Assembly: GCA_021739765.1 (NCBI GenBank)
Contig: JAIPBD010000006.1
Span: 62,001 to 126,000, forward strand
Reading direction: 5' to 3'
Source: Melioribacteraceae bacterium
Lineage (GTDB): Bacteria; Bacteroidota; Ignavibacteria; Ignavibacteriales; Melioribacteraceae
DNA length: 64,000 bases
Shown here piece after piece: positions 1 to 64,000 of this stretch (position 1 is the stretch's first letter; each line of letters opens with the position of its first letter). The notes under the pieces were generated by a model. The model searched no databases. It was given only the letters and a program-made list of their open reading frames with translations, and was not told the DNA's origin. The position numbers were made by a program, and so were the translations under genes.

Positions 1-602
1 AAATCTAAATATTCCTTTAAAGGATCATAATGCTTTGTGAGAATTGTGATCAACATAATTGACGAAAGCAGTATAAACAATGTTTCATTTGGGGCCTGAT
101 AACCGGCAAATTTATTCAGCGCTTCAGTAGAAGAAAAAACGATAAATAATGTAAGAACGGTGGCCATAATATTTGCGAGACCGATATGTTTTCTAAACAG
201 ATAAGCCACAACCCAGAAAATTCCCCACAAAATCAAAATTGGCCAGGCTAATAAAATGCTTCCTCCGGCTGCGGTCGCCAATCCTCTGCCGCCTTTAAAC
301 TTTAACCATGGCGAATAGCAATGAGCAAAAACGGCGGCAATTAAAGCGATGCCCATGGCTAAAAATTCTGAGTCACTAATCTGCGAGGCGATAAAAACAG
401 CCGCAAACCCTTTCCCGGCATCAATTAGAAGCACTATAGCCCCGGTTAGAACAGAGTTTGAGACTTCGAAACTGTTCATTGCACCGACATTTCCAGAACC
501 TTCTTTTGTAATGTCTTTTTGATGCGCGAATTTCATCACTAAAAAAGCGGTTGGTAGCGATCCAAGCAGATAACCAAATATTCCAGCTAAAATATTTTCC
601 AT
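1..602 (-). CDS. plsY: Acyl-phosphate:glycerol-3-phosphate acyltransferase PlsY (3' end beyond window)
   Basis: Integral inner-membrane enzyme that transfers an acyl group from acyl-phosphate to glycerol-3-phosphate, the first acylation in phospholipid synthesis. My translation from the ATG at 602 gives about 200 residues, close to the whole family length (about 195-215), running off the window start. Visible motifs are SGNVGAMN (residues 36-43; the family usually has SGNxGATN) and KFKGGRGLATAAG (about 101-113, the phosphate/glycerol-3-phosphate loop). Several hydrophobic helices are present. The next gene on the same strand lies upstream at 648, so the two may be co-transcribed. The identification rests on two family motifs in the right order and is secure; only the C-terminus is missing. 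Confidence 0.93.
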   Translation of the reverse strand, partial: MENILAGIFGYLLGSLPTAFLVMKFAHQKDITKEGSGNVGAMNSFEVSNSVLTGAIVLLIDAGKGFAAVFIASQISDSEFLAMGIALIAAVFAHCYSPWLKFKGGRGLATAAGGSILLAWPILILWGIFWVVAYLFRKHIGLANIMATVLTLFIVFSSTEALNKFAGYQAPNETLFILLSSIMLITILTKHYDPLKEYLD

Positions 603-647
603 AGTAAATCCAAATTTAACTTGTAAAGTTAAGAAATCTCGTTAGAA

Positions 648-1901
648 CTATTTCCCAACATTTGGGAGAAATTTCAAAATTTCACTCAATTCAACTTTGG
701 TATTTTTATCGTTGAGATTGATCACAATCAGATATCCTTTTTCTACCTTTGTTGAAAAAAATGCGTTTGCCAATTTAATTTGATCACTTTCAACAATAGT
801 GCCGTTATCGTGATTCCAGATCTCTTTGGACGTTATGCAACCTCGAGAAGGAGTAAGCGGGAAAAAAGCCTGATCAATATAATATCTCGGGTCATCAGCT
901 GATCCGTGCATAATTATGAGTCTTCTCCCAAACATTCCCGCATAATATGATTCAAAAATTGGTTCATAGGTTCTCCACGATTCGGGGAGAAAATCTCTAT
1001 AAAGATCCAAATTCCAATTTTTTGCAATGCTTTGATTGTGGAAAAATTTTTGTGGAGATACCTCAAACGGGATACGAGTTAAAATTATGGGGGAAGGTCC
1101 GATAACTTCGGTTGGAGTAATATACCATCCTTCGATTGTATAAATGCCTTCCGGTGTATTTCCATTAGAGATGTAACCGGGTAAGTCAGTAACGGATAAA
1201 GCAAGCTGTTGAATCGATAAAATGTTCCCGTTTGAGTCCAAAACGAATGAACCATCCGGATTACGAATTATCGATAATCCGGGAAATTCTCTGTTTTCTC
1301 TGAAAAACGAAAAAATTATTGTTTGGTTTTCCTGGAATTGATGGGAAAGGAGGTCCTTCAAATCGGGAAGAGATTGTTTCTCTCTCTCCAAATCTCCAAA
1401 ATATTTTTTAACAATTGGATTTGAGCTAAACTTTTGGGTTCGGGAAGCAAATTCGCGCTTTATATAATCCAAATTTAGTGAATCTATTTTTGCCAAATAC
1501 TCTGCGCTTATAATAAATTGTAATGGATCATTCAATTTTTCGAATAAATTTTTGATCTCTTTTTCGAATTCGTTTCTGAAGACCGAGTTTGCGGCAAACA
1601 GTATTTCTTTTTGCGTTCCATAATCGAATTGAAAGAAATCTGAGATACATTTCTTAATTAAAGCTTTCGAACTATCAGTATGAATCAGATTTAATCCGAT
1701 TTCTTTAATTATTCCTTTTAACTCCTGATCAGTTAAATTCCCCTGAATTGCGAAATTTATGTTATCCACTCTAATCCGGTGAAGATTATCAAGATTTTTC
1801 TGCAAAACATAGTTGGATCGGTAATCGTTAGGATTTACAACCCTCTGCGATAAAATTATTGCCGGAAGCAAACACAGAAGGTAAATGAACTTAATTTTCA
1901 T
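648..1901 (-). CDS. Secreted L,D-transpeptidase-like (YkuD-type) protein
   Basis: 417 residues. The N-terminus (MKIKFIYLLCLLPAIILSQ) is a signal peptide. The C-terminal third has the YkuD signature: a His-Gly (MHGSADDP, about residue 331) followed about 20 residues later by S-R-G-C-I (about 351-355). In this family the Cys is the nucleophile that makes 3-3 peptidoglycan cross-links or attaches proteins to peptidoglycan. Residues 20-200 are a helical, charged region I do not recognise. The usual SHGCIR is SRGCI here, so the His next to the Cys is replaced by Arg, which could mean altered activity. The protein is probably periplasmic. Transpeptidase activity is an inference from motif spacing. 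Confidence 0.6.
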   Translation of the reverse strand: MKIKFIYLLCLLPAIILSQRVVNPNDYRSNYVLQKNLDNLHRIRVDNINFAIQGNLTDQELKGIIKEIGLNLIHTDSSKALIKKCISDFFQFDYGTQKEILFAANSVFRNEFEKEIKNLFEKLNDPLQFIISAEYLAKIDSLNLDYIKREFASRTQKFSSNPIVKKYFGDLEREKQSLPDLKDLLSHQFQENQTIIFSFFRENREFPGLSIIRNPDGSFVLDSNGNILSIQQLALSVTDLPGYISNGNTPEGIYTIEGWYITPTEVIGPSPIILTRIPFEVSPQKFFHNQSIAKNWNLDLYRDFLPESWRTYEPIFESYYAGMFGRRLIIMHGSADDPRYYIDQAFFPLTPSRGCITSKEIWNHDNGTIVESDQIKLANAFFSTKVEKGYLIVINLNDKNTKVELSEILKFLPNVGK

Positions 1902-1977
1902 GCATTGGAAACCAAATGATTAGTAAATTTGTATGGAAGTATAATAAAATATTTGATGTCCTTTAATCCCAAATTTC

Positions 1978-3159
1978 ATGATCAAGAAAACCACCCTAAT
2001 AATTTCACTATTCTCTTTCAATTTGATAATATTTGCTCAAACGGGTATTGTAAAAACATACTTTTCAAAAGGGAAAGTTGAATCCGAGCTTTCATTCTCG
2101 GATGATATTTGGGATGGAACAAGTTATTGGTTCTATCCAAACGGGAATGTAAGATTAGAAAAAACTTACAGCGAAGGGAAGTTAAACGGACCGGTTAGAA
2201 GTTATTACGAAAATGGGTTGATTGAAGAAGAATATTATGTGAAAAACGGAGTTCTGGACGGCTTAAGAAGAACATTTTATGAAAATGGCGGATTGAAAGA
2301 AGTAAAAACATACAAGATGGGCGTACTGATAAAAAATAGTAAGGTTCCATTTGACAAAAATTTCCGTGCTCCTGTTGAGGCCTATTCCGCCGGTAATCGG
2401 CAGTATGAATTAAGAAAAAAGGACGAATCCATTTTATGTGATGTTGATTTATGCCCCGCACCACTGGGTGGTTTAGATGATGTTTACACGAAGTTAAAAT
2501 ATCCCGAGCAAGCCAAACTATATGGACTCGAAGGAACTGTGATTCTTACAGCGCAAATTACGACGGAGGGACGGGCACAGGATATTCGTGTACTAAAAGC
2601 TCTTGGGCTGGGATGCGAAGAGGCTGCGATGAGTGTGCTTGCCAAAACCGAATTCTTGCCGGGTCAGAATAACGGGAAAGTGGTTACGAGTCAGATAACA
2701 ATAAAATTCCCTTTCAAATTGGATGAACAGACAAAACTTGCTCAACTTTCCAGACGGGAAAAATTTGATACCGAGGCTTCAATAATCAAAGAGGAAAAAG
2801 ACTCGCCAAAAGTTGAAACAGTTCCGGATGAAGCACTTATCGAAGCCAATAATTTTTCATGCAATGTTGATATTTGCCCGGAGCCGATTGGAGGCATGAA
2901 GGAGTTGATGAGTAATTTACAAATACCTTTGCAAGCTAAAAATTTAAGATTGAATGGGGATGTCGTCATCATCGCGGAAATAAACGAATTTGGTTTCGTT
3001 CTCAAAACAGAGGTAATTCAATCATTAGGTTATGGTTGCGATGAAGCCGCTGAAAGCGCTCTTTATAAAACAAGATTCAAAGCGGGTATGACGAATGAGA
3101 AAGAAGTGGATGCTATAGTGAGGGTTGTAATACCATTCAGACTCAGCTCTCGAAAATAA
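1978..3159 (+). CDS. Secreted MORN/YwqK-repeat protein with two TonB C-terminal-like domains
   Basis: 393 residues. After a signal peptide (to about residue 20) come three or four short repeats of the type WYPNGNVRLEKTYSEGKLNG (about 24-105), the MORN_2/YwqK fold. Two TonB_C-like domains follow: about 170-248 (G-T-V-I-L ... GCEEAAMSVL ... F-P-F-K-L) and about 310-390 (G-D-V-V-I ... GCDEAAESAL ... I-P-F-R-L). Each is preceded by a DVDLCP/NVDICP segment with conserved cysteines. There is no proline-rich linker or obvious inner-membrane anchor apart from the signal peptide, so this is not a canonical TonB energy transducer; a periplasmic protein-protein interaction role is more likely. It is divergent from the upstream transpeptidase gene. 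Substrate and partner are unknown. Confidence 0.6.
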   Translation: MIKKTTLIISLFSFNLIIFAQTGIVKTYFSKGKVESELSFSDDIWDGTSYWFYPNGNVRLEKTYSEGKLNGPVRSYYENGLIEEEYYVKNGVLDGLRRTFYENGGLKEVKTYKMGVLIKNSKVPFDKNFRAPVEAYSAGNRQYELRKKDESILCDVDLCPAPLGGLDDVYTKLKYPEQAKLYGLEGTVILTAQITTEGRAQDIRVLKALGLGCEEAAMSVLAKTEFLPGQNNGKVVTSQITIKFPFKLDEQTKLAQLSRREKFDTEASIIKEEKDSPKVETVPDEALIEANNFSCNVDICPEPIGGMKELMSNLQIPLQAKNLRLNGDVVIIAEINEFGFVLKTEVIQSLGYGCDEAAESALYKTRFKAGMTNEKEVDAIVRVVIPFRLSSRK

Positions 3160-3172
3160 AGATGTAGAAAAG

Positions 3173-3220
3173 TTGCGACCGTCTCAGAATTAAAATTCAG
3201 GATTTATGAGACAGCCGCAA
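3173..3220. terminator. Two-part hairpin between convergent genes
   Basis: TTGCG (3173-3177) and GTCTCA (3181-3186) pair with TGAGAC (3207-3212) and CGCAA (3216-3220). A small GAATT/AATTC stem sits inside the loop. It lies between the convergent stops at 3159 and 3231. There is no run of T, so factor-independent termination is uncertain; it could be a transcript-end stabiliser. Confidence 0.4.
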
Positions 3221-3230
3221 TCCGAACATA

Positions 3231-3863
3231 TTATTTTATTAGTTTTAAGAATTCACTTTCAATTGCTTTCCCGCGATTTCGTGCATACCAAAGATGAATT
3301 TTTTCCGTGAATTGATCTTTTACCATTCCTTCATTTTTCCAACCGATAATTAAATCAACTAATTCTTGAGGGCGAGGTCCCCATTGGAATAATTCATTGC
3401 CATCCTCGTCAAAAGCGACAATTTTAGGTATACTGCGTGAAACACCATTCGTAAGATATGAATCAATAATATCGAGATTATCATCGCGCCGTAAAATCTT
3501 TACTTCAATTTTTTCGTTTAATTCGGCCATTTTAATTATGTAAGGCAGAATTTGCGCCGAATCACCACACCAATCTTCGGTAATTACCATCCAAGTTTGT
3601 TTTTTATCTATTTTTTGAATTTGTTCTTTCAGTTCATCACTCACTTTGTAGGTTTTTTGAATTCTGGTTGAGCGGTGCAAATTCATTTTTTTGTATTCGT
3701 AATAAGTTTTTCCCTTCAGATCGAAGGACTCGGGATCAGTTCTATCAACATAATTTTTCCATTCGTCGAAATAGTCGGAGTACTCCAATCCATTTTCAAG
3801 CCTTCCATCTTCAATAAAAAAAGGAGTATTTTCAACTACATTTTCATCAATATTATTCATCAT
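3231..3863 (-). CDS. Thioredoxin-fold protein with a single-cysteine WCGDS site
   Basis: 210 residues, no signal peptide, so cytoplasmic. Residues about 85-180 form a thioredoxin fold: VITEDWCGDSAQ (Cys near residue 99), a central strand EVKILRRDD, and the cis-Pro region SRSIPKIVAFDEDG. The active site is WCGDS rather than WCxxC, so only the first Cys is present. That rules out a normal dithiol reductase cycle and fits a monothiol or regulatory role. Its start is 5 nt from the stop of the upstream peptidase gene on the same strand, suggesting a two-gene operon. Bacteroidota carry a small family with this ITEDWCGD motif annotated only as thioredoxin family; the substrate is unknown. Confidence 0.7.
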   Translation of the reverse strand: MMNNIDENVVENTPFFIEDGRLENGLEYSDYFDEWKNYVDRTDPESFDLKGKTYYEYKKMNLHRSTRIQKTYKVSDELKEQIQKIDKKQTWMVITEDWCGDSAQILPYIIKMAELNEKIEVKILRRDDNLDIIDSYLTNGVSRSIPKIVAFDEDGNELFQWGPRPQELVDLIIGWKNEGMVKDQFTEKIHLWYARNRGKAIESEFLKLIK

Positions 3864-3868
3864 TATCC

Positions 3869-5521
3869 TTATTTTTCAATTTCAAAATTTGGTTTAATAT
3901 CAACCGGCAGATCAGCTAGTTTATCCACTAATGTTCTCATTGAAGGAGAGTAAACAGCGTAATCGGTTATCATTTTTTTTGCGGCGTCATAGTCTCCAAG
4001 CGCTTGAATCATCAAAACTTCAGTAGCCAATTTCTTTAAAACCTCTTCAGCTTTCTCATGATTTACTTTCACCTTTTGTGTGGTTTCGTTGTATTCATAC
4101 GCGCCATTTTGCAGCATATAGTTATAGATGATCGCGTTGCCGCCACCGTGAGCTTCCGAAATACCAAAACGGATTGATCGAAAAACACCGGCAAGAAATG
4201 TATGCCACATTTCATTTTCAAATTCCGCGGGATAAATGCCCTTTTCGATCATCAATAAATTGTTCCACATTCCGAGAATATCGGCCTTACATTCTTCCAT
4301 TGTTGAATAGGTCTCTTTTAACTCTTTTTTCACTTCTGTCTTTGCACCGTTTTTAGAAATGAAACCGGGTCCGACTCCATGTGACATTTCATGCATCAAG
4401 GTGTGGTTAAAAAATCCTTCAAAAGTTACATTCGATAATTGGGATTCATCCATCACAATTTCGGCAATTGGTTTCATCAATTTTTCAAACTTGGCTTCAT
4501 GAATATTTTTGAGCATCACTTTTTTCGAGCCTTTTGCTTTGCGAACTCGTTCATCATTTGGGAGATTAAACGCGAGTGTTTGAACACCGGCTTTTGTATC
4601 CCCTGCTGAAAAAACTTCTTGCACCACAACAATTGGTGATTCACTTCCTCGATCAAAATTCTTATGTTCATCGGGAATTGGAAGATTAGATTCCATCTCA
4701 TCTAAATAATTCGCAAATATTTTTACCTTTTTCGATTCCTCGGGATCAACTATAGTAAGGAAGCTTTCGAACGCTGCTTTGTAATTAAACATCTCATCTT
4801 CATAAACTTCGTAAGGACCAATAATTACTTCGATTGTGTGGTCCTTCAAGTCCATCCAAGCCATATCACTTTCGTAATAATCATTACTCAGAAATGCGTA
4901 GGCTCTTGTTTGGAGGTATTTTTTTAGAGTTGGATTGTCAGCAAATTTTGCCGCTTCCTTTAATAAATCCGAAGCTCTGATTAATTCGGCTTCGTATCTT
5001 TGGGAATAGGGAACAGCAACTAACTTATCGCCATCTCTCTCAATCACTGTAAACTCGGATGTAAATACTGCTTCATCTTCAGGGTGTTCTTTTAACCAAT
5101 TTTCGAATTCTTCTTTAGTTAAATCAGCAGGGTAATAATTTGCTCCTTTTGGTTTAGAATGACCTTCAACAAATGGTTTGTTGTGATCAAGTCTATCGAA
5201 AGGTCCAAACATGATTTTAAAATACTCGAGTTTTTGCTTATCCAAATCAGAAGCTGATTTTTCCAGCATCATTTCAACTTCTTCATTTTGAGCATAAACT
5301 TGATTCAGAAAAATATCATCCATCACTTTTGCGGCTTCGTAAAGTTTTTGTAAAACGATCTTTTGATTTTCATCCAAAAGGGTTTCATCATAATTCACAT
5401 CTGTTTCGACAAAATTTGCAAGTTTTTTATCCATATCGGTGGGTTCCTCTTTGGGTTCGTTTTGACACGAAGTTAATACCAGGCTAAAAAAAAGAATAAT
5501 AACTACTATTAAATTTTTCAT
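3869..5521 (-). CDS. M49-like (dipeptidyl-peptidase III family) zinc lipoprotein peptidase
   Basis: 550 residues from the ATG at 5521. That start is chosen because AGAGAGG precedes it and the next residues form a lipoprotein signal (MKNLIVV...LVLTSC, lipobox LTSC); the open frame upstream lacks such signals. Zinc motifs are HEMSHG (near residue 379) and EECKAD (near 410), the third ligand and a hallmark of peptidase family M49. Classical DPP III has a six-residue HEXXGH; here the spacing is the ordinary HEXXH. The protein is predicted to be tethered in the envelope and to degrade peptides. The thioredoxin-like gene follows 5 nt downstream. The family call is good; true dipeptidyl-peptidase activity is inferred. 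Confidence 0.72.
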   Translation of the reverse strand: MKNLIVVIILFFSLVLTSCQNEPKEEPTDMDKKLANFVETDVNYDETLLDENQKIVLQKLYEAAKVMDDIFLNQVYAQNEEVEMMLEKSASDLDKQKLEYFKIMFGPFDRLDHNKPFVEGHSKPKGANYYPADLTKEEFENWLKEHPEDEAVFTSEFTVIERDGDKLVAVPYSQRYEAELIRASDLLKEAAKFADNPTLKKYLQTRAYAFLSNDYYESDMAWMDLKDHTIEVIIGPYEVYEDEMFNYKAAFESFLTIVDPEESKKVKIFANYLDEMESNLPIPDEHKNFDRGSESPIVVVQEVFSAGDTKAGVQTLAFNLPNDERVRKAKGSKKVMLKNIHEAKFEKLMKPIAEIVMDESQLSNVTFEGFFNHTLMHEMSHGVGPGFISKNGAKTEVKKELKETYSTMEECKADILGMWNNLLMIEKGIYPAEFENEMWHTFLAGVFRSIRFGISEAHGGGNAIIYNYMLQNGAYEYNETTQKVKVNHEKAEEVLKKLATEVLMIQALGDYDAAKKMITDYAVYSPSMRTLVDKLADLPVDIKPNFEIEK

Positions 5522-5635
5522 TCCATCCTCTCTATAAGTTTTCAATACGTAAAAATAGAGATTTTGACAACAAGAACCATTTGTGAGATGTTGTTTAGCT
5601 GACAAAGATGCAAAAATTTGATATGATTTTTGAAA

Positions 5636-5665
5636 GTGAAAGAAGGCATGGATATTAACCCATGC
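5636..5665 (-). terminator. Intrinsic terminator after the surface-repeat gene
   Basis: GGCATGG (5645-5651) and CCATGCC (5659-5665) form a perfect 7-bp stem with a 7-nt loop. Read on the minus strand it is followed by TTCTTTCACTTTC. It sits 9 nt past the stop of the minus-strand gene ending at 5675. Confidence 0.6.
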
Positions 5666-5674
5666 CTCAGCAGA

Positions 5675-6772
5675 TTAATCGAAATTTGCGTTTATAAAAG
5701 GCAGCACTTTAAAAGGCGCAGGATTATTTTTGGCGATATTTATCAAACCGATTTGAACGCCGTTCAAAACTTCCGCAAGATTAAAGAGGCCAATCGATAA
5801 ACCTTTCTGTGTGCCATAAACTTGATTATATGCAGAAATTGAAACTCCCGTCATATTTTCAACTTTAGACCAAATTCCGGAGATGTTTAATCCGGTTAAA
5901 TCGTATGATTCGGTTTTGTATCCGACAATAGAGATTCCGGTTATTGCTTTTTCAGAATAAATCTGACCAACTGCCAGTGAAAATCCGGTTATTTTGGCTT
6001 CCGGCGTTACAATTGCAACTCCACCAATATTTATTCCGGTTATCCCGGATTCGGAAACCAAAGCTATACCGCTAAAATTTAGTCCGGTAATTTCCCCTTG
6101 AGAAACAAGAGCAACACCCCCAAAATTAATTCCGGAAATATCACCTTGAGAAACTACCGCGATTGATCCATAATTTATTCCTGTTACATTTTCCTGAGAG
6201 ACAACTGCCATTCCGCCAATGTTTACACCGGTTAATGCTTTCTGGGCGACTGTTGCTAAACCTCCGAAATTCAATCCGGTCATCTCGCCCTGTGCTACGG
6301 TTGCGAGTCCGCCAAAATTAATTCCCAACATATCACCCTGAGTAACCGTTGCTAAACCGGCTAAGCTTATTCCTTTCATATCACCTTCTGAAACATTTGC
6401 GAGTCCGCCAATATTAATTCCGGTCAATTCATCAAACGTTACATTTCCTGCCAAACCTAAATTAAATCCGGTGAGTTTTCCGGCTGAAGGAGCTAATCCT
6501 AATGAAATTCCGTTCACTTCTGAATTATAATTATTACCCGGTTTCCAGAAAGTCAGATTAATTCCATTAATTTTTTCGATTCCACAATCTTTAATATTGA
6601 ATCGAAGACCGTTATGGACTTTCGAATTGCCAAAACTAATTCCGGAATTATTGGCTCCTATCAGGAAACTTGAAGTCGAACAATTTGAGCTATCAGACCA
6701 TTCTTGCGCAATTGTAAATCCGGTGAATGTGGTGAAAATCAGTAAAAATAAAAGAGGCTTCCAGCTTTTCAT
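5675..6772 (-). CDS. LA_2272-type surface-repeat protein, secreted
   Basis: 365 residues from the ATG at 6772, chosen because GGAG precedes it by 8 nt and a signal peptide (MKSWKPLLFLLIFTTFTGFTIAQ) follows at once. Residues about 70-320 are at least a dozen near-tandem units of 16-17 residues of the form TGINIGGLAVVSQGEM, with a regular Gly/Asn/Ile pattern. This repeat matches the LA_2272/beta-helix-like surface repeat and should fold as an elongated right-handed solenoid. There is no sorting tail. The likely site is periplasm or cell surface; function is unknown. The repeats are diverged at DNA level, so this is an old expansion, not a recent slippage. Confidence 0.65.
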   Translation of the reverse strand: MKSWKPLLFLLIFTTFTGFTIAQEWSDSSNCSTSSFLIGANNSGISFGNSKVHNGLRFNIKDCGIEKINGINLTFWKPGNNYNSEVNGISLGLAPSAGKLTGFNLGLAGNVTFDELTGINIGGLANVSEGDMKGISLAGLATVTQGDMLGINFGGLATVAQGEMTGLNFGGLATVAQKALTGVNIGGMAVVSQENVTGINYGSIAVVSQGDISGINFGGVALVSQGEITGLNFSGIALVSESGITGINIGGVAIVTPEAKITGFSLAVGQIYSEKAITGISIVGYKTESYDLTGLNISGIWSKVENMTGVSISAYNQVYGTQKGLSIGLFNLAEVLNGVQIGLINIAKNNPAPFKVLPFINANFD

Positions 6773-6943
6773 ATCTGCTCCGAATATATCAATTAAATAA
6801 ACTACTCTTAAGACTCCTAACTTCATTCAAATGTTACATCAACTTGTAAAATATTTGGACTATTTCTGAATCATACGATGTATAGTTTAGTGGACAAATT
6901 TTCCGGAAATGATCGAATCCAACCATTTTTCGAAACTATTTTC

Positions 6944-6958
6944 TGGCATAATCATTGG
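6944..6958 (+). promoter_or_regulatory. Possible sigma-54 (-24/-12) promoter
   Basis: TGGCATAATCATTGG has GG and the -12 dinucleotide exactly 10 nt apart, as sigma-54 promoters require (TGGCAC-N5-TTGC). The -24 box is a near match; the -12 box is TTGG instead of TTGC. The predicted start site near 6970 is just upstream of the SD GGAGGG (6980-6985) of the DUF6600 gene. The site shares TGGCATAA..ATTG with the one at 34112-34127. Confidence 0.35.
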
Positions 6959-6989
6959 TTTATTGGTTTGAAACCGATTGGAGGGAAAA

Positions 6990-8198
6990 ATGAAAAAGAT
7001 ATTAGTAATCAGCGCAGTATTTGTAATTATGGCTTCAAGTTTTATCGAAGCGAATCCAAGAATCCGCGGGGGAGTGAATTTCAATTATTTTTATGCTGAA
7101 CTATCTCCCTATGGTGAATGGATAGAAATTGACCGAAATGTAATCGTTTGGAGACCATATCATGTTTCATATTCTTGGCAGCCGTATACGAGAGGAAGAT
7201 GGGAATACACAGCACATGGATGGTATTGGGATTCTTTCGAACCATTTGGTTGGGCGACTTATCATTATGGCAGATGGTTTAATGACGATTACTACGGGTG
7301 GGTTTGGATGCCCGGCTATGAATGGGGGCCATCGTGGGTTGAATGGAGATATAACGATGTATATGTTGGCTGGGCACCATTACCACCTTATGCTGAATTT
7401 CGTGTAAGTGTTGGAATCCATTTTTCAATAAACTGGCATTCTCATTATCGACACTGGAATTTTATAGCTTATAATCGATTTTGCGGATATGATGTGAGCC
7501 GTTACATTATTCATAACCGATATAATTCCGGGATATTTAATAAGACTAAATACAGAACAAATTATTATCAAAGTGGGAACAGAATTATTAACGGTGGTGT
7601 TGATCGAAGCTACGTTCAAAGAAGGGCGGGTTTCAGAATCGCCGAGAGAGAACTTGATTACGCAAGATCGGCAGACGATTACAGAAAGTCGAGAAATGAT
7701 GGTCGAAATGTTATTAAAACCTATGTGCCAGATGATGATAATTTAAAACGAGTAAGAACGGTCGAGAAGTTTGATATTAAAAGCTCGCGCACCAGAACTT
7801 CTCTTAAAACAGACAAAATTACTCAACGTAGCTCATCTGTTGAAGTTGAATCAAGATCTCAAACTCGAGTTCCTTCAAGGGCTGCTGATTCAAAACAAAA
7901 TGTAAGAAATCAAAGCAGAACAGAAAAAAATTATCAACAAGGAGCACAAATAGAAAGATTCAGCAGCAGAAAAGATGCCGGTAAAGTGAATCAAAGGAGT
8001 TATAATCGAAACGAAGCTCCACAAGTACAAAAACGTTCTAATACCGGAACAAAAGTACAAAGAGAGACAATTTCGAGAGCGCCGGCAACCGGCAAAAAGT
8101 CAGTATCGTCACCACAAAAAAGAGTTAATAAGTCTGTTCAAAAATCTGTTCAAAAATCAGCCCCAAGAACATCCAAGGCTGTTAAAAAAAGAAGGTAA
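6990..8198 (+). CDS. DUF6600-type secreted protein with basic low-complexity tail
   Basis: 402 residues from the ATG at 6990, preceded by GGAGGG. A signal peptide (MKKILVISAVFVIMASSFIEA) is followed by a Trp/Tyr/Gly-rich domain, about residues 25-135, with repeated W-x-P-Y and YGWVWMPGYEWGPSWVEW-type motifs. This is the DUF6600 pattern. The remaining 240 residues are rich in Ser, Arg, Lys and Gln, with runs such as VQKSVQKSAP near the end, and are probably disordered. Such a cationic tail could bind peptidoglycan, polysaccharide or nucleic acid, but that is a guess. A possible sigma-54 promoter lies 32-46 nt upstream and a strong terminator follows. The biochemical function of the family is unknown. 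Confidence 0.7.
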   Translation: MKKILVISAVFVIMASSFIEANPRIRGGVNFNYFYAELSPYGEWIEIDRNVIVWRPYHVSYSWQPYTRGRWEYTAHGWYWDSFEPFGWATYHYGRWFNDDYYGWVWMPGYEWGPSWVEWRYNDVYVGWAPLPPYAEFRVSVGIHFSINWHSHYRHWNFIAYNRFCGYDVSRYIIHNRYNSGIFNKTKYRTNYYQSGNRIINGGVDRSYVQRRAGFRIAERELDYARSADDYRKSRNDGRNVIKTYVPDDDNLKRVRTVEKFDIKSSRTRTSLKTDKITQRSSSVEVESRSQTRVPSRAADSKQNVRNQSRTEKNYQQGAQIERFSSRKDAGKVNQRSYNRNEAPQVQKRSNTGTKVQRETISRAPATGKKSVSSPQKRVNKSVQKSVQKSAPRTSKAVKKRR

Positions 8199-8224
8199 TC
8201 AAATTCGGTGCATTATCTCTTTTC

Positions 8225-8258
8225 AAAATACCTCTTCTTAAGAAGGGGTATTTTTTTT
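8225..8258 (+). terminator. Strong intrinsic terminator
   Basis: A 13-bp stem (8225-8237 with 8242-8254, one G-U pair) closes a TTAA loop and runs into eight T. It ends the plus-strand DUF6600 gene and lies between convergent genes; on the other strand the T tract is only four long. Confidence 0.88.
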
Positions 8259-8261
8259 GAT

Positions 8262-9641
8262 CTAAAATCCTTCTTCACTGATAATATAAGCCAGCAGCGT
8301 AATTGCTGCAGTGCCGAGTTGCATTTCTCTCGGATGAACTTCGGTCCAAATGTCATTTTCAGAATGATGATAATCAAAGTACCTTTGCATATCGGGAACG
8401 AATCCGATGAGGGCTTGGGCATTTTTTATTCTGCCAATATCCGCACCACTTCCACCGGGTCTAACCCAATCGATCAAAGTTTTGTTAAGGATCGGCAACC
8501 AGGATTTCATTTTGAGTATTTTTGAAGAATCAGCGGTAGTTGAGAACCCGCGGGGAGTAAAAGCGCCCCTATCTGATTCAATCGCGGCAACATGAATTTC
8601 ATCTGAATTTGCGGCATATTCGCCATATTTTAATCCACCTCTTAAACCGTTTTCTTCATTCGCGAACAAAACACAGCGAATTGTCCTTTTCGGTTTGAGC
8701 CTTAATCTTTTCATGAGTTCAACTACTTCCATTGTTTGAATGGAAGGAGCGCCGTCATCATGCGCTCCATCGCCTTTATCCCATGCGTCGAAATGTCCGC
8801 CGGCTACAATAATTTCATTTGGGAACTCGGAACCTTTTATCTCCCCTATCACATTGAAAGATTCTTTGTCCGGTAAATTAATCGCGGAAGATTTTAGCGT
8901 TATTTTTAGATTTGGTTCGGTTCTAAGTGCTTGGCTTAAGAATTCGGCGCCAACAAGACTGATCGCCATTGCCGGAACTTTATCGAGAGAATCGACATAA
9001 GCACTCATTGCGCCGACATGTGGTACATCGTCCATTCTGTGAGTTGCAGAGCGTACCAGAGCGGCAACTCCACCGACTTTAGCGGCTTCGATTGCTCCTT
9101 GTGATCTTGGTTGCACGGCGATACCGTAACCTTTAAAAGTATTTACATGTTGATCTTCCCAGGGTTTATTGAAGAAGATTATTTTACCCTTTGCTTCATT
9201 TTTCCTCTCTTGCAACTCCTCAAAAGAGCGAACTTCCAAAATTTCGGCGGTTATTCCATCGGAATCAGTACCAACACTTCTTCCTAATGATGCAACATTC
9301 AGTTTTTTGTTGAGATGATCGGAGGAGCTTGAAATTTCACATTCTTCAATTTTTCCTCGCTCCCAATGTGGAACCATCACCGGCTGCATCCAAACTGAAT
9401 CGAAATTCCATTCAATCATTTTTTGCTTCGCCCATTCCATTGCATCATACGAGCTTTCGGAAGCAGATAATCTCGAACCAAGGGCGGAAAGTTCAGGTAA
9501 TAATCTAAATCCTTTTTGTTCTGTTAAAGAAGCAGAAATGATGGAGTCGGCAATCGAATTATAATGATCGTATGAGTGTGCTTTGAAATCTTGTGCAAAA
9601 CTGACAGATGTTAATAGGAAAAGTAGAAGAAGTGTTTTCAT
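8262..9641 (-). CDS. Secreted M28-family zinc aminopeptidase/carboxypeptidase (PGCP-like)
   Basis: 459 residues. The ATG at 9641 is preferred because AGGA lies 7 nt upstream and falls inside the alternative start at 9653. A signal peptide (MKTLLLLFLLTSVSFAQ) leads to an M28 exopeptidase with a PA-domain insert (about residues 120-240). Metal and catalytic motifs in order are AGGHFDAWDKGDGAHDDG (His and bridging Asp), FANEENGLRG (catalytic Glu and zinc Glu) and a late YHHSEND (His ligand). Closest in architecture to carboxypeptidase Q/PGCP and bacterial periplasmic M28 enzymes, which release amino acids from peptides. It appears monocistronic. The integrated element begins about 40 nt beyond its start, so its promoter region abuts the left junction. 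Confidence 0.85.
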   Translation of the reverse strand: MKTLLLLFLLTSVSFAQDFKAHSYDHYNSIADSIISASLTEQKGFRLLPELSALGSRLSASESSYDAMEWAKQKMIEWNFDSVWMQPVMVPHWERGKIEECEISSSSDHLNKKLNVASLGRSVGTDSDGITAEILEVRSFEELQERKNEAKGKIIFFNKPWEDQHVNTFKGYGIAVQPRSQGAIEAAKVGGVAALVRSATHRMDDVPHVGAMSAYVDSLDKVPAMAISLVGAEFLSQALRTEPNLKITLKSSAINLPDKESFNVIGEIKGSEFPNEIIVAGGHFDAWDKGDGAHDDGAPSIQTMEVVELMKRLRLKPKRTIRCVLFANEENGLRGGLKYGEYAANSDEIHVAAIESDRGAFTPRGFSTTADSSKILKMKSWLPILNKTLIDWVRPGGSGADIGRIKNAQALIGFVPDMQRYFDYHHSENDIWTEVHPREMQLGTAAITLLAYIISEEGF

Positions 9642-9680
9642 CGAAATCCTCATAAATTGAGGACGAAGTTAACTAATGCG

Positions 9681-9699
9681 TTTAAAATAAAAAAACCCG
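9681..9699 (+). repeat. Candidate left attachment site (attL)
   Basis: tttaaaataaaaaaacccg recurs at 15052-15070 in the same orientation with one mismatch (18 of 19). The copies flank the integrase and its companions exactly. It is also close to an inverted pair GAGGACG (9659-9665) / CGTCCTC (9698-9704). A-rich composition lowers the weight of the match. Confidence 0.4.
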
Positions 9700-9871
9700 T
9701 CCTCGAATTAAAAATAAATTAGTAAAACATACAAAAGAAAAAACAATAAAAAGCCAGATATTAGTCTATAATTAAACTTTTTGGTATTTCTTCAGAAAAA
9801 ATAATCTGTTTATTATTTACTTTGTTTTAGTATATTTAACTACTAATTGTTACTTATCTGTTACCCAAAAT

Positions 9872-10915
9872 ATGTCAGTTAAAATTCGCACAAAAATATT
9901 GAAAAATGGAAATTCCTCAATTTACCTTGATATCTATTATAAGGGTATCAGAAAATACGAATTTCTTGGTCTCAGTTACTCTAAAAATGATAAAAATAAA
10001 AAGCAAATAAAAGAAATTGCTGAAAAAATTAGAGCTAAAAAAGAACTCGAATTAGGCATAGTCAGATATGATATCGATACAAATCTTCTCAGTGATAAAC
10101 TAGTGATTGAATATTTTGATTCAAAGGCACTAGACAGGTCTACTAAATCCGCAAAATTAAAATTCCAATCTTTCTTAAAACAGAAACTCAAAAGGGATGA
10201 TATTCCCCTCAATAATGTTAGTGATTCACTTTGCGAGGAATATAAAGATTGGTTATTAAAACAAGAAGGACTTTCGCAAAATACTGCATCAATGTATTTC
10301 ACAAAGTTGAAAACGGTTCTAAATCAAGCAGTAAGGGAAAAACTGTTAAGCACAAATCCAGCGAAGTTTATTCGCATAAAAAATATTGGAAGTGAAAAAG
10401 TGTATTTAACTCTCGAGGAAGTGAGTCTTATTGAACAAACGGAAAGTAAGTATAGGGATGTGAAAGAAGCATTTTTATTTGGTTGTTATACTGGATTAAG
10501 AGTTAGTGATATAAAAAAACTCCGTTGGGAATATATAAAACAAAATAAATTGTTCTTTAGACAGGAAAAGACAAAAAATGTTGAATACCTTCCTCTAAAC
10601 AAAAATGCAATCAGAATACTCGAATTACAGAAATCAAAAAATAGAGAATCTGAATTTGTTTTTTATTTGGCAAAGAAAAGTGCAAATGTCAATACTGCAT
10701 TACGAAAATTTATAAAAAATACTGAAATTGATAAACATATAACATTTCATTCATCTCGACATACGTTTGCAACTCTCTGTTTAACTTGGGGAATGGATTT
10801 GTATAGTGTCAGTAAACTGTTGGGTCATAAATCAATTCAGAATACTCAGATTTACGCTCAGATCATAAATCAAAAGCTAGAACAGGAAGCAAATAAATTT
10901 CCAATAATTGAATAA
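9872..10915 (+). CDS. Tyrosine recombinase/integrase
   Basis: 347 residues. Three parts are seen: an N-terminal arm-type DNA-binding domain (about 1-75, beginning VKIRTKILKNGNSSIYLDIY, as in Bacteroidota element integrases), a SAM-like core-binding domain (about 85-180) and a catalytic domain (about 185-347). Catalytic residues are visible: Arg in CYTGLRVSDIKKL (near 210), HSSRHTFAT (near 293-301), LGHKSIQNTQ (second His) and the nucleophile Tyr in IYAQI (near 328). Nothing is missing, so the enzyme should be active in integration and excision of the surrounding element. It is the first gene inside the left junction, the typical position. The next gene starts 8 nt downstream. Confidence 0.92.
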   Translation: MSVKIRTKILKNGNSSIYLDIYYKGIRKYEFLGLSYSKNDKNKKQIKEIAEKIRAKKELELGIVRYDIDTNLLSDKLVIEYFDSKALDRSTKSAKLKFQSFLKQKLKRDDIPLNNVSDSLCEEYKDWLLKQEGLSQNTASMYFTKLKTVLNQAVREKLLSTNPAKFIRIKNIGSEKVYLTLEEVSLIEQTESKYRDVKEAFLFGCYTGLRVSDIKKLRWEYIKQNKLFFRQEKTKNVEYLPLNKNAIRILELQKSKNRESEFVFYLAKKSANVNTALRKFIKNTEIDKHITFHSSRHTFATLCLTWGMDLYSVSKLLGHKSIQNTQIYAQIINQKLEQEANKFPIIE

Positions 10916-10923
10916 TAGTAAGT

Positions 10924-11715
10924 ATGGAAAAATCCCAAGATCACTTAAATCAGCTCAAAAGATCTATTGCAAAAATGGAAGAATATGATAAAAAAGAACT
11001 ATATGAAAAATTAGAAATCGAATTCAATGACCATATTGAGGTTTATAAGAATAGTGATCCCATAAAAAAGAAATCAAGGTTAATTAATTGGCACAAATTA
11101 CAAGAATGCATTTATATAGAGATTGTAAATCTTTGGGAAAAGTTCGCTATTCCTAAAGCTATTGAAGGTTATCAAGAATTTATAAATCTATATTCTTCAC
11201 AAACTCTTACTAATATAAAATTTAGATTGTTCTACGTTCTATTTAATTATTTGAATGATCTGATAGACAAAAACACTTCAAATGAAGACATTAAAAAACA
11301 AATTGATGGTTTTATACCATTCTTTACTTATGATGCCTTCAGGGTGTTCGATTTACAATTTGCGCTAACTTCCTTGAATGAGAACAGTAACGAAAAAGTA
11401 ATTTTTCAAAAAATAGAGGACATGAAAAGAAGTGAAAAAAAACTTAGTAAATTTGAAGGAAAAGCAATTCCTAAATACAAGCTAGATGGATATGAATCCA
11501 TATTCAAAAAGAATGATAAGTATAGAGAAGATTATGGCAAGGATAATTTTAGATCAATAGCATTTTCAGTTGCATACAAAGAATTAAATTTAATACATAC
11601 AAAAGAAAAGCAGAACTTTTATAAGAACTTTTTGTACTTCAAAAACTCACATCAAATAAAGAATCATAAAGAATTCGAAAATTTTGTCTCAATTACGAAA
11701 TCGGACAATATGTAA
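10924..11715 (+). CDS. Unrecognised helical protein of the integrated element
   Basis: 263 residues, not recognised. It is rich in Lys, Glu, Asn and Ile, predicted nearly all helical, with no signal peptide or membrane helix. Coiled-coil-like stretches occur at about 1-45 and 155-180. It follows the integrase by 8 nt, so the two are probably co-transcribed. Position between integrase and excisionase suggests a directionality, regulatory or replication accessory role, but nothing in the sequence proves it. No good SD is visible before the ATG; translation may be coupled to the integrase. Confidence 0.6.
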   Translation: MEKSQDHLNQLKRSIAKMEEYDKKELYEKLEIEFNDHIEVYKNSDPIKKKSRLINWHKLQECIYIEIVNLWEKFAIPKAIEGYQEFINLYSSQTLTNIKFRLFYVLFNYLNDLIDKNTSNEDIKKQIDGFIPFFTYDAFRVFDLQFALTSLNENSNEKVIFQKIEDMKRSEKKLSKFEGKAIPKYKLDGYESIFKKNDKYREDYGKDNFRSIAFSVAYKELNLIHTKEKQNFYKNFLYFKNSHQIKNHKEFENFVSITKSDNM

Positions 11716-11732
11716 CACTCCGTAAGTAAGAC

Positions 11733-11781
11733 ATCTCCTTAAATATTCTTGAATTAGCAATAATTCAAAAACAAAGGAGAT
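11733..11781 (+). promoter_or_regulatory. SD-sequestering leader hairpin before the excisionase-like gene
   Basis: ATCTCCTT (11733-11740) is the perfect complement of AAGGAGAT (11774-11781), which is the Shine-Dalgarno of the gene starting at 11785. Nested inside, TTGAATTA (11749-11756) and TAATTCAA (11761-11768) form a second perfect 8-bp stem capped by GCAA, a GNRA tetraloop. The folded RNA would hide the ribosome site. It has no T tract, so it is not a simple terminator. Confidence 0.6.
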
Positions 11782-11784
11782 AAC

Positions 11785-12102
11785 ATGAAGTTACCCAGTC
11801 TTACAAAACTTTATCAAAAATTAGAAGAAATTGAAAAGGTTGTTAAGTATCGGAATATTACATTCATCGATATTGATCAAGCCTCCTTATTACTGCAACT
11901 AAAAAAATCATACCTATATCAGTTAGTCCACAAAAATCAACTTCCATACTACAAACCCAATGGAAAGAAGATTTATTTCAACAAAGCCGAACTAAATGAA
12001 TGGATAAATAACTCAAAAATTCATTCTGTTGATGAAATCGAAAACGATTTTATCAACGGACATTTATTAAACAAAAATAACCGGGTGAGTCAAGGCTATT
12101 AA
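11785..12102 (+). CDS. Excisionase-like helix-turn-helix DNA-binding protein
   Basis: 105 residues. Residues about 30-78 match the HTH_17/excisionase winged-helix pattern: DIDQASLLLQLKKSYLYQLVHKNQLPYYKPNGKKIYFNKAELNEWI, where the 'YLYQLV' helix and the K-x-x-Y-F-N-K-x-E-L wing are typical. This family either acts as Xis (recombination directionality) or represses or activates nearby element genes. It has a strong SD (AAGGAGA) buried in a leader hairpin, and its 3' end overlaps the 5' arm of a terminator, so dose is probably controlled tightly. Small size, HTH and position between integrase and Rep support an Xis or copy-control role; which one is not decidable from sequence. Confidence 0.8.
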   Translation: MKLPSLTKLYQKLEEIEKVVKYRNITFIDIDQASLLLQLKKSYLYQLVHKNQLPYYKPNGKKIYFNKAELNEWINNSKIHSVDEIENDFINGHLLNKNNRVSQGY

Positions 12103-12128
12103 CTGCCTTTACTCATCCGGTTTTTTTG
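12081..12128 (+). terminator. Intrinsic terminator overlapping the end of the excisionase-like gene
   Basis: CCGGGTGAGT (12081-12090) pairs with ACTCATCCGG (12111-12120) with one G-T. The stem extends inward through AAGGC/GCCTT and is followed by seven T. The 5' arm is coding (the gene stops at 12102), so translating ribosomes would compete with hairpin formation. Confidence 0.85.
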
Positions 12129-12202
12129 TTTTCGCAATGCTGAATAGTCGTTCTTGACAATATACAGATAACTGCGGAATCACATAAAACCGGGGGGATT
12201 TT

Positions 12203-13162
12203 ATGAAGATTACCGAATTAGAAAAGCTTAAGAAAAGAATTAGACGTAAAAATGATTCTTACATAATAGCCTTAGACATGCTTAAAAAATTCAATGAGGT
12301 AGGTCTCAAAGACGGTAGATTAAAAAAGAAAATAGAAAGACAGCTAAACTGTTGCTCATTTTTAGAAGTGTACTCAAATGACGAAACCAGAACTTGGTTC
12401 TGTGGACAAAAAACATGCAGGCTTTGTAATTCAATTAGAATGGCAAAATTATTGGGAGTCTATAAAGAACAGGTCGAAAAATATCAGTTCAACTATCATT
12501 TATCACTAACCATGGAAAACCTTTATTGTAAATCGGAAAAGGATGAGCATGGAGTTTATTCACTAAACTACAAAAATGAAGAAATGACAATTTCAAAAAG
12601 AATAGATGAGATGTTCAAATTCTGGCACAACTCTATGCTATGTAAACTAGATATTTATAAGAAATTGACAAAAGAAGTGAATTTCATTCGGTCATGGGAA
12701 GTAACATTTAATAGAGTAAATTCAGTTCACCCGCATTTCCATTTATTACTGGTATCGAATAACGAGGATTCAATAAAAACGCTTGGAAATCTAATTATCA
12801 TTTATTGGATTAAATGGTGGGAGAGAAGAAAAGTAAGATGTGTAAATGAAGCTCAGAAATTAGAACCCATAAGAAAAACAATATTAGAGAATTTCAAATA
12901 CTGTCTGAAATTATCGGATATTAAAAACAGCAATGCCTTAAAACTAATCGAATTATTAAGAGCAACCGATAGTAGAAGATTATTCACTCAAAAGGGATTT
13001 ATGTCTGAATCAAAGCTTGAAGATATTAATAAACGAAATATATCAGATATTGAAGAAGTAAAGAGAAATGTACTCGAAAGTGCTACGAAAATTCACAAAC
13101 TTCATTATTCGAATGAAATTGGTGGTTATTACTCTGAATCAACAGGTGAATGTTATATTTAG
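12203..13162 (+). CDS. Rolling-circle replication initiator (HUH endonuclease, Rep_1/pUB110-like)
   Basis: 319 residues with a good SD (GGGGGGA) before the ATG. A Cys-rich motif CGQKTCRLCNSIR (near 75) matches the RfCpkRlCplCqwrR motif of Rep_1 proteins. The metal-binding HUH motif is HPHFHLLL (about 176-183), after SWEVTFNRVNSV as in the pUB110 Rep family. The probable catalytic Tyr is in NFKYCLKLSD (near 233). Such proteins nick the double-strand origin and prime leading-strand synthesis, or act as relaxases. This indicates that the element replicates as a circle after excision or in a host on transfer. The length is normal and nothing is truncated. The origin itself was not located. Confidence 0.8.
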   Translation: MKITELEKLKKRIRRKNDSYIIALDMLKKFNEVGLKDGRLKKKIERQLNCCSFLEVYSNDETRTWFCGQKTCRLCNSIRMAKLLGVYKEQVEKYQFNYHLSLTMENLYCKSEKDEHGVYSLNYKNEEMTISKRIDEMFKFWHNSMLCKLDIYKKLTKEVNFIRSWEVTFNRVNSVHPHFHLLLVSNNEDSIKTLGNLIIIYWIKWWERRKVRCVNEAQKLEPIRKTILENFKYCLKLSDIKNSNALKLIELLRATDSRRLFTQKGFMSESKLEDINKRNISDIEEVKRNVLESATKIHKLHYSNEIGGYYSESTGECYI

Positions 13163-13198
13163 ATTAAGTAATTTCAATAAACTAATTATGAAGATATT

Positions 13199-14326
13199 AT
13201 GAAAATAAAGAACTATAAAACCATTCAAGAACCCTATATGGATTTCTATTTTAACGAAATTGTATTTGGAAACCTTAATCTCATCGTAGGGTTTTCTAGT
13301 TCAGGTAAAACTAGGTTGCTGAATACCCTTTTTAATTTAGGTGTTTCTGTATCTAGGTCTGAAATTACGCATAGAGGAAATTGGGATTTAGTATTCACCA
13401 TCAAAGAAAAAACTTATTCATACAAAATTAAGGCTGAAGATATAGAGCAAGGCAAACCAAAAATTGCGAGTGAAGAACTAAAAGATCTAAGTGCAAATAA
13501 AATGTTGATTCAAAGACAATCTGGGAAGTTTTTATTTAATGGTGAAAAAATGCCCGAATTAAAGGAAAATGAATCAGGCATTTCAATTTTACAAAACGAA
13601 CCTGAAATAAGACCAATCTATCAATCTTTTCAATCTATTATTAAGAGGAACTTTTCTACTGGCGATAAAAATTATGCTGAAATGTTGGCACCAGAAATGA
13701 TTAACCATAATGTTTCAAATTTAATTAAGAGTGAATATTTTAAGATGCAAGACATTCACAAATTTAGAACAAGTCTCAATATTGCTCTATATGCCCTTAA
13801 GATAAAGTTTCCAGTTAAATTTATGCAATTCAAGAATTTCCTTTTGGATCTCTTTGATTCATTTATAGATTTAGACATTAAGGATATTTCTGAAATAGTT
13901 GAGGATAGTAAAAATTTTGATGCACCAATCTTGTGTATTAAGGAGAAGGGTATTGATAAATGGATCCCAATCTACGAACTCTCATCAGGAATGCAGAAAG
14001 TGATCATTATTATGACCGATGTTCTTACAACCGGAGAAAATTGGATTTATCTAATTGATGAGTATGAAAATTCACTCGGTCCTAGAATTATGGATTTTCT
14101 TTTCGATTGGATTGATTTCACTGAAACAAATATTCAATTAATAATCACTACACACCACCCATACATAATCAATAAAATTCCTCAATCAAACTGGTACTTG
14201 TGCACAAGAAATGGAAAAGAAGTTAAATTTTATTATGGTGAAGAGTTAGAAAAAATAATAGGGAAGTCGCATCATTCTTCCTTTAATAAACTTTTAAATA
14301 ACAGTCTATACGGCAAAAAATTTTGA
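13199..14326 (+). CDS. AAA/ABC-type ATPase (OLD-like) of an ATPase-TOPRIM pair
   Basis: 375 residues. Walker A is GFSSSGKT (about 31-38); an ABC-like signature ELSSGMQKV is near 261-269; Walker B is WIYLIDEYEN (about 281-290); the H-loop is LIITTHHPYI (near 313-322). This is the AAA_15/AAA_21 (OLD/RecF-like) ATPase layout, with an insert of about 150 residues between Walker A and the signature. No nuclease domain is fused; the TOPRIM-like partner is encoded by the next gene with a 1-nt overlap. In known two-gene systems such as PARIS (AriA) and RloA-type modules, the ATPase senses phage proteins or DNA ends and controls the effector. A defensive role here is inferred from architecture and cargo position. 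Confidence 0.75.
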   Translation: MKIKNYKTIQEPYMDFYFNEIVFGNLNLIVGFSSSGKTRLLNTLFNLGVSVSRSEITHRGNWDLVFTIKEKTYSYKIKAEDIEQGKPKIASEELKDLSANKMLIQRQSGKFLFNGEKMPELKENESGISILQNEPEIRPIYQSFQSIIKRNFSTGDKNYAEMLAPEMINHNVSNLIKSEYFKMQDIHKFRTSLNIALYALKIKFPVKFMQFKNFLLDLFDSFIDLDIKDISEIVEDSKNFDAPILCIKEKGIDKWIPIYELSSGMQKVIIIMTDVLTTGENWIYLIDEYENSLGPRIMDFLFDWIDFTETNIQLIITTHHPYIINKIPQSNWYLCTRNGKEVKFYYGEELEKIIGKSHHSSFNKLLNNSLYGKKF

Positions 14327-14982
14327 TGAATATTTACTTCCTAGTCGAAGGCAAGAGTACCGAACCATTAATTTACAAGAATTGGATTCGTTTCGTTAAT
14401 TCAGAGTTTAAAATTGTAAATAAACTCGAAGAGGTAGAAGATAACACAGTTTTTATATTTTCTAGTGGTGGATACCCATCCTACCTTGCTGATATCCGAG
14501 CAGCAGCAGAAGATATTAAAGAATTTAATAAATTTGATCTGCTTGTAGTCGGAGTTGATTCAGAAGACATGAGTTATGAAGAAAAATATGAAGAGATTGA
14601 TAATGAGATAAAAAAAAATAATCTACAAATAGATTATAAAATACTAGTACAACATTTTTGCATTGAAACTTGGGCACTTGGAAATAGAAAATTTTACAAG
14701 CGTGCGCCAGAGAGTAAAACTCTCTTAAACTTTCAAAAAATATTTAATGTAGCTTCTAAAGACCCAGAACTGCTTCCCCCTTATGAAAGTTACAATAGAT
14801 CACAATTTGCAGAAAAGTATCTTAAAGCTATGATTCGAGAAAGAAATAGTAGACTTTTTTATAAAAAAACAAATCCACATGTAATAGCTGATGAAAGTTA
14901 TTTCAGTTCGTTAATAGATAGATATGAGAAAACAGATCATATCAAGAGTTTTGGAGAATTTGTCAAAATTTTTAAGAAATGA
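14326..14982 (+). CDS. TOPRIM/RloB-like effector partner of the ATPase
   Basis: 218 residues from the ATG at 14326, which overlaps the ATPase stop (TGATG). A TTG one codon upstream is a possible but weaker start. The N-terminus NIYFLVEGKSTEP carries the glutamate of a TOPRIM-like motif 1, and LLVVGVDSEDMSYE (about 70-83) the acidic Asp/Glu motif 2. HFCIETWALGNRKFYKR resembles the F-x-x-E-x-W-L segment of RloB/DUF4276-type proteins. TOPRIM effectors in OLD, Gabija and PARIS cut DNA or tRNA. Translational coupling (no SD visible) suggests fixed stoichiometry with the ATPase. The family call is moderate, and the nuclease activity is inferred. Confidence 0.6.
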   Translation: MNIYFLVEGKSTEPLIYKNWIRFVNSEFKIVNKLEEVEDNTVFIFSSGGYPSYLADIRAAAEDIKEFNKFDLLVVGVDSEDMSYEEKYEEIDNEIKKNNLQIDYKILVQHFCIETWALGNRKFYKRAPESKTLLNFQKIFNVASKDPELLPPYESYNRSQFAEKYLKAMIRERNSRLFYKKTNPHVIADESYFSSLIDRYEKTDHIKSFGEFVKIFKK

Positions 14983-15051
14983 TGTTATCTATTTGTTACT
15001 AGAAATTAGGTAAGTTCTTTTAAGAAAAGGTCTTAGACCTCTCTGAGATCA

Positions 15052-15070
15052 TTTAAAATAAAAAAGCCCG
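15052..15070 (+). repeat. Candidate right attachment site (attR)
   Basis: tttaaaataaaaaagcccg, one mismatch from 9681-9699. It covers the T tract and outer arm of the rpmB terminator, so the element may have integrated into that terminator while keeping it working. A perfect AGGTCT/AGACCT palindrome (15028-15040) lies just inside, a possible integrase arm site. Confidence 0.4.
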
Positions 15071-15083
15071 GCAAAACCGGGCT
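15058..15083 (-). terminator. Intrinsic terminator of rpmB
   Basis: On the minus strand AGCCCGG-TTTTG-CCGGGCT (15065-15071 with 15077-15083) is followed by TTTTTATTTT. It lies 29 nt past the rpmB stop and also stops plus-strand read-through from the element. Confidence 0.88.
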
Positions 15084-15111
15084 AACATAAAATCAACACA
15101 TACTAAAATAA

Positions 15112-15351
15112 TTATCTGACTTTAATAGCACCTGCCTGAATTTGTTTTGCAAGTTCAGCGGTTCCATTCTTTGAAATAGTTCTTAGAGCTCGTGCACTAA
15201 TTTTAACAGTAACGTACTTATTCAATTCTTGAACCCAAATTCGCTTTTTATGCAAGTTTGGAAGAAATCTTCGTTTCGTTTTATTATGAGCATGCGAAAT
15301 ATTACTACCGCTTATCGGTCTCTTTCCAGATAGTTGGCAAACTCTCGACAT
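15112..15351 (-). CDS. rpmB: 50S ribosomal protein bL28
   Basis: 79 residues, full length. SRVCQLSGKRPISGSNISHAHNKTKRRFLPNL is diagnostic of bL28 in the large ribosomal subunit. A clear SD (AGGAG) precedes the ATG at 15351. The family's zinc-binding cysteines are reduced to one (Cys5), the common zinc-free form. Its terminator is the probable integration target of the neighbouring element. The upstream gene on the same strand is ferritin, 74 nt away. Confidence 0.97.
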   Translation of the reverse strand: MSRVCQLSGKRPISGSNISHAHNKTKRRFLPNLHKKRIWVQELNKYVTVKISARALRTISKNGTAELAKQIQAGAIKVR

Positions 15352-15425
15352 TCTATTCTCCTATTGATCATCAAAATTACAAGACAACAAATATAAAATT
15401 ATTTCTATCAAATAAAAATATTTTT

Positions 15426-15926
15426 TTAGTGAGTTTGACCTCTTCTTGCTAATTCTCTATCAAGTAAGAACAGCGCAGATTTGTTATCTTCGATAAATTC
15501 AAATCTATCAACAATCTCTGTCACAGAAGCAATTTCTTCTACTTGTTCATCAATGAACCAACTCAAGAAATTACGAGTAGCGTAATCATCTTCAGTTTCC
15601 GCTTGTTTTGCCAAGCCATGAATACATTTTGTTATGAATATTTCATGTTCTTTTGACTCTGCAAAAACTTCTTTCGGATTAGTCCATTCAAATTTTGGCT
15701 CTTTGATAGCTCCAAGTTTTACTCTTCCGCCGACATCATTAACGTAACCAAGAATTTTCATGGCGTGTTGATATTCTTCATCAGCTTGATGTTTCATCCA
15801 AACAGCCATTCCGTGGAAATTCGTAGCTTCAAAATACGCCGACATTGATAAATACAAATAAGATGAATACAACTCTTCATTTATTTGTTTATTTAGTGAT
15901 TCATTCATTTTTTCACTAATCATCAT
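15426..15926 (-). CDS. ftnA: Non-haem ferritin
   Basis: 166 residues, cytoplasmic. This is a four-helix ferritin with the ferroxidase ligands visible: Glu in NEELYSSYLYLSM, the pair in MKHQADEEYQHAMKI, and Glu/Gln in the NFLSWFIDEQVEE helix. The haem-binding Met pattern of bacterioferritin is absent. It oxidises Fe(II) and stores it in a 24-mer shell. The start at 15926 has AAGGAGA about 7 nt upstream; a second ATG follows directly. The extra 23 residues after the last core helix are a normal helix E. Confidence 0.93.
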   Translation of the reverse strand: MMISEKMNESLNKQINEELYSSYLYLSMSAYFEATNFHGMAVWMKHQADEEYQHAMKILGYVNDVGGRVKLGAIKEPKFEWTNPKEVFAESKEHEIFITKCIHGLAKQAETEDDYATRNFLSWFIDEQVEEIASVTEIVDRFEFIEDNKSALFLLDRELARRGQTH

Positions 15927-16090
15927 GATATTTTCTCCTTATTTTTCGTTTTTATCATTTTCTAAAATATCTAAAGTGGGTTTGATAGGCAATTTATAAT
16001 ACAGCTGAATGTAAATTATTACTTTATGAATTGAATCCATCACCTTATCTGCATAAATTAAAAATAATATTGTAATTACAAAGGCTCTTA

Positions 16091-17545
16091 ATGAAATCAA
16101 TCCTCATACTTTTAATAACCGCTTCCATCAGCATTATTTCGGCTCAGAGCAAAAGTATACATTTTCAGCATATTCAAGAATTTGGCAAAACATTTGATTC
16201 TGATATCAATGCTCTTACAAAAGTCAACTCTGAATTCATCCCGACCGAGAAAAACTTAACGCATCAAATAATGGGTTATTTACCGTATTGGGAATATTTG
16301 GACGGGTCCGCTTCAACATTGCGGTATGATTTGCTGACACACATAGCAGCGTTTGCCTTTACAATTGATGACACCGGAAATGTCGGTCTTCCGGTATCAT
16401 GGCCGTGGACGGAAGTTATAACCACATCCCATGCAAACGGGGTTAAAGTTTTAGCGTCTGTTTTCTCTAATGATGTTGACGTTATAAATTCTGTACTGAA
16501 CAGTAATCAACATACACAAAATTTTATACTGCAAATTGATCAGATAATCAAAAATTACTCTCTGGATGGATTAAATGTAGATTTGGAAGAATTCAAACTT
16601 TCTGATCGGTCGGCACCAATCGTTAATTTTATGAAAGCGCTCAGAACACATTTTGACCAAAATCTTCCCGGAAAGGAACTTTCATTTTCCACGCCAATTA
16701 TAGACTGGGATAATGCATGGGATATTCAAGGAATTGTTGATCAGTGTGACTATGTGAATGTATTATCCTACGATTTTTACGGATCGTGGAGCTCGACAAC
16801 GGGCGCAGTTGCTCCTCTCGGACCTTCGAATGAAATTAGTATCGAGTGGGCTATTAACAGAGATTATTCGAATATTGATCATTCAAAAATTTTTCTTGGT
16901 ATTCCTTATTATGGCGCTCATTGGACAACAGAAACAAATGAAGCCGGTTCAGAAGTTGAGAACTTTCTTGCATCGACTCGATATCATGAAGCGAGAACCT
17001 TAATTCAAGAATTTAGCATTGTTCCGTTTTGGGATTCCAAATCACAGACTCCATGGTTCGCATGGGAAGATACTTCATGGAATCAAATTTGGTATGACGA
17101 CGAGGAGAGTTTGGAATTGAAGTATAATTACTCGAGATCAAAAAATTTTGGCGGAATAGCTATTTGGGCACTCGGATATGATAAAGGAAAATCAGAACTC
17201 TGGGATTTACTCGCGCAAAAATTTGATCCGGCTGTTTCTGTGCAAAGCGAATCTGTTAAAATACACTCATTCAGACTGCTGGGGAATTATCCAAATCCAT
17301 TTAATCCAAGTACAACAATCCAATTTGATCTGCCTCAGGCCTCTGAAGTTTCGTTTGAAATTTATGATCTGTTAGGAAGACGTTTATTTATCGAAAGCAA
17401 ATTTTACACTTCACGGGGAAGACAGAATTACAAAATCGATCAGTTGTGGAATTTCCCTTCCGGTAACTATTTTTACGTTATAAGATTTATTGATGATAAA
17501 GGTAAGTCGAATTCCTTAAAGGGAAAAATGACCCTCCTCAAATAA
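16091..17545 (+). CDS. Secreted GH18-family glycoside hydrolase with T9SS sorting tail
   Basis: 484 residues. Signal peptide (to about 19), then a GH18 TIM barrel (about 55-385): strand SSYAAFAFTIDD-like region, catalytic motif LDGLNVDLEEF (near 157-167; DxxDxDxE with the last Glu as acid) and YVNVLSYDFYGSWS. The C-terminal about 80 residues begin NYPNPFNPSTTIQFDLP and end in a short basic tail, a T9SS type A sorting domain. The protein is therefore exported through the outer membrane and anchored or released outside. GH18 members cleave chitin or peptidoglycan-related glycans (YaaH/SleL-like spore-hydrolase branch is also close). Its stop overlaps the convergent antiporter gene by 8 nt. Confidence 0.85.
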   Translation: MKSILILLITASISIISAQSKSIHFQHIQEFGKTFDSDINALTKVNSEFIPTEKNLTHQIMGYLPYWEYLDGSASTLRYDLLTHIAAFAFTIDDTGNVGLPVSWPWTEVITTSHANGVKVLASVFSNDVDVINSVLNSNQHTQNFILQIDQIIKNYSLDGLNVDLEEFKLSDRSAPIVNFMKALRTHFDQNLPGKELSFSTPIIDWDNAWDIQGIVDQCDYVNVLSYDFYGSWSSTTGAVAPLGPSNEISIEWAINRDYSNIDHSKIFLGIPYYGAHWTTETNEAGSEVENFLASTRYHEARTLIQEFSIVPFWDSKSQTPWFAWEDTSWNQIWYDDEESLELKYNYSRSKNFGGIAIWALGYDKGKSELWDLLAQKFDPAVSVQSESVKIHSFRLLGNYPNPFNPSTTIQFDLPQASEVSFEIYDLLGRRLFIESKFYTSRGRQNYKIDQLWNFPSGNYFYVIRFIDDKGKSNSLKGKMTLLK

Positions 17546-19022
17546 AATATCCGAATAACAGAAATAGAAAAAGTGAAATAGTTCCTGTAAATAATGCATA
17601 CGGCAGTTGAGTTTTTACGTGATCAATATGATCTGTTGCCGAAGCCATTGAACTTACAATTGTTGTATCCGAGATTGGTGAACAATGATCACCGAATACA
17701 CCGCCGCTTAAAACCGAAGCTATAGAAAGTGAAAGATTTGCATCGAGACTCTGAGCCATTGGAATTCCGATCGCTATCATAATGGCAAAAGTGCCCCAAG
17801 ATGTTCCTGTTGAAAAGGAGATTATGGCTGAAGTAAGAAACAAAATTGCCGGCAACAATTGTGGTGTAATAAAATTTTGCGAAACTTCCGCCAAATAAAT
17901 TCCGGTTCCAAGTTTATTTGCCGTATCACCAATCGCGAACGCGAAAACCATTAGGAGCGCAAGCGGTAACATTCCGCTCATTCCTTTCATAAATATTTCG
18001 TTGTAATCGAAAGGTTTGAAAATCTTCTTCCTGGTGTAATAGAGCATTCCGCTTGATATGCCGATAATTACGGAAACGAGAACCGAAGTAGAACCGGATG
18101 AATTCTTAAGTGACTCAAATATCAACTCTTTAGTTGAATGGAATGAATGAACGTCAATCTCTGCGAATCCGGTGTAAAATAGAACTATCGGCATAAATAA
18201 CACGGTTGTAATAATCGGGATCAGCATACTTTTTATTTTTGGATCAATATTGTCCGATAAATTCTCGGATATTAAATCATTTGAAATTGATGGAGTAGAG
18301 CCGTCATTAAGCAGTTTCCCGGTTTTCAAAACTCTTAATTCGGCAAATTTCATAGCACCAAAATCTTTTCCCGAAATGATAATCCAAAGCAGAAATAAAA
18401 TTGTTAAAAGCGCGTAAAAATTAAACGGAATTGAGAGCAAAAGTAATGAAAGCGGATTATCCAAATTTTGCAGTGCGAGTAAACCTATTATAAAAGCTCC
18501 CCAAGCGTTAAATGGAACAAGTACGCAAGAGGGCGCGCAAGTTGAATCAACTAAATAAGCCAGCTTTTCGCGGGAAATTTTAAGTTTATCGAATATTGGA
18601 CGGAAAAGGGTTCCGGTAGTTAATACGGAAATATTCGTTTCAATAAATAAGAACATTCCCGAAGCAACTGCCATCAGCTGTACAATTTTTTTGGGATCAC
18701 TTCTGTGTTTGGATTCATAATTCGACAAAAGTGAAGAAATTGAATTGTTAAATCCTCTAACACCGCCGGATTTTTGAATCAATGATATTAAAACACCAAC
18801 GAGTAAACTAAAAATTATGATTCTTGTGTTGCCGGCATCGGAAAACACATTTACAAAGACAGAGATTGTCCCAAATATGCTGAGAATAATATTCCACTCA
18901 TTTGTGACTAATACTCCAAACCAGGTTCCGACCAAAAGGGAAATAAAGACTTGCCTCGTTTTTATGGCAATAATTATTGCGATTAACGGGGGAAGCACAG
19001 ACCAAAAACTGTAATGTTCCAT
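17538..19022 (-). CDS. NhaC-type Na+/H+ antiporter family protein
   Basis: 494 residues from the ATG at 19022, where the first transmembrane helix begins after EHYSFWSVLPPL; the open frame upstream overlaps the divergent gene and lacks coding character. Eleven to twelve hydrophobic helices are seen. Family features are the repeated halves with SGTSWGTFAIMIAIG and DHCSPISDTTIVSS near the C-terminus, and AFNAWGAF-like segments in the middle. It exchanges Na+ for H+ (or, in related members, amino acids such as lysine or malate/lactate) at the inner membrane. Substrate is not decidable from sequence. It is transcribed alone. Confidence 0.85.
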   Translation of the reverse strand: MEHYSFWSVLPPLIAIIIAIKTRQVFISLLVGTWFGVLVTNEWNIILSIFGTISVFVNVFSDAGNTRIIIFSLLVGVLISLIQKSGGVRGFNNSISSLLSNYESKHRSDPKKIVQLMAVASGMFLFIETNISVLTTGTLFRPIFDKLKISREKLAYLVDSTCAPSCVLVPFNAWGAFIIGLLALQNLDNPLSLLLLSIPFNFYALLTILFLLWIIISGKDFGAMKFAELRVLKTGKLLNDGSTPSISNDLISENLSDNIDPKIKSMLIPIITTVLFMPIVLFYTGFAEIDVHSFHSTKELIFESLKNSSGSTSVLVSVIIGISSGMLYYTRKKIFKPFDYNEIFMKGMSGMLPLALLMVFAFAIGDTANKLGTGIYLAEVSQNFITPQLLPAILFLTSAIISFSTGTSWGTFAIMIAIGIPMAQSLDANLSLSIASVLSGGVFGDHCSPISDTTIVSSMASATDHIDHVKTQLPYALFTGTISLFLFLLFGYFI

Positions 19023-19107
19023 AATTCTCGTTTTTGTTGGTAAATCTAATAACGTATATTTGGTGCTAAATATAACTAATTCATTCCAAGATAATCCCGG
19101 TGTGAAA

Positions 19108-20856
19108 ATGAAAAAAATGCTCATCATACTATTTGTTTTAAGTTCAATTTTAGTTGCGCAGAAAAACGAAAGCGACTTTTTAACCAAATTCGAAAAATCT
19201 GATTATTTAGAAACAGATCGATATCAGGAGTCGATGGAATATTTTTCCAAATTGGCTGATGAGTCAGAATTTGCAGAATTTATAACGTTCGGTGTTTCAC
19301 CGCAGGGAAGAGATCTTAAAATTCTGATCGCAAATAAAAATAGTGAGTTTGATTTAGACAAAATTAAAAATTCAGAAAAGGCAATTGTCCTTATTCAGAG
19401 TGGAATTCACGCCGGTGAAATTTGCGGTAAAGACGCATCAATGATTTTGATGAGGGAGATATTAATTACGAAGGAGAAGGAAGCATACTTAGATAGTCTC
19501 ATAATTCTCGTGATTCCAATTTTTAACGTTGATGGTCATGAAAGATTTGGAAAATACAATCGACTCAACCAAAACGGTCCAAAAGAAATGGGATATAGAG
19601 TAACGGCTCAGAATCTTAATCTAAACCGTGACTATATGAAGGCCGATTCCCCTGAAATGCAAGCTTTGCTTAAATTATACACAAAAGTTTTACCGGATTT
19701 TTACATCGATATTCACTCAACAGACGGCGCTGATTATCAATATCATATAACTTACAACACACAAAAATTTCCAAACTTTTACAAACCAACCGTCGAGTGG
19801 ATCAAATCAGATTTTATTCCCTCGATAGAAAGTTACGTTAATGAAAATGGATATCTCATTTCTCCATTCGTTTCTTACGTTCAAGGTGATTTCAAAAAAG
19901 GAATCCGCGATTGGATTGCATCCCCACGATTTTCAAACGGGTATACGGTATTGCAAAATCGACCGAGCTTACTAATTGAAACCCATGTTCTTAAACCTTA
20001 CAAAGAACGAGTATTCTCCGCAAAATACTTGACCGAAGGCATTCTTTTAAACTTAAGTAAAAATCGAAGTCTTGTAAAAAAATTAAATAAAGATGCGGAT
20101 CTTTTTGCACTCGAGAATTTCGGCGCCAAGAGAAATCCTTATCCGAATCAATTGAAACTTTCGCAAAATTCTACACAATATAATTACAAAGGAATTGAGC
20201 CTGTTATGAGCGAAAGTCCGATAATGGGGACACAGTTCAAAACATATAGAGCAGAAAAAGTTTCTGTTAACGTTCCTTATTATGACCTCGGTTATATTAT
20301 TAGCAGTTTTAATGTGCCTGCCGGTTATTTGGTTCCAAAAGAATGGGGCAATATTGTCGAAAGATTAACACTGCATGGAGTTGATGTAGATACCGTTCAA
20401 GAACCCACTGATCTGGAAATAAAAGAGTATGAACTTGACAGTGTAAAATTCGCGTCACGATCGTATGAAGGTCGAATCCGTTGCGATTTCCAAGTCTATT
20501 CCAGAACTAAAAATTATGAAGCACAGCCGGGTGATTACATTATTAGAACAAACCAGCGCGCTGTTGGAGTAATAGTTAATTTGTTAGAACCTGAAGGAGA
20601 TGATTCTTTTGCAAAATGGGGATTTTTTAATTCCATTTTTGAAAGGAAAGAATATTTCGAACCTTATGTTATGGAACCGATCGCCAGAATAATGATGCAA
20701 GACAATCCGGAACTTGCGAAAGAGTTTAATGAAAAATTAAAGAACGAACCGGAATTCAAAAACGATCCTTATGCCCGGTTGTTTTTTTGGTATGAACGGT
20801 CGCCATATTACGATAGTAAATACAAAATTTATCCTGTAAAAAGATTGTTGAATTAA
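19108..20856 (+). CDS. Secreted M14-family zinc carboxypeptidase
   Basis: 582 residues from the ATG at 19108, where a signal peptide (MKKMLIILFVLSSILVAQ) begins; no strong SD. M14 motifs: zinc ligands in SGIHAGEICG (near 99-102) and DIHSTDG (near 202), substrate-binding Asn-Arg in LNLNRDY, and the general-base Glu in LIETHVLKP. The C-terminal about 230 residues form an extra beta-rich region. Such M14 enzymes remove C-terminal residues from peptides. It is followed 12 nt later by the ABC importer genes, so nutrient scavenging of peptides and osmolytes may be co-expressed, though that is an inference. Confidence 0.85.
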   Translation: MKKMLIILFVLSSILVAQKNESDFLTKFEKSDYLETDRYQESMEYFSKLADESEFAEFITFGVSPQGRDLKILIANKNSEFDLDKIKNSEKAIVLIQSGIHAGEICGKDASMILMREILITKEKEAYLDSLIILVIPIFNVDGHERFGKYNRLNQNGPKEMGYRVTAQNLNLNRDYMKADSPEMQALLKLYTKVLPDFYIDIHSTDGADYQYHITYNTQKFPNFYKPTVEWIKSDFIPSIESYVNENGYLISPFVSYVQGDFKKGIRDWIASPRFSNGYTVLQNRPSLLIETHVLKPYKERVFSAKYLTEGILLNLSKNRSLVKKLNKDADLFALENFGAKRNPYPNQLKLSQNSTQYNYKGIEPVMSESPIMGTQFKTYRAEKVSVNVPYYDLGYIISSFNVPAGYLVPKEWGNIVERLTLHGVDVDTVQEPTDLEIKEYELDSVKFASRSYEGRIRCDFQVYSRTKNYEAQPGDYIIRTNQRAVGVIVNLLEPEGDDSFAKWGFFNSIFERKEYFEPYVMEPIARIMMQDNPELAKEFNEKLKNEPEFKNDPYARLFFWYERSPYYDSKYKIYPVKRLLN

Positions 20857-20868
20857 AAATCATTCATA

Positions 20869-21597
20869 ATGATTAAACTTGAACAAGTAGAAATAAATTT
20901 CAACGGTGATTTTAGAATACCCAAATTGAGTTTGGAATTTGAAGAAGGAAGTACCTCCGTTTTAATCGGCCCCAGCGGCTGTGGTAAATCCACAATATTG
21001 CGTTCAATAACCGGTTTGATAAAAACTGATGCAGGAGCCGTTCATGTTGACGGACAAACATTAACATCAGAGAATCTCAATATTATAAGAAGAAAAATTG
21101 GATACGTAATTCAATCCGGTGGATTATTTCCTCATCTGACTGTTGAACAGAATATCTCAATCACCAACAACAATTTCAATTATTCGGATGGTCTAGTAAA
21201 AACCAAAATTAAAGAATTGTCCGATTTGACAAAGTTTCCGCTCTCCGCATTGGAGCGGTTTCCAGCACAGCTTTCCGGCGGACAGAGACAAAGAGTAAGT
21301 TTAATGAGAGCATTGTTTTATGATCCAAAATACCTTTTACTGGATGAACCTCTTGGCGCTCTTGATCCTCTTATCAGATATGATCTTCAAAATGAATTAA
21401 AGGAAATATTCAAAAAATTGAACAAAACTGTCGTGATGGTAACACATGATTTGAATGAAGCAATCTATTTTGCGGATAAAATAATTATTTTGAAAGAGGG
21501 TGAAATTGAACAGACCGGTAATCCGGAATTTATTATTCGAAATCCCGTAAATGAATTTGTTACAAAATTTATAACCGCACAAAGACCGCATAAGTAA
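20869..21597 (+). CDS. ABC transporter ATP-binding protein, glycine betaine/choline type
   Basis: 242 residues. Walker A GPSGCGKST (about 33-41), Q-loop VIQSGGLFPHL, signature LSGGQRQR, Walker B YLLLDEPLGALD, and H-loop VTHD are all intact. Sequence style and the partner match the OpuCA/ProV-like proline/glycine betaine group; no C-terminal CBS domains are present (OpuCA proteins often have them), so no ionic-strength sensor is fused here. Its stop is immediately followed by the ATG of the permease/binding-protein gene (0-nt gap), so the two proteins should be made together. Confidence 0.9.
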   Translation: MIKLEQVEINFNGDFRIPKLSLEFEEGSTSVLIGPSGCGKSTILRSITGLIKTDAGAVHVDGQTLTSENLNIIRRKIGYVIQSGGLFPHLTVEQNISITNNNFNYSDGLVKTKIKELSDLTKFPLSALERFPAQLSGGQRQRVSLMRALFYDPKYLLLDEPLGALDPLIRYDLQNELKEIFKKLNKTVVMVTHDLNEAIYFADKIIILKEGEIEQTGNPEFIIRNPVNEFVTKFITAQRPHK

Positions 21598-23085
21598 ATG
21601 AAAAGAATAATTTCAACTATGATAATTGGCGTGCTGTCGCTTTCGTGCTCTTCACCGGAAAATTCGACAATTAGGATTGGTTCGAAGAAATTTACCGAAT
21701 CGGTAATAATAGCGGAAATTGCAACACAACTTTTAAACTACAATGGGTTCAAATCTGTTCATTTAGATCAACTCGGTGGAACCAGAATATTATTTAACTC
21801 ATTGTTAAATAACGAATTAGATGTTTATCCGGAATATACCGGAACAATCATTAAAGAAATTCTGAATGAAAAAAACATCACTGATTTCGATGATTTAAAA
21901 AATGAACTGCGATCACTAGGAATTGGAATCACAGAACCTTTAGGATTCAACAATACGTATTCGATTGGTATTCTGACTGAAACCGCAAAAAAGTATGAAA
22001 TAACAAAAATATCAGATCTACGTAATTATCCTGAACTTAAACTTGCCTTTACAAACGAATTTATTGATCGGGAGGATGGATGGAAAGGGTTGAGAAATCA
22101 TTACGATTTAACCAACTCGAATGTAACCGGAATTGATCATGATTTAGCATACAGAGGACTGAAGTCCGGCTCAATTGATATTATCGATTTATACTCAACC
22201 GATGCCGAAATTGAATATTACGATATTCTGACTCTGGAAGACGACCTCAATTTTTTCACCGATTACAATGCGGTTTTACTCTATCGAATAGATTTGGTAA
22301 AAATGGACAATAATAGAATAAATGTACTTCGTAAGTTGGAAAGTCGTGTTGATGAGAAATCAATAATCGGGCTTAATGCTTCCGTAAAATTGGGTGGTGA
22401 AAGTGAAAAGTTAGCGGCGGCTTTGTTTATTAATAGAGAGTTTGAGATAAAAACGAACATAAATGAAGCAACAATCATCGATAGATTGTTGAAGAATACT
22501 TGGGAGCATTGTATTCTGGTATCTATCTCGTTGCTTATGGCGATAATTATCGCGATTCCGTTGGGTATTTTATCGGCAAAATCTAAGAAATTAGGTGGAA
22601 CAATTTTGAATTCTGTTGGAATTATTCAAACTATTCCGTCCTTAGCATTGTTAGTATTTATGATTCCGTTATTTGGGATCGGATTTGTGCCGGCGATTGT
22701 GGCATTGTTCCTTTATTCGTTACTTCCCATAGTTCGGAATACTTACACCGCACTAAAAGGAATTGACAGAGATGTGATCGAATCGGCTGAGGTTTTGGGT
22801 CTGGATAAATATTTTATTCTCAGAAAAATTGAACTCCCGATTGCGTCCGGATCGATACTTGCCGGAATAAAAACATCGGCTGTTATCAATGTAGGTACCG
22901 CGACTTTAGGGGCATTAATTGGGGCCGGTGGATTTGGTCAACCAATTTTGACGGGAATTAGGTTGGATGATACTTTGATGATTTTTCAGGGAGCGATTCC
23001 TGCAGCACTTTTGGCAATCTTAGTCCAGTATATTTTTGATTTAAGTGAGAAAATATTTGTTCCAAAAGGATTAAGAATAAAATAA
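21598..23085 (+). CDS. Substrate-binding/permease fusion of a quaternary-amine ABC importer
   Basis: 495 residues. An N-terminal signal with a lipobox-like LSCSS (Cys about 17) precedes an OpuAC/OsmX-type binding domain (about 20-285; IRIGSKKFTESVIIAE, QLGGTRILFNSL, VYPEYTGT). A permease domain with five to six helices follows (about 300-495), containing the ABC loop ESAEVLGLDKYFILRKIELP. The binding domain comes before the membrane domain, whereas known fused members such as OpuABC have membrane domain first. Ligand is probably glycine betaine, choline or carnitine; the aromatic-cage residues were not mapped. It pairs with the ATPase gene directly upstream. Confidence 0.82.
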   Translation: MKRIISTMIIGVLSLSCSSPENSTIRIGSKKFTESVIIAEIATQLLNYNGFKSVHLDQLGGTRILFNSLLNNELDVYPEYTGTIIKEILNEKNITDFDDLKNELRSLGIGITEPLGFNNTYSIGILTETAKKYEITKISDLRNYPELKLAFTNEFIDREDGWKGLRNHYDLTNSNVTGIDHDLAYRGLKSGSIDIIDLYSTDAEIEYYDILTLEDDLNFFTDYNAVLLYRIDLVKMDNNRINVLRKLESRVDEKSIIGLNASVKLGGESEKLAAALFINREFEIKTNINEATIIDRLLKNTWEHCILVSISLLMAIIIAIPLGILSAKSKKLGGTILNSVGIIQTIPSLALLVFMIPLFGIGFVPAIVALFLYSLLPIVRNTYTALKGIDRDVIESAEVLGLDKYFILRKIELPIASGSILAGIKTSAVINVGTATLGALIGAGGFGQPILTGIRLDDTLMIFQGAIPAALLAILVQYIFDLSEKIFVPKGLRIK

Positions 23086-23159
23086 AAGATCATCCAAAAT
23101 ATTATTCCAAATTGTAATTTTTAGAATTGATTGTTAAATTTAATAAATAAAGAACCACT

Positions 23160-24437
23160 ATGAATAATTTACAAAACGAGACAGATTTAAGAGCAAAACT
23201 AATTCAAGATTTTCAACGGGTTCGGAATTTTTCGTTAAAGATCGTTGAACCGCTTGAGACAGAAGATTTCGTAATCCAACCGATGCCCGATGCCAGTCCC
23301 ACCAGATGGCACCTTGCACATACAAGTTGGTTTTTTGAAGCTTTTCTTCTAAAGGAAGTCTTCCCGAATTATAAATCCATCGACGATAAATACAGCTATT
23401 TATTCAATTCGTATTACGTTCAAATCGGAGAACGATTTTACAGACCGAATCGAGGATTGCTTTCCAGACCTACAGTTAAAGAGATATTGGCGTATCGAAA
23501 ATTTGTTGATGAACAAGTTCTTGATTTTTTGACAGACGCAGATGAACCCACTCTTCAAAAGTGGTTAGTAGTGATGAATATCGGTTTAAATCACGAGCAG
23601 CAACATCAAGAATTAATACTTACTGACATAAAAAATGTTTTTTCGAACAATCCGCTTTTTCCCGTTTACAACAAACTTGAATTAAAAGAAAATTCCAATC
23701 TTCCACCAATTAATTGGATCGAAGTGGAAGGCGGCGTGAGAGAAATCGGTTATAACGGGAGTGATTTTTTTTACGATAATGAAAAACCGGTTCACAAGGT
23801 TTACTTAAACGATTTTCAAATTGCGTCCCGGTTGATCACAAACGGTGAGTATATCGAATTTATTGAGGATAACGGCTACTCCCGACCTGAACTTTGGCTT
23901 TCGAACGGAATGGCTGATGTGGAATCCAAGAATTGGAAAGCTCCGCTATATTGGGAAAAAATAGGGGATGAATGGTGGAATTATACTCTTCAAGGATTTC
24001 GAAAAGTTGAACCAAGTGAACCTGTTACTCATGTAAGTTTTTATGAAGCCGACGCGTTTTCTCACTGGGCCGGTTCAAGACTCGCAACCGAATTTGAATG
24101 GGAAGCCGCTTCGTCTCGTTCCCAATTGACAGGAAATTTTGTCGAAAACGGAAACTTTCATCCTTCACCTGTGCTGAATTCAGCTGACGGAATTCAACAA
24201 TTGTATGGTGATGTTTGGGAATGGACAAGGAGCGATTATGCGCCGTATCCGGGTTACAAAATTCCTCCCGGTGCGATTGGTGAATACAACGGCAAGTTTA
24301 TGTCAGGACAGATTGTTCTCCGCGGCGGATCATGCGCAACTTCAAAGACACACATTAGAAATACTTACAGAAATTTTTTCCATCACAATGCACGCTGGCA
24401 GTTTTCCGGTATCCGGTTAGCTAAAGATTTGCAATAA
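23160..24437 (+). CDS. egtB: Hercynine oxygenase EgtB (sulfoxide synthase)
   Basis: 425 residues. N-terminal DinB-like domain with the iron ligands: His in WHLAHTSWFFEAF (near 44-56) and HEQQHQE (about 145-151), the HX3HXE motif. The C-terminal FGE-sulfatase-like domain (about 180-425) contains VTHVSFYEADAFSHWAGSRLATEFEWE and GDVWEWTRSDY. EgtB uses O2 and a thiol donor (gamma-glutamylcysteine or cysteine) to make the C-S bond on hercynine in ergothioneine synthesis. It is 14 nt upstream of egtD. No egtA or egtC is adjacent, which suggests the cysteine-using branch, an inference. Confidence 0.93.
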   Translation: MNNLQNETDLRAKLIQDFQRVRNFSLKIVEPLETEDFVIQPMPDASPTRWHLAHTSWFFEAFLLKEVFPNYKSIDDKYSYLFNSYYVQIGERFYRPNRGLLSRPTVKEILAYRKFVDEQVLDFLTDADEPTLQKWLVVMNIGLNHEQQHQELILTDIKNVFSNNPLFPVYNKLELKENSNLPPINWIEVEGGVREIGYNGSDFFYDNEKPVHKVYLNDFQIASRLITNGEYIEFIEDNGYSRPELWLSNGMADVESKNWKAPLYWEKIGDEWWNYTLQGFRKVEPSEPVTHVSFYEADAFSHWAGSRLATEFEWEAASSRSQLTGNFVENGNFHPSPVLNSADGIQQLYGDVWEWTRSDYAPYPGYKIPPGAIGEYNGKFMSGQIVLRGGSCATSKTHIRNTYRNFFHHNARWQFSGIRLAKDLQ

Positions 24438-24451
24438 ATCCACTCTAAAAA

Positions 24452-25396
24452 ATGAATTCAAATACAGAAGATAAATACGCATTAGAACTGCAACAACTTA
24501 TTAACGGCTTATCATCGAAGCAGAAAAGAATACCAAGCAAATATTTTTACGATGAGAAAGGTTCGAAATTATTTGATAAAATTTGTGAGCTTGAGGAGTA
24601 CTATCCGACCAGAACAGAAATGAAAATAATGGAAGATAATATTCTTGATATCGTAAAAATCTTTGATAAGAACTCATTATTTATTGAATTCGGGAGCGGT
24701 AGCAGCTGGAAAACAAAGTTAATATTGAAGCATCTTCAACAACTTACGGCTTATATTCCGGTAGATATCTCGGAAGAACATTTAAATAATTCAGCGCAGG
24801 AGTTGAGGGTGATTTTTCCCAATCTCGAAATAATTCCTATAGCTGCCGATTACACTCATCCCATTAGATTTCCGGAATTGAAGAGCGAAGTATCAAAAAC
24901 CATAGCTTATTTCCCCGGTTCAACATTAGGAAATTTTGAAGAATATGAAGCAATTGAATTTTTGAAAATGGTTGCTGAAGAAACCGGAAAGAATGGCGGC
25001 CTATTGCTCGGAATTGATATGGTTAAAGATAAAAAAGTTTTGGAAGCCGCTTATAATGATAGTGAAGGAATTACAGCGGAGTTTAATTTGAATATTCTTC
25101 AAAATATAAATGAACTTTTTTACACCGATTTTAACCCGTCTAATTTTGAACATAACGCTTTGTTTAATGATGATAAATCTCGAATTGAAATGCATTTGAT
25201 CTCAAAAAAAAATCAAACAGTAAGTTTGGATAATCTGCAATTTCCAATTTTGAAGGGGGAATCTTTGCTTACCGAATACTCCCACAAGTATACAATGGAA
25301 ATGTTTCAAAAAATCTGTTCGGGAATATTCACTATTGAAAAATTTTGGACAGATGATAAAAAATATTTCAGTATTCTGTATCTTTCTGTTATATAA
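24452..25396 (+). CDS. egtD: L-histidine N-alpha-methyltransferase EgtD
   Basis: 314 residues. Family motifs: PSKYFYDEKGSKLFDKICELEEYYPTRTE at the N-terminus, the SAM-binding FIEFGSGSSWKT (near 75-86), YIPVDISEEHL, and AYFPGSTLGNF near 150. EgtD trimethylates histidine to hercynine, the substrate of EgtB. The order egtB-egtD with 14 nt between is the classic short ergothioneine operon. The thiol protects against oxidants, which fits the nearby ferritin in an aerotolerant or facultative organism. The following ion-channel gene is 20 nt downstream and probably on the same transcript. Confidence 0.94.
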   Translation: MNSNTEDKYALELQQLINGLSSKQKRIPSKYFYDEKGSKLFDKICELEEYYPTRTEMKIMEDNILDIVKIFDKNSLFIEFGSGSSWKTKLILKHLQQLTAYIPVDISEEHLNNSAQELRVIFPNLEIIPIAADYTHPIRFPELKSEVSKTIAYFPGSTLGNFEEYEAIEFLKMVAEETGKNGGLLLGIDMVKDKKVLEAAYNDSEGITAEFNLNILQNINELFYTDFNPSNFEHNALFNDDKSRIEMHLISKKNQTVSLDNLQFPILKGESLLTEYSHKYTMEMFQKICSGIFTIEKFWTDDKKYFSILYLSVI

Positions 25397-25416
25397 AAAC
25401 TTAAATCTAGCTGCCA

Positions 25417-26706
25417 ATGACCTCATACAGAGGAAAATATGATATTCCGTGGAATTTCCTGGTTGCTATTACCGCAAGCTATATCGCACTTTTTATTCCG
25501 CTAGATCTTGTTTTTAATTTTCACGGCATACAGATATTTTTCTATTCCAACCTAATTGTCACATTAATATTTTTTCTTGATATCGGTTACAACATAATCC
25601 GCTACAAGAATTGTGCTCACATTTATTTTAGTGATAAAATTAGTTGTTTAGATGAATATTTTAAGTCCTGGTTTATCGTTGATCTGATGGCCGCGATTCC
25701 ATATGTTTTCTTTTTCGACGCTGAATGGATTCAACTGCTGCGACTTCTTAAACTGATTAGAGTTGCCCAATTTATGGCCCGCTGGAGAAGACGAGAAGTG
25801 AAATATGCGAGTTATCTCGCGCTAAGTTTTTTTGGATTTTGGACGGCAATTTCAGCTCATTGGATAAGTTGCGGTTGGCTTACACTCCACGGAATTGACA
25901 CGAATTTGGATCATTTGACCAATTATATTGATTCTTTTTACTGGACGGCTACAACTTTAACAACAGTCGGATTTGGTGATATCGTGCCAAATAGTAATTT
26001 TCAAAAGATATATGCCATTTTTGTTGAATTTATGGGAGTTGGTGTCTATGGTTATTTGATTGGTAATATCGCGAGTATCTTGTCCAAATCCGATCCGGCT
26101 AAAGCAAGATATTTGGAGAATATCGATAAACTGAGTGCGCTCGTCCGGTACAGGAAAATTCCCACCGATTTACAAAAAAGATTACAGGATTATTACACAT
26201 ACATTTTTAACAAAAGACTCGGATACGATGAATCGTCATTTATTCATGATCTGCCGGATAACCTAAAAGTTGAAGTTTCGCTTCAATTAAAAAAAGAGGC
26301 CATTGAGAAAATCCATTTGTTTCAGAATACTAATGATGATTTTAAAAGAGAAATTGCGCTGCATTTAAAACCGTTGGTATTAACTCCGGGAGCTTATGCG
26401 TTTAAAGAGAATGATGAAGGTCACGAACTTTATTTCGTAGTTAGCGGTAAGCTGCATGTTGTAGTAACTACGGAGGAAAAAATCGTTGCTAATTTGGATG
26501 AAGGTGATTTCTTCGGTGAGATCGCTTTGTTTGAAAATGTGAAAAGAACGGCAAGTGTAAAGGCACTCACTTATTGCGATCTGTATCAATTAACAAAAAA
26601 AGCGTTCGATTTTGTTGTTTCCAAACACCCTCTTATTTTAAAACAAATTGAAGATAAAATTAAAATTCGCAAGAAAAACACGCTGCATGAGACAAAGGAG
26701 GATTAG
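25417..26706 (+). CDS. Cyclic-nucleotide-gated K+ channel (MlotiK1-like)
   Basis: 429 residues. Six transmembrane helices (about 12-225). The pore helix and filter read WTATTLTTVGFGDIVP (near 175-190), with the K+ signature TVGFGD. S4 carries several arginines (LIRVAQFMARWRRREVKY). A C-linker (about 230-300) leads to a cyclic-nucleotide-binding domain (about 305-420) whose phosphate-binding cassette is FFGEIALFENVKRTASV with the conserved Glu and Arg. The C-linker suggests a eukaryotic-type CNG/HCN layout. It should pass K+ in response to cAMP or cGMP. No cyclase is in the window. Confidence 0.9.
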   Translation: MTSYRGKYDIPWNFLVAITASYIALFIPLDLVFNFHGIQIFFYSNLIVTLIFFLDIGYNIIRYKNCAHIYFSDKISCLDEYFKSWFIVDLMAAIPYVFFFDAEWIQLLRLLKLIRVAQFMARWRRREVKYASYLALSFFGFWTAISAHWISCGWLTLHGIDTNLDHLTNYIDSFYWTATTLTTVGFGDIVPNSNFQKIYAIFVEFMGVGVYGYLIGNIASILSKSDPAKARYLENIDKLSALVRYRKIPTDLQKRLQDYYTYIFNKRLGYDESSFIHDLPDNLKVEVSLQLKKEAIEKIHLFQNTNDDFKREIALHLKPLVLTPGAYAFKENDEGHELYFVVSGKLHVVVTTEEKIVANLDEGDFFGEIALFENVKRTASVKALTYCDLYQLTKKAFDFVVSKHPLILKQIEDKIKIRKKNTLHETKED

Positions 26707-26730
26707 GCAATCAACATTAAAAATAATTTA

Positions 26731-27426
26731 ATGAAAGGCTTTTTTGCCTCAGCCCAGTTTGTTTTATATTACACAGTCATCACGTTGTTAGTCCTGGTTG
26801 TTTTCAGATTTATTCCTCCTGCAACCACCGCGTTCGTAATGCAGAAATCCGGGTTGAGTTTTCCGTATTTATCATTTAAGGAAAATATTAAAAAAGACTG
26901 GATTGCAATGGAAAAGATTGCTCCAACCATTCCGCTCGCAATTATAGCAGCCGAGGATCAAAAATATTTTGATCATTGGGGGTTTGATTTTCAAGAAATC
27001 CAGAACGCTGTTGACGAATATCAGAAGAAAAATCGGTTACGTGGTGCCAGTACAATATCTCAGCAACTGGCTAAGAACATGTTTCTTTCACCAAATAAAA
27101 ACTTTATTCGCAAAGGGTTTGAGGCGTATTTTACTTTTATAATTGAACTTGCTTGGGACAAAAAACGGATAATGGAAGTTTATCTGAATTCAATAGAATT
27201 AGGAAAGGACGTGTATGGAGTTAAAAGCGGGAGCGAGACATTTTTAAATAAATCATGCTCTTCGCTCAGCCGATATTCTGCGGCAAAACTCGCTTCACTA
27301 ATTCCTAATCCAGTTTCTTTGATAAAGAATCCCAACAGTTCATACATGTTAAAAAGAGCCGAATGGATAGAAAAGCAAATGTCACAAATTGGTGGTGAGG
27401 AATTTATAAAAGCTAATTTGTACTAG
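26731..27426 (+). CDS. mtgA: Monofunctional peptidoglycan glycosyltransferase MtgA
   Basis: 231 residues. One N-terminal membrane helix, then a GT51 domain with the catalytic-Glu motif AAEDQKYFDHWGFD (about 73-86), RGASTISQQLAKNMFL (Motif 2) and RKGFEAYFTFIIELAWDKKRIMEVYLN (Motif 3). It polymerises lipid II into glycan strands in the periplasm. There is no transpeptidase domain. It follows the channel gene by 24 nt, and its last 14 nt overlap the convergent SET gene. Confidence 0.93.
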   Translation: MKGFFASAQFVLYYTVITLLVLVVFRFIPPATTAFVMQKSGLSFPYLSFKENIKKDWIAMEKIAPTIPLAIIAAEDQKYFDHWGFDFQEIQNAVDEYQKKNRLRGASTISQQLAKNMFLSPNKNFIRKGFEAYFTFIIELAWDKKRIMEVYLNSIELGKDVYGVKSGSETFLNKSCSSLSRYSAAKLASLIPNPVSLIKNPNSSYMLKRAEWIEKQMSQIGGEEFIKANLY

Positions 27427-27811
27427 ATTTTTGACATTTTGAGCATGTACATTGTTCATAAATTTCATCATATCCATAGTCCATTAAAATTTCTTCACCC
27501 GAATAAATTTTTCGTTTTGCGATTAATTGAAGTGTATTTGTATCGCCATCAGTTACTTCACAATTTGGATCACAATGATGATTTATGAATTTGATTTTAT
27601 CGGTGCCAGCCGTATCAATATAGTTATTACCATTCCAAAAAATATAGACGTTGTTTTCTTCTTCCTCCCTTCTTTCACACTCTTCACCGGAAATAACTTC
27701 CCCTTCAATGAACATAATAAGTTGTCCGGCAGATATATTCTTTGAAGCGAATATTCCTTTTCCGTGAATCGCGGAGTCTTTTACAACGATTGATGATTCT
27801 AAATTCTGCAA
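27413..27811 (-). CDS. Small SET-domain protein (putative protein lysine methyltransferase)
   Basis: 132 residues, almost only a SET domain. Motifs in order: AIHGKGIFASKNISAG (SET-N), KFINHHCDPNCEV (near 74-86; the NHxCxPN SAM-binding knot), GEEILMDYGYDE (catalytic Tyr region) and a post-SET-like CTCSKC at the C-terminus. Family members in eukaryotes methylate histones; bacterial ones modify ribosomal or DNA-binding proteins or are unassigned. Substrate here is unknown. It may have been acquired by transfer. The gene overlaps mtgA tail to tail and is followed, on the same strand, by no close partner downstream. Confidence 0.85.
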   Translation of the reverse strand: MQNLESSIVVKDSAIHGKGIFASKNISAGQLIMFIEGEVISGEECERREEEENNVYIFWNGNNYIDTAGTDKIKFINHHCDPNCEVTDGDTNTLQLIAKRKIYSGEEILMDYGYDEIYEQCTCSKCQKSSTN

Positions 27812-27825
27812 TGTGACGCCCTATT

Positions 27826-28251
27826 TTACTCGGTATAGGTCAGAGCCTTTTTGAGAATTTCGTCCATTTCAGATTCTTCGAGGATCGGATAATTGTACTT
27901 GTAACCCGAATTTTCAGAATCTCGCTGGTAGGAAAAACTTTTTACGACATTATCTTCACTATCATAATAGATAATTTGTAGAATGCTGTATCGGCGAAGT
28001 TTTTTATTGATCAGATAGTATGTTTTTGTTTTCTGTATATCATTACTAATCGTTTCAATAACAAGCGGTTGTTTATGTTGATAAAGGGTCCAAACGAAAA
28101 TGTCATCACCTTTGAACTTATCGATACCATCGGTATTTAAAGAAATTTTGTCGTTGCCCAAATCTAAAACATCAATCCATTTATCATTTTTATCCTGCGC
28201 AATAATAATGCTGCCACTAAAAATCATAAGAAATAAAATCAATTTTTTCAT
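27826..28251 (-). CDS. Secreted protein of unknown function
   Basis: 141 residues from the ATG at 28251, chosen because GGAGAG lies 3 nt upstream of it and a signal peptide (MKKLILFLMIFSGSIIIAQ) follows. The mature part (about 120 residues) is beta-rich, with W-I-D-V-L-D near the start and repeated Tyr-rich strands (KTYYLINKKLRRYSIL). I do not recognise a family, though such short Bacteroidota proteins that include 'WxxL' beginnings often relate to stress-response surface-adhesion annotations. It lies upstream of the SET gene on the same strand (14 nt apart), so the two may be co-transcribed. Function is unknown. Confidence 0.65.
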   Translation of the reverse strand: MKKLILFLMIFSGSIIIAQDKNDKWIDVLDLGNDKISLNTDGIDKFKGDDIFVWTLYQHKQPLVIETISNDIQKTKTYYLINKKLRRYSILQIIYYDSEDNVVKSFSYQRDSENSGYKYNYPILEESEMDEILKKALTYTE

Positions 28252-28410
28252 CAACTCTCCAAATAACAAAAATATTATCTACGAAATTATAAAAGGAATC
28301 TATGATTTGAAAGCGCTCTTTTTGGTTCTACCGTGTTTTATTCATTGAAAAATGCATGAAATTTTCTAATATTGGATTAATTGTCCTCTATAAAAATGAA
28401 AAGGGTAGAA

Positions 28411-28626
28411 ATGATAATTTCCTTATCCGTCTGGTGGTTCCTTTTAATCATCATTTTAACAGGGGCAATCGCCCATTTAATTTTGTCAACTTTAATTTCT
28501 GCGAGAAGCAGTCAGGAAGAATCCTCAGAAATTCTGATTGAGAAACTGGAATCCGAAAATGAAAAACTGCGCAAAGAGATAACCGACCTTGAGACAGAAC
28601 TAGCTGATCTGCAAAAATCCGCTTGA
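28411..28626 (+). CDS. Small single-pass membrane protein with coiled coil
   Basis: 71 residues from the ATG at 28411, preceded by AAAGGG at a 6-nt distance; an ATG five codons upstream is possible. One hydrophobic helix (about 3-28) is followed by a charged coiled coil with heptads (IEKLESENEKLRKEITDLETELADLQ). The topology resembles small DivIC/FtsB-like or cell-envelope scaffold proteins, but no family motif is present. It stands alone just upstream of the large kinase gene. Function is unknown. Confidence 0.55.
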   Translation: MIISLSVWWFLLIIILTGAIAHLILSTLISARSSQEESSEILIEKLESENEKLRKEITDLETELADLQKSA

Positions 28627-28743
28627 TATATAATTTCCAAATAGATTGATTGAAATTGATACTACTTCAAAAGGGGAATCCTCCATTGGCAATAATAAAA
28701 TTTCAATCGTATATTTACCATAAGTTTACCAATTCGGTTCTAA

Positions 28744-31700
28744 ATGATTGATTACCGATTAAAATTAATTTTGCTAATTCTCACTATAACTATCTTATCC
28801 TGTTCCCCGCAATTATCAGATCAGAAGGATAATAATTCATTAAAGCTTACTCATGTTTGGTTTAAGCAAGCAAATGTTGATCTCGGAGCAAAAATTTTAA
28901 TTTTATCCGATTCAAGTGGTTTCGCAATTTCGAGAGGGAAGGGGGAGGATGTACCCGGGCGGCTGTATGAATTCCAAAAAGATAGATGGGTCTCAATTTA
29001 CGATTTCCCATATTCAGATTTCCCAATTATATCAAATTATCAAAATTCGAAATTGTGGTTCATGATTCATCAAACCCATTTTGGCAATTACAAACCGGAA
29101 TTACTCGAATTGAGCATGGGTGAATTCCAAATCATCGAGCTTCCTAAAATTATGTGGGATAAAACAGACTTTTCGATGTGGACTGATATGGATGTCATAA
29201 ATCCGAACTCGGTCTGGTTGGTCGGACAGCAGGGTAATATATTAAAATATGACGGTACGAAATGGAACGAGGAAATCAGCCCTGTTAAACGACAGGAAAA
29301 GGAAAACTTTTCGAGCGGAGATTTATTATCGATTTCGATGGTGAATGATTCTTTAGGTTTTGCGGTTGGCAAAGCGGGAATTATCATTCAATATTCTCAT
29401 GGAAAATGGATGCAGTTAGAATCTCCGACTCAAGTTCGATTAAACAGTATTGAAATGTTCGATAATAATTTCGGCATCTGTGTCGGGGATAGAGGAACCA
29501 TTTTAATTTATGACGGAAATAAATGGGCGCATTCGGAAACCGGCCTGAGGTACAACTTGACCTCTGTTAAAATATTAGATAATAAGAAAGCGTACGCGGT
29601 TGGAGATAAATCAACATTGTTGCGGTTTGACGGCAACTCTTGGCAGCGAGATATTTCAATAACAGCGCATGAAGACTTCTTCAATGATATTTCAGTTAAG
29701 CAAAATGGAGAATCGTCAGACGACATTTGGATAATCGGTTATAATGGAATTTATACCAATTCTCGCAATTTCGACTTTTCATTTACTAATATCTCTGCCC
29801 AAATAAATTTGCAAAGTAATGGCCGGTGCGGATTGCTTTATAATTTGAATGGTGAAAAACTGCCGAATCTCGGAATCATAACAGAAGAGGCTCCCAATTA
29901 TATCTATAAAAATCTTGGCGATTGTAACTTTTCCACAATATCACTATCTGAAAAACTTGCCCGATCTATTAATTCATCCGCAATGGCAATTGCTGATTAT
30001 GATAATGACGGTTATAAAGACATCTTGGATATCGTTGATGATTTGAACTTTAATTACGCATTTGGGGAATCCGATAATGAATTCAGAGTGGTTGACGCGA
30101 AATCATTCATCCCGTTGAATTATATCAATTACAACTCTCGGCAAATTAATATTAACTCAGCGGATTTCGATAACGACGGCAATTTGGATATTTATATAAA
30201 CTGCAGTGAAGGAAATGATGCTTTATTAAAAAATGACGGCGCCGGGAAATTTGAAAATATTATCGAACAATCCGGGATTCAAAAATACGAGGACAATAAT
30301 TCCTTTGGCGTTAGTTTGAGTGATTTTAATAATGATAATTTAATCGATATTCTGATTATTTATCGAAACATGATCGAGAATAAAAACTTATTCATTTTTC
30401 TGAATAATGGGGATTTTACCTTTCGCCAAATCGAAACTCCATTTTTTTATAACACAATATCACCAAATACACATTCTGTTATTTCAAAGGATTTTAACAA
30501 CGACGGTAATTTTGATCTTTTTATCTGCAATAACCAAAATATTCCTCAATTATTCTTGAATGACGGATTTGCTAATTTTAGAGAAATTCCGGCTGACTCA
30601 ACCGGTTTTGATTTTCCGGTACAATTGTTAGAGCCTTCAAATGGAATAATTAACGCCGCCGATGTTAACAATGATGGATGGATCGATATTTTTATGGGGA
30701 ACACAATCTATCTCAATTCCCCACAACTAAAGTTTCAAGAGGCCGGTCGTCATATTGGACTTGAGTTTCTTGGCAACCCGTCATTTGGTGATTTAGATGA
30801 CGATAATGATTATGATTTATATATCGGCAGCTCAATTCGGTCGCTGGGGGAAGGTAAACGGTCAGCAATTTTTAGGAACAACCTGGAAAAAAATAATTTT
30901 ATTTCGGTTTTGATAAGTGCAATTCAAAGTAATAGAGATGGAATCGGGACAAGAATAAATTTAATTGAAGCTGGGCAAGATTCTTTAGTTCAAAGCCGAT
31001 TGCTTAATTTGGGAGACGCTCCAATAACACAGTCAAATATAAACAAGGCCATCTTCGGCGTTGTTGAAAACAAAATTTATGAACTTGAAATAATTTTCCC
31101 CTCCGGTATCGTCAAAAAGTACGAGAATTTAAAATCCGGAAGCCGGATAATCGTCAACGAGAAATCGATGTTGGGCGCAGTTACGGATCATGCGCTAAAT
31201 TCATTAAAAAGATCTGTACTACGTTTCAAGTATTCGCTCGAGATTTACAAAATACTAATTGTCATGTTTGTTTTATTACTGACAGTCAAGTCTATAGCAA
31301 AACTGAAGGCATATATTTTATTAAAAGATTTTCGATTCATTACTCTAACTATTCTTATTTATATTATACTTATTCATATAACCATTAATCAATCTGCGAT
31401 CCAATCGATATTTTATTCTACATCCGGGTTTATTGCGTTTATTGGACTTTCACTTTTCTTAGCGGAGAGGAGAATCCAGGAAAAAGAGAGCAAATATATT
31501 TCGCATTATAAGTTGTTGGAAATCCTTGGAGTTGGCGGAATGGGTAAAGTATTCAAAGCCGTTGATACAAATAAAAAAGTTACCGTGGCTTTAAAAGTGC
31601 TAAATCCAACTTTGTTAAAAGATGAGGAAAACAGGAAACGTTTGCAGTCTGAAGGCCGGCTTCTATCCGAATTGAGTCATGAAAACATTGTGAGCGTTTT

Positions 31701-32292
31701 TGAGTACGGGGAATCCAAAGAACACGCATTTATAGCTATGGAATATTTGGAAGGCGGTACATTGGAGGAATATCTTCAAAAAAATTCTCCTCTCTCCGAA
31801 TCCGAAATTGTTACAATATGCCGGCAATTATTAACCGGCTTGGAGATGATTCATGAAAAAGGAGTGATTCATCGCGATCTAAAAACTCAAAATATAATGT
31901 TTGATTCAAACCACAATTTAAAAATAATGGATTTTGGGCTATCAAAATCACCCCTTGTGTCCACAATGACATCCCTCGGTACAGTTGTTGGAACACTCGG
32001 TTTTGTTGCACCGGAACAAATAACAAATATAAATATTGACGAACGAACTGATTTATTCTCTTTTGGTGTAATACTTTATGAAATGCTCACCGGGAAACTA
32101 CCATTTAGCGGGGAGAATGAAATGGCGCTGATTCATTCAATTTTTAATACGATACCTTCTGAACCCATTCGATTAATCCCAACAATATCTTCAAAAATCA
32201 GTAAATTGTGTATTAAGTGTTTAGAAAAGGAACCGGACAAAAGGTATAATTCTGCAATGGAAATATTAACTGAGCTTGAAGACCATGATTAA
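28744..32292 (+). CDS. Receptor-type Ser/Thr kinase with extracytoplasmic YCF48/VCBS-ASPIC sensor
   Basis: 1182 residues. A lipobox-like LSCSP (about 18-22) ends the export signal. Residues about 35-340 are YCF48/BNR-like propeller blades (VWLVGQQGNILKYDGTKWNEE and similar). Residues about 400-720 carry FG-GAP/VCBS calcium-binding repeats (DYDNDGYKDILDI, DFDNDGNLDIYIN), followed by an ASPIC/UnbV-like domain (about 740-800). Two to three transmembrane helices lie at about 835-905. The C-terminus (about 915-1182) is a complete Hanks-type kinase: ILGVGGMGKV (P-loop), VALKVL (Lys), HRDLKTQN, DFGLS and APE. It should sense an extracellular ligand and phosphorylate cytoplasmic targets. The kinase is C-terminal to the TMs, the reverse of the usual PknB layout. 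Confidence 0.9.
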   Translation: MIDYRLKLILLILTITILSCSPQLSDQKDNNSLKLTHVWFKQANVDLGAKILILSDSSGFAISRGKGEDVPGRLYEFQKDRWVSIYDFPYSDFPIISNYQNSKLWFMIHQTHFGNYKPELLELSMGEFQIIELPKIMWDKTDFSMWTDMDVINPNSVWLVGQQGNILKYDGTKWNEEISPVKRQEKENFSSGDLLSISMVNDSLGFAVGKAGIIIQYSHGKWMQLESPTQVRLNSIEMFDNNFGICVGDRGTILIYDGNKWAHSETGLRYNLTSVKILDNKKAYAVGDKSTLLRFDGNSWQRDISITAHEDFFNDISVKQNGESSDDIWIIGYNGIYTNSRNFDFSFTNISAQINLQSNGRCGLLYNLNGEKLPNLGIITEEAPNYIYKNLGDCNFSTISLSEKLARSINSSAMAIADYDNDGYKDILDIVDDLNFNYAFGESDNEFRVVDAKSFIPLNYINYNSRQININSADFDNDGNLDIYINCSEGNDALLKNDGAGKFENIIEQSGIQKYEDNNSFGVSLSDFNNDNLIDILIIYRNMIENKNLFIFLNNGDFTFRQIETPFFYNTISPNTHSVISKDFNNDGNFDLFICNNQNIPQLFLNDGFANFREIPADSTGFDFPVQLLEPSNGIINAADVNNDGWIDIFMGNTIYLNSPQLKFQEAGRHIGLEFLGNPSFGDLDDDNDYDLYIGSSIRSLGEGKRSAIFRNNLEKNNFISVLISAIQSNRDGIGTRINLIEAGQDSLVQSRLLNLGDAPITQSNINKAIFGVVENKIYELEIIFPSGIVKKYENLKSGSRIIVNEKSMLGAVTDHALNSLKRSVLRFKYSLEIYKILIVMFVLLLTVKSIAKLKAYILLKDFRFITLTILIYIILIHITINQSAIQSIFYSTSGFIAFIGLSLFLAERRIQEKESKYISHYKLLEILGVGGMGKVFKAVDTNKKVTVALKVLNPTLLKDEENRKRLQSEGRLLSELSHENIVSVFEYGESKEHAFIAMEYLEGGTLEEYLQKNSPLSESEIVTICRQLLTGLEMIHEKGVIHRDLKTQNIMFDSNHNLKIMDFGLSKSPLVSTMTSLGTVVGTLGFVAPEQITNINIDERTDLFSFGVILYEMLTGKLPFSGENEMALIHSIFNTIPSEPIRLIPTISSKISKLCIKCLEKEPDKRYNSAMEILTELEDHD

Positions 32293-34024
32293 CTCGAATT
32301 TAGACCTAAATGATAAACGACAAAAATTGAATAAATTACTCGGTGAATTTCTGAGTGAGACTTCCTCAGATTTTATGAAAATTTCGGCACTGGTCAAAGA
32401 CGATCCGGAATTAAAAAAAGGAATTGAAAATCTGTACAAGAAGTTATTAGACTATAATAAAAAAATCAGCGCATCCTCCCAAAGTTTTATTCAAGCTTTT
32501 GAAATATTTGAGAAAGAATTAAACAAACTCAAAATTGAAAAGAAAAGATTGGAAAAATTATATTCGTCCGGGATATTGTTTCAATCTGAAACTGATATGC
32601 GGAAATTGATGCAAGTTTCAATCGAAACTGTAACCAAAGAGTTGTGTGCGGATCACGGATTTATTGTGCTTGTGGATAATAATTTTCAAGTCGATAATAT
32701 TGTTGGAGTAAATCTGGATCCGGAAAATGATCCCGAGCATAAAGAGTTCAGTAATACTATTATCAAAAACACTCTAACTTCTGCCAAGCCGTTAAAAATT
32801 GATAATATGCAAAACGCTTCGGATTATGCTTGCCATGAAAGCGTTGTTTCTTTGGGACTTACCGCGGCGGTTAGTGTACCATTAAAAAACAATGATGAAA
32901 TACTCGGTGTTGTTTATATCGACCGTAGAAATCAAACCGAGGCTTTTAAGGATTCTGATTTAACTTTTCTGATTTCTTTCGCTAATCAAATTGTAAAAGG
33001 GATGATTGTTTCGTTAGAGATTTCAAGTCTTGAACAAAAAATCGCCCATAAGGATTCGGAAGATTATAAAAACCTCAGATTAAATTTCCGGTCGGATGAC
33101 ATAATCGGAACGGGCAAAAAATTGTTCAGTGTTTTAAAACTCGCTTCTAAAGTTTCTAAAAGTGATGTTTCAATATTACTGCTTGGCGAAAACGGAACCG
33201 GAAAAGATCTATTGGCCCGGGCGATTCATAATAACGGACCGAGGTCAGAGAAACCGTTTGTTTCGATTAACTGCGGTGCGATTCCGGGCGATTTGCTTGA
33301 ATCGGAATTATTTGGATTTGAATCGGGGGCGTTTACTGGAGCAAACAAGAGCAAACCCGGCAAATTGGAAATCGCTAACGGAGGCACAGTTTTCCTTGAT
33401 GAAATTGGAGAGATGAATATTAATCTTCAGGCAAAAATTTTACGAGTTCTGCAAAATCGGGAATTTGAAAGATTGGGAAGCGTTGAAACTAAACAGATTG
33501 ATGTGCGGTTTATAGCGGCCACAAATCGAAATATTGCCGAGATGCTGGCTGATAAGACATTTCGCGAAGATCTTTATTATCGGCTGAAAGTAATAGAAAT
33601 TAAAATACCTCCACTACGAGAAAGAAGGGAGGACATTTCCGAATTAATCAATTTTTTCATTGAAAAACATTCCGATGCCGACCAGAATTTTGAAATAACG
33701 AATAATGCTCTAAACGCTTTGATTGGTTATGATTGGCCGGGAAATATAAGAGAGCTGGAAAATACAATTCAACGTGCGATAATTCTTGCAAAATCAAACA
33801 AAATTGATGTTGAAGATTTACCGGCAGAAATTCTTGGCAATGATTTTCAACTTCAAAATTTTGATTATGATCTTACACTATCCGAAGCAGAAAATGATTT
33901 TCGCAGAATGTATATTTCTAAAATCATTAAACAAACAGATTCCAAAGCTGAGGCTGCAAAAGTGCTTGGAATAAATCGGTCGCACCTCCACAAATTGATC
34001 TCGCAATTAAATATTAACAATTAG
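32285..34024 (+). CDS. GAF-containing sigma-54-dependent activator (enhancer-binding protein)
   Basis: 579 residues. The ATG at 32285 overlaps the kinase stop by 8 nt, so translation is coupled; a TTG three codons upstream is the alternative. There is no receiver domain: a coiled coil (about 1-95) and a GAF domain (about 95-250) precede the sigma-54 AAA+ domain (about 270-500) with GENGTGKD (Walker A), ESGAFTGA (the sigma-54 contact loop), and GGTVFLDEIGEM (Walker B). A Fis-type HTH ends the protein (AAKVLGINRSHLHKLI). Coupling to the kinase suggests phosphorylation controls this activator. The 3' flank holds its likely binding sites and a sigma-54 promoter. Confidence 0.93.
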   Translation: MINSNLDLNDKRQKLNKLLGEFLSETSSDFMKISALVKDDPELKKGIENLYKKLLDYNKKISASSQSFIQAFEIFEKELNKLKIEKKRLEKLYSSGILFQSETDMRKLMQVSIETVTKELCADHGFIVLVDNNFQVDNIVGVNLDPENDPEHKEFSNTIIKNTLTSAKPLKIDNMQNASDYACHESVVSLGLTAAVSVPLKNNDEILGVVYIDRRNQTEAFKDSDLTFLISFANQIVKGMIVSLEISSLEQKIAHKDSEDYKNLRLNFRSDDIIGTGKKLFSVLKLASKVSKSDVSILLLGENGTGKDLLARAIHNNGPRSEKPFVSINCGAIPGDLLESELFGFESGAFTGANKSKPGKLEIANGGTVFLDEIGEMNINLQAKILRVLQNREFERLGSVETKQIDVRFIAATNRNIAEMLADKTFREDLYYRLKVIEIKIPPLRERREDISELINFFIEKHSDADQNFEITNNALNALIGYDWPGNIRELENTIQRAIILAKSNKIDVEDLPAEILGNDFQLQNFDYDLTLSEAENDFRRMYISKIIKQTDSKAEAAKVLGINRSHLHKLISQLNINN

Positions 34025-34073
34025 TGTCGTTATAAAACAACAATTTTTGCTCACTTGTTGCAATAATGCGACA
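34025..34073 (+). promoter_or_regulatory. Tandem 18-bp inverted repeats, candidate activator binding sites (UAS)
   Basis: Two copies of TGTYG-N8-CRACA: TGTCG...CAACA (34025-34042) and TGTTG...CGACA (34056-34073), centre to centre 31 bp, about three helical turns. They start right after the activator stop and lie about 70 and 105 bp upstream of the predicted sigma-54 start site, ideal for enhancer elements. Confidence 0.55.
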
Positions 34074-34111
34074 CACGATTCTAAATCATTCCTAAAACAA
34101 ATTAAATCAAT

Positions 34112-34127
34112 TGGCATAAGAATTGAG
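34112..34127 (+). promoter_or_regulatory. Sigma-54-like -24/-12 promoter
   Basis: TGGCATAAGAATTGAG: GG and the -12 dinucleotide are 10 nt apart. The -24 box TGGCAT and TTG of the -12 box match; GC is GA. The enhancer-like repeats upstream and a sigma-54 activator gene just before support it. Start site predicted near 34138. Confidence 0.5.
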
Positions 34128-34158
34128 TTCTATAGTGAAATTATAATTGCGGTAGGGT

Positions 34159-34196
34159 AAGCTCGGTAGTCAAATTGGATTGCCGGGCTTTTTTAT
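34159..34196 (+). terminator. Strong intrinsic terminator just after the sigma-54-like promoter
   Basis: AAGCTCGGTA (34159-34168) pairs along all ten positions (two G-U) with TGCCGGGCTT (34181-34190), loop of 12 nt, then a T tract to about 34196. It would end a transcript begun near 34138 after about 58 nt, or act as an attenuator for the rsb-like genes starting at 34307. Confidence 0.8.
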
Positions 34197-34306
34197 TATT
34201 TGCCCGTAAGCCATAAAAATTATTAATTTCTTTCATTATTTTTCTATATTCCACCGTTAAATCTGATATAAAATCTTAATATTTTCCTAATAAATCCGAG
34301 AGCAAG

Positions 34307-34723
34307 ATGGAAGAAAATATTGATCTTGAAATGAAACTCCCAAAAGTACCGGATATAGAGCTTGTTGCTCTCGAAGGCCTTTCTTTGATGGGCGGCCACC
34401 TTGGGATTTCTGAAGATAAAATCGGTGAAGCCAAAATGGTTGTAACAGAAGCAATTATTAATGGTTTGGAACACTCCGGTGATAAAACGCCTTATGTTAC
34501 GGTTAATATAAGTATGACAAAGGAGAAGCTGACAATTTTTGTTGTTGATTATGGTGAAGGTTTCAAACCGGAGAGTATTGATGACCCAAATATCACAGAG
34601 AAACTACACAGTAATGATAAAAGAGGTTGGGGGCTGAAATTAATGAAATCGATGTCGGATGATTTTATTATCGAATCCGGGAAAAATGGCACAAAGATTA
34701 CTATCATTAAAAATTTAGTTTAA
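34307..34723 (+). CDS. RsbW-like serine kinase / anti-sigma-type ATPase
   Basis: 138 residues. A HATPase_c fold of the RsbW/SpoIIAB class: N-box VTEAIINGLEHSG (near 44-56), G1 box DYGEGFKP (near 83-90) and G2 box RGWGLKLMKSM (near 106-116). In partner switching such kinases bind a target (often a sigma factor) and phosphorylate a STAS antagonist. The antagonist gene follows 12 nt later and the phosphatase is next, so all three parts are here. No sigma factor of the SigB/SigF type is in the window, so the target of this switch is unknown. Confidence 0.88.
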   Translation: MEENIDLEMKLPKVPDIELVALEGLSLMGGHLGISEDKIGEAKMVVTEAIINGLEHSGDKTPYVTVNISMTKEKLTIFVVDYGEGFKPESIDDPNITEKLHSNDKRGWGLKLMKSMSDDFIIESGKNGTKITIIKNLV

Positions 34724-34735
34724 AGGATATATCGA

Positions 34736-35080
34736 ATGTCTTCAGAATTTAATCTCAAATCAGAACAAAGAGATAATTGCATCGTTGTTGAAACCACCGG
34801 TTATATTAATAATATTGGCGGACAAAAATTAGTTGAGGAATTTTCTAAACACCATAATGAAGGAAATAAGAATTTTGTCTTCAACTTAGCACAATCCAAA
34901 ATTGTTAATTCAATTGGAATTTCATTCCTTATCGAGGTGATAGAGAAATTAAACGATACCGGCGGCAAATTGATTTTTTCTAATTTGGATCCTACGATTG
35001 ATAAAACTTTTAATATTATGGGATTGTTTCAATACGCACAAAAAGCAGACGACGTTGAATCGGCCCTAAAATCCTTCTAA
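34736..35080 (+). CDS. STAS-domain anti-sigma-factor antagonist
   Basis: 114 residues, one STAS domain. The segment SKIVNSIGISFLIEVIEKL places Ser59 at the position of the phosphorylated serine in RsbV (consensus D-S-x-G); the residue after it is Ile. The conserved LIFSNLDPTIDKTFNIMGL and FQYA elements are typical. Dephosphorylated antagonist would bind the RsbW-like kinase and release its target. The gene lies between kinase and phosphatase genes. Confidence 0.88.
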   Translation: MSSEFNLKSEQRDNCIVVETTGYINNIGGQKLVEEFSKHHNEGNKNFVFNLAQSKIVNSIGISFLIEVIEKLNDTGGKLIFSNLDPTIDKTFNIMGLFQYAQKADDVESALKSF

Positions 35081-35101
35081 TTTTTAACCTCGAATTTGTC
35101 T

Positions 35102-36712
35102 ATGGTTGATAAAAACTATCATGACTTGGTAGTAAAATTAAGTTTGCAAGTTGAGTCTTTTCAAGAAGGATTTGGAATACTCGCTAAATCTTCATCATTG
35201 AGGGAATTAGCTCAGAATTTTAATCATATACTTCGTGGCTCTCTTCTCGTCATTGATAGTTCGCTCTATTTTCTAAACAAAGGCAATAAAGAGTGGAAAA
35301 AACTCTATGGCAAAGAGATTGACACCGAAGAGATAAATGAATTTCACAATCAAAAATTAAATTTTGATATAGTTTTTACAGATCATAAAAACTATAAAGC
35401 GGCAGTATCTATTCCGCTGTTAAATGGATCTCACTTTCTGCTTTTCCTCGGAGCAAAATTAGATAAGTCGAAATACAATGACACGGACAGAATATTAATT
35501 CAAATTTTCACTCAACTACTTGATAATTCTTATCAAGCATTAATTAATAATCAAAAAGAAAAAAATCTCGTATTTGAACTAAATAACAGAGTGCTCCAAT
35601 TAAATTCGCTTATCGATACAGGCATTGAAATAAGCAAACTCCAGGAATTGGAAAATCTGTTTAATTTAGCTTTGGAACGGGCTGTAACAATCACTGATGC
35701 TTCATTCGGGCTTTTATGTATTGAATCGAATGTATCCGGGAAGCAGGTGTTTGTTTTCCCCGAAGGATTAAATTCGGGTGCAATTGATGATGTCGAATAT
35801 TCTATCTCAACCGAATTGCTCTACCAAGAAAGAAAGTATACTTTCCGCCTCGCGAATAAAGAAAGCCGAAATGGATATGTGGATTTCGATCAAACTGATC
35901 GAATGTTGCTTGATGCTTTCGCAAGGCAAGTTCTTGCGGCTGTTGAAAACCAACATCTTCACAAAGAAGCAATCGAAAAGGAAAACATTAAACGCGAACT
36001 TTCTGTTGCCGCTGAGATTCAGGATCGCATTATTCCCAAAACCTTGCCAATTATTGAAGGATATGAGTTGGCAGGAACAAATCTTTCATCTAAGGAGGTT
36101 GGCGGCGATTATTATGATTGCAAGCACTTGAATGATGGACGAATCGCGCTTATTATAGCTGACGTCGCAGGTAAAGGAGTTCCCGCGAGTTTATTGGTCA
36201 GTACACTAAACGCGACGCTGAATGCTTATCTTGAGATGGATATTCCGCTTCCCGACCTTGCAAAAAAAATTAATACTGTGGTTTATAAATCATCGCCCTC
36301 CGATAAATTTATAACTTTCTTTATTGCGTTGCTCACACCCAAAACCGGTGAATTGGATATGGTCAATGCCGGTCACAATCCGATTTTAATTCGTAAAAAG
36401 AATGGGGAATTGGATAAAGTTGAAGCCGGTGGAGTCGCTTTTGGCATGTTTGATATGGGACTTCCGTTTGAAGGACAAAAAAGAATTTTTGAAAAAGGTG
36501 AACGAATTTTGTTATACACAGATGGTATTCCGGAAGCGATGAATGAAAATGAAGAGGAATACTCCGATGAACGTCTGGAAAAATTTATGACTGATCGTTT
36601 TTCAGAATCTGCTGAAGAATTTATGAGTGCTCTAATTTCTGATGTGAAGTCATTCACAAAAGAAACTCCGCAAAGTGATGATATCACCGCACTTTTTATT
36701 GAAAGAAAATAG
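35102..36712 (+). CDS. GAF-PP2C (SpoIIE-type) serine phosphatase
   Basis: 536 residues from the ATG at 35102; a TTG two codons upstream is possible, no SD seen. GAF-like regions occupy about 15-290, then a coiled linker, then a PP2C/SpoIIE domain (about 305-536) with all metal motifs: EVGGDYYD, ADVAGKGVPASL, NAGHNP, YTDGIPEA and PQSDDIT. The protein is cytoplasmic. It is expected to dephosphorylate the STAS antagonist encoded just upstream, closing the partner switch with the RsbW-like kinase. The GAF domains may sense small ligands or redox. Confidence 0.92.
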   Translation: MVDKNYHDLVVKLSLQVESFQEGFGILAKSSSLRELAQNFNHILRGSLLVIDSSLYFLNKGNKEWKKLYGKEIDTEEINEFHNQKLNFDIVFTDHKNYKAAVSIPLLNGSHFLLFLGAKLDKSKYNDTDRILIQIFTQLLDNSYQALINNQKEKNLVFELNNRVLQLNSLIDTGIEISKLQELENLFNLALERAVTITDASFGLLCIESNVSGKQVFVFPEGLNSGAIDDVEYSISTELLYQERKYTFRLANKESRNGYVDFDQTDRMLLDAFARQVLAAVENQHLHKEAIEKENIKRELSVAAEIQDRIIPKTLPIIEGYELAGTNLSSKEVGGDYYDCKHLNDGRIALIIADVAGKGVPASLLVSTLNATLNAYLEMDIPLPDLAKKINTVVYKSSPSDKFITFFIALLTPKTGELDMVNAGHNPILIRKKNGELDKVEAGGVAFGMFDMGLPFEGQKRIFEKGERILLYTDGIPEAMNENEEEYSDERLEKFMTDRFSESAEEFMSALISDVKSFTKETPQSDDITALFIERK

Positions 36713-36770
36713 AAAGTCGAAAAAAGAACAATTAAAAATTAATGTATTATTCTCTCTAAGGAGGAATTAA

Positions 36771-39700
36771 TTGAAATATAAATCGGTTTTGCTTTGTATT
36801 TTTTTCGTCGGCTTTTTTTTTAACCTATATAGCCAGTCAAACTATCAATTTGAGTCTATTTCTGTGCCCGAAGGATTGGCAAATTTAAGCGTCCTTGACA
36901 TTTATCAAGATTCCTTTGGTTATATCTGGTTTGGGACACAAGATGGATTAAACCGCTACGATGGTATAAATATGAAATTATACCGTGAAGATCCTAATAA
37001 TCTGAAGTCGCTGAAAGGTAATCTGGTTCTCAGAATTTATGAAGATTCGACAGGACAGATTTGGGTCGGGACAAACGCGGCACTCAACAAATACAATTAC
37101 GATACGGATGACTTTGAGTCTTATTTTTATGAAGAGAGCAATTCAACGCAATTTTATAATGGTATCACAGAAATTTATGAAGATTCACAAGGTATTTTTT
37201 GGGTAGGAAGAGCATATACAGGATTAACATATTTTGACAAAGTAAACGAGGAATTTGTATTTATTGATTCAAGTGCCTGGAGGTCAGAAAACGTTTTTGC
37301 TATTTTTTCCATTAGAGAAGATTCGTTAAACAATTTATGGTACACGGCCGGTAATTCGTTCGATCAATCGGGAAAACTATTTCGATATGAAAGGAAAACC
37401 GGGGAGATTACGAATTATACAGATTCTTTACTTGTTAATGAAAATAATGTTGGAGTCGCATTACGAATGACCAAAAACTCGGGAAATCGAGTTTTTTTCC
37501 ATGATCACAAAGGTCATTTTTTTGAAGTACTTGCCTCGAGCGGTAAATTTAAATCAACATTAATTGATCCGACATCAGTTCTGTTCGCCTCCTATCAAGA
37601 TAGAGACGGTGAAATTTGGATTACTGCCGTTAACAAAAATGGCTCATTTCGATTTAATCCTGATACTGATGAGAAATTATTTATAACAAATGATCCTTCA
37701 AATGAAAACTCTTTACCACGCGGAAATTACATTTCGGCATTTGTTGACGATGCCGGTTTAGTATGGTTGGGCTCATCAGATAAAGGTGTTATAAAATTTG
37801 ATCCGGCAAAAAGGAATTTGAATCCTTTTAAAATATTTAAAAAAGGGAGTGAAAATGAGGAAGCTCTTGAGATATTTGGTGTTACTGAAGATATAAAAGA
37901 AAATCGTTTACTGATCCTGACCCGCGATGGAATATATGAGTTTGATTTAATCATGAATCAAGCTAAAAAAAGCGATTTGAATTCTTTATTCGGAAAAGGG
38001 GAAAGAATAGGTGAATTGTTTTTAGATGAAGAAAGAAATTTATGGATCGAAAAGATAAATCAAGGTATTTTAAATTATAATCTTAATACAAAATCAAAGA
38101 AATTTTTCGAATATAATTCCAAAGATAAAAACGGATTTCGGTTTAATGACGTCCGTAGAATCGCTGGTGATTCAAAATCAAATATCTGGTTCGCATCTGA
38201 CTGGGGAGTTATTAAATTTGACAAAAAAGAAGATCGATTTAAAACATTTACTCCAGTGGGAGATACCAGTTACTCAATGGAATTTTTTAATGAAATTGAA
38301 AAGCTTCGAGCGCAAAATCGTTTTTATGAAAAGATTACCGGAATTGGAAATGATGCATCAATCTCTAAAAAATTCAAAGTGGATAAAGCCGGGACTTTTC
38401 TGATTACTTCAACCGGAGAGATGTTCAGTCGTGGCAACAATGCCGGGGTCTACGATTATGGTTTCCTCACAGACTCAAAAGGAGATTCAGTTTGGGTTTA
38501 TAATCAGAATAAAAGTCTCCATGCTGGGGGTGATCCAAAGAACAGTATATTGACTGAAATCATCAAACTACAGCCGGGGGAATACCAACTTAATTACATT
38601 TCGGACGACAGTCATTCGTACTTAGAATGGAATGCTCCGCCACCTTTGTATATGGATAGTTACGGGATTGAGTTATTCAAACTTTCCGAATCAGAAGCGA
38701 TTTATTTTGAAAATGAGTTAAAGGAAAGAGGCGTTTTACCCGGAATTGTGGGACGAATTGTTTCATCAATTTATGAAGACAGCAAGGAAAGAATTTGGAT
38801 TGGTACTCAGCAAAATGGATTTTCAATCATTTATCCTGACGGTGAAATTAAAAATATTAGTTTGATTGATGAATCTCCGCTCGGTTTTAATGCGGATAAT
38901 GTAACGGATTTTGCCGAAAGAATTGACGGCAAAATTTGGATAACAACTTTGGGGGGGCTGGTACTTTTTGATCCGGATACCGAACAAAAAAAATACTACA
39001 CTTCCTCAGATGGTTTGGCGACAAATTATCTCATTAGAATATTACCGTTCAGCGAAAACAATTCTTACTGGTTAAGTTCACTTAAAGGTCTAATTAAATT
39101 TTACAATGAGGACCCGAAGGATAAGTTGACATTCATTTCCTACGATCTTAAAGATGGAATACAAGACTATAATTATCATTTCAATTCAGCACTAATCCTT
39201 TCCGATGGAAGATTATTTTTCGGTGGAACAGGCGGATTTAATTTATTCAAGCCAATCGGTATAAATTCGGCCCCACCTAAATTGGTGATTGATGAGATGA
39301 AAATTTCTAATAGGACGGTTGTTCCAGGGGAGGATGATTCGCCAATCAGTAGTCACATCTCCACTCTCGATTCAATTTATCTGGATTATTCCCAGAACGA
39401 CTTTTCATTCGAATTCAATGCATTGCATTTTTCTCGTCCGGAAAAAAATAAATACGCATACTATTTAGAGGGGTTTGAAGATGATTGGATTTATGACGAT
39501 AGAAGATACGCGACTTACACTAATTTAGATCCCGGTGAATATAAGCTTAGGATCAAGGCTGCTAATTCAGATGGTGTGTGGACCGAAAAACCGAAAGAAC
39601 TTTTCATTTCAATCGCGCCACCCTGGTGGCGAACGAATTTGGCTTACTTTATTTATGTTTTATTTGGAATCACTGCTTTCGTGGCATTTGATCGAATTCA

Positions 39701-40529
39701 AAAAAGGCGAATTTTAACTAAAGAAAGAGAACGACAACAAATTCAAGAAGCTGAATTACGTGCCAAAGCAGCCGAGGCTGAAGCAAGAGCAATTGCGGCC
39801 GAAAATGATAGAAAAACAAAAGAACTGGAAGAAGCGCGCTCATTGCAGTTAAATCTTTTACCGGATCGATTGCCGAACCTTCCCAATCTCGACATCGCCG
39901 TTTATATGAAAACAGCAACTGAAGTCGGTGGTGATTATTACGATTTTTCGGTTTCGGTGGATGGAAGATTGACAGCTGTAATTGGTGACGCTACCGGTCA
40001 CGGATTAAATGCCGGAACAGTTGTAACAGTTACAAAAAGTTTATTTAATACTTACGCCGAAAATGATGATATACTTTTAACGTTCAGAGAAATATCGAAG
40101 TGTTTAAAGGAAATGAAATTCAAATTTCTCGCGATGTGTCTAATGCTTTTGAAATTTAAAGAAAATGAATTGGAATTATCATCTGCCGGTATGCCTCCCG
40201 CATTGATTTTTAGGAAGGCAAAAAATGAATTGGAAGAGCTTTTGATTAGGGGAATGCCACTCGGAGCAACAAAATCTTTTCCTTATAAAACTGTAACAAC
40301 CGAATTAAATCCTGGTGATACAATACTTTTGATGAGCGATGGATTCCCGGAATTAATGAATCCGGAAAAAGAATTACTGGGTTATGACAAAGTGCAGAAA
40401 GTTTTTATGGAAAACGCCGAGAAATCACCTGAAGAAATTATTACGGAATTAAATATTGTTGGTGATAAATGGCGAATGGATAAAGAACCTGACGACGATA
40501 TCACATTCGTTGTTATAAAAATGAAATAA
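36771..40529 (+). CDS. Propeller/Y_Y_Y receptor with C-terminal PP2C phosphatase
   Basis: 1252 residues. TTG start at 36771 is well supported: AAGGAGG lies about 7 nt upstream, and the only nearby ATG frame stops at once. A signal peptide is followed by two-component-regulator propeller repeats (IYQDSFGYIWFGTQDGLNRYDG and kin; about 25-530 and 660-840). An unrelated beta-rich insert occupies about 535-650. A Y_Y_Y domain (about 860-950), one transmembrane helix (about 955-975), a coiled coil and a PP2C domain (about 1030-1252; EVGGDYYDF, GDATGHGLNAG, SSAGMPPAL, SDGFPEL, PDDDIT) complete it. It appears to carry a phosphatase where relatives carry a histidine kinase. It is probably a sensor feeding the partner switch upstream. 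Confidence 0.9.
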   Translation: MKYKSVLLCIFFVGFFFNLYSQSNYQFESISVPEGLANLSVLDIYQDSFGYIWFGTQDGLNRYDGINMKLYREDPNNLKSLKGNLVLRIYEDSTGQIWVGTNAALNKYNYDTDDFESYFYEESNSTQFYNGITEIYEDSQGIFWVGRAYTGLTYFDKVNEEFVFIDSSAWRSENVFAIFSIREDSLNNLWYTAGNSFDQSGKLFRYERKTGEITNYTDSLLVNENNVGVALRMTKNSGNRVFFHDHKGHFFEVLASSGKFKSTLIDPTSVLFASYQDRDGEIWITAVNKNGSFRFNPDTDEKLFITNDPSNENSLPRGNYISAFVDDAGLVWLGSSDKGVIKFDPAKRNLNPFKIFKKGSENEEALEIFGVTEDIKENRLLILTRDGIYEFDLIMNQAKKSDLNSLFGKGERIGELFLDEERNLWIEKINQGILNYNLNTKSKKFFEYNSKDKNGFRFNDVRRIAGDSKSNIWFASDWGVIKFDKKEDRFKTFTPVGDTSYSMEFFNEIEKLRAQNRFYEKITGIGNDASISKKFKVDKAGTFLITSTGEMFSRGNNAGVYDYGFLTDSKGDSVWVYNQNKSLHAGGDPKNSILTEIIKLQPGEYQLNYISDDSHSYLEWNAPPPLYMDSYGIELFKLSESEAIYFENELKERGVLPGIVGRIVSSIYEDSKERIWIGTQQNGFSIIYPDGEIKNISLIDESPLGFNADNVTDFAERIDGKIWITTLGGLVLFDPDTEQKKYYTSSDGLATNYLIRILPFSENNSYWLSSLKGLIKFYNEDPKDKLTFISYDLKDGIQDYNYHFNSALILSDGRLFFGGTGGFNLFKPIGINSAPPKLVIDEMKISNRTVVPGEDDSPISSHISTLDSIYLDYSQNDFSFEFNALHFSRPEKNKYAYYLEGFEDDWIYDDRRYATYTNLDPGEYKLRIKAANSDGVWTEKPKELFISIAPPWWRTNLAYFIYVLFGITAFVAFDRIQKRRILTKERERQQIQEAELRAKAAEAEARAIAAENDRKTKELEEARSLQLNLLPDRLPNLPNLDIAVYMKTATEVGGDYYDFSVSVDGRLTAVIGDATGHGLNAGTVVTVTKSLFNTYAENDDILLTFREISKCLKEMKFKFLAMCLMLLKFKENELELSSAGMPPALIFRKAKNELEELLIRGMPLGATKSFPYKTVTTELNPGDTILLMSDGFPELMNPEKELLGYDKVQKVFMENAEKSPEEIITELNIVGDKWRMDKEPDDDITFVVIKMK

Positions 40530-40593
40530 AACTTGATATTTTATCAGATCTTCAATTACTTCCGATAATCATGAATTTAGAAATCGGATAATT

Positions 40594-41469
40594 ATGCACA
40601 AAATTATTTGCATCGGAGAGGTGCTTTGGGACGCTTTGCCTCATGGATTATTTCTCGGAGGCGCCCCGTTTAATGTTGCCGCTCACCTAAAAATGTTGGG
40701 CGAGCATTCGGAAATGATAAGCCGAGTCGGGAAAGATACACTCGGTGATCAAATAAAAAAAAGAATGAAAACCGCGGGGTTATCGACCGAATATTTACAA
40801 ACCGATCTCTCCTATCAAACCGGAATCGTTGAAGTTGAACTTGATACAAACGGTAACGCGTCTTATGAAATCGTTCAACCTGTTGCGTGGGATTTTGTAG
40901 AAGTAAATAAGAAAGCACTCAACTTTGCTAAAAATGCGGACGCAATAATTTTTGGATCACTTGCTCAAAGACATCCGATTACTGAAGAGGCAATTCACAA
41001 TTTGCTCGATTTGAAAAAATTTAATGTTTTCGATGTAAATTTACGCCCTCCTTTCGATGAAGAATTAATCGTTCGACGTTCGCTTCAAAAAGCGACACTG
41101 GTAAAACTGAATGACGATGAAGTGAAAGTTCTTTCAAAATGGTTCAAAATTTTTGATGATCACCATCAATTCTGCAAACTGTTATCCGTTAAATTTAAAC
41201 TTGATGGCGTTTGTATTACACGAGGGGCTAACGGCGCGGCACTTTTTTATGAAGGCAAATTTTACGAACATCCCGGATTCAAAGTTGATGTAAAAGATAC
41301 GGTCGGCTCCGGCGATTCGTTTTTAGCCGCATTGTTAAGCAAACTTTTAAACAAAATTAATCCGGCGGAAGCACTTGATTTTGCTAATCGTGTCGGAGCT
41401 TTTGTGGCGCAGAATAACGGAGCAACTCCGAAATTGAATTTCGATATAATTGAAAATATTGGCAAATAA
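40594..41469 (+). CDS. PfkB-family carbohydrate kinase (fructokinase-like)
   Basis: 291 residues. Start motif IGEVLWDALPHGLFLGGAPFNVAAHL (sugar-binding Asp and Gly-Gly) and the C-terminal ATP/anion-hole motif DTVGSGDSFLAALL (catalytic Asp near 250) are typical of ribokinase/PfkB enzymes. It phosphorylates a sugar, perhaps fructose or a ketodeoxy sugar. Its stop overlaps the next start (TAATG), so it is coupled to a YiaK-like dehydrogenase; the pair could act in sugar-acid catabolism. Substrate not determined. Confidence 0.88.
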   Translation: MHKIICIGEVLWDALPHGLFLGGAPFNVAAHLKMLGEHSEMISRVGKDTLGDQIKKRMKTAGLSTEYLQTDLSYQTGIVEVELDTNGNASYEIVQPVAWDFVEVNKKALNFAKNADAIIFGSLAQRHPITEEAIHNLLDLKKFNVFDVNLRPPFDEELIVRRSLQKATLVKLNDDEVKVLSKWFKIFDDHHQFCKLLSVKFKLDGVCITRGANGAALFYEGKFYEHPGFKVDVKDTVGSGDSFLAALLSKLLNKINPAEALDFANRVGAFVAQNNGATPKLNFDIIENIGK

Positions 41470-42470
41470 TGGCTAATCTGAATTACGGCGAAATAAAAAC
41501 ACTGCTCGAAAAAATTCTGATTAAATATGGATTTAGCAAGACCGACGCAGACTTAACTTCGGAAATTTTTACCGATAATACATTTTCCGGCGTTGCTTCT
41601 CATGGCGTAAATCGTTTCGCCGCGTTTATCAAACTTGCGAAGGAAGGTTTTATCGTTCCCGACGCAAAACCAAAATTGATAAAGTCTTTTGGAGCCTGGG
41701 AGCAATGGGACGGTCAGCTTGGTCCGGGACCGCTAAATTCCTTGCTGATAACCGATCGAGTAATGAAGTTAGCTAAGGAAAATGGAATCGGATGTGTTGC
41801 TTTGCGAAATACAAATCATTGGATGAGAGCCGGCACGTACGGATGGAAAGCAGCCGAAAACGGTTTTATACTAATCTGCTGGACGAACACGATTCCGATT
41901 CTTCCCCCCTGGGGAGCTAAAGAATCAACAACGGGAAATAATCCATTCGTGCTTGCTGTTCCACGAAAAAATGGACACGTAGTTTTAGATATGGCTTTAT
42001 CACTATTTTCGTACGGCAAACTTTCTTCTTATCGGCGGGAAGGAAATCAACTCCCTTTTATCGGGGGATACGATTCGGATGGTAATTTAACAACCGATGC
42101 CGGGAAAATTTACGACGCAAAACGCCCCTTACCGATCGGTTACTGGAAAGGAAGCGGACTCTCACTGCTCTTTGATTTGATTGCTACGATTATGTCCGGT
42201 GGTAAATCTACTATGGAACTCGGTCAGTCGGAAACTGACAGCGGGATGTCTCAGATTTACATTGCACTGGATCCTTCAAAATCGATGAGTGCCGAATCTA
42301 TCGATAAAATCGCGGATGAAATAATTAATTATTATAAAAGTGCCGAACCGGAAACGGGAGAGCAAATTTTATATCCGGGAGAAAGAGTAAAATTGAATCG
42401 AGAAAAATATAAACGAGAGGGTTTTGAAATCGATGATAATATTTATTCTAAAATCACAGATCTTCTCTAA
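41469..42470 (+). CDS. Ldh-family NAD(P)-dependent oxidoreductase (YiaK/DlgD-like)
   Basis: 333 residues. The malate/L-lactate dehydrogenase-2 fold: ASHGVNRFAAFIK (catalytic His near 43), WEQWDGQLGPG, ALRNTNHWMRAGTYG (second His near 117), GNNPFVLAVPRKNGHVVLDMA and KGSGLSLLFDLIATIMSGG. Sequence style is closest to 2,3-diketo-L-gulonate reductase. It likely reduces a keto sugar acid with NAD(P)H. Translationally coupled to the PfkB kinase by TAATG. Confidence 0.88.
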   Translation: MANLNYGEIKTLLEKILIKYGFSKTDADLTSEIFTDNTFSGVASHGVNRFAAFIKLAKEGFIVPDAKPKLIKSFGAWEQWDGQLGPGPLNSLLITDRVMKLAKENGIGCVALRNTNHWMRAGTYGWKAAENGFILICWTNTIPILPPWGAKESTTGNNPFVLAVPRKNGHVVLDMALSLFSYGKLSSYRREGNQLPFIGGYDSDGNLTTDAGKIYDAKRPLPIGYWKGSGLSLLFDLIATIMSGGKSTMELGQSETDSGMSQIYIALDPSKSMSAESIDKIADEIINYYKSAEPETGEQILYPGERVKLNREKYKREGFEIDDNIYSKITDLL

Positions 42471-42547
42471 AACATTCTCGAATTTTATTGCCCATTCATG
42501 AATTAGTGCTTAAAATTGTCTTTTGAATTAAATGTTATGGTGCTTCG

Positions 42548-42898
42548 ATGAAAAATTTCGGGAAATTTGTAATACCGCTATTATTAATAGTTTTTGTAGG
42601 AAGTATATATTTATTTTATTTTTCACCCGTTCGCGGACTCGGTTCATTCTCAGATATTGATCCTGAAAGCCATGCTCAAAAAGAATTGATGGTTCAATTA
42701 GTTAAAGAGGATGGCATTTCATTTAACGCGGATAGATCAAAAGCGATCTTTTTTGTTGCGGATAGAAGCGGAAGAAAAGTTCGTGTTTCTGCTCCTGCCG
42801 ATTTACCAAAGGAGTTTTCAACAGCGGAATTAATTACAATTTTGGGCCATTTTCACGGCGAACAATTCGATGCTGTTTCAGTGGATATTGAGCGGTGA
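42548..42898 (+). CDS. Small membrane-anchored protein, CcmE-like OB fold
   Basis: 116 residues. One N-terminal membrane helix (about 7-26), then a beta-rich domain reading KELMVQLVKEDGISFNADRSKAIFFVADRSGRKVRVSAPADLPKEF... The strand pattern resembles CcmE (periplasmic haem chaperone), but the haem-binding His near the C-terminus (HxxxY) is not there. So haem delivery is unlikely unless His in GHFHGE serves. It is followed by a terminator and stands alone. Family call tentative. Confidence 0.5.
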   Translation: MKNFGKFVIPLLLIVFVGSIYLFYFSPVRGLGSFSDIDPESHAQKELMVQLVKEDGISFNADRSKAIFFVADRSGRKVRVSAPADLPKEFSTAELITILGHFHGEQFDAVSVDIER

Positions 42899-42923
42899 TA
42901 ATGCGAATCTAAGAATTGAAAGT

Positions 42924-42963
42924 AAAAAGGCTTCGACTGAATTTCAATCGGGGCCTTTTTTTT
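42924..42963 (+). terminator. Intrinsic terminator
   Basis: A perfect 13-bp stem (42924-42936 with 42948-42960; two G-U) with an 11-nt loop ending in eight T. It ends the CcmE-like gene. The rest of the 257-nt gap to rsgA shows only weak promoter-like A+T runs. Confidence 0.88.
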
Positions 42964-43155
42964 GCCAAGTTCCGCAACTCTTTATCAAATGTTTCGATCA
43001 CAGTAATGAAATTGTAATTCTTTTTCATTTTGATAACTCAAGAATATCTTACCTTATTAATAATCGAAACTTGTCAATAAAAATTACTTTGCTCATTTAT
43101 TGGGCGAAAACACTATTTTTACCTTCCATTTACTCAAAACAAGATCAGAAGTGTA

Positions 43156-44109
43156 ATGCTGGGAAGAGTCCATAAGATAGAAAGCAAAGACTACTATGTA
43201 TTTAGTGGTGAAAAAAATATTGTTCGATGTTCCTTAAGAGGCATATTTAAAAAGGAATACAGCTTGAAAAAGGATAAACAGTATAAGCTGGATATTGTTG
43301 CCGTTGGTGATGTTGTCGAGTTAGAGACAAATGCTGACGGAACCGGCGTTATTTACAATATTCATAAAAGGAAAAATTATCTATCGAGAAAAGCTCCAAG
43401 AATTAAAGGAGCAAGTTATCGTGGCGAGCGATTAGAACAAATAATCGCTTCAAATCTCGATAATATTTTTATCGTTGCTTCCGTGAAAAATCCAAAATTT
43501 AACAATCGATTGATTGACCGAATCATAGTTGCCGCCGAAAGTTCACACATTGCTGTCCATATAATTATTAACAAAACCGATTTAGACAAAAAAAGGGACT
43601 ATAAAGGTTGGGTCGATATTTACAATTCTCTGGGTTATGAAGTGATTCCTACAAATAAATTTTCAGATGAAGGGATCGAGAAAATTCTGACTGCCGCCGA
43701 AGGAAAAACCAATATTTTTTGGGGAATGTCAGGAGTCGGTAAATCGACGATCTTAAATCGGGTTTACCCACAATTAAATCTTAAAATCGGTGATATTGGC
43801 GAAAAAAGTGGAAAGGGCCAACACACTACCGTAACGGCGGTAATGAACCTGATTAATGCGAACACGGCTGTTATTGACACACCGGGAATTAGGGAAATTG
43901 ATCCTTACGGAATAACTCAGGAGAATCTTGGACACTACTTTGTTGAATTTGAGGAATTTATAAATGAATGCCGCTTTAACAGTTGCACACACAATCATGA
44001 ACCGGGTTGTGCAGTTCAAGATGCATTTAACGATAACTTAATTACAGAAGAACGATTTGAAAGTTATTTAAACATGCTCGACAGTATTGAAGATGATATG
44101 ATTTTTTGA
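43156..44109 (+). CDS. rsgA: Ribosome small-subunit-dependent GTPase RsgA
   Basis: 317 residues. Circularly permuted GTPase: OB fold (about 1-75), then G4 NKTDLD, G1 GMSGVGKST, G2 GQHTTV, G3 DTPG, and the C-terminal zinc knuckle CRFNSCTHNHEPGC. It assists late 30S maturation. Its ATG at 43156 has no strong SD. It converges on the ATP-grasp gene with a 4-nt gap and no terminator between them. Confidence 0.96.
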   Translation: MLGRVHKIESKDYYVFSGEKNIVRCSLRGIFKKEYSLKKDKQYKLDIVAVGDVVELETNADGTGVIYNIHKRKNYLSRKAPRIKGASYRGERLEQIIASNLDNIFIVASVKNPKFNNRLIDRIIVAAESSHIAVHIIINKTDLDKKRDYKGWVDIYNSLGYEVIPTNKFSDEGIEKILTAAEGKTNIFWGMSGVGKSTILNRVYPQLNLKIGDIGEKSGKGQHTTVTAVMNLINANTAVIDTPGIREIDPYGITQENLGHYFVEFEEFINECRFNSCTHNHEPGCAVQDAFNDNLITEERFESYLNMLDSIEDDMIF

Positions 44110-44113
44110 TCCT

Positions 44114-45007
44114 TTAAGATTCCAGATAATCTTTCATATCGTGAATAAATTGTCTCACGGCGGAATCGGGAACTCCATCTCGATGCAGCGATTTTAACCT
44201 CATATCACATTGATCATTTACATAATCGATGATATACAATTTCCCTTCCTCAGTAAGGGCGAATTCTGACGAGAAATAATCCATTCCCGTAATCTCAGCA
44301 ATTGTTGAGCTTATATTGATAATTTCATCAATTATAGATTGATTTACGAGATGTAAGTTGTCTTCAAAATATATGTGTGTTTCATCATCCCATAAAAAGG
44401 GAATTACGTTTTCAAATGAATAAAAAACGCGAAACCAGGCTTTAAACTCACCAAGATTTATTGCTTTTATTTTTTGTTGAGCTATAATCCGGTCGTCGTA
44501 ATATTCTTTTCTCAAAACTTGAATATCGTTAAAATCCTTAGCATTGGTATTAACACCATCTCCTCCACCTGAGTAGTAACAAGGTTTAATTACGAAAGGT
44601 GAACCAAGTTTATTTAGAGAGGCCTTACTAATTTTTATTTCCGGTTTTGTTTCATAAGTCGGAAAAATAATCGAAGGCGGAACTGATACGCCGGCTTTTA
44701 ATAATTTCTCGTGCATTTTCGCTTTATCGATCGCGTTATCGATTAAATCATATTGATTAATAATATAAGTTTCTTGTCGGGTGATAAGATTCGCAAGCGC
44801 GGAAAATCTTTCATCCTCATCAGAAGCACGATCCAAATAATTATCGAAATAAAGTTCACCCCGTTCAATCAAACCATAAACTTCATCTACATTATGAAGC
44901 GATACAAGAAAGGTCGTTTTTCCGAAATAGTGAAATATTTCTTCGATCATATTTATAAAATCGACGTCATAAATCCATTTATGTGCAATACCGAGATCAA
45001 ATCGCAT
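44114..45007 (-). CDS. ATP-grasp ligase-like protein of unknown substrate
   Basis: 297 residues, no signal peptide. The central and C-terminal parts show the ATP-grasp fold: SPFVIKPCYYSGGGDGV (ATP lid near 143-160), EFKAWFRVFYSFENVIPF and SSEFALTEEGKLYIIDYVNDQCDM (metal-binding Glu/Asp/Asn near 252-275). It resembles RimK/GshB-like enzymes and stand-alone ligases that join a carboxylate to an amine. The N-terminal region starts DLGIAHKWIYD and is not in any family I recognise. No neighbour indicates a substrate. Fold certain, reaction unknown. Confidence 0.82.
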   Translation of the reverse strand: MRFDLGIAHKWIYDVDFINMIEEIFHYFGKTTFLVSLHNVDEVYGLIERGELYFDNYLDRASDEDERFSALANLITRQETYIINQYDLIDNAIDKAKMHEKLLKAGVSVPPSIIFPTYETKPEIKISKASLNKLGSPFVIKPCYYSGGGDGVNTNAKDFNDIQVLRKEYYDDRIIAQQKIKAINLGEFKAWFRVFYSFENVIPFLWDDETHIYFEDNLHLVNQSIIDEIINISSTIAEITGMDYFSSEFALTEEGKLYIIDYVNDQCDMRLKSLHRDGVPDSAVRQFIHDMKDYLES

Positions 45008-45127
45008 AATGAAACTAATTTTGTTTTATTTTGTGCAAAATATCTAAACAAATGCTCGTATGAAACTTTTACACTTGTGATTGCAGCGGGCTGTTGATAT
45101 TTTCTTTCTTCAATTTCCAAAGTTATT

Positions 45128-46942
45128 ATGTATAAACGATTAAAAATTATTCTGTCCCTATACGGGATACTATTTGTTGCGGCCTGTTCAAGCGGTTCAA
45201 GAATCGATCCTTCAACGGAGCGTGATGAATTTATTGCTGATTCGCTGAAGAAATTTCAATATGCAACGGAGAAATTCGTTGATGGTTCCATGGATGAACT
45301 GAGAGGTGATTATAGCTCGGCAGTTGTAAATTATCTTGAAGCACTCAAGTATAATCCTGATGCTGCGGTATATTTTTCTCTCGGTAAAAATTATTTGAGA
45401 TTAAACAAAATTCCCGCGGCTATTAAAAATTCACAAGAAGCAGTATCCCTCGATCCATCTGAGTTAGAGTATAAATATCTTCTCGCGGAGGTTCTTTCTG
45501 CGGGAGCGCAATTTGATTCTGCGGCAGTTGTGTTAAATAAAATAATTGAAACCGATTCACTCGAGTTTAATGCATATTATCGATTGGGTGAAATTTACGA
45601 ATCGGATAAACCACTTCGCGCTTTAGAATTGTATGAACGATTAGTTGAATTATCAGGACCGGAATGGACGGTTCTTACCCGAATGGCCGATTTAAACGAA
45701 AGGATGGGCAATATTGATCAAACGATCACCACAATTGAAGAGCTTCTCGAGATTAATCCGTCTAATCTGCAGCTGGAAAAGTTGCTCATTGATTCGTATT
45801 TAAAATCGAACAGGCTTGAGGTTGCTGAAAAACAATTGGAAAGCGCGATGGCCCTTTATCCTGATGATTTTGACTTAATTAAACTTAAAGCAGAATATTA
45901 CGCGCGTAATGACGAATGGGCAGAATCAGCCGGCGAATATCTCAAAATTATTGATAATAATAAATTTCGTGAAGATGAAAAGGTTAGAGTTGGTTCTTTA
46001 TTTCTCCAGGAAGCTCAAGAAGACAGCAGTCTAAATCCATTTGTCGATAAACTTTTTGAAAGAGTTGTTGCGGATTCTTCTAATTGGCAGTTAAATGCTT
46101 TTCTTGGTGAGTTGGCATTAAACAAAAAAGACACTACTCGCGCAATTAAATTGTTTAGTGATGCCGCAAATACGGCGGAATGGAACTCACAATTATGGAT
46201 AAGATTGGGGATTCTTTTGTTCGATTCCCAACAATTTGAAGAAACTACCGCGCAAATGACAACCGCTGTTGAGAAGTTTCCGGATGAATTTGTCATCAAT
46301 ATTTTATTGGGTTTGTCGCTCTCGCAAGAAAACAAACAGGTTCAGGCCGAACCGTTTTTACAGAAAGCGTTGGAACTTAACCCGAATGATATCACCGCGC
46401 TTACTGCGCTTGGATTTGCATTAAATCAGATGAATAAAAATGATGATGCTTTAATATACCTTCACCGCGCACTCGAATTGGACTCGCAAAATACGCAAGT
46501 ACTTGGTATGTTGGGATTGATTTACAATTCACGCAAAAAATGGGAATTGAGTGATAATTATTATGAGAAGGCTCTTGGAATTGATTCTACGAATATCGTT
46601 CTGTTAAATAATTTTGCGTATTCGCTTTCAGAGCGAGGAATTAAATTAGAACGAGCTTTAAGTATGGTTTCCGTTGCTGTGGAAAAAGAGCCGGACAACA
46701 GCGCTTATCTGGATACAATTGGTTGGATTTATTACCAGATGGGTGATTATGAACTTGCCAAAGAGTATATAGAAAAAGCTATTGATATTGATGGTGACAG
46801 CGCTACTCAAATTGATCACCTCGGGGATGTTTACTTCAAACTTGGGGATAAAAATAAAGCTATTGATTTTTGGGAGAGAGCATTGGAGCTGGATCCAAAA
46901 TTAAAAGAAACCGAAGAGAAACTATTTAAAGGTGCTTTGTGA
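45128..46942 (+). CDS. TPR-repeat lipoprotein
   Basis: 604 residues. Lipoprotein signal MYKRLKIILSLYGILFVAAC with a lipobox (A-A-C-S). The rest is about 14 tetratricopeptide repeats (AVVNYLEALKYNPDAAVYFSLGKNYLRL... and closing LAKEYIEKAIDIDGDSATQIDHLGDVYFKLGDK). This is an envelope-tethered scaffold. Its stop overlaps the next gene's GTG start (GTGA). It is first in an operon with a DUF4292 lipoprotein and an EnvC-like protein, a set that suggests cell-envelope or outer-membrane biogenesis. Confidence 0.9.
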   Translation: MYKRLKIILSLYGILFVAACSSGSRIDPSTERDEFIADSLKKFQYATEKFVDGSMDELRGDYSSAVVNYLEALKYNPDAAVYFSLGKNYLRLNKIPAAIKNSQEAVSLDPSELEYKYLLAEVLSAGAQFDSAAVVLNKIIETDSLEFNAYYRLGEIYESDKPLRALELYERLVELSGPEWTVLTRMADLNERMGNIDQTITTIEELLEINPSNLQLEKLLIDSYLKSNRLEVAEKQLESAMALYPDDFDLIKLKAEYYARNDEWAESAGEYLKIIDNNKFREDEKVRVGSLFLQEAQEDSSLNPFVDKLFERVVADSSNWQLNAFLGELALNKKDTTRAIKLFSDAANTAEWNSQLWIRLGILLFDSQQFEETTAQMTTAVEKFPDEFVINILLGLSLSQENKQVQAEPFLQKALELNPNDITALTALGFALNQMNKNDDALIYLHRALELDSQNTQVLGMLGLIYNSRKKWELSDNYYEKALGIDSTNIVLLNNFAYSLSERGIKLERALSMVSVAVEKEPDNSAYLDTIGWIYYQMGDYELAKEYIEKAIDIDGDSATQIDHLGDVYFKLGDKNKAIDFWERALELDPKLKETEEKLFKGAL

Positions 46943-47724
46943 AAAAAATTGTTAATGCCGTTTTACTCATTTTGTTACTGGTCATCGTTGATTCATGTGC
47001 TCCCGCGAAGCCTGAAAAAGAAGAGGCTGAATTTTCTCCCGACCGTATAATGGTTAAAATGGAATCCAACCGTAGAAAGATTAAAACTTTTTACGGAAAA
47101 GGTGTTATGGGCGTAAATAGTCCAGAGTTTTCTGCCAAAACTAACTTTGAAGTTCGTTTGGTTAAACCGGATTCGATAAGATTATCTATTTCGGGGCCAT
47201 TAGGTTTCGACATTGCGGAAGCCCTGGTTACAAAAGATGATTTTACTTTTTATGATGTTTTAAGGAACAAAGTTTACACGGGCAAAAATAGAGAAGGTGT
47301 GCTTCGCGATGTTTTCAAAGTTGATTTTTCATTTGATGATATAATGGATGCTTTTGCCGGTGCTGTGAATTTGACGGAAAATTTGAGAAAAATTCCGGAT
47401 GAGTTCAATTCTGACAATTCTTATTTCTATTTCAATTATAGAAATCCATCGGGAACAAATACTCAGTATATAGTCGATCAAAATGATTTAGCGATTAAAG
47501 AATATTCTTTAACCGATAGCAATAACAAAAAAATATTTGAAGGCTTCTACTCTGATTTTCGATCTTTTGAAGGATTACCACTTCCGTACAAAGTTATAGT
47601 GAAAAGTTCACGTTACGATCAAAATTTAGATATTGAGTATCGACTGATTGAAGTGAACAAACCGGTCAGCGGACTTGTACTAAAATTGCCGAAGGATGTT
47701 GAATACATCGAATGGAAAAATTAA
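46939..47724 (+). CDS. DUF4292 lipoprotein (LolB-like fold)
   Basis: 261 residues. GTG start at 46939 inside GTGA overlapping the previous stop; an AAAGGTG SD precedes it. Lipobox VDSC at about 17-20. The mature part begins KTFYGKGVMGVN and alternates strands (DSIRLSISGPLGFDIAEALVTKDDFTFYD), the DUF4292 pattern, a relative of the LolA/LolB fold that handles lipids or lipoproteins. It overlaps the next gene by 13 nt. A role in outer-membrane lipid or lipoprotein traffic is inferred. Confidence 0.85.
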   Translation: MKKIVNAVLLILLLVIVDSCAPAKPEKEEAEFSPDRIMVKMESNRRKIKTFYGKGVMGVNSPEFSAKTNFEVRLVKPDSIRLSISGPLGFDIAEALVTKDDFTFYDVLRNKVYTGKNREGVLRDVFKVDFSFDDIMDAFAGAVNLTENLRKIPDEFNSDNSYFYFNYRNPSGTNTQYIVDQNDLAIKEYSLTDSNNKKIFEGFYSDFRSFEGLPLPYKVIVKSSRYDQNLDIEYRLIEVNKPVSGLVLKLPKDVEYIEWKN

Positions 47725-48905
47725 GATTTATATTTATACTAAGTTTTATTTTTGCGAGTTTAATTTATTCGCAGTCATCAAACGAAATAAAGAAAAAAAA
47801 GGCTGAGTTAACATCACTACGCACTGAAATTGAATCGTTAAAAAATGAATTAAATTCAGCCTCTGCTAAACAAAAAGAATCACTCGCCGCGCTCGAAATT
47901 CTTTCCAAACAAGAATTATTATTGAATAAGTTGATTTCCAAACTTACGAATGAAGAAAATCTGATTCGAGAGAATATCAAAATTCTCAATGAAGAGATAC
48001 GATCGGCTGAATACAGAATTAGCAATATTAAAGATGCCTATTCGCGATATATTTTGTGGATTTACAAAAATGGAGAAAAAAAATATCTGGAATATTTGTT
48101 CAGCTCGGAATCGGTATCGCAAGCACTTGAACGTTATAAATATCTGGAATATATCACTGACAAGAACCAGGACGTAATTTCTAAAATCAAAACCGCAAAA
48201 GATAGTTTGACTTCTTACAAAAATGAATTACAAATCGAAGAAAAACGAAAAGCCGACCTCTTGTTGACTAAAATAAACGATCAAGCCTCGTTATTTAAGA
48301 AGAAGGAACAACGATCGAAGCTTCTTACCACACTTAGAAAAAATCAAAAAAATATTGAATCTGAGATTAAACAAAAAAGCGTCGCATTCGAATCCATTAA
48401 GGGAATTGTTGAGAGGTTAATAAAAGATGAAGAAGCAAGGCTCTCAAATGAAAGTAAGAATCGTGTAAAGGCGCCTAAATTCAACTACAAGAAATTTGAG
48501 AATTTTGCGGAATTGAAAGGTGTGGTTAATTGGCCGGTTAATGATGCGACAATCGTACGTTTTTTCGGGAAGAATAAAAACAAAAAGTTAAATACGGTTA
48601 CCATGAATTACGGAATCGATTTGAAGGTTGGAAAGGATCAATTTGTAAGAGCAGTAGTTGAAGGTGTGATTTCGGCTATTGATTTTATTCCGGGATATGG
48701 AAGCGTTCTTATAATTACTCACAGGGACAAATTTCGATCAGTTTATGGCCATATTACCGATTTGAAAGTAATTGAGGGCGAAATTGTAAAATCCGGACAG
48801 GTAATCGGTTCGGTAAACGAGAGTTTGGAAGGCAAAATTTTTCACTTTGAAATTTGGAAAGGGAGGGAGAACCAAAATCCAATGAACTGGTTAGTTAAAA
48901 AATGA
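47712..48905 (+). CDS. EnvC-like murein hydrolase activator (degenerate M23 domain)
   Basis: 397 residues. Signal peptide, long coiled coil (about 20-250), then a LytM/M23 domain (about 280-397; MNYGIDLKVGKDQFVRAVVEG, YGSVLIITHRDKFRSVYGHI, GKIFHFEIWKGRENQNP). The zinc ligands are changed: HxxxD reads YGIDL and HxH reads IFH. So it is likely not a hydrolase but an activator of an amidase, as EnvC is for AmiA/B. It shares 13 nt with the DUF4292 gene and 4 nt (ATGA) with the methyltransferase gene. Confidence 0.88.
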   Translation: MEKLRFIFILSFIFASLIYSQSSNEIKKKKAELTSLRTEIESLKNELNSASAKQKESLAALEILSKQELLLNKLISKLTNEENLIRENIKILNEEIRSAEYRISNIKDAYSRYILWIYKNGEKKYLEYLFSSESVSQALERYKYLEYITDKNQDVISKIKTAKDSLTSYKNELQIEEKRKADLLLTKINDQASLFKKKEQRSKLLTTLRKNQKNIESEIKQKSVAFESIKGIVERLIKDEEARLSNESKNRVKAPKFNYKKFENFAELKGVVNWPVNDATIVRFFGKNKNKKLNTVTMNYGIDLKVGKDQFVRAVVEGVISAIDFIPGYGSVLIITHRDKFRSVYGHITDLKVIEGEIVKSGQVIGSVNESLEGKIFHFEIWKGRENQNPMNWLVKK

Positions 48906-49564
48906 GATTCATGACAAAACACGCATCAAATGAATCTGATGCAAATTTCAGTTTTGAAATGCGGAAGAAAAGATTTTCGTTGTTCCTCAGGTTAATCAAT
49001 AAACGAAATTTGAAACAGCCTAAAATTTTGGACGTTGGCGGTACGGAAACATTTTGGAATCTTATGAATTCTAGCTTAAAAACAGATTTTTCTCCTACCT
49101 TGTTCAATAAACATTTCGAAAAAAAATTATCAGACGATCCAAGATGCATTCAAGGCGACGCAACAAATTTATCGATTTTTTCTGACCAAGAATTTGATGT
49201 AGCCTTCTCAAACTCTGTGATTGAGCACCTGGAAACATTTGAAAACCAAAAGAAAATGGCTGATGAAATTCAAAGAGTCTCTCGATTTCATTTTATACAA
49301 ACACCTTCTTTTTTTTTCCCTTTTGAACCTCATTTTCTATTTCCCATGTTTCATTGGTTGCCCCTAATAATTAGAGCGAGGCTTCTTCAATATTTTAATT
49401 TAGGTTGGTTCCCCAAAACCAAGAATTTCAGCGACTCATTGGATATTGTGAAAGAAATCAGATTATTATCCAGATGGGAATTAAAAAAACTATTTCCGCA
49501 CTCTAAAATTTATTTTGAAAGATTTTGGGGACTTACAAAATCCTATACTGTTTCAAACTTATAA
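48902..49564 (+). CDS. Class I SAM-dependent methyltransferase
   Basis: 220 residues. Motif I is KILDVGGTETFWNLM (near 41-55), an acidic motif follows in IQGDATNLS, and FDVAFSNSVIEHL (near 99-111) is the post-II motif of Methyltransf_11. It begins with ATGA overlap of the EnvC-like gene and precedes the flippase and glycosyltransferases, so it may methylate a glycan sugar or lipid carrier product. Substrate not known. Confidence 0.82.
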   Translation: MRFMTKHASNESDANFSFEMRKKRFSLFLRLINKRNLKQPKILDVGGTETFWNLMNSSLKTDFSPTLFNKHFEKKLSDDPRCIQGDATNLSIFSDQEFDVAFSNSVIEHLETFENQKKMADEIQRVSRFHFIQTPSFFFPFEPHFLFPMFHWLPLIIRARLLQYFNLGWFPKTKNFSDSLDIVKEIRLLSRWELKKLFPHSKIYFERFWGLTKSYTVSNL

Positions 49565-49595
49565 AATGTTCATTACATTTTAGCAAATCCAGATC

Positions 49596-50834
49596 ATGAA
49601 TTTAAATACTCCGAAAATATCTATTTTAATTAAAAATGGCGGTTACCATGGTTTATCGACATTAGTTGATCGGGGTACGTTTTTCCTAATTTTTATAGTA
49701 ATTGGCAGATACTTTGGGGAAACCGAGTTAGGGAAACTTTCTACGGTTCTAAATCTCGCAAATGTATTGCAGACGATTTCCGATTTCGGATTATCAGTTT
49801 TAATTCAACGAGAAAGTAGTCGGAATCCCGACGCGACATTAATATTGCGGGATAGTTTTATTGTTAAAATATTTTCTGCCATTCTACTTTATCCTGTAGT
49901 CTATTTGTATGCGCTGCAAATTCCCGAGATAAGTATTTATTACTTTACCGGAATTTACGCCTCGGTCGCATTATTTGGGTTTACGGGACTTTTCTTTCAA
50001 TACTTCGCCGGTGTCGGAAGAAACAAGGAATATTTCGTATTCCAATTTATTCCTAGAATTTTGATACTTCTTTTATTTTCCCTCATGATTTTCTTAGGTA
50101 ATGAGAACCTTATACTTGCTGTCTTTTTTATCCCTGCAATGCTTCAATTAATTCTTGTTTTAACATCCAAAATCGATAGAAATAATTGGTTCATTGAAAG
50201 AATTGAGATAAGAGAATTTACTAAACGTCTGAAAAGATCGTATCCGATTTGGCTGGGACTCATTTTTGTAATGGGATATGATAAGATTGACGTTCTGATT
50301 ATTTCAAAATATCTGGGTTTAAAAGAAGCTGGAATTTATTTTTCATCTTATACATTAATCAAAAGTGTAATAGTCTTCACATCATTTTATTTGGTCTATT
50401 ATTTCTCTCAACTATCTAAAACTTACGTATCAGATAAAACCGAATTTAAGTCAAACGTCAAAACATCATTAAAGATTTCGCTATCACTTGGAATTTCACT
50501 TGTACTTTTTTTCAATTTATTTGCCGAAAGCCTTTTGTCGCTATTATACGGTGAAGGATTCGCGCAATATTCTGATGTACTTCAGCTGCTTTCAATTGCG
50601 GTGATATTTATCATCTTAAATTACAATCTTGGAACAATATTAAATGCGATGGATCAATCAAAAATTCCCATGTATGGTGGTGGAATTGCTTTTACTTTTA
50701 ACCTAATTGCGAATCTAATTTTTGTTCCACTTTATGGGTACATGGCTGCCGTATATATAACAGTTTTAACGGAATTGACTATGACCACCTTTTTATTTAT
50801 AAAACTTAGCGCCAGATGGAGAAATTTGAGATGA
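49596..50834 (+). CDS. Polysaccharide flippase (Wzx/MATE-like)
   Basis: 412 residues with about 12 hydrophobic helices. Sequence features of the oligosaccharide flippase family: an N-terminal GLSTLVDRGTFFLIFIVIGR with the first helix, VLIISKYLGLKEAGIYFSSYTLI and a C-terminal LNYNLGTILNAMDQSKIPMYGG. It moves lipid-linked oligosaccharide across the inner membrane. It is followed (ATGA overlap) by a glycosyltransferase, in a surface-glycan operon. Confidence 0.85.
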   Translation: MNLNTPKISILIKNGGYHGLSTLVDRGTFFLIFIVIGRYFGETELGKLSTVLNLANVLQTISDFGLSVLIQRESSRNPDATLILRDSFIVKIFSAILLYPVVYLYALQIPEISIYYFTGIYASVALFGFTGLFFQYFAGVGRNKEYFVFQFIPRILILLLFSLMIFLGNENLILAVFFIPAMLQLILVLTSKIDRNNWFIERIEIREFTKRLKRSYPIWLGLIFVMGYDKIDVLIISKYLGLKEAGIYFSSYTLIKSVIVFTSFYLVYYFSQLSKTYVSDKTEFKSNVKTSLKISLSLGISLVLFFNLFAESLLSLLYGEGFAQYSDVLQLLSIAVIFIILNYNLGTILNAMDQSKIPMYGGGIAFTFNLIANLIFVPLYGYMAAVYITVLTELTMTTFLFIKLSARWRNLR

Positions 50835-51955
50835 AATCTCTTCTAATTTTTGGCCGATACCATTCAAAAGAAAATCTGGTTGGCTCTGAAAAACTTGTTA
50901 AGCGATATTTTGAAAATTGGCCGAGAAGTGAGTATGAAGTGATATTTATTGATTTTTTCTTCGGATATAAATTATCGATTTTAGCGGATAAACTTTTTGG
51001 AAGAGAGAATCTACAAAAAGGGAAAAACGCTGTATTTGTTCGTCTTGGCCTTGTTAGAATTATACAATTAATTCTAAACAAAAAACCGAAGTCAATCCTT
51101 GTAACCGGATTGGAAGGTTACGCAACCGCCGCTATTTTCGCGAAGTTGTTTGTTGAGGTCAACATATTTTATCTGGTGAATGGACTGTACCGATTTGAGT
51201 TAAAAGAGAGTATGTGGGGTAAAGACAGATGGTTTTTTAAATTGAAAAATAAAATTCTTGAAAGTTTATTAATTCATAAAGCGGACAAGTTGATTGTTAT
51301 GTCTGACTCGGTTAAGCAACAACTTTCGGACATTTACAAAATAAAACTCACAAAAGTATTGTTGCATAAATTAGGTGTTGATGAAGTCTTTTTTAGTCTT
51401 CCGCTAAAAAATAAAATCAGCAAAGAGTTCCAAATTATTTACACAGGCGGACATGGAAGAGAATTGAAGGGATTTAGTTTTCTGATTGAAGTTCTAAATG
51501 AATTACGGTTTCCTGTTCAACTCTCGATCTGTGGTCCGGTTGAAAGTGTTGCAAATTTTGAGGATGATTGCGCCAAGTTCGGATCGCACATAAGCTATAA
51601 ATATTTAGGATTTCTAAATGCCTATCAGCTCGCCGAAGCATATAATGACCAGAATTTATTTATACTTCCAAGCAAGTATGAAACTTTTAGCATAGCAACA
51701 CTTGAAGCCATGGCGGCAGGGTTAACTGTTATAGTGTCACAATCTGCCGGAGCTTCCCGATTTGTAGTTAATGGCGAAAACGGGATCCTTTTTGAGTTTG
51801 GTGATAATAAAAAATTGGCGGCTATCTTAAAAGACTTGCATCAAAATGCGATGGAGCTTTCACCAATCCGCGTTAAAGCCCGTTATTCAATGGAGGAATT
51901 TCGGTGGAAGAATGTAACGTCCGAATTACTTGATTCACTTAGGGGAAATAAGTGA
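50831..51955 (+). CDS. Glycosyltransferase family 4 (GT-B)
   Basis: 374 residues from the ATG at 50831, which forms an ATGA overlap with the flippase stop; a second ATG at 50816 is possible. Residues near 195-200 begin the second Rossmann domain (IIYTGGHGRELKGFSFLIEVL), and LPSKYETFSIATLEAMAAGLTVIVSQSAGASRFV contains the E-x7-E donor motif. The enzyme is cytoplasmic. It adds a sugar to an O-antigen-like chain, identity unknown. Its stop overlaps the GTG start of the next gene. Confidence 0.88.
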   Translation: MKSLLIFGRYHSKENLVGSEKLVKRYFENWPRSEYEVIFIDFFFGYKLSILADKLFGRENLQKGKNAVFVRLGLVRIIQLILNKKPKSILVTGLEGYATAAIFAKLFVEVNIFYLVNGLYRFELKESMWGKDRWFFKLKNKILESLLIHKADKLIVMSDSVKQQLSDIYKIKLTKVLLHKLGVDEVFFSLPLKNKISKEFQIIYTGGHGRELKGFSFLIEVLNELRFPVQLSICGPVESVANFEDDCAKFGSHISYKYLGFLNAYQLAEAYNDQNLFILPSKYETFSIATLEAMAAGLTVIVSQSAGASRFVVNGENGILFEFGDNKKLAAILKDLHQNAMELSPIRVKARYSMEEFRWKNVTSELLDSLRGNK

Positions 51956-53091
51956 ACTTAATCCGGTTTATTAAAAATACGATCTTTCTTTTTTCGTCAT
52001 TCTGGATTTGGCTGATTTTAAAGTTTTTTAAAAATCCCCCAAGTGAGGAAAAAGGCAAACCGGAAATCTTATTTCTGAATCTTGGTCAAATCGGCGATTT
52101 GGTTATCAGTTCACTTCTATTTTCAAATGAAGAAAAATTAACGTCGCTCTATAATTGTACTTTCTTGATTAAAAAACCTTATTACAATCTCTTCAATGAT
52201 TATTCAGGAGATATCAAAATAATTGAAGTAGATATTAAAAAATATAAGATTAATCCACTTTATAGACTTATAATTTTGCAGAAACTAAATCGAAAGGGAT
52301 TTGAAAAAATAATTAATCTGACCACAGGCAGGGGGCCGGTCTCAGAAGAATTGGCATTAATTCCAAGAGCCCACTCACGAATTAGAACTTCGATGGACAG
52401 TAGATATTTGGGAAAATCATATACCAAATTGTGCGATAAGTATTATAATGACGATTTTTCAAACGGGAGTATGAATGTTTTCGAAAAAGAATTGAGCTGT
52501 ATAAAATACCTCAATCAGGCTGAACCTATCGCGCGGACACAGCTGTTTATCGGCAGTCAAACTCAAAAAAACGTTCGAAAATTATTAAACGAAGCGAATG
52601 TTTTTAATGAGTTTATTAGTATCAATCCCCTAACCGATTTAAAAACTAAGGAATGGGGAATTAATAATTTTAGGAGTCTTGTTGAATTGTTGATGACCCG
52701 GATGAAGCATGATGTGTTACTTCTTGGGACTGAAAGTCAGAGGAATAAACTTGAAGAAATCGTAGAAATAAACCGAAATCGAATACATAATTTTGCCGGT
52801 AATACGTCTTTACTTGAAAGTTCGGCAATTCTACAATTTAGTTCCTTGCATATTGGAAACGATTCCGGATTTACACACATCGCAAAATCCTTACAAACTA
52901 ATTTTATTTGTTTGCTCGGTGGCGGATCGTTCGACCAATTTTTTCCTTATAATGTTAGCGAGAAGGACAATTATCTATATGAAAAATTGGATTGTTTTGG
53001 CTGTGATTGGAATTGTATACACGATACCGTCTATTGCATGAAGTTTTCAGTGGATGATGTGATGAAAAGGGTAAATCTTATTTTGAGTTAG
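51952..53091 (+). CDS. Glycosyltransferase family 9 (heptosyltransferase-like)
   Basis: 379 residues. GTG start at 51952 in GTGA overlap with the previous gene, with AGGGGA as SD. N-terminal FLNLGQIGDLVISSLL and the C-terminal SSLHIGNDSGFTHIAKSLQT region (family motif D-S-G-x-x-H) are typical of ADP-heptose LPS transferases. The final region has four Cys (CFGCDWNCIHDTVYC), often seen in this clade. It presumably builds LPS core or a surface glycan. The 3' end overlaps a convergent gene by 14 nt. Confidence 0.88.
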   Translation: MNLIRFIKNTIFLFSSFWIWLILKFFKNPPSEEKGKPEILFLNLGQIGDLVISSLLFSNEEKLTSLYNCTFLIKKPYYNLFNDYSGDIKIIEVDIKKYKINPLYRLIILQKLNRKGFEKIINLTTGRGPVSEELALIPRAHSRIRTSMDSRYLGKSYTKLCDKYYNDDFSNGSMNVFEKELSCIKYLNQAEPIARTQLFIGSQTQKNVRKLLNEANVFNEFISINPLTDLKTKEWGINNFRSLVELLMTRMKHDVLLLGTESQRNKLEEIVEINRNRIHNFAGNTSLLESSAILQFSSLHIGNDSGFTHIAKSLQTNFICLLGGGSFDQFFPYNVSEKDNYLYEKLDCFGCDWNCIHDTVYCMKFSVDDVMKRVNLILS

Positions 53092-54151
53092 CTGATATAT
53101 TAGTATAAAATTCGGAATACTCTTTCAGCGTATTTTTAATATCAAAATTCGATTTGATGTGTGCCTTTGATTTTTCGATCAAGTTTTTTCTTAGTTTATC
53201 ATCGTTTGATATAGTTAAAACCGCTTTGACAATTGCTTCAGAATCAGCTGGATTTATAATCAATCCTGTCTCATTGTTAATTATAATCTCCGGTATTCCA
53301 CCAATTTTGGAACCGATAACCGGAATTCCGTAATTGATAGCTTCAATAAGCACAAGTCCGAATCCCTCTAACTGAATTGCCGGCAAAACGAGTAAGTCAA
53401 ACAAAGAATAGATATCACGTTTATTATGTAAATTATTTCGAATTTCAACCAGATGTTTGATTCCGGAATGGGTGAGGTGATCTTCGATTAATTTCTGAAG
53501 ACTGCCTGAGCCAACTAAAACTAATCGGAATTTCGGATTTATTCTCGACAATTTTTCAAAAGCTTCAAGCAAATATTTAATTCCTTTTACTTCTTCAAAT
53601 CTTCCCACAAAACCAATTCGATAATCGAACGAAGTTTTTATCGGGGGTGAGTTGTTGATTTCAATTCCGTGATTGATTCTTGTTATTTTACTCTTAAACT
53701 TATTCCTAAACGAATCTAAACTTGTGGATTTACTTACAGTAATTATGTGATCAGCCCATAATAACTTTGAGAGAAAATCGTTGTATCTGTTATGCGAGGT
53801 GTAAAGAATAATTGTGTTCGGCGAAATAATTCTAATGATGTAAATGAAAATTAGGAAAAATCGATGGTGGTAGTTTATAATATTTATTTTTTCTGTTCTG
53901 AGGATCGTGATAAGATTTATAAGGTTGATGAAAATATTTATCAAATTATAAGTAATATTTTTTTTTGACTTGAAAAATCGAAGTTTATTTGTGGAGATTA
54001 GCTTTGGGTAAAGAGGTCCATCTTGCGCGAAAAAATATATTCTGTCGAAGTTTTCCTCTAATCCTTTGAAATAATCTATCGTGGAAAGTTCTATTCCACC
54101 ATAAATGTAAGATTTGAATAGATGGAGAATTCGAGATTTACCGGGAGCCAT
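53078..54151 (-). CDS. Glycosyltransferase family 4 (GT-B)
   Basis: 357 residues. N-terminal HLFKSYIYGGIELSTIDY (acceptor side), second Rossmann domain RIGFVGRFEEVKGIKYLLEAF (near 170-195), and donor motif PAIQLEGFGLVLIEAINYGIPVIGSKIGG (E-x7-E). It is cytoplasmic. The start lies within the last 14 nt of the upstream WecG/TagA-like gene, so the two are translated together. It belongs to a second, oppositely transcribed glycan unit facing the main operon. Confidence 0.88.
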   Translation of the reverse strand: MAPGKSRILHLFKSYIYGGIELSTIDYFKGLEENFDRIYFFAQDGPLYPKLISTNKLRFFKSKKNITYNLINIFINLINLITILRTEKINIINYHHRFFLIFIYIIRIISPNTIILYTSHNRYNDFLSKLLWADHIITVSKSTSLDSFRNKFKSKITRINHGIEINNSPPIKTSFDYRIGFVGRFEEVKGIKYLLEAFEKLSRINPKFRLVLVGSGSLQKLIEDHLTHSGIKHLVEIRNNLHNKRDIYSLFDLLVLPAIQLEGFGLVLIEAINYGIPVIGSKIGGIPEIIINNETGLIINPADSEAIVKAVLTISNDDKLRKNLIEKSKAHIKSNFDIKNTLKEYSEFYTNISANSK

Positions 54152-54884
54152 TTTTAATGATTTTTTTGAGAATAGTACTTATAAAGTAATAATTTGCATT
54201 TAAATATCTCCTCCATAATCTTCTTGGTTCTTGGATAATTCTAAATACCCATTCAACCCCGGATTCATAGATCCATTTAGGCGCTAATTTTGCGTTACCG
54301 GCGATAAATTCAAAAAAACCACCTACACTAAAAATACATTTCACCATCAATCTGTCTCTATTCTCATTTATCCAAAATTCTGATGTTGGGATTCCCATAC
54401 CCACAATAAGAATATTTGCACGAGAATTATTTATATCAGCAATAATTTCAAATGATTTGCTTCTGTCAAAGTATCCATTATTCCATCCTACAATTTGAAT
54501 TTTCGGATATTGTTTTCTCACATTGGCAACAGCCGTTTGTAAATTTTCCTCCGTAGTTCCAAGAAAGTATACCCTTATTTGCTGCTTCTCGATATAACGA
54601 GCTAGGAACTCCTCAAAAAAGTAAGTGAACACCACTTTTTTGATGTTTTTACCCGTTAATAATTTCACTGCCCATACAACACTTTTTCCATCCGCAATTA
54701 TGTAATCTGCTGAGTTGAAAGTATCCTTAAACCCAGGTTCGGTGTTAATTGTGTGAAATGAATGTGAGTTCAGATAATGAAATACTTTTGTGCGTTCATC
54801 AGATTGAAGAGATCTTAATATCGCAGTAAAATACTCATCTGAGTCTTTAATATTGATGAAAGTATCGAAAAACTGAATTTTCAT
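54138..54884 (-). CDS. WecG/TagA/CpsF-family glycosyltransferase
   Basis: 248 residues from the ATG at 54884; the open frame runs 8 codons further to a TTG, but the strand FFDTFINIKD following this ATG is the usual family start. Motifs: DYIIADGKSVVWAVKLL (near 55-72), YFLGTTEENL, GYFDRS, NILIVGMGIPTSEFWI (near 156-171) and GVEWVFRIIQEPRRLWRRYL (C-terminal tail, membrane-associating). It typically adds ManNAc(A) to a lipid carrier. No SD is visible. Confidence 0.9.
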   Translation of the reverse strand: MKIQFFDTFINIKDSDEYFTAILRSLQSDERTKVFHYLNSHSFHTINTEPGFKDTFNSADYIIADGKSVVWAVKLLTGKNIKKVVFTYFFEEFLARYIEKQQIRVYFLGTTEENLQTAVANVRKQYPKIQIVGWNNGYFDRSKSFEIIADINNSRANILIVGMGIPTSEFWINENRDRLMVKCIFSVGGFFEFIAGNAKLAPKWIYESGVEWVFRIIQEPRRLWRRYLNANYYFISTILKKIIKNGSR

Positions 54885-55084
54885 GAATTTGGGAAATATC
54901 CGGTTCAATAATAATTTTGCAATCGGAAAATAGACAATTTTGGTTCAATCCAAAAATTAGTTTTTGGTATGTTGGTGAGAAATAAATGATTTGTATTTAT
55001 CAGAAATAATGCATCTCGTAGTTTAATCTTAATGAATATATAGATATCTTATATAACAAGAATTCAATTTTATTAAGGAAAATG

Positions 55085-58000
55085 ATGCAATCATTAAAAT
55101 TATTTCTTTTGTTAGTTCTATTCTCTTCAGGTAGTTATTACTCTCAAGTTTCAATATCCAACGAAAAAGTCAAAAGCAGATTATACTCTTTTGAAGTTGA
55201 AACAAACTTTAATGAATATTCTCTTCTTGGGAAATCTAACGGTAGTAAAATCATTAAATTTGATAACTACCTGGACGAAAGCAAATCCACCTTTTTCACA
55301 TTACCAAGAAGGGATGTTTTTGTTGCAATTCCACCAAACAGCAAACCAACTGTTAATTTTAGAGTTCTGGAAAACGAAACTTTGGATGCGCTTCCGCCCG
55401 TTAACCCGGTGCTAACCCAAATGGATAGTGAGACAATCATTTATAAAGAAGCGGGGGAATTTAATCTTGAAATTCCACCGCAACTTGAAGTGAAAGGTTA
55501 CTTGTGGCTCGGAGACAATTATGTAATCCATTTGAGTCTTGGAATTTTTCAACCAGATACAAAATCCAGATCAACAGCAAAAATAATCAAATACATATTG
55601 GATCTGGAATTTCCAAATAGCGTTCAATTTTCATCGGACTCAAATATAGCAACCGGCGATGTTCACCCTCTAATTTTAAATAAAAATGCGGCCGCCCTTC
55701 TAAAATCTAAAAGGGAAATAGAAGTAGCCGAAACCGACTCATGGATAAATTATGATCAGGATTATTTGAAATTTTCGGTAGGTGAAGATGGAGTTTATAG
55801 AATTACCGCGCAGGACTTAACTGAAAATGGAATCAGCACGTCGATATCATCATCTACTCTAAAATTATTTAATCGTGGTTCCGAAGTAGAGATATTTATA
55901 GACGATAATGGGGATGGAACATTTAATGCAGACGATTATTTGGAGTTTGTCGCGTTCAAAAATTATGACGGCAACCATCGTACAGTAAATGATTTTGATA
56001 CGCCGTATAATGAATATTTAAATCGATACTCAGACTCCACCTTTTTCTTCCTGACCTGGAATGGTGGGAATGGCAAAAGAATGGATGCAGTTAAAAATGC
56101 CAACTTATCCCCAGTTGATACTGTCGATTATTATGATAAAATTCTTCATTTTGAGGAGAATCCATGGTTTGATTTTACTCAACGTGATTTGGTGCGTCGT
56201 CAAAATCCGGATTGGCAGGAAAATGAAACATGGAACTGGTTGAACCAAAGCGTTCAGACTCGAAATCTCAATTTTACTGTTGAGAACTTATATCCTGATC
56301 GAACCGCGAAAGCTTTTGTAAAAGGGCAAGGCAGAGCAGGAGATGTTATATCCGATACTTATAATTTGGTTCTGCGAGTAAATAATAACTCAGCAGCATT
56401 GGATTCTGCAAGATTTGACAGATATGACAGAATTTTGCTTACCGGGGAGTTTTCTTCAAATGAATTGATAAATGGTGCGAATAAACTTAAATACACTTCC
56501 TTACCAACCGCTTCAACCTTAAATTGGTCTTGGATCGATTGGTATGAATTAGAGTTTCCGGTTTACGCTTTGGCAGAGAATAACACATTACATCTGCAGT
56601 ATCCTTCACTAAAAAATGATGTCGTTGGGGTTGTAAAAATCTCGAACGTTACTACCACCGGTAATTCGCTTTATAAATTCTCAACTTCTGGCACTTTCAG
56701 AGTCAGTAATACTTCGTATTCGAACAGTACTTTAACATTTGCTGATACTGTAAAAATAAACGATCACTACTTTTTAGCTACGGATTCTACGGTTCTAAAG
56801 CCAGAATTCCTAGAAGTCAAGAAATTTAAAAATCTAAGAAATTCCGGTAACCAAGCAGATTATTTAGTGATCACTCATCCGACATTGTTAAACGCTTCGG
56901 CGGAATATGCCGCATTTATTGAAGATGAGTACAATGTAAATTCGTTTGTCTCAAATATTTTCGACATCTATGATGAATTTTCGTACGGTTATCCCGAACC
57001 GGAATCTGTTAAGGAGTTCCTTAAAGCAGTTCACCAAAATTGGCAAACACCGCTGGTATCAAATGTTGTATTAATAGGTGAAGCAAATTGGGATTATAAA
57101 GGAAACGTTACTTCGAGGGGAATCCCGAGAATTCCAAACCTTGTACCCACCTATGGAGTTCCAAGCAGTGATACTTGGTTTACAATTTGGGATACAACGG
57201 GCGCATTTGTTCCCAATATGAATATCGGACGAATAGCCGCTTTAAATGCGAACGATATCAGCCATTATATGGAGAAACACAAAGCGCATCTCGCACGTCC
57301 TTTTGATGAAATTAACAAAAACTTTCTTTTATTTTCGGGTGGAAAGGGTGATAACCCAACTGAGCTGCGAACTTTGAAAAATGCGAATGATTATGTCGAA
57401 CAGCTGATTCAAAATCGTCCGACCGCTGGAAATTCAACTCATTTTTATAAAACTACCGATCCTAAAACAGATTTTGGTCCATATACAGATCAGTTTATTT
57501 CATCAAAAATTGAGACCGGAGGTTTATTTATCTCATACCTGGGACATAGTGGAGTACAAATCTGGGATAATACAATTGTTTCTCCGGTTCAATTGCAAAA
57601 TGAAACAGGAATAAAACCATTGATTACCGATTTTGGATGTTCCACCGCAAAATTTTCAGAACCCGAACTTAATTCTTTTTCTGAGATTTTCACACTGAGT
57701 GAAGAAGGGCAAGCAATCGCCTACATTGGAAATTCCTCCTTAGGGTTCATCTCTTCATCGACAATTTTTCCTTCTTTCTTTTATCCCAGATTGCTCAACT
57801 CGGAATCCAAAAATGTTGGGCAAGCCCATAATTTTGCCAAGTACGATTTATTACAAAATTATGGAACCAGTGGAGTTTATACCGCTTTTTCCCTTTGTAA
57901 TACATTGATTGGTGATCCCATTGTTAATTTGAAAGTTCCGTCAAAACCGAGTTTAAAAATAACAAGCGGGGATGTTCAAATATTAGAATCCGGATTCTCC

Positions 58001-60385
58001 GAAAAAACAGATTCGCTTACCGCACTTGTACGAATCTTTAATTTCGGACAAGCACCCGAAGATTCGTTTAAAATTAGCTTTAAGCAGACCCATAATTCGC
58101 AGATCTTGAGTATTCAAGAATTTCAAAAAGTATTACCCAAAATCCAAGATTCCATTGTGGTAAAGTTCTCCGTTGAATCTCTTCCGGGTCAACATACGTT
58201 AAGCTTTGTTGTGGATTCAGGCAACGATATTGAAGAAATATATGAAGATGATAACTCGATTGACTATGGAGTATTTGTACCCAGTTTAGCACTAAAAACA
58301 GTTAAGAATAATTTATTTTATAATTCCAGGATTGATACATTCTTTATCGTTAATCCTACGATTGCGAATGAAGGCGTAACCGATTTACTTGTGGAATATG
58401 ACACACTGAACTCGTTTGAGACTTCACAATCTTTTACAGTTCCAATCGATACATTTACAACTAAAATCGTATTTGAGAATCTTCTAAATGCACGCAGATA
58501 TTATTTTAGAGTTCGAGATAATATTTCCGGCAGCGATTATTCACCTGTTTATTCCTTTTTCAACCGACCGGGATATGACTTCCTAATTGCCGATTCCATT
58601 GCGTTAGCCGGTATTAATACAAATAATTTGCAATATGATAGATCAAATGGTCTCATTTTGAGTGAAGATAAATACGTGATCGAAGTATTCTCCGGTGGAT
58701 TTAATGATGGAGCAACCGCTATCGGTAAAGTTAATGGTACCAACTACATGGATTTACCGGATGAAACCGGACATCACATTGTTGTTCTCGATAGGGAAAC
58801 TCTAAAATTTGAATCTGATAAGATATTTAATCTATTCGGAGGAGCAAGCGTGAGAGCTGATTACATCGCGCATTTAGATTCTCTCGATGATTCCAAAATT
58901 GTTCTGTTTGCAATTACCGATGAAGGTTCTTCAGGTTTATCGGCTGAGTTAAAAGCAAAAATAAAAGAATTTGGATCTGCAAAAATTGATAGTGTTGGTT
59001 GGAGGGCGCAATGGGCGATGATCGGGTGGAAGGGCGCGGCATCCGGAGCTGTTCCCGAAAAATATGCTCCTGCCTTTGGTGGGATCGTTAATATCGATAC
59101 AACAATTATCAAGAAAAGAACAGAAGGTAAATTTGTAACACCCGAAATTGGACCGGCAACTTTTTGGGAAGAATTGCTAATCGAGGGTCAAATCCCAACT
59201 GATGCAAGTGTGACCTTCAATTTATTAGGTGTTAAAAATGATCTGAGTACTGATACACTAAAAACCTTTGCTGTAATTAATACCTCGATTGGGCTTCAGG
59301 ATATTGACGCGAAGCAATATTCAAACTTGAAGATTGAAGCCGAATTAAAAGGCTCTTCAGATGGCGTATCGCCATCAGTTAATTCGGTTGGGATTAATTT
59401 TAATGAATTCGCCGAACTCGGTACAAATTATCAAGTTGTCTGGGTTACGGAAGATTCGATTTTGATTGGCGAAACAGCCGAGCTAAAATTTTATGTTTAT
59501 AATTCAGGCGATGTAAAGGCCGATAGTATTCTGGTTAAGGTAAATTCTCAGTTCCCGAGCAAACCGATTGAATCAATCTATTCTGAATATATAAATTCGC
59601 TAAACCCAAACTCTCGTAAATTAGTCACGGTTCCATTCACTTCGCTCAGGGATTATGGTATCGCAACACTCTCAATAGAAATTGATGCAGATAATACAGT
59701 AAATGAGTATTTCGAAGACAATAATTTTTACACAACTTCGCTTGTTGTTAAGAATGAATTTGTTGTTCCTAACATTGAATTACAAATCGAGAACGGAAGC
59801 ATATTTGACGGACAATATGTTAGCAATGAACCCCAAATTGATGTCACTTTAAGCGATTTTACTCCGATACCAATTTCAAAAAGAGTTAATCTCACAATTG
59901 AATTAAATGATCAAATTGTAGATACAAATGATATTAGCTATTCATTCTCATCTTCAAATCCAAAAGTTATGGCAGCCTACAAACCAAAGTTGGAAGATGG
60001 TGACTACGAACTAAAAATCTACGGAATGGATGCGCTTGAAAATCCTACTGATACTATTTACAGTTATTTTAAGGTTACCAACGAAGTGAAAATTCTTGAT
60101 GTTTATAACTACCCCAATCCATTTTCGGATGAAACTCATTTTACATTTAAGTTAACGCAAATTCCTGATGAGGTGAATCTTAAAATATTTACGATAGCCG
60201 GAAGGTTGATCAAAGAAATTATTATTTCCAATGCTGACTTGAAGCATGATTTTAATAAAATCTTCTGGGATGGGCGAGATGACGATGGTGATTTAATAGC
60301 CAATGGTGTTTATATTTACAAGTTACTTATGAAAGTTGAGGACAAAACGGAATCCTTAACCTCTAAACTTGCAATTGTTCGTTAG
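55085..60385 (+). CDS. C25-family (PorU/PorU2-like) T9SS protease with CARDB modules and sorting tail
   Basis: 1766 residues. The second of two adjacent ATGs (55085) is favoured because AAGGA lies 5 nt upstream. After a signal peptide and a beta-rich region, a gingipain-like C25 domain (about 595-960) has catalytic His in ISYLGHSGVQIW (near 820) and Cys in TDFGCSTAKFSE (near 851). CARDB-like modules follow (about 960-1080 and 1450-1550). The C-terminus (NYPNPFSDETHFTF near 1676, then WDGRDDDGDLIANGVYIY) is a FlgD-like T9SS type A tail. PorU is the sortase that removes such tails; at 1766 residues this is longer than classical PorU (about 1150), closer to PorU2-type annotation. It may be sortase or secreted protease. 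Confidence 0.85.
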   Translation: MQSLKLFLLLVLFSSGSYYSQVSISNEKVKSRLYSFEVETNFNEYSLLGKSNGSKIIKFDNYLDESKSTFFTLPRRDVFVAIPPNSKPTVNFRVLENETLDALPPVNPVLTQMDSETIIYKEAGEFNLEIPPQLEVKGYLWLGDNYVIHLSLGIFQPDTKSRSTAKIIKYILDLEFPNSVQFSSDSNIATGDVHPLILNKNAAALLKSKREIEVAETDSWINYDQDYLKFSVGEDGVYRITAQDLTENGISTSISSSTLKLFNRGSEVEIFIDDNGDGTFNADDYLEFVAFKNYDGNHRTVNDFDTPYNEYLNRYSDSTFFFLTWNGGNGKRMDAVKNANLSPVDTVDYYDKILHFEENPWFDFTQRDLVRRQNPDWQENETWNWLNQSVQTRNLNFTVENLYPDRTAKAFVKGQGRAGDVISDTYNLVLRVNNNSAALDSARFDRYDRILLTGEFSSNELINGANKLKYTSLPTASTLNWSWIDWYELEFPVYALAENNTLHLQYPSLKNDVVGVVKISNVTTTGNSLYKFSTSGTFRVSNTSYSNSTLTFADTVKINDHYFLATDSTVLKPEFLEVKKFKNLRNSGNQADYLVITHPTLLNASAEYAAFIEDEYNVNSFVSNIFDIYDEFSYGYPEPESVKEFLKAVHQNWQTPLVSNVVLIGEANWDYKGNVTSRGIPRIPNLVPTYGVPSSDTWFTIWDTTGAFVPNMNIGRIAALNANDISHYMEKHKAHLARPFDEINKNFLLFSGGKGDNPTELRTLKNANDYVEQLIQNRPTAGNSTHFYKTTDPKTDFGPYTDQFISSKIETGGLFISYLGHSGVQIWDNTIVSPVQLQNETGIKPLITDFGCSTAKFSEPELNSFSEIFTLSEEGQAIAYIGNSSLGFISSSTIFPSFFYPRLLNSESKNVGQAHNFAKYDLLQNYGTSGVYTAFSLCNTLIGDPIVNLKVPSKPSLKITSGDVQILESGFSEKTDSLTALVRIFNFGQAPEDSFKISFKQTHNSQILSIQEFQKVLPKIQDSIVVKFSVESLPGQHTLSFVVDSGNDIEEIYEDDNSIDYGVFVPSLALKTVKNNLFYNSRIDTFFIVNPTIANEGVTDLLVEYDTLNSFETSQSFTVPIDTFTTKIVFENLLNARRYYFRVRDNISGSDYSPVYSFFNRPGYDFLIADSIALAGINTNNLQYDRSNGLILSEDKYVIEVFSGGFNDGATAIGKVNGTNYMDLPDETGHHIVVLDRETLKFESDKIFNLFGGASVRADYIAHLDSLDDSKIVLFAITDEGSSGLSAELKAKIKEFGSAKIDSVGWRAQWAMIGWKGAASGAVPEKYAPAFGGIVNIDTTIIKKRTEGKFVTPEIGPATFWEELLIEGQIPTDASVTFNLLGVKNDLSTDTLKTFAVINTSIGLQDIDAKQYSNLKIEAELKGSSDGVSPSVNSVGINFNEFAELGTNYQVVWVTEDSILIGETAELKFYVYNSGDVKADSILVKVNSQFPSKPIESIYSEYINSLNPNSRKLVTVPFTSLRDYGIATLSIEIDADNTVNEYFEDNNFYTTSLVVKNEFVVPNIELQIENGSIFDGQYVSNEPQIDVTLSDFTPIPISKRVNLTIELNDQIVDTNDISYSFSSSNPKVMAAYKPKLEDGDYELKIYGMDALENPTDTIYSYFKVTNEVKILDVYNYPNPFSDETHFTFKLTQIPDEVNLKIFTIAGRLIKEIIISNADLKHDFNKIFWDGRDDDGDLIANGVYIYKLLMKVEDKTESLTSKLAIVR

Positions 60386-60403
60386 AAAATATGAGGTAAA
60401 TTG

Positions 60404-61741
60404 ATGAAAAAGCTATTTTTAATAATTTTTCTTTCTGCATTTATTGGAATCAATGCACAAGATATGTTCTCCACACTAAAGCAGAATGAAGGTATGCTCG
60501 GCGGAGGAACCGGCGTTACATGGATTGATGGACAACCTTATTATCATTTAAGACTTTTCCCTGAATTCGCGTTTTCCAATTTTGGAATTGGATTAGATTT
60601 TAAAATTGAAGTTGGTTCGAATGGTAAAATTCGGTCTGAAAATTTTAACGAATTTTCTGATTATTTAAGCATTATCAGGTATGTAAGGTACGGTCAAAAA
60701 GGCGACCCGTTCTACGCGAGGCTTGGGGCTTTAGATTACGCGACTTTAGGGCACGGCAGCATCATGTACGCTTACAATAACAGTCCGAGTTATGACAAAC
60801 GAACCATCGGATTGGCTTTGGATGCCGATTTCAGTGAATTTGGGTTTGAATCTGTTTATTCATCATTTGGAGAATCCGGTGTATTAGGTATTAGAGGTTA
60901 TGTACGGCCTCTGCGCTTCACCGATCTGGGAAGTATCCCGATTATCGGAAGTTTGGAAGTCGGCGCGACTTATACCGGCGATCTTAATGATAATAGCGGA
61001 GTTCTCGCGGGGAATATTGACCCACTATCCGGAAATTTTGTAAGTACACGAGACACCGGCTCAGTCAATATAATCGGTTTAGATCTTGGTTTGCCAATTG
61101 TTAGAACATCTGCTTTTAATCTCGATCTTTATTTTGATTATGTGAAAATTTTAGATTTTGGAAGCGGAACAACCGCCGGATTAAAAATGGGATTCAACGG
61201 ACTTGGTTTGGTGGATGTAATGGCAAAGCTTGAGCGAAGATTTAATGGTGATAACTACATTCCTTCATATTTTAGTTCTTTATACGAATTGGAAAGATTT
61301 CAAGTTTCCGGCGGGGCAGTAAACAGTAAAGTTCAGCAATTACTCGCTGCGCAATCAGTTGGAAATGGTTTCTACGGTGAATTGCTGGTTAGTTTATTAG
61401 GTACTTTTGATATAGTTGGAAGTTATCAAAGATTGGATAATGATTCAAAAAGCGGTGCGTTGCATCTTGCCACGGACGTTTCTCCCGACGACGGTAGTTT
61501 TATCGCTAAGGCCGGATATGATAAAGTCAGAATTCAGGGTGAATCAGATATGTTCAAACTTGATGACCGTTCGTATTTCTTCATTGAATTCGGGTATAAA
61601 CCAATGTCTTATATGATCGTTTCGATGGTATATCATTGGACTTACACGCCGGTTAGAGACGCTGATGATAATGTAATAGATTACGCTCCGCAGAAGAAGA
61701 TAGAACCCAGAATCAGTTTTGTTATGCCATTGGATTTTTAA
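60404..61741 (+). CDS. Outer-membrane beta-barrel protein of unknown role
   Basis: 445 residues from the ATG at 60404, which has GAGGT 7 nt upstream. A signal peptide (MKKLFLIIFLSAFIGINAQ) is followed by alternating hydrophobic strands (YYHLRLFPEFAFSNFGIGLDFKIEV, ending IEPRISFVMPLDF with the C-terminal aromatic). The pattern fits a barrel of about 16-18 strands. It follows the PorU-like gene by 18 nt and is probably co-transcribed. The start lacks the PorV (LptO) motifs, so it is not PorV; a porin or T9SS accessory role is a guess. Confidence 0.7.
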   Translation: MKKLFLIIFLSAFIGINAQDMFSTLKQNEGMLGGGTGVTWIDGQPYYHLRLFPEFAFSNFGIGLDFKIEVGSNGKIRSENFNEFSDYLSIIRYVRYGQKGDPFYARLGALDYATLGHGSIMYAYNNSPSYDKRTIGLALDADFSEFGFESVYSSFGESGVLGIRGYVRPLRFTDLGSIPIIGSLEVGATYTGDLNDNSGVLAGNIDPLSGNFVSTRDTGSVNIIGLDLGLPIVRTSAFNLDLYFDYVKILDFGSGTTAGLKMGFNGLGLVDVMAKLERRFNGDNYIPSYFSSLYELERFQVSGGAVNSKVQQLLAAQSVGNGFYGELLVSLLGTFDIVGSYQRLDNDSKSGALHLATDVSPDDGSFIAKAGYDKVRIQGESDMFKLDDRSYFFIEFGYKPMSYMIVSMVYHWTYTPVRDADDNVIDYAPQKKIEPRISFVMPLDF

Positions 61742-61747
61742 TTCATA

Positions 61748-61778
61748 CAAAGCCCCGAAATTCGGGGCTTTGTTGTTT
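61748..61778 (+). terminator. Intrinsic terminator
   Basis: CAAAGCCCCGAA (61748-61759) and TTCGGGGCTTTG (61761-61772) pair almost perfectly around GAAATTC and are followed by TTGTTT. It ends the PorU-like operon, 7 nt past the barrel gene. Confidence 0.85.
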
Positions 61779-61846
61779 ATATCTTAACTCTAAACAGAAT
61801 AGAATATAATAATAAAAGATAATGATATCGGTTGATTGGAGTAAAA

Positions 61847-62908
61847 ATGATCTCATACACAAAATATTTTATTAAATCTTTGATTTTCGTTTTATGTGTC
61901 GGAATGATTATTTCATGCTCGAGCACGAAGGACACAATAAATGAGCCCGAATTCCAACCACTCGAAGATGTTGAACCCTTCTCACAAAATGAGAAACTGG
62001 GTAGAGGAATAAATCTCGGGAACGCACTTGAAGCCGCCATTGAAGGCGATTGGGGCGTAACACTCGAAGAGTCATATTTCAAAGTTATAAGTGATGCCGG
62101 ATTTAATTCTGTGAGAATTCCAATCAAGTGGTCTGCTCATGCCGAAGTCGATTCTCCATTTACAATCGAAGAATCCTTCTTTGCACGAATCGATTGGGCG
62201 ATTTTAACTGCATTTAAGTATAATTTAGCGGTTATAATAAACATTCATCACTACGAAGAAATGATGTTGGACCCGGAAACGGAAAAGACCAGACTTTTTG
62301 CTTTATGGCAGCAAATTGCTGATCATTATCAAAAATATTCGCACGATCTTTTCTTCGAAGTGCTAAATGAACCAAATGACCAATTGACCCCCACTCTGTG
62401 GAATGGAATTCTAAAAGAAGCTGTTTCAGTTATTCGTTTAACAAATCCGGGCAGAACAATACTAATCGGAACCGCAAATTGGGGTGGTTTAGGCGGATTG
62501 AATGCGCTTTCTTTGCCTGCTGATGATAATATAATCGTCACCTATCATTATTATAATCCGTTTGAGTTCACGCATCAAGGAGCAGAATGGGTAGATGGTT
62601 CTGAAAGTAATTTAGGTACAAAGTGGAGTAATACACCCCAAGAACGGCAAGCTGTCATAAATGATTTTGATGCGGCAATCGAGTGGGCTTTCCAAAAAAA
62701 TGTTCCCTTAAATATGGGTGAATTCGGCGCGTATTGGAAAGCAGATAATGATTCTCGAGCTTTATGGACTGCAATGACGAGTCAATATGCAAGACTCAAA
62801 GGGATAAGTTTCCACTACTGGGAATTTTGCTCGGGATTCGGAATCTACGATGTAACCGAATCAAAATTCAATGAAGAACTTTTAAACTCTCTTCTCCCTT
62901 CAAATTGA
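61847..62908 (+). CDS. GH5-family glycoside hydrolase lipoprotein (cellulase-like)
   Basis: 353 residues from the ATG at 61847, with GGAG 5 nt upstream. Lipobox IISC near 27. GH5 landmarks: RGINLGNALEA (start of barrel), SVRIPIKWSAH, INIHHYEEM, FFEVLNEPND with the acid/base Glu, IVTYHYYNPFEFTH, and LNMGEFGAYWKA with the nucleophile Glu. All catalytic residues are intact. It cleaves beta-1,4-glucan or a related plant polysaccharide and is probably held in the outer membrane. No sorting tail. Confidence 0.92.
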   Translation: MISYTKYFIKSLIFVLCVGMIISCSSTKDTINEPEFQPLEDVEPFSQNEKLGRGINLGNALEAAIEGDWGVTLEESYFKVISDAGFNSVRIPIKWSAHAEVDSPFTIEESFFARIDWAILTAFKYNLAVIINIHHYEEMMLDPETEKTRLFALWQQIADHYQKYSHDLFFEVLNEPNDQLTPTLWNGILKEAVSVIRLTNPGRTILIGTANWGGLGGLNALSLPADDNIIVTYHYYNPFEFTHQGAEWVDGSESNLGTKWSNTPQERQAVINDFDAAIEWAFQKNVPLNMGEFGAYWKADNDSRALWTAMTSQYARLKGISFHYWEFCSGFGIYDVTESKFNEELLNSLLPSN

Positions 62909-62943
62909 GAGATGAAGATCGTGCTTGAAAGATGGTATTCTGA

Positions 62944-63891
62944 ATGCTAGAGAATTTCCTATTTATCCTTAACGTCGTGCTGCCGGTTTTTCTTCTTGTT
63001 ATAATCGGTATTTTCCTTCGACTGATAAAGTTGCTAGATGAATCTTTTGTAAAACTCACATCGAATTTTGTTTACAAAGTATCGCTTCCAGTTTTAATTT
63101 TTCTGAAACTCCATAAAGTTGATTTTGGAAGAACCTTTGATCCGAACATGATTATTGTGATAATATTCGGGATTTTTACAACGGCATTTATTGCCTACTT
63201 AATAGCAAAAATATTAAAAATGAAACCCGAAGATGAGGGTGTATTTGTTCAAGGGGCATTTCGGAGTAATTATGCAATCGTTGGATTGGCAATTATTATG
63301 CGAATGTTTGGAGTGGAGGCAGTTTCCAAAGCATCTTTTTTACTTTTATTCGCACTACCACTCTATAATTTATTTGGTGTAATTTCATTAACTATTCCAT
63401 TTAATTCTATCCGGAACACCGATTTTAAAAAACTGATTAAAGAGATTTTCACAAATCCTCTGATTCTTGCCGTATTCGTTTCCGCACCGTTTTCAATATT
63501 TGGCGTGGGCGTTCATCCTACCCTTGAAACAACCGGGAATTATTTGGCCGAGATCGCGCTTCCTTTGGCGCTAATTGGAATCGGAGCTTCATTTAATATC
63601 AGTTCGATTAAGTCAGCGTCGCAATTCGCTTTGCTTTCATCGGGGATCAAAAATATTTTATCTCCTTTGATAGTAATCCCACCTGCTATTTTGCTTGGAA
63701 TCGAGGGAAATGATCTGGCAATCATTTTTATTATTTTCGGATGTCCAACAGCAATCGCGAGTTTTATTATGGCCGCCGGAATGAGAGGAAATATTAAATT
63801 AGCAGGAAATATTGTAATTATTTCCACTTTGGGGGCAATATTTTCCATGACTTTAGGACTCTTTCTCTTAAAATATTTTAAACTATTTTGA
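62944..63891 (+). CDS. AEC-family (auxin efflux carrier) transporter
   Basis: 315 residues, ten predicted transmembrane helices. Family features: the opening LENFLFILNVVLPVFLLVIIGIFLRLIKLLDESFV and the repeat unit VYKVSLPVLIFLKL, with the second half starting near 165. AEC proteins export small organic acids or other solutes. Substrate unknown. It is preceded by a GH5 gene 35 nt upstream and followed by a DDAH-like gene. Confidence 0.88.
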   Translation: MLENFLFILNVVLPVFLLVIIGIFLRLIKLLDESFVKLTSNFVYKVSLPVLIFLKLHKVDFGRTFDPNMIIVIIFGIFTTAFIAYLIAKILKMKPEDEGVFVQGAFRSNYAIVGLAIIMRMFGVEAVSKASFLLLFALPLYNLFGVISLTIPFNSIRNTDFKKLIKEIFTNPLILAVFVSAPFSIFGVGVHPTLETTGNYLAEIALPLALIGIGASFNISSIKSASQFALLSSGIKNILSPLIVIPPAILLGIEGNDLAIIFIIFGCPTAIASFIMAAGMRGNIKLAGNIVIISTLGAIFSMTLGLFLLKYFKLF

Positions 63892-63936
63892 GCATCTTAC
63901 TAATTTGAGATTTACAGAACCTAAGAAGGATTTAGC

Positions 63937-64000
63937 ATGTTTTCAAAAGCAATAGTTCGGAAGCCATCTCGCAGTTTTGAGAACGGGATTACCAGTGTGG
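63937..64000 (+). CDS. Dimethylarginine dimethylaminohydrolase (DDAH)-like, 5' end only
   Basis: The ATG at 63937 has AAGGA 7 nt upstream. Only 21 codons are inside the window: MFSKAIVRKPSRSFENGITS. The opening M-F-x-K-A-I-V-R-x-P and N-G-x-T are typical of DDAH (guanidino-group-modifying amidinotransferase superfamily, hydrolysing dimethylarginine to citrulline). Active site residues lie outside. The call rests on the N-terminus alone. Confidence 0.55.
   Translation, partial: MFSKAIVRKPSRSFENGITSV

What the first reader, a model, noticed from the sequence alone, without database searches (positions are those of the whole stretch)
13199..14982. ATPase + TOPRIM/RloB-like pair in cargo position: candidate anti-phage system
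The ATPase has Walker A GFSSSGKT, signature ELSSGMQKV, Walker B and a TTHHPYI H-loop without a fused nuclease. The partner has VEGK and VDSED TOPRIM-like motifs plus an RloB-like HFCIETW segment, and its start overlaps the ATPase stop. Two-gene ATPase/TOPRIM modules such as PARIS and Gabija defend by sensing phage. This pair does not match either by size or motif in an obvious way, so it may be a new branch.
Basis: partly seen in the sequence, partly recalled or inferred. Interest (0 to 1): 0.72.

Follow-up and report, generated by a model that had tools for sequence, protein, structure and literature searches.

The report
Mobile ATPase–Toprim phage-defence candidate pair
A small integrated mobile element carries two coupled genes, a switch-like ATPase and a likely nuclease, that look like a separate branch of a known kind of bacterial anti-virus system.

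Summary
The pair is real. Window 13199-14326 encodes a 375-aa ABC/SMC-type ATPase; 14326-14982 encodes a 218-aa protein whose ATG shares one base with the ATPase stop. The second protein's family has Toprim-like acidic residues and distant homology to RloB (profile-profile 97.1%; column-shuffled controls at most 0.4%). The pair ends a ~5.4-kb integrase/Rep_1 element inserted between rpmB and an M28 peptidase gene: 25 of 30 M28 loci from the family show rpmB 58-171 bp away, and an 18/19 repeat marks the ends. Relatives occur in several phyla, with the ATPase upstream in 22 of 22 loci: small plasmids, a filamentous-phage-like replicon, and four P2-like prophages between gpA and the portal gene, a published antiviral hotspot. 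Their ATPases form one clade apart from RloB-linked (AbiL-type) and DUF4276-linked (HEC-01-type) ATPases. Verdict: a new variant of the known two-gene ATPase-Toprim defence kind; not PARIS or Gabija. Most likely the ATPase gates a Toprim nuclease that aborts infection.

The parts
13199..14326 (+). ABC/SMC-type (AAA_21) ATPase, 375 aa, presumed sensor/regulator of the pair
   Evidence: AAA_21 4.1e-16; four ATP-site motifs kept in 17 aligned rows; own clade 99/98
14326..14982 (+). Toprim-like RloB-related partner, 218 aa, presumed nuclease effector (TTG 14323 is an alternative in-frame start)
   Evidence: invariant E8/G9/E13/D78/C112/E114 and [DE]80 in 17 rows; family profile to RloB 97.1%, E 6.7e-11; start
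9681..9699 (.). left 19-bp repeat, candidate att site
   Evidence: 18/19 match to the right copy, reached in 0 of 200 first-order Markov resamplings of the two boundary stretches
15052..15070 (.). right 19-bp repeat, candidate att site, at the 3' side of rpmB
   Evidence: sequence
9872..10915 (+). tyrosine recombinase (integrase) of the element
   Evidence: Phage_integrase 1.2e-25; phrog_1 4.7e-56
10924..11715 (+). element protein of unknown function, 263 aa
   Evidence: no Pfam, PADLOC or NCBIfam match; one weak PHROG match, E 0.18
11785..12102 (+). excisionase-like HTH_17 protein
   Evidence: HTH_17 3.3e-12; excise 4.1e-11
12203..13162 (+). Rep_1-type replication protein
   Evidence: Rep_1 4.5e-12
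8262..9653 (-). host M28 peptidase gene, left flank
   Evidence: Peptidase_M28 1.8e-16; next to rpmB in 25 of 30 M28 loci
15112..15351 (-). host rpmB (L28), right flank
   Evidence: Ribosomal_L28 1.2e-27

Best explanation
A two-gene phage-defence cassette carried as cargo by an integrative Rep_1 element. The ATPase (probably an oligomer with ABC-type ATP sites) holds or gates the small Toprim-like protein. A phage-made signal changes the ATPase state and frees or activates the partner, which cuts nucleic acid (tRNA or other RNA, or DNA) through a metal site formed by E8, D78, [DE]80 and E114, stopping growth before phage release. It is a separate branch beside AbiL (ATPase + RloB) and HEC-01 (ATPase + DUF4276-type protein) and would work like PARIS. 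Shown here: two-gene unit, correlated divergence, distant RloB homology with the same acidic positions, mobile cargo, prophage-hotspot location, separate ATPase clade. Inferred: defence, gating, Toprim fold and metal nuclease, abortive infection. Unknown: trigger and substrate.
For: Partner profile matches RloB (97.1%, E 6.7e-11) and DUF4276 (93.7%, E 1.9e-7); 30 column shuffles of each gave at most 0.4% and 0.8%, and the unrelated ATPase profile 0.4%. ATPase beside the partner in 22 of 22 loci and in 8 of 9 viral loci found by the ATPase (several are the same contigs as before). Distances of the two proteins correlate (Spearman 0.648; 0 of 5000 permutations as high; 15 pairs). P2-like contigs L021, L022 and L034 carry the pair between a Phage_GPA gene and a portal gene; so does E. 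coli 23CRST009 (identical to the L017 pair). The gpA-gpQ region is a published antiviral hotspot (PMC9122126, passages). Filamentous-phage-like pMsip02; DUF262 (Orf5/HEC-06-like) and type II R-M genes next to it in Planktothrix. AbiLii of F. nucleatum is toxic in E. coli (PMC3985639, passages); AriB is described as a two-metal Toprim tRNase held by AriA (PMC12409363, passages).
Against: The window partner alone has no significant Pfam match, nor do its close kin L009 and L010 hit RloB or DUF4276; 0 of 15 partners scanned with scores pass the RloB cut-off. The partner profile finds no solved structure and no structure could be predicted, so the Toprim fold is untested. By eye, several relatives lie among ordinary chromosomal genes with no obvious mobile gene nearby (L009, L011, L129, L130). 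I saw no phage assay for any member. For AbiL, the ATPase did not neutralise AbiLii toxicity (PMC3985639), so the gating step may differ.
Confidence: 0.68

Rival explanations
1. A toxin-antitoxin-like addiction module that keeps small plasmids, prophages and integrative elements in the cell; the ATPase restrains the Toprim-like toxin and phage defence is secondary.
For: Seven plasmid records carry it, four of them under 16 kb; phages and an integrative element; AbiLii of F. nucleatum is toxic in E. coli (PMC3985639, passages); AAA proteins paired with OLD-type Toprim proteins are reported as antitoxins in PMC10440598 (passages).
Against: The P2 gpA-gpQ locus is a hotspot of defence genes (PMC9122126), and an integrated P2 prophage should not need an addiction module (general knowledge). 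For PARIS, deletion of either gene was non-toxic, which its authors take to exclude a TA system (PMC9122126). Copies that look chromosomal exist (by eye).
Confidence: 0.17
2. An anti-plasmid or inter-element exclusion system: it acts against competing plasmids, conjugative elements or related phages rather than lytic phages.
For: It rides on competing small replicons and P2-like prophages; a P2-hotspot system can act against P2 itself (PMC9122126).
Against: No direct evidence; the nearest characterised kin named in the papers seen (AbiL, PARIS) are described as phage systems.
Confidence: 0.1
3. Housekeeping of nucleic acids (repair, or replication of the carrier element); not defence.
For: The ATPase is SMC_N/RecF-like (SMC_N 2.5e-8, below Pfam's cut-off); Toprim proteins also act in replication and repair; in the window it lies next to a rep gene; one OLD-family class acts in the cell cycle (PMC12796447, start of abstract and passages).
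Against: Very patchy: 5 of 395 genomes in the phylum sample; close DNA relatives of the L017 pair in 1 of 5426 E. coli genomes. Carriers have different replication genes (Rep_1, GPA, RepM, RepB).
Confidence: 0.05

Closest known systems
AbiL (AbiLi ATPase + AbiLii/RloB-family protein)
   Same: Two genes, ATPase first; effector core homologous to RloB with the same EGxxTE, Dx[DE] and xExW positions.
   Different: 12 RloB-linked ATPases form another clade (100/100); three of them score 1.5e-81 to 7.5e-102 to AbiLi model PDLC02335, against 1.4e-23 at best for the 17 here. RloB's invariant histidine after xExW is an asparagine in 16 of 17 partners here, and the conserved C-terminal third lies outside the RloB alignment.
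HEC-01 (HEC-01A ATPase + DUF4276-type protein)
   Same: Two genes, same order, related effector (hhalign 93.7%); one relative, L008, just passes the DUF4276 cut-off (30.6 against 30.2 bits).
   Different: The one DUF4276-linked ATPase tested scores 1.7e-148 to HEC-01A; the 17 here score 5.8e-16 at best among the models shown (25 of 40 families listed); separate clade.
PARIS (AriA + AriB)
   Same: Separate ATPase and Toprim genes; prophage hotspot; AAA_21 ATPase; best solved relative of the ATPase profile is AriA, E 1.4e-7.
   Different: No DUF4435 match in any of 11 partners at E<=0.1; the AriA match covers only about 84 profile positions.
Gabija / OLD classes with fused Toprim
   Same: ABC ATPase plus Toprim-type partner.
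   Different: Not fused; no helicase match among the element's proteins.

Membership tests
AbiL | AbiLi-type ATPase | tested here: not met
   PDLC02335 hits 17 of 17 but at 1.4e-23 at best, against 1.5e-81 to 7.5e-102 for three RloB-linked ATPases; separate clade. The tool gives no PADLOC cut-off, so this is relative.
AbiL | RloB-family effector above Pfam's cut-off | tested here: not met
   0 of 15 partners reach 31.5 bits; best 25.1 (L002).
HEC-01 | HEC-01A ATPase | tested here: not met
   5.8e-16 at best among models shown, against 1.7e-148 for a DUF4276-linked ATPase.
HEC-01 | HEC-01B / DUF4276 partner | tested here: inconclusive
   HEC-01B 3.6e-5 at best, the most-hit model in 4 of 11; DUF4276 cut-off passed by 1 of 15 partners (L008, 30.6 against 30.2 bits), not by the window.
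RloB/DUF4276 Toprim-like superfamily | homologous core with EGxxxE, Dx[DE], xExW | tested here: met
   hhalign 97.1% and 93.7%, shuffled controls under 1%; residues in 17 of 17, the W in 16 of 17.
PARIS | DUF4435 (AriB) partner | tested here: not met
   No hit in 11 partners at E<=0.1; definition from PMC9122126 passages.
Gabija | GajA fused ATPase-Toprim plus helicase GajB | tested here: not met
   ATPase ends without Toprim; none of the element's other proteins matches a helicase.
Two-gene ATPase-Toprim defence kind | ATPase and Toprim-like genes adjacent and coupled | tested here: met
   22 of 22 loci; correlated distances.
Two-gene ATPase-Toprim defence kind | protects from phage | not testable with these tools
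   needs a plaque assay
Toprim nuclease | Toprim fold and metal-dependent cleavage | not testable with these tools
   structure prediction switched off; residue pattern only

The most novel reading that the evidence does not exclude
A third ATPase-Toprim defence type beside AbiL and HEC-01, whose effector has a new target-recognition module: the conserved C-terminal third (P147-E148, Y165, Y179, K181, P184, R199), not matched by the RloB profile, which gives it a substrate (for example a specific tRNA) that no known Toprim effector cuts.
Probability: 0.3. Interest if true: 0.6.

Novelty: new variant of a known kind. Interest (0 to 1): 0.46.

Why it matters
It adds a well-bounded, mobile, multi-phylum branch to the ATPase-Toprim defence systems, one that the PADLOC 2023 models shown here describe only at superfamily level. 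The P2-hotspot copies, one of them in E. coli, make it directly testable in a laboratory host, and comparison with AriB would show how Toprim effectors choose their targets.

Tried and rejected
DUF4435 relatives for a direct comparison were not found: 0 of 80 genomes. HEC-01B gave 1 of 80, too few for an alignment. Scanning viral contigs for the Rep protein found no relative; the one other genome with it (G345) has, by eye, a transposase-like ORF beside it near a contig end and told nothing about cargo. Viral scans with the window partner alone, with L003 and with A2 gave nothing beyond.

Considered and rejected: PARIS and Gabija membership (membership test); chance (strict co-occurrence, conserved motifs); a match to a non-defence family (none seen).

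Rows left out. ATPase tree: 12 of 18 RloB loci and 15 of 18 DUF4276 loci were used, the rest truncated, broken, without a clear ATPase, or near duplicates; of the pair's own loci, truncated (L008, L015) and near-identical ones (for example L018, L019, L030-L033), the split second copy of L007 and the A. pittii plasmid L094 were left out. Profile comparison: 12 RloB and 13 DUF4276 partners. Distance correlation: the 15 pairs present in both alignments. Spacing: 17 junctions, entered by hand. Empty-site count: 25 of 30 loci with the M28 gene; of the other five one is the window, four had no L28 hit; gaps are extrapolated from alignment ends.

Papers. Passages found by word search only: PMC10568477, PMC3985639, PMC12796447 (also start of abstract), PMC9122126, PMC9519451, PMC12409363, PMC10440598, PMC12111858. 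All others: search listings only. The statement that I saw no paper on this branch rests alone, in an open-licence library without preprints. General Toprim, RloB and P2 biology not tied to a call is recalled.

Full report
What is there. Two genes on the + strand end a small mobile element. The ATPase (13199-14326, 375 aa) matches AAA_21 (E 4.1e-16) and, below its cut-off, SMC_N (E 2.5e-8). The partner starts at ATG 14326, sharing one base with the ATPase stop, and ends at 14982. On its own the partner has no significant Pfam match and only a weak PADLOC match, HEC-01B E 0.009.

The carrier. Upstream lie a tyrosine recombinase, an unknown protein, an excisionase-like HTH protein and a Rep_1 protein. 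The stretch from about 9.7 to 15 kb is more AT-rich than its surroundings. A 19-bp repeat with one mismatch lies at 9681-9699 and 15052-15070; comparing the two boundary stretches, 0 of 200 first-order Markov resamplings reach 18 of 19. In the same family of genomes the M28 peptidase and rpmB genes are neighbours: of the 30 best M28 loci (from 77 genomes searched), 25 show both genes in the same orientation, 58-171 bp apart (median 116), while the window has 5458 bp between them (of the other five, one is the window and four had no L28 hit). Subtracting the repeat spacing (5371) leaves 87 bp, inside that range. So the pair is cargo of an insertion of about 5.4 kb.

Relatives. tblastn found the partner in 7 plasmid records and 1 phage-collection record; genome contigs gave 3 and viral contigs 6. 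In the window's phylum 5 of 395 genomes match, the window's own included, and 2 of 80 in its family. Carriers named in records belong to Pseudomonadota, Bacteroidota and Cyanobacteriota and, by record title, to Desulfobacterales and Fibrobacteres.

Coupling. In 22 of 22 loci the ATPase lies directly upstream on the same strand (two loci are the window itself, L017-L019 are near-identical, and L008, L015 and L016 are cut by contig ends). In 17 measured junctions the spacing runs from -7 to +15 bases and is -4 in 10 of 17. In the other direction, the ATPase profile at E<=1e-20 found 6 of 395 genomes: five are the genomes with the partner, and the sixth (G140) has a distant ATPase beside another small protein with weak HEC-01B and DUF4276 hits. 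Of 9 viral loci found by the ATPase, 8 have the partner (most are contigs already found) and one (L036) has a DUF3226 protein instead. Distances between ATPases and between partners correlate (Spearman 0.648, 0 of 5000 permutations as high, 15 pairs).

Where it sits. Three P2-like viral contigs (L021, L022, L034) have the pair between a Phage_GPA gene and a portal gene (the L034 portal score is just under Pfam's cut-off, and the L022 GPA gene is cut by the contig end). The L017 pair is 100% identical to one in E. coli 23CRST009, where RefSeq annotates a replication endonuclease (marked incomplete) upstream and a phage portal gene downstream; by blastn this DNA is in 1 of 5426 E. coli genomes. 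PMC9122126 (passages) describes the region between gpA and the portal gpQ as a hotspot of antiviral systems. Other carriers: pMsip02 with Zot (2.1e-21), annotated capsid and integrase genes; plasmids of Acinetobacter, Proteus, Nostoc, Planktothrix and Bernardetia. In Planktothrix the neighbours are a DUF262 (Orf5/HEC-06-like) gene and a type II methyltransferase and restriction enzyme. Of 10 neighbour proteins that I picked from five stretches, 6 had PADLOC hits; this was neither random nor controlled. Against this, several copies lie, by eye, among ordinary chromosomal genes (L009, L011, L129, L130).

What the partner is. Of 11 members, 8 hit RloB (best 2.4e-5) and 6 hit DUF4276 (best 4.5e-7) at E<=0.1; 6 hit AbiLii (best 1.2e-7) and 4 the HEC-01B model PDLC04200 (best 3.6e-5). 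With scores, 0 of 15 partners reach the RloB cut-off (best 25.1 of 31.5 bits) and 1 of 15 (L008) just reaches the DUF4276 one (30.6 against 30.2 bits); the window and its kin L009 and L010 hit neither family. PADLOC's AbiLii and Pfam's RloB overlap: 12 of the 13 genomes with RloB also hit AbiLii. Profile-profile comparison gives RloB 97.1%, E 6.7e-11 over 131 columns and DUF4276 93.7%, E 1.9e-7; RloB against DUF4276 gives 90.0%. These E-values are for single comparisons; as controls, 30 column shuffles of each alignment gave at most 0.39% and 0.76%, and the ATPase profile 0.43%. E8, G9, E13, D78, C112 and E114 are invariant and position 80 is D or E in 17 of 17 rows; the matching RloB positions are E36/G37/E41, D94/D96 and E125/W127, and the RloB H131 position is N in 16 of 17 here. 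The C-terminal third, with invariant Y165, Y179, K181, P184 and R199, is outside the RloB alignment. The pattern is Toprim-like; the fold was not tested, and the partner profile finds no solved relative.

Which branch. An ATPase tree of 48 sequences puts the 19 of this pair in one clade (99/98), 12 RloB-linked ATPases in another (100/100), and 15 DUF4276-linked ones in a weaker group (93/83). In PADLOC three RloB-linked ATPases score 1.5e-81 to 7.5e-102 to AbiLi and one DUF4276-linked ATPase scores 1.7e-148 to HEC-01A. The 17 ATPases here score 1.4e-23 at best to AbiLi and 5.8e-16 at best to HEC-01A among the 25 of 40 families listed; for the window ATPase the list at E<=1e-8 tops at 1.4e-23. 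None of 11 partners hits DUF4435, the PARIS partner. Best solved relatives of the ATPase profile are AriA (1.4e-7) and retron Ec78 and Ec83 ATPases (2.1e-7, 2.6e-7). So it is a sister branch of AbiL and HEC-01 rather than a member of either by the ATPase tests; on the effector side the line to DUF4276 is not sharp.

How it probably works. In PARIS the AriA ATPase holds AriB; a phage protein frees it, and AriB acts as a two-metal Toprim tRNase (PMC12409363, passages). AbiLii of F. nucleatum is toxic in E. coli but was not neutralised by AbiLi (PMC3985639, passages). RloB is linked to OLD Toprim domains by HHpred in PMC10440598 (passages). By analogy the ATPase senses infection and gates a nuclease that stops the cell. 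Trigger, substrate and the abortive outcome are inference. The chief rival is an addiction module; the place in P2 prophages speaks against it but does not exclude it.

Novelty. Searches of the open-licence library showed me no paper describing this branch; that is a limited search, and newer defence databases than PADLOC 2.0.0 were not available. I rate it a new variant of a known kind.

Noticed in passing
window 10924-11715: A 263-aa element protein between integrase and excisionase matches nothing in Pfam, PADLOC or NCBIfam and has one weak PHROG match, E 0.18.
   Followed up: no
L007 6661-7886: The Proteus terrae plasmid holds two copies of the pair; in the second the ATPase is split between two frames beside an open partner gene.
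   Followed up: no
L094 3001-4853: An Acinetobacter pittii plasmid with a predicted OXA-72 carbapenemase gene also carries the pair, and an annotated YoeB/YefM toxin-antitoxin pair.
   Followed up: no
L028 1222-3007: A distant ATPase beside a different small protein (weak HEC-01B and DUF4276 hits) falls as sister to this clade on a long branch, perhaps another branch.
   Followed up: partly
L036 2818-4727: An ATPase related to this one is followed by a DUF3226 protein (2.2e-48) in a viral contig: another ATPase plus Toprim-like pairing.
   Followed up: no
L035 5920-7751: A divergent pair keeps E8, D78, C112 and E114 in the partner but not G9 and E13; likely the outer edge of the family.
   Followed up: partly
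window 12203-13162: The Rep_1 protein is rare: 2 of 395 genomes in the phylum sample, the window's own included, at E<=1e-8.
   Followed up: partly
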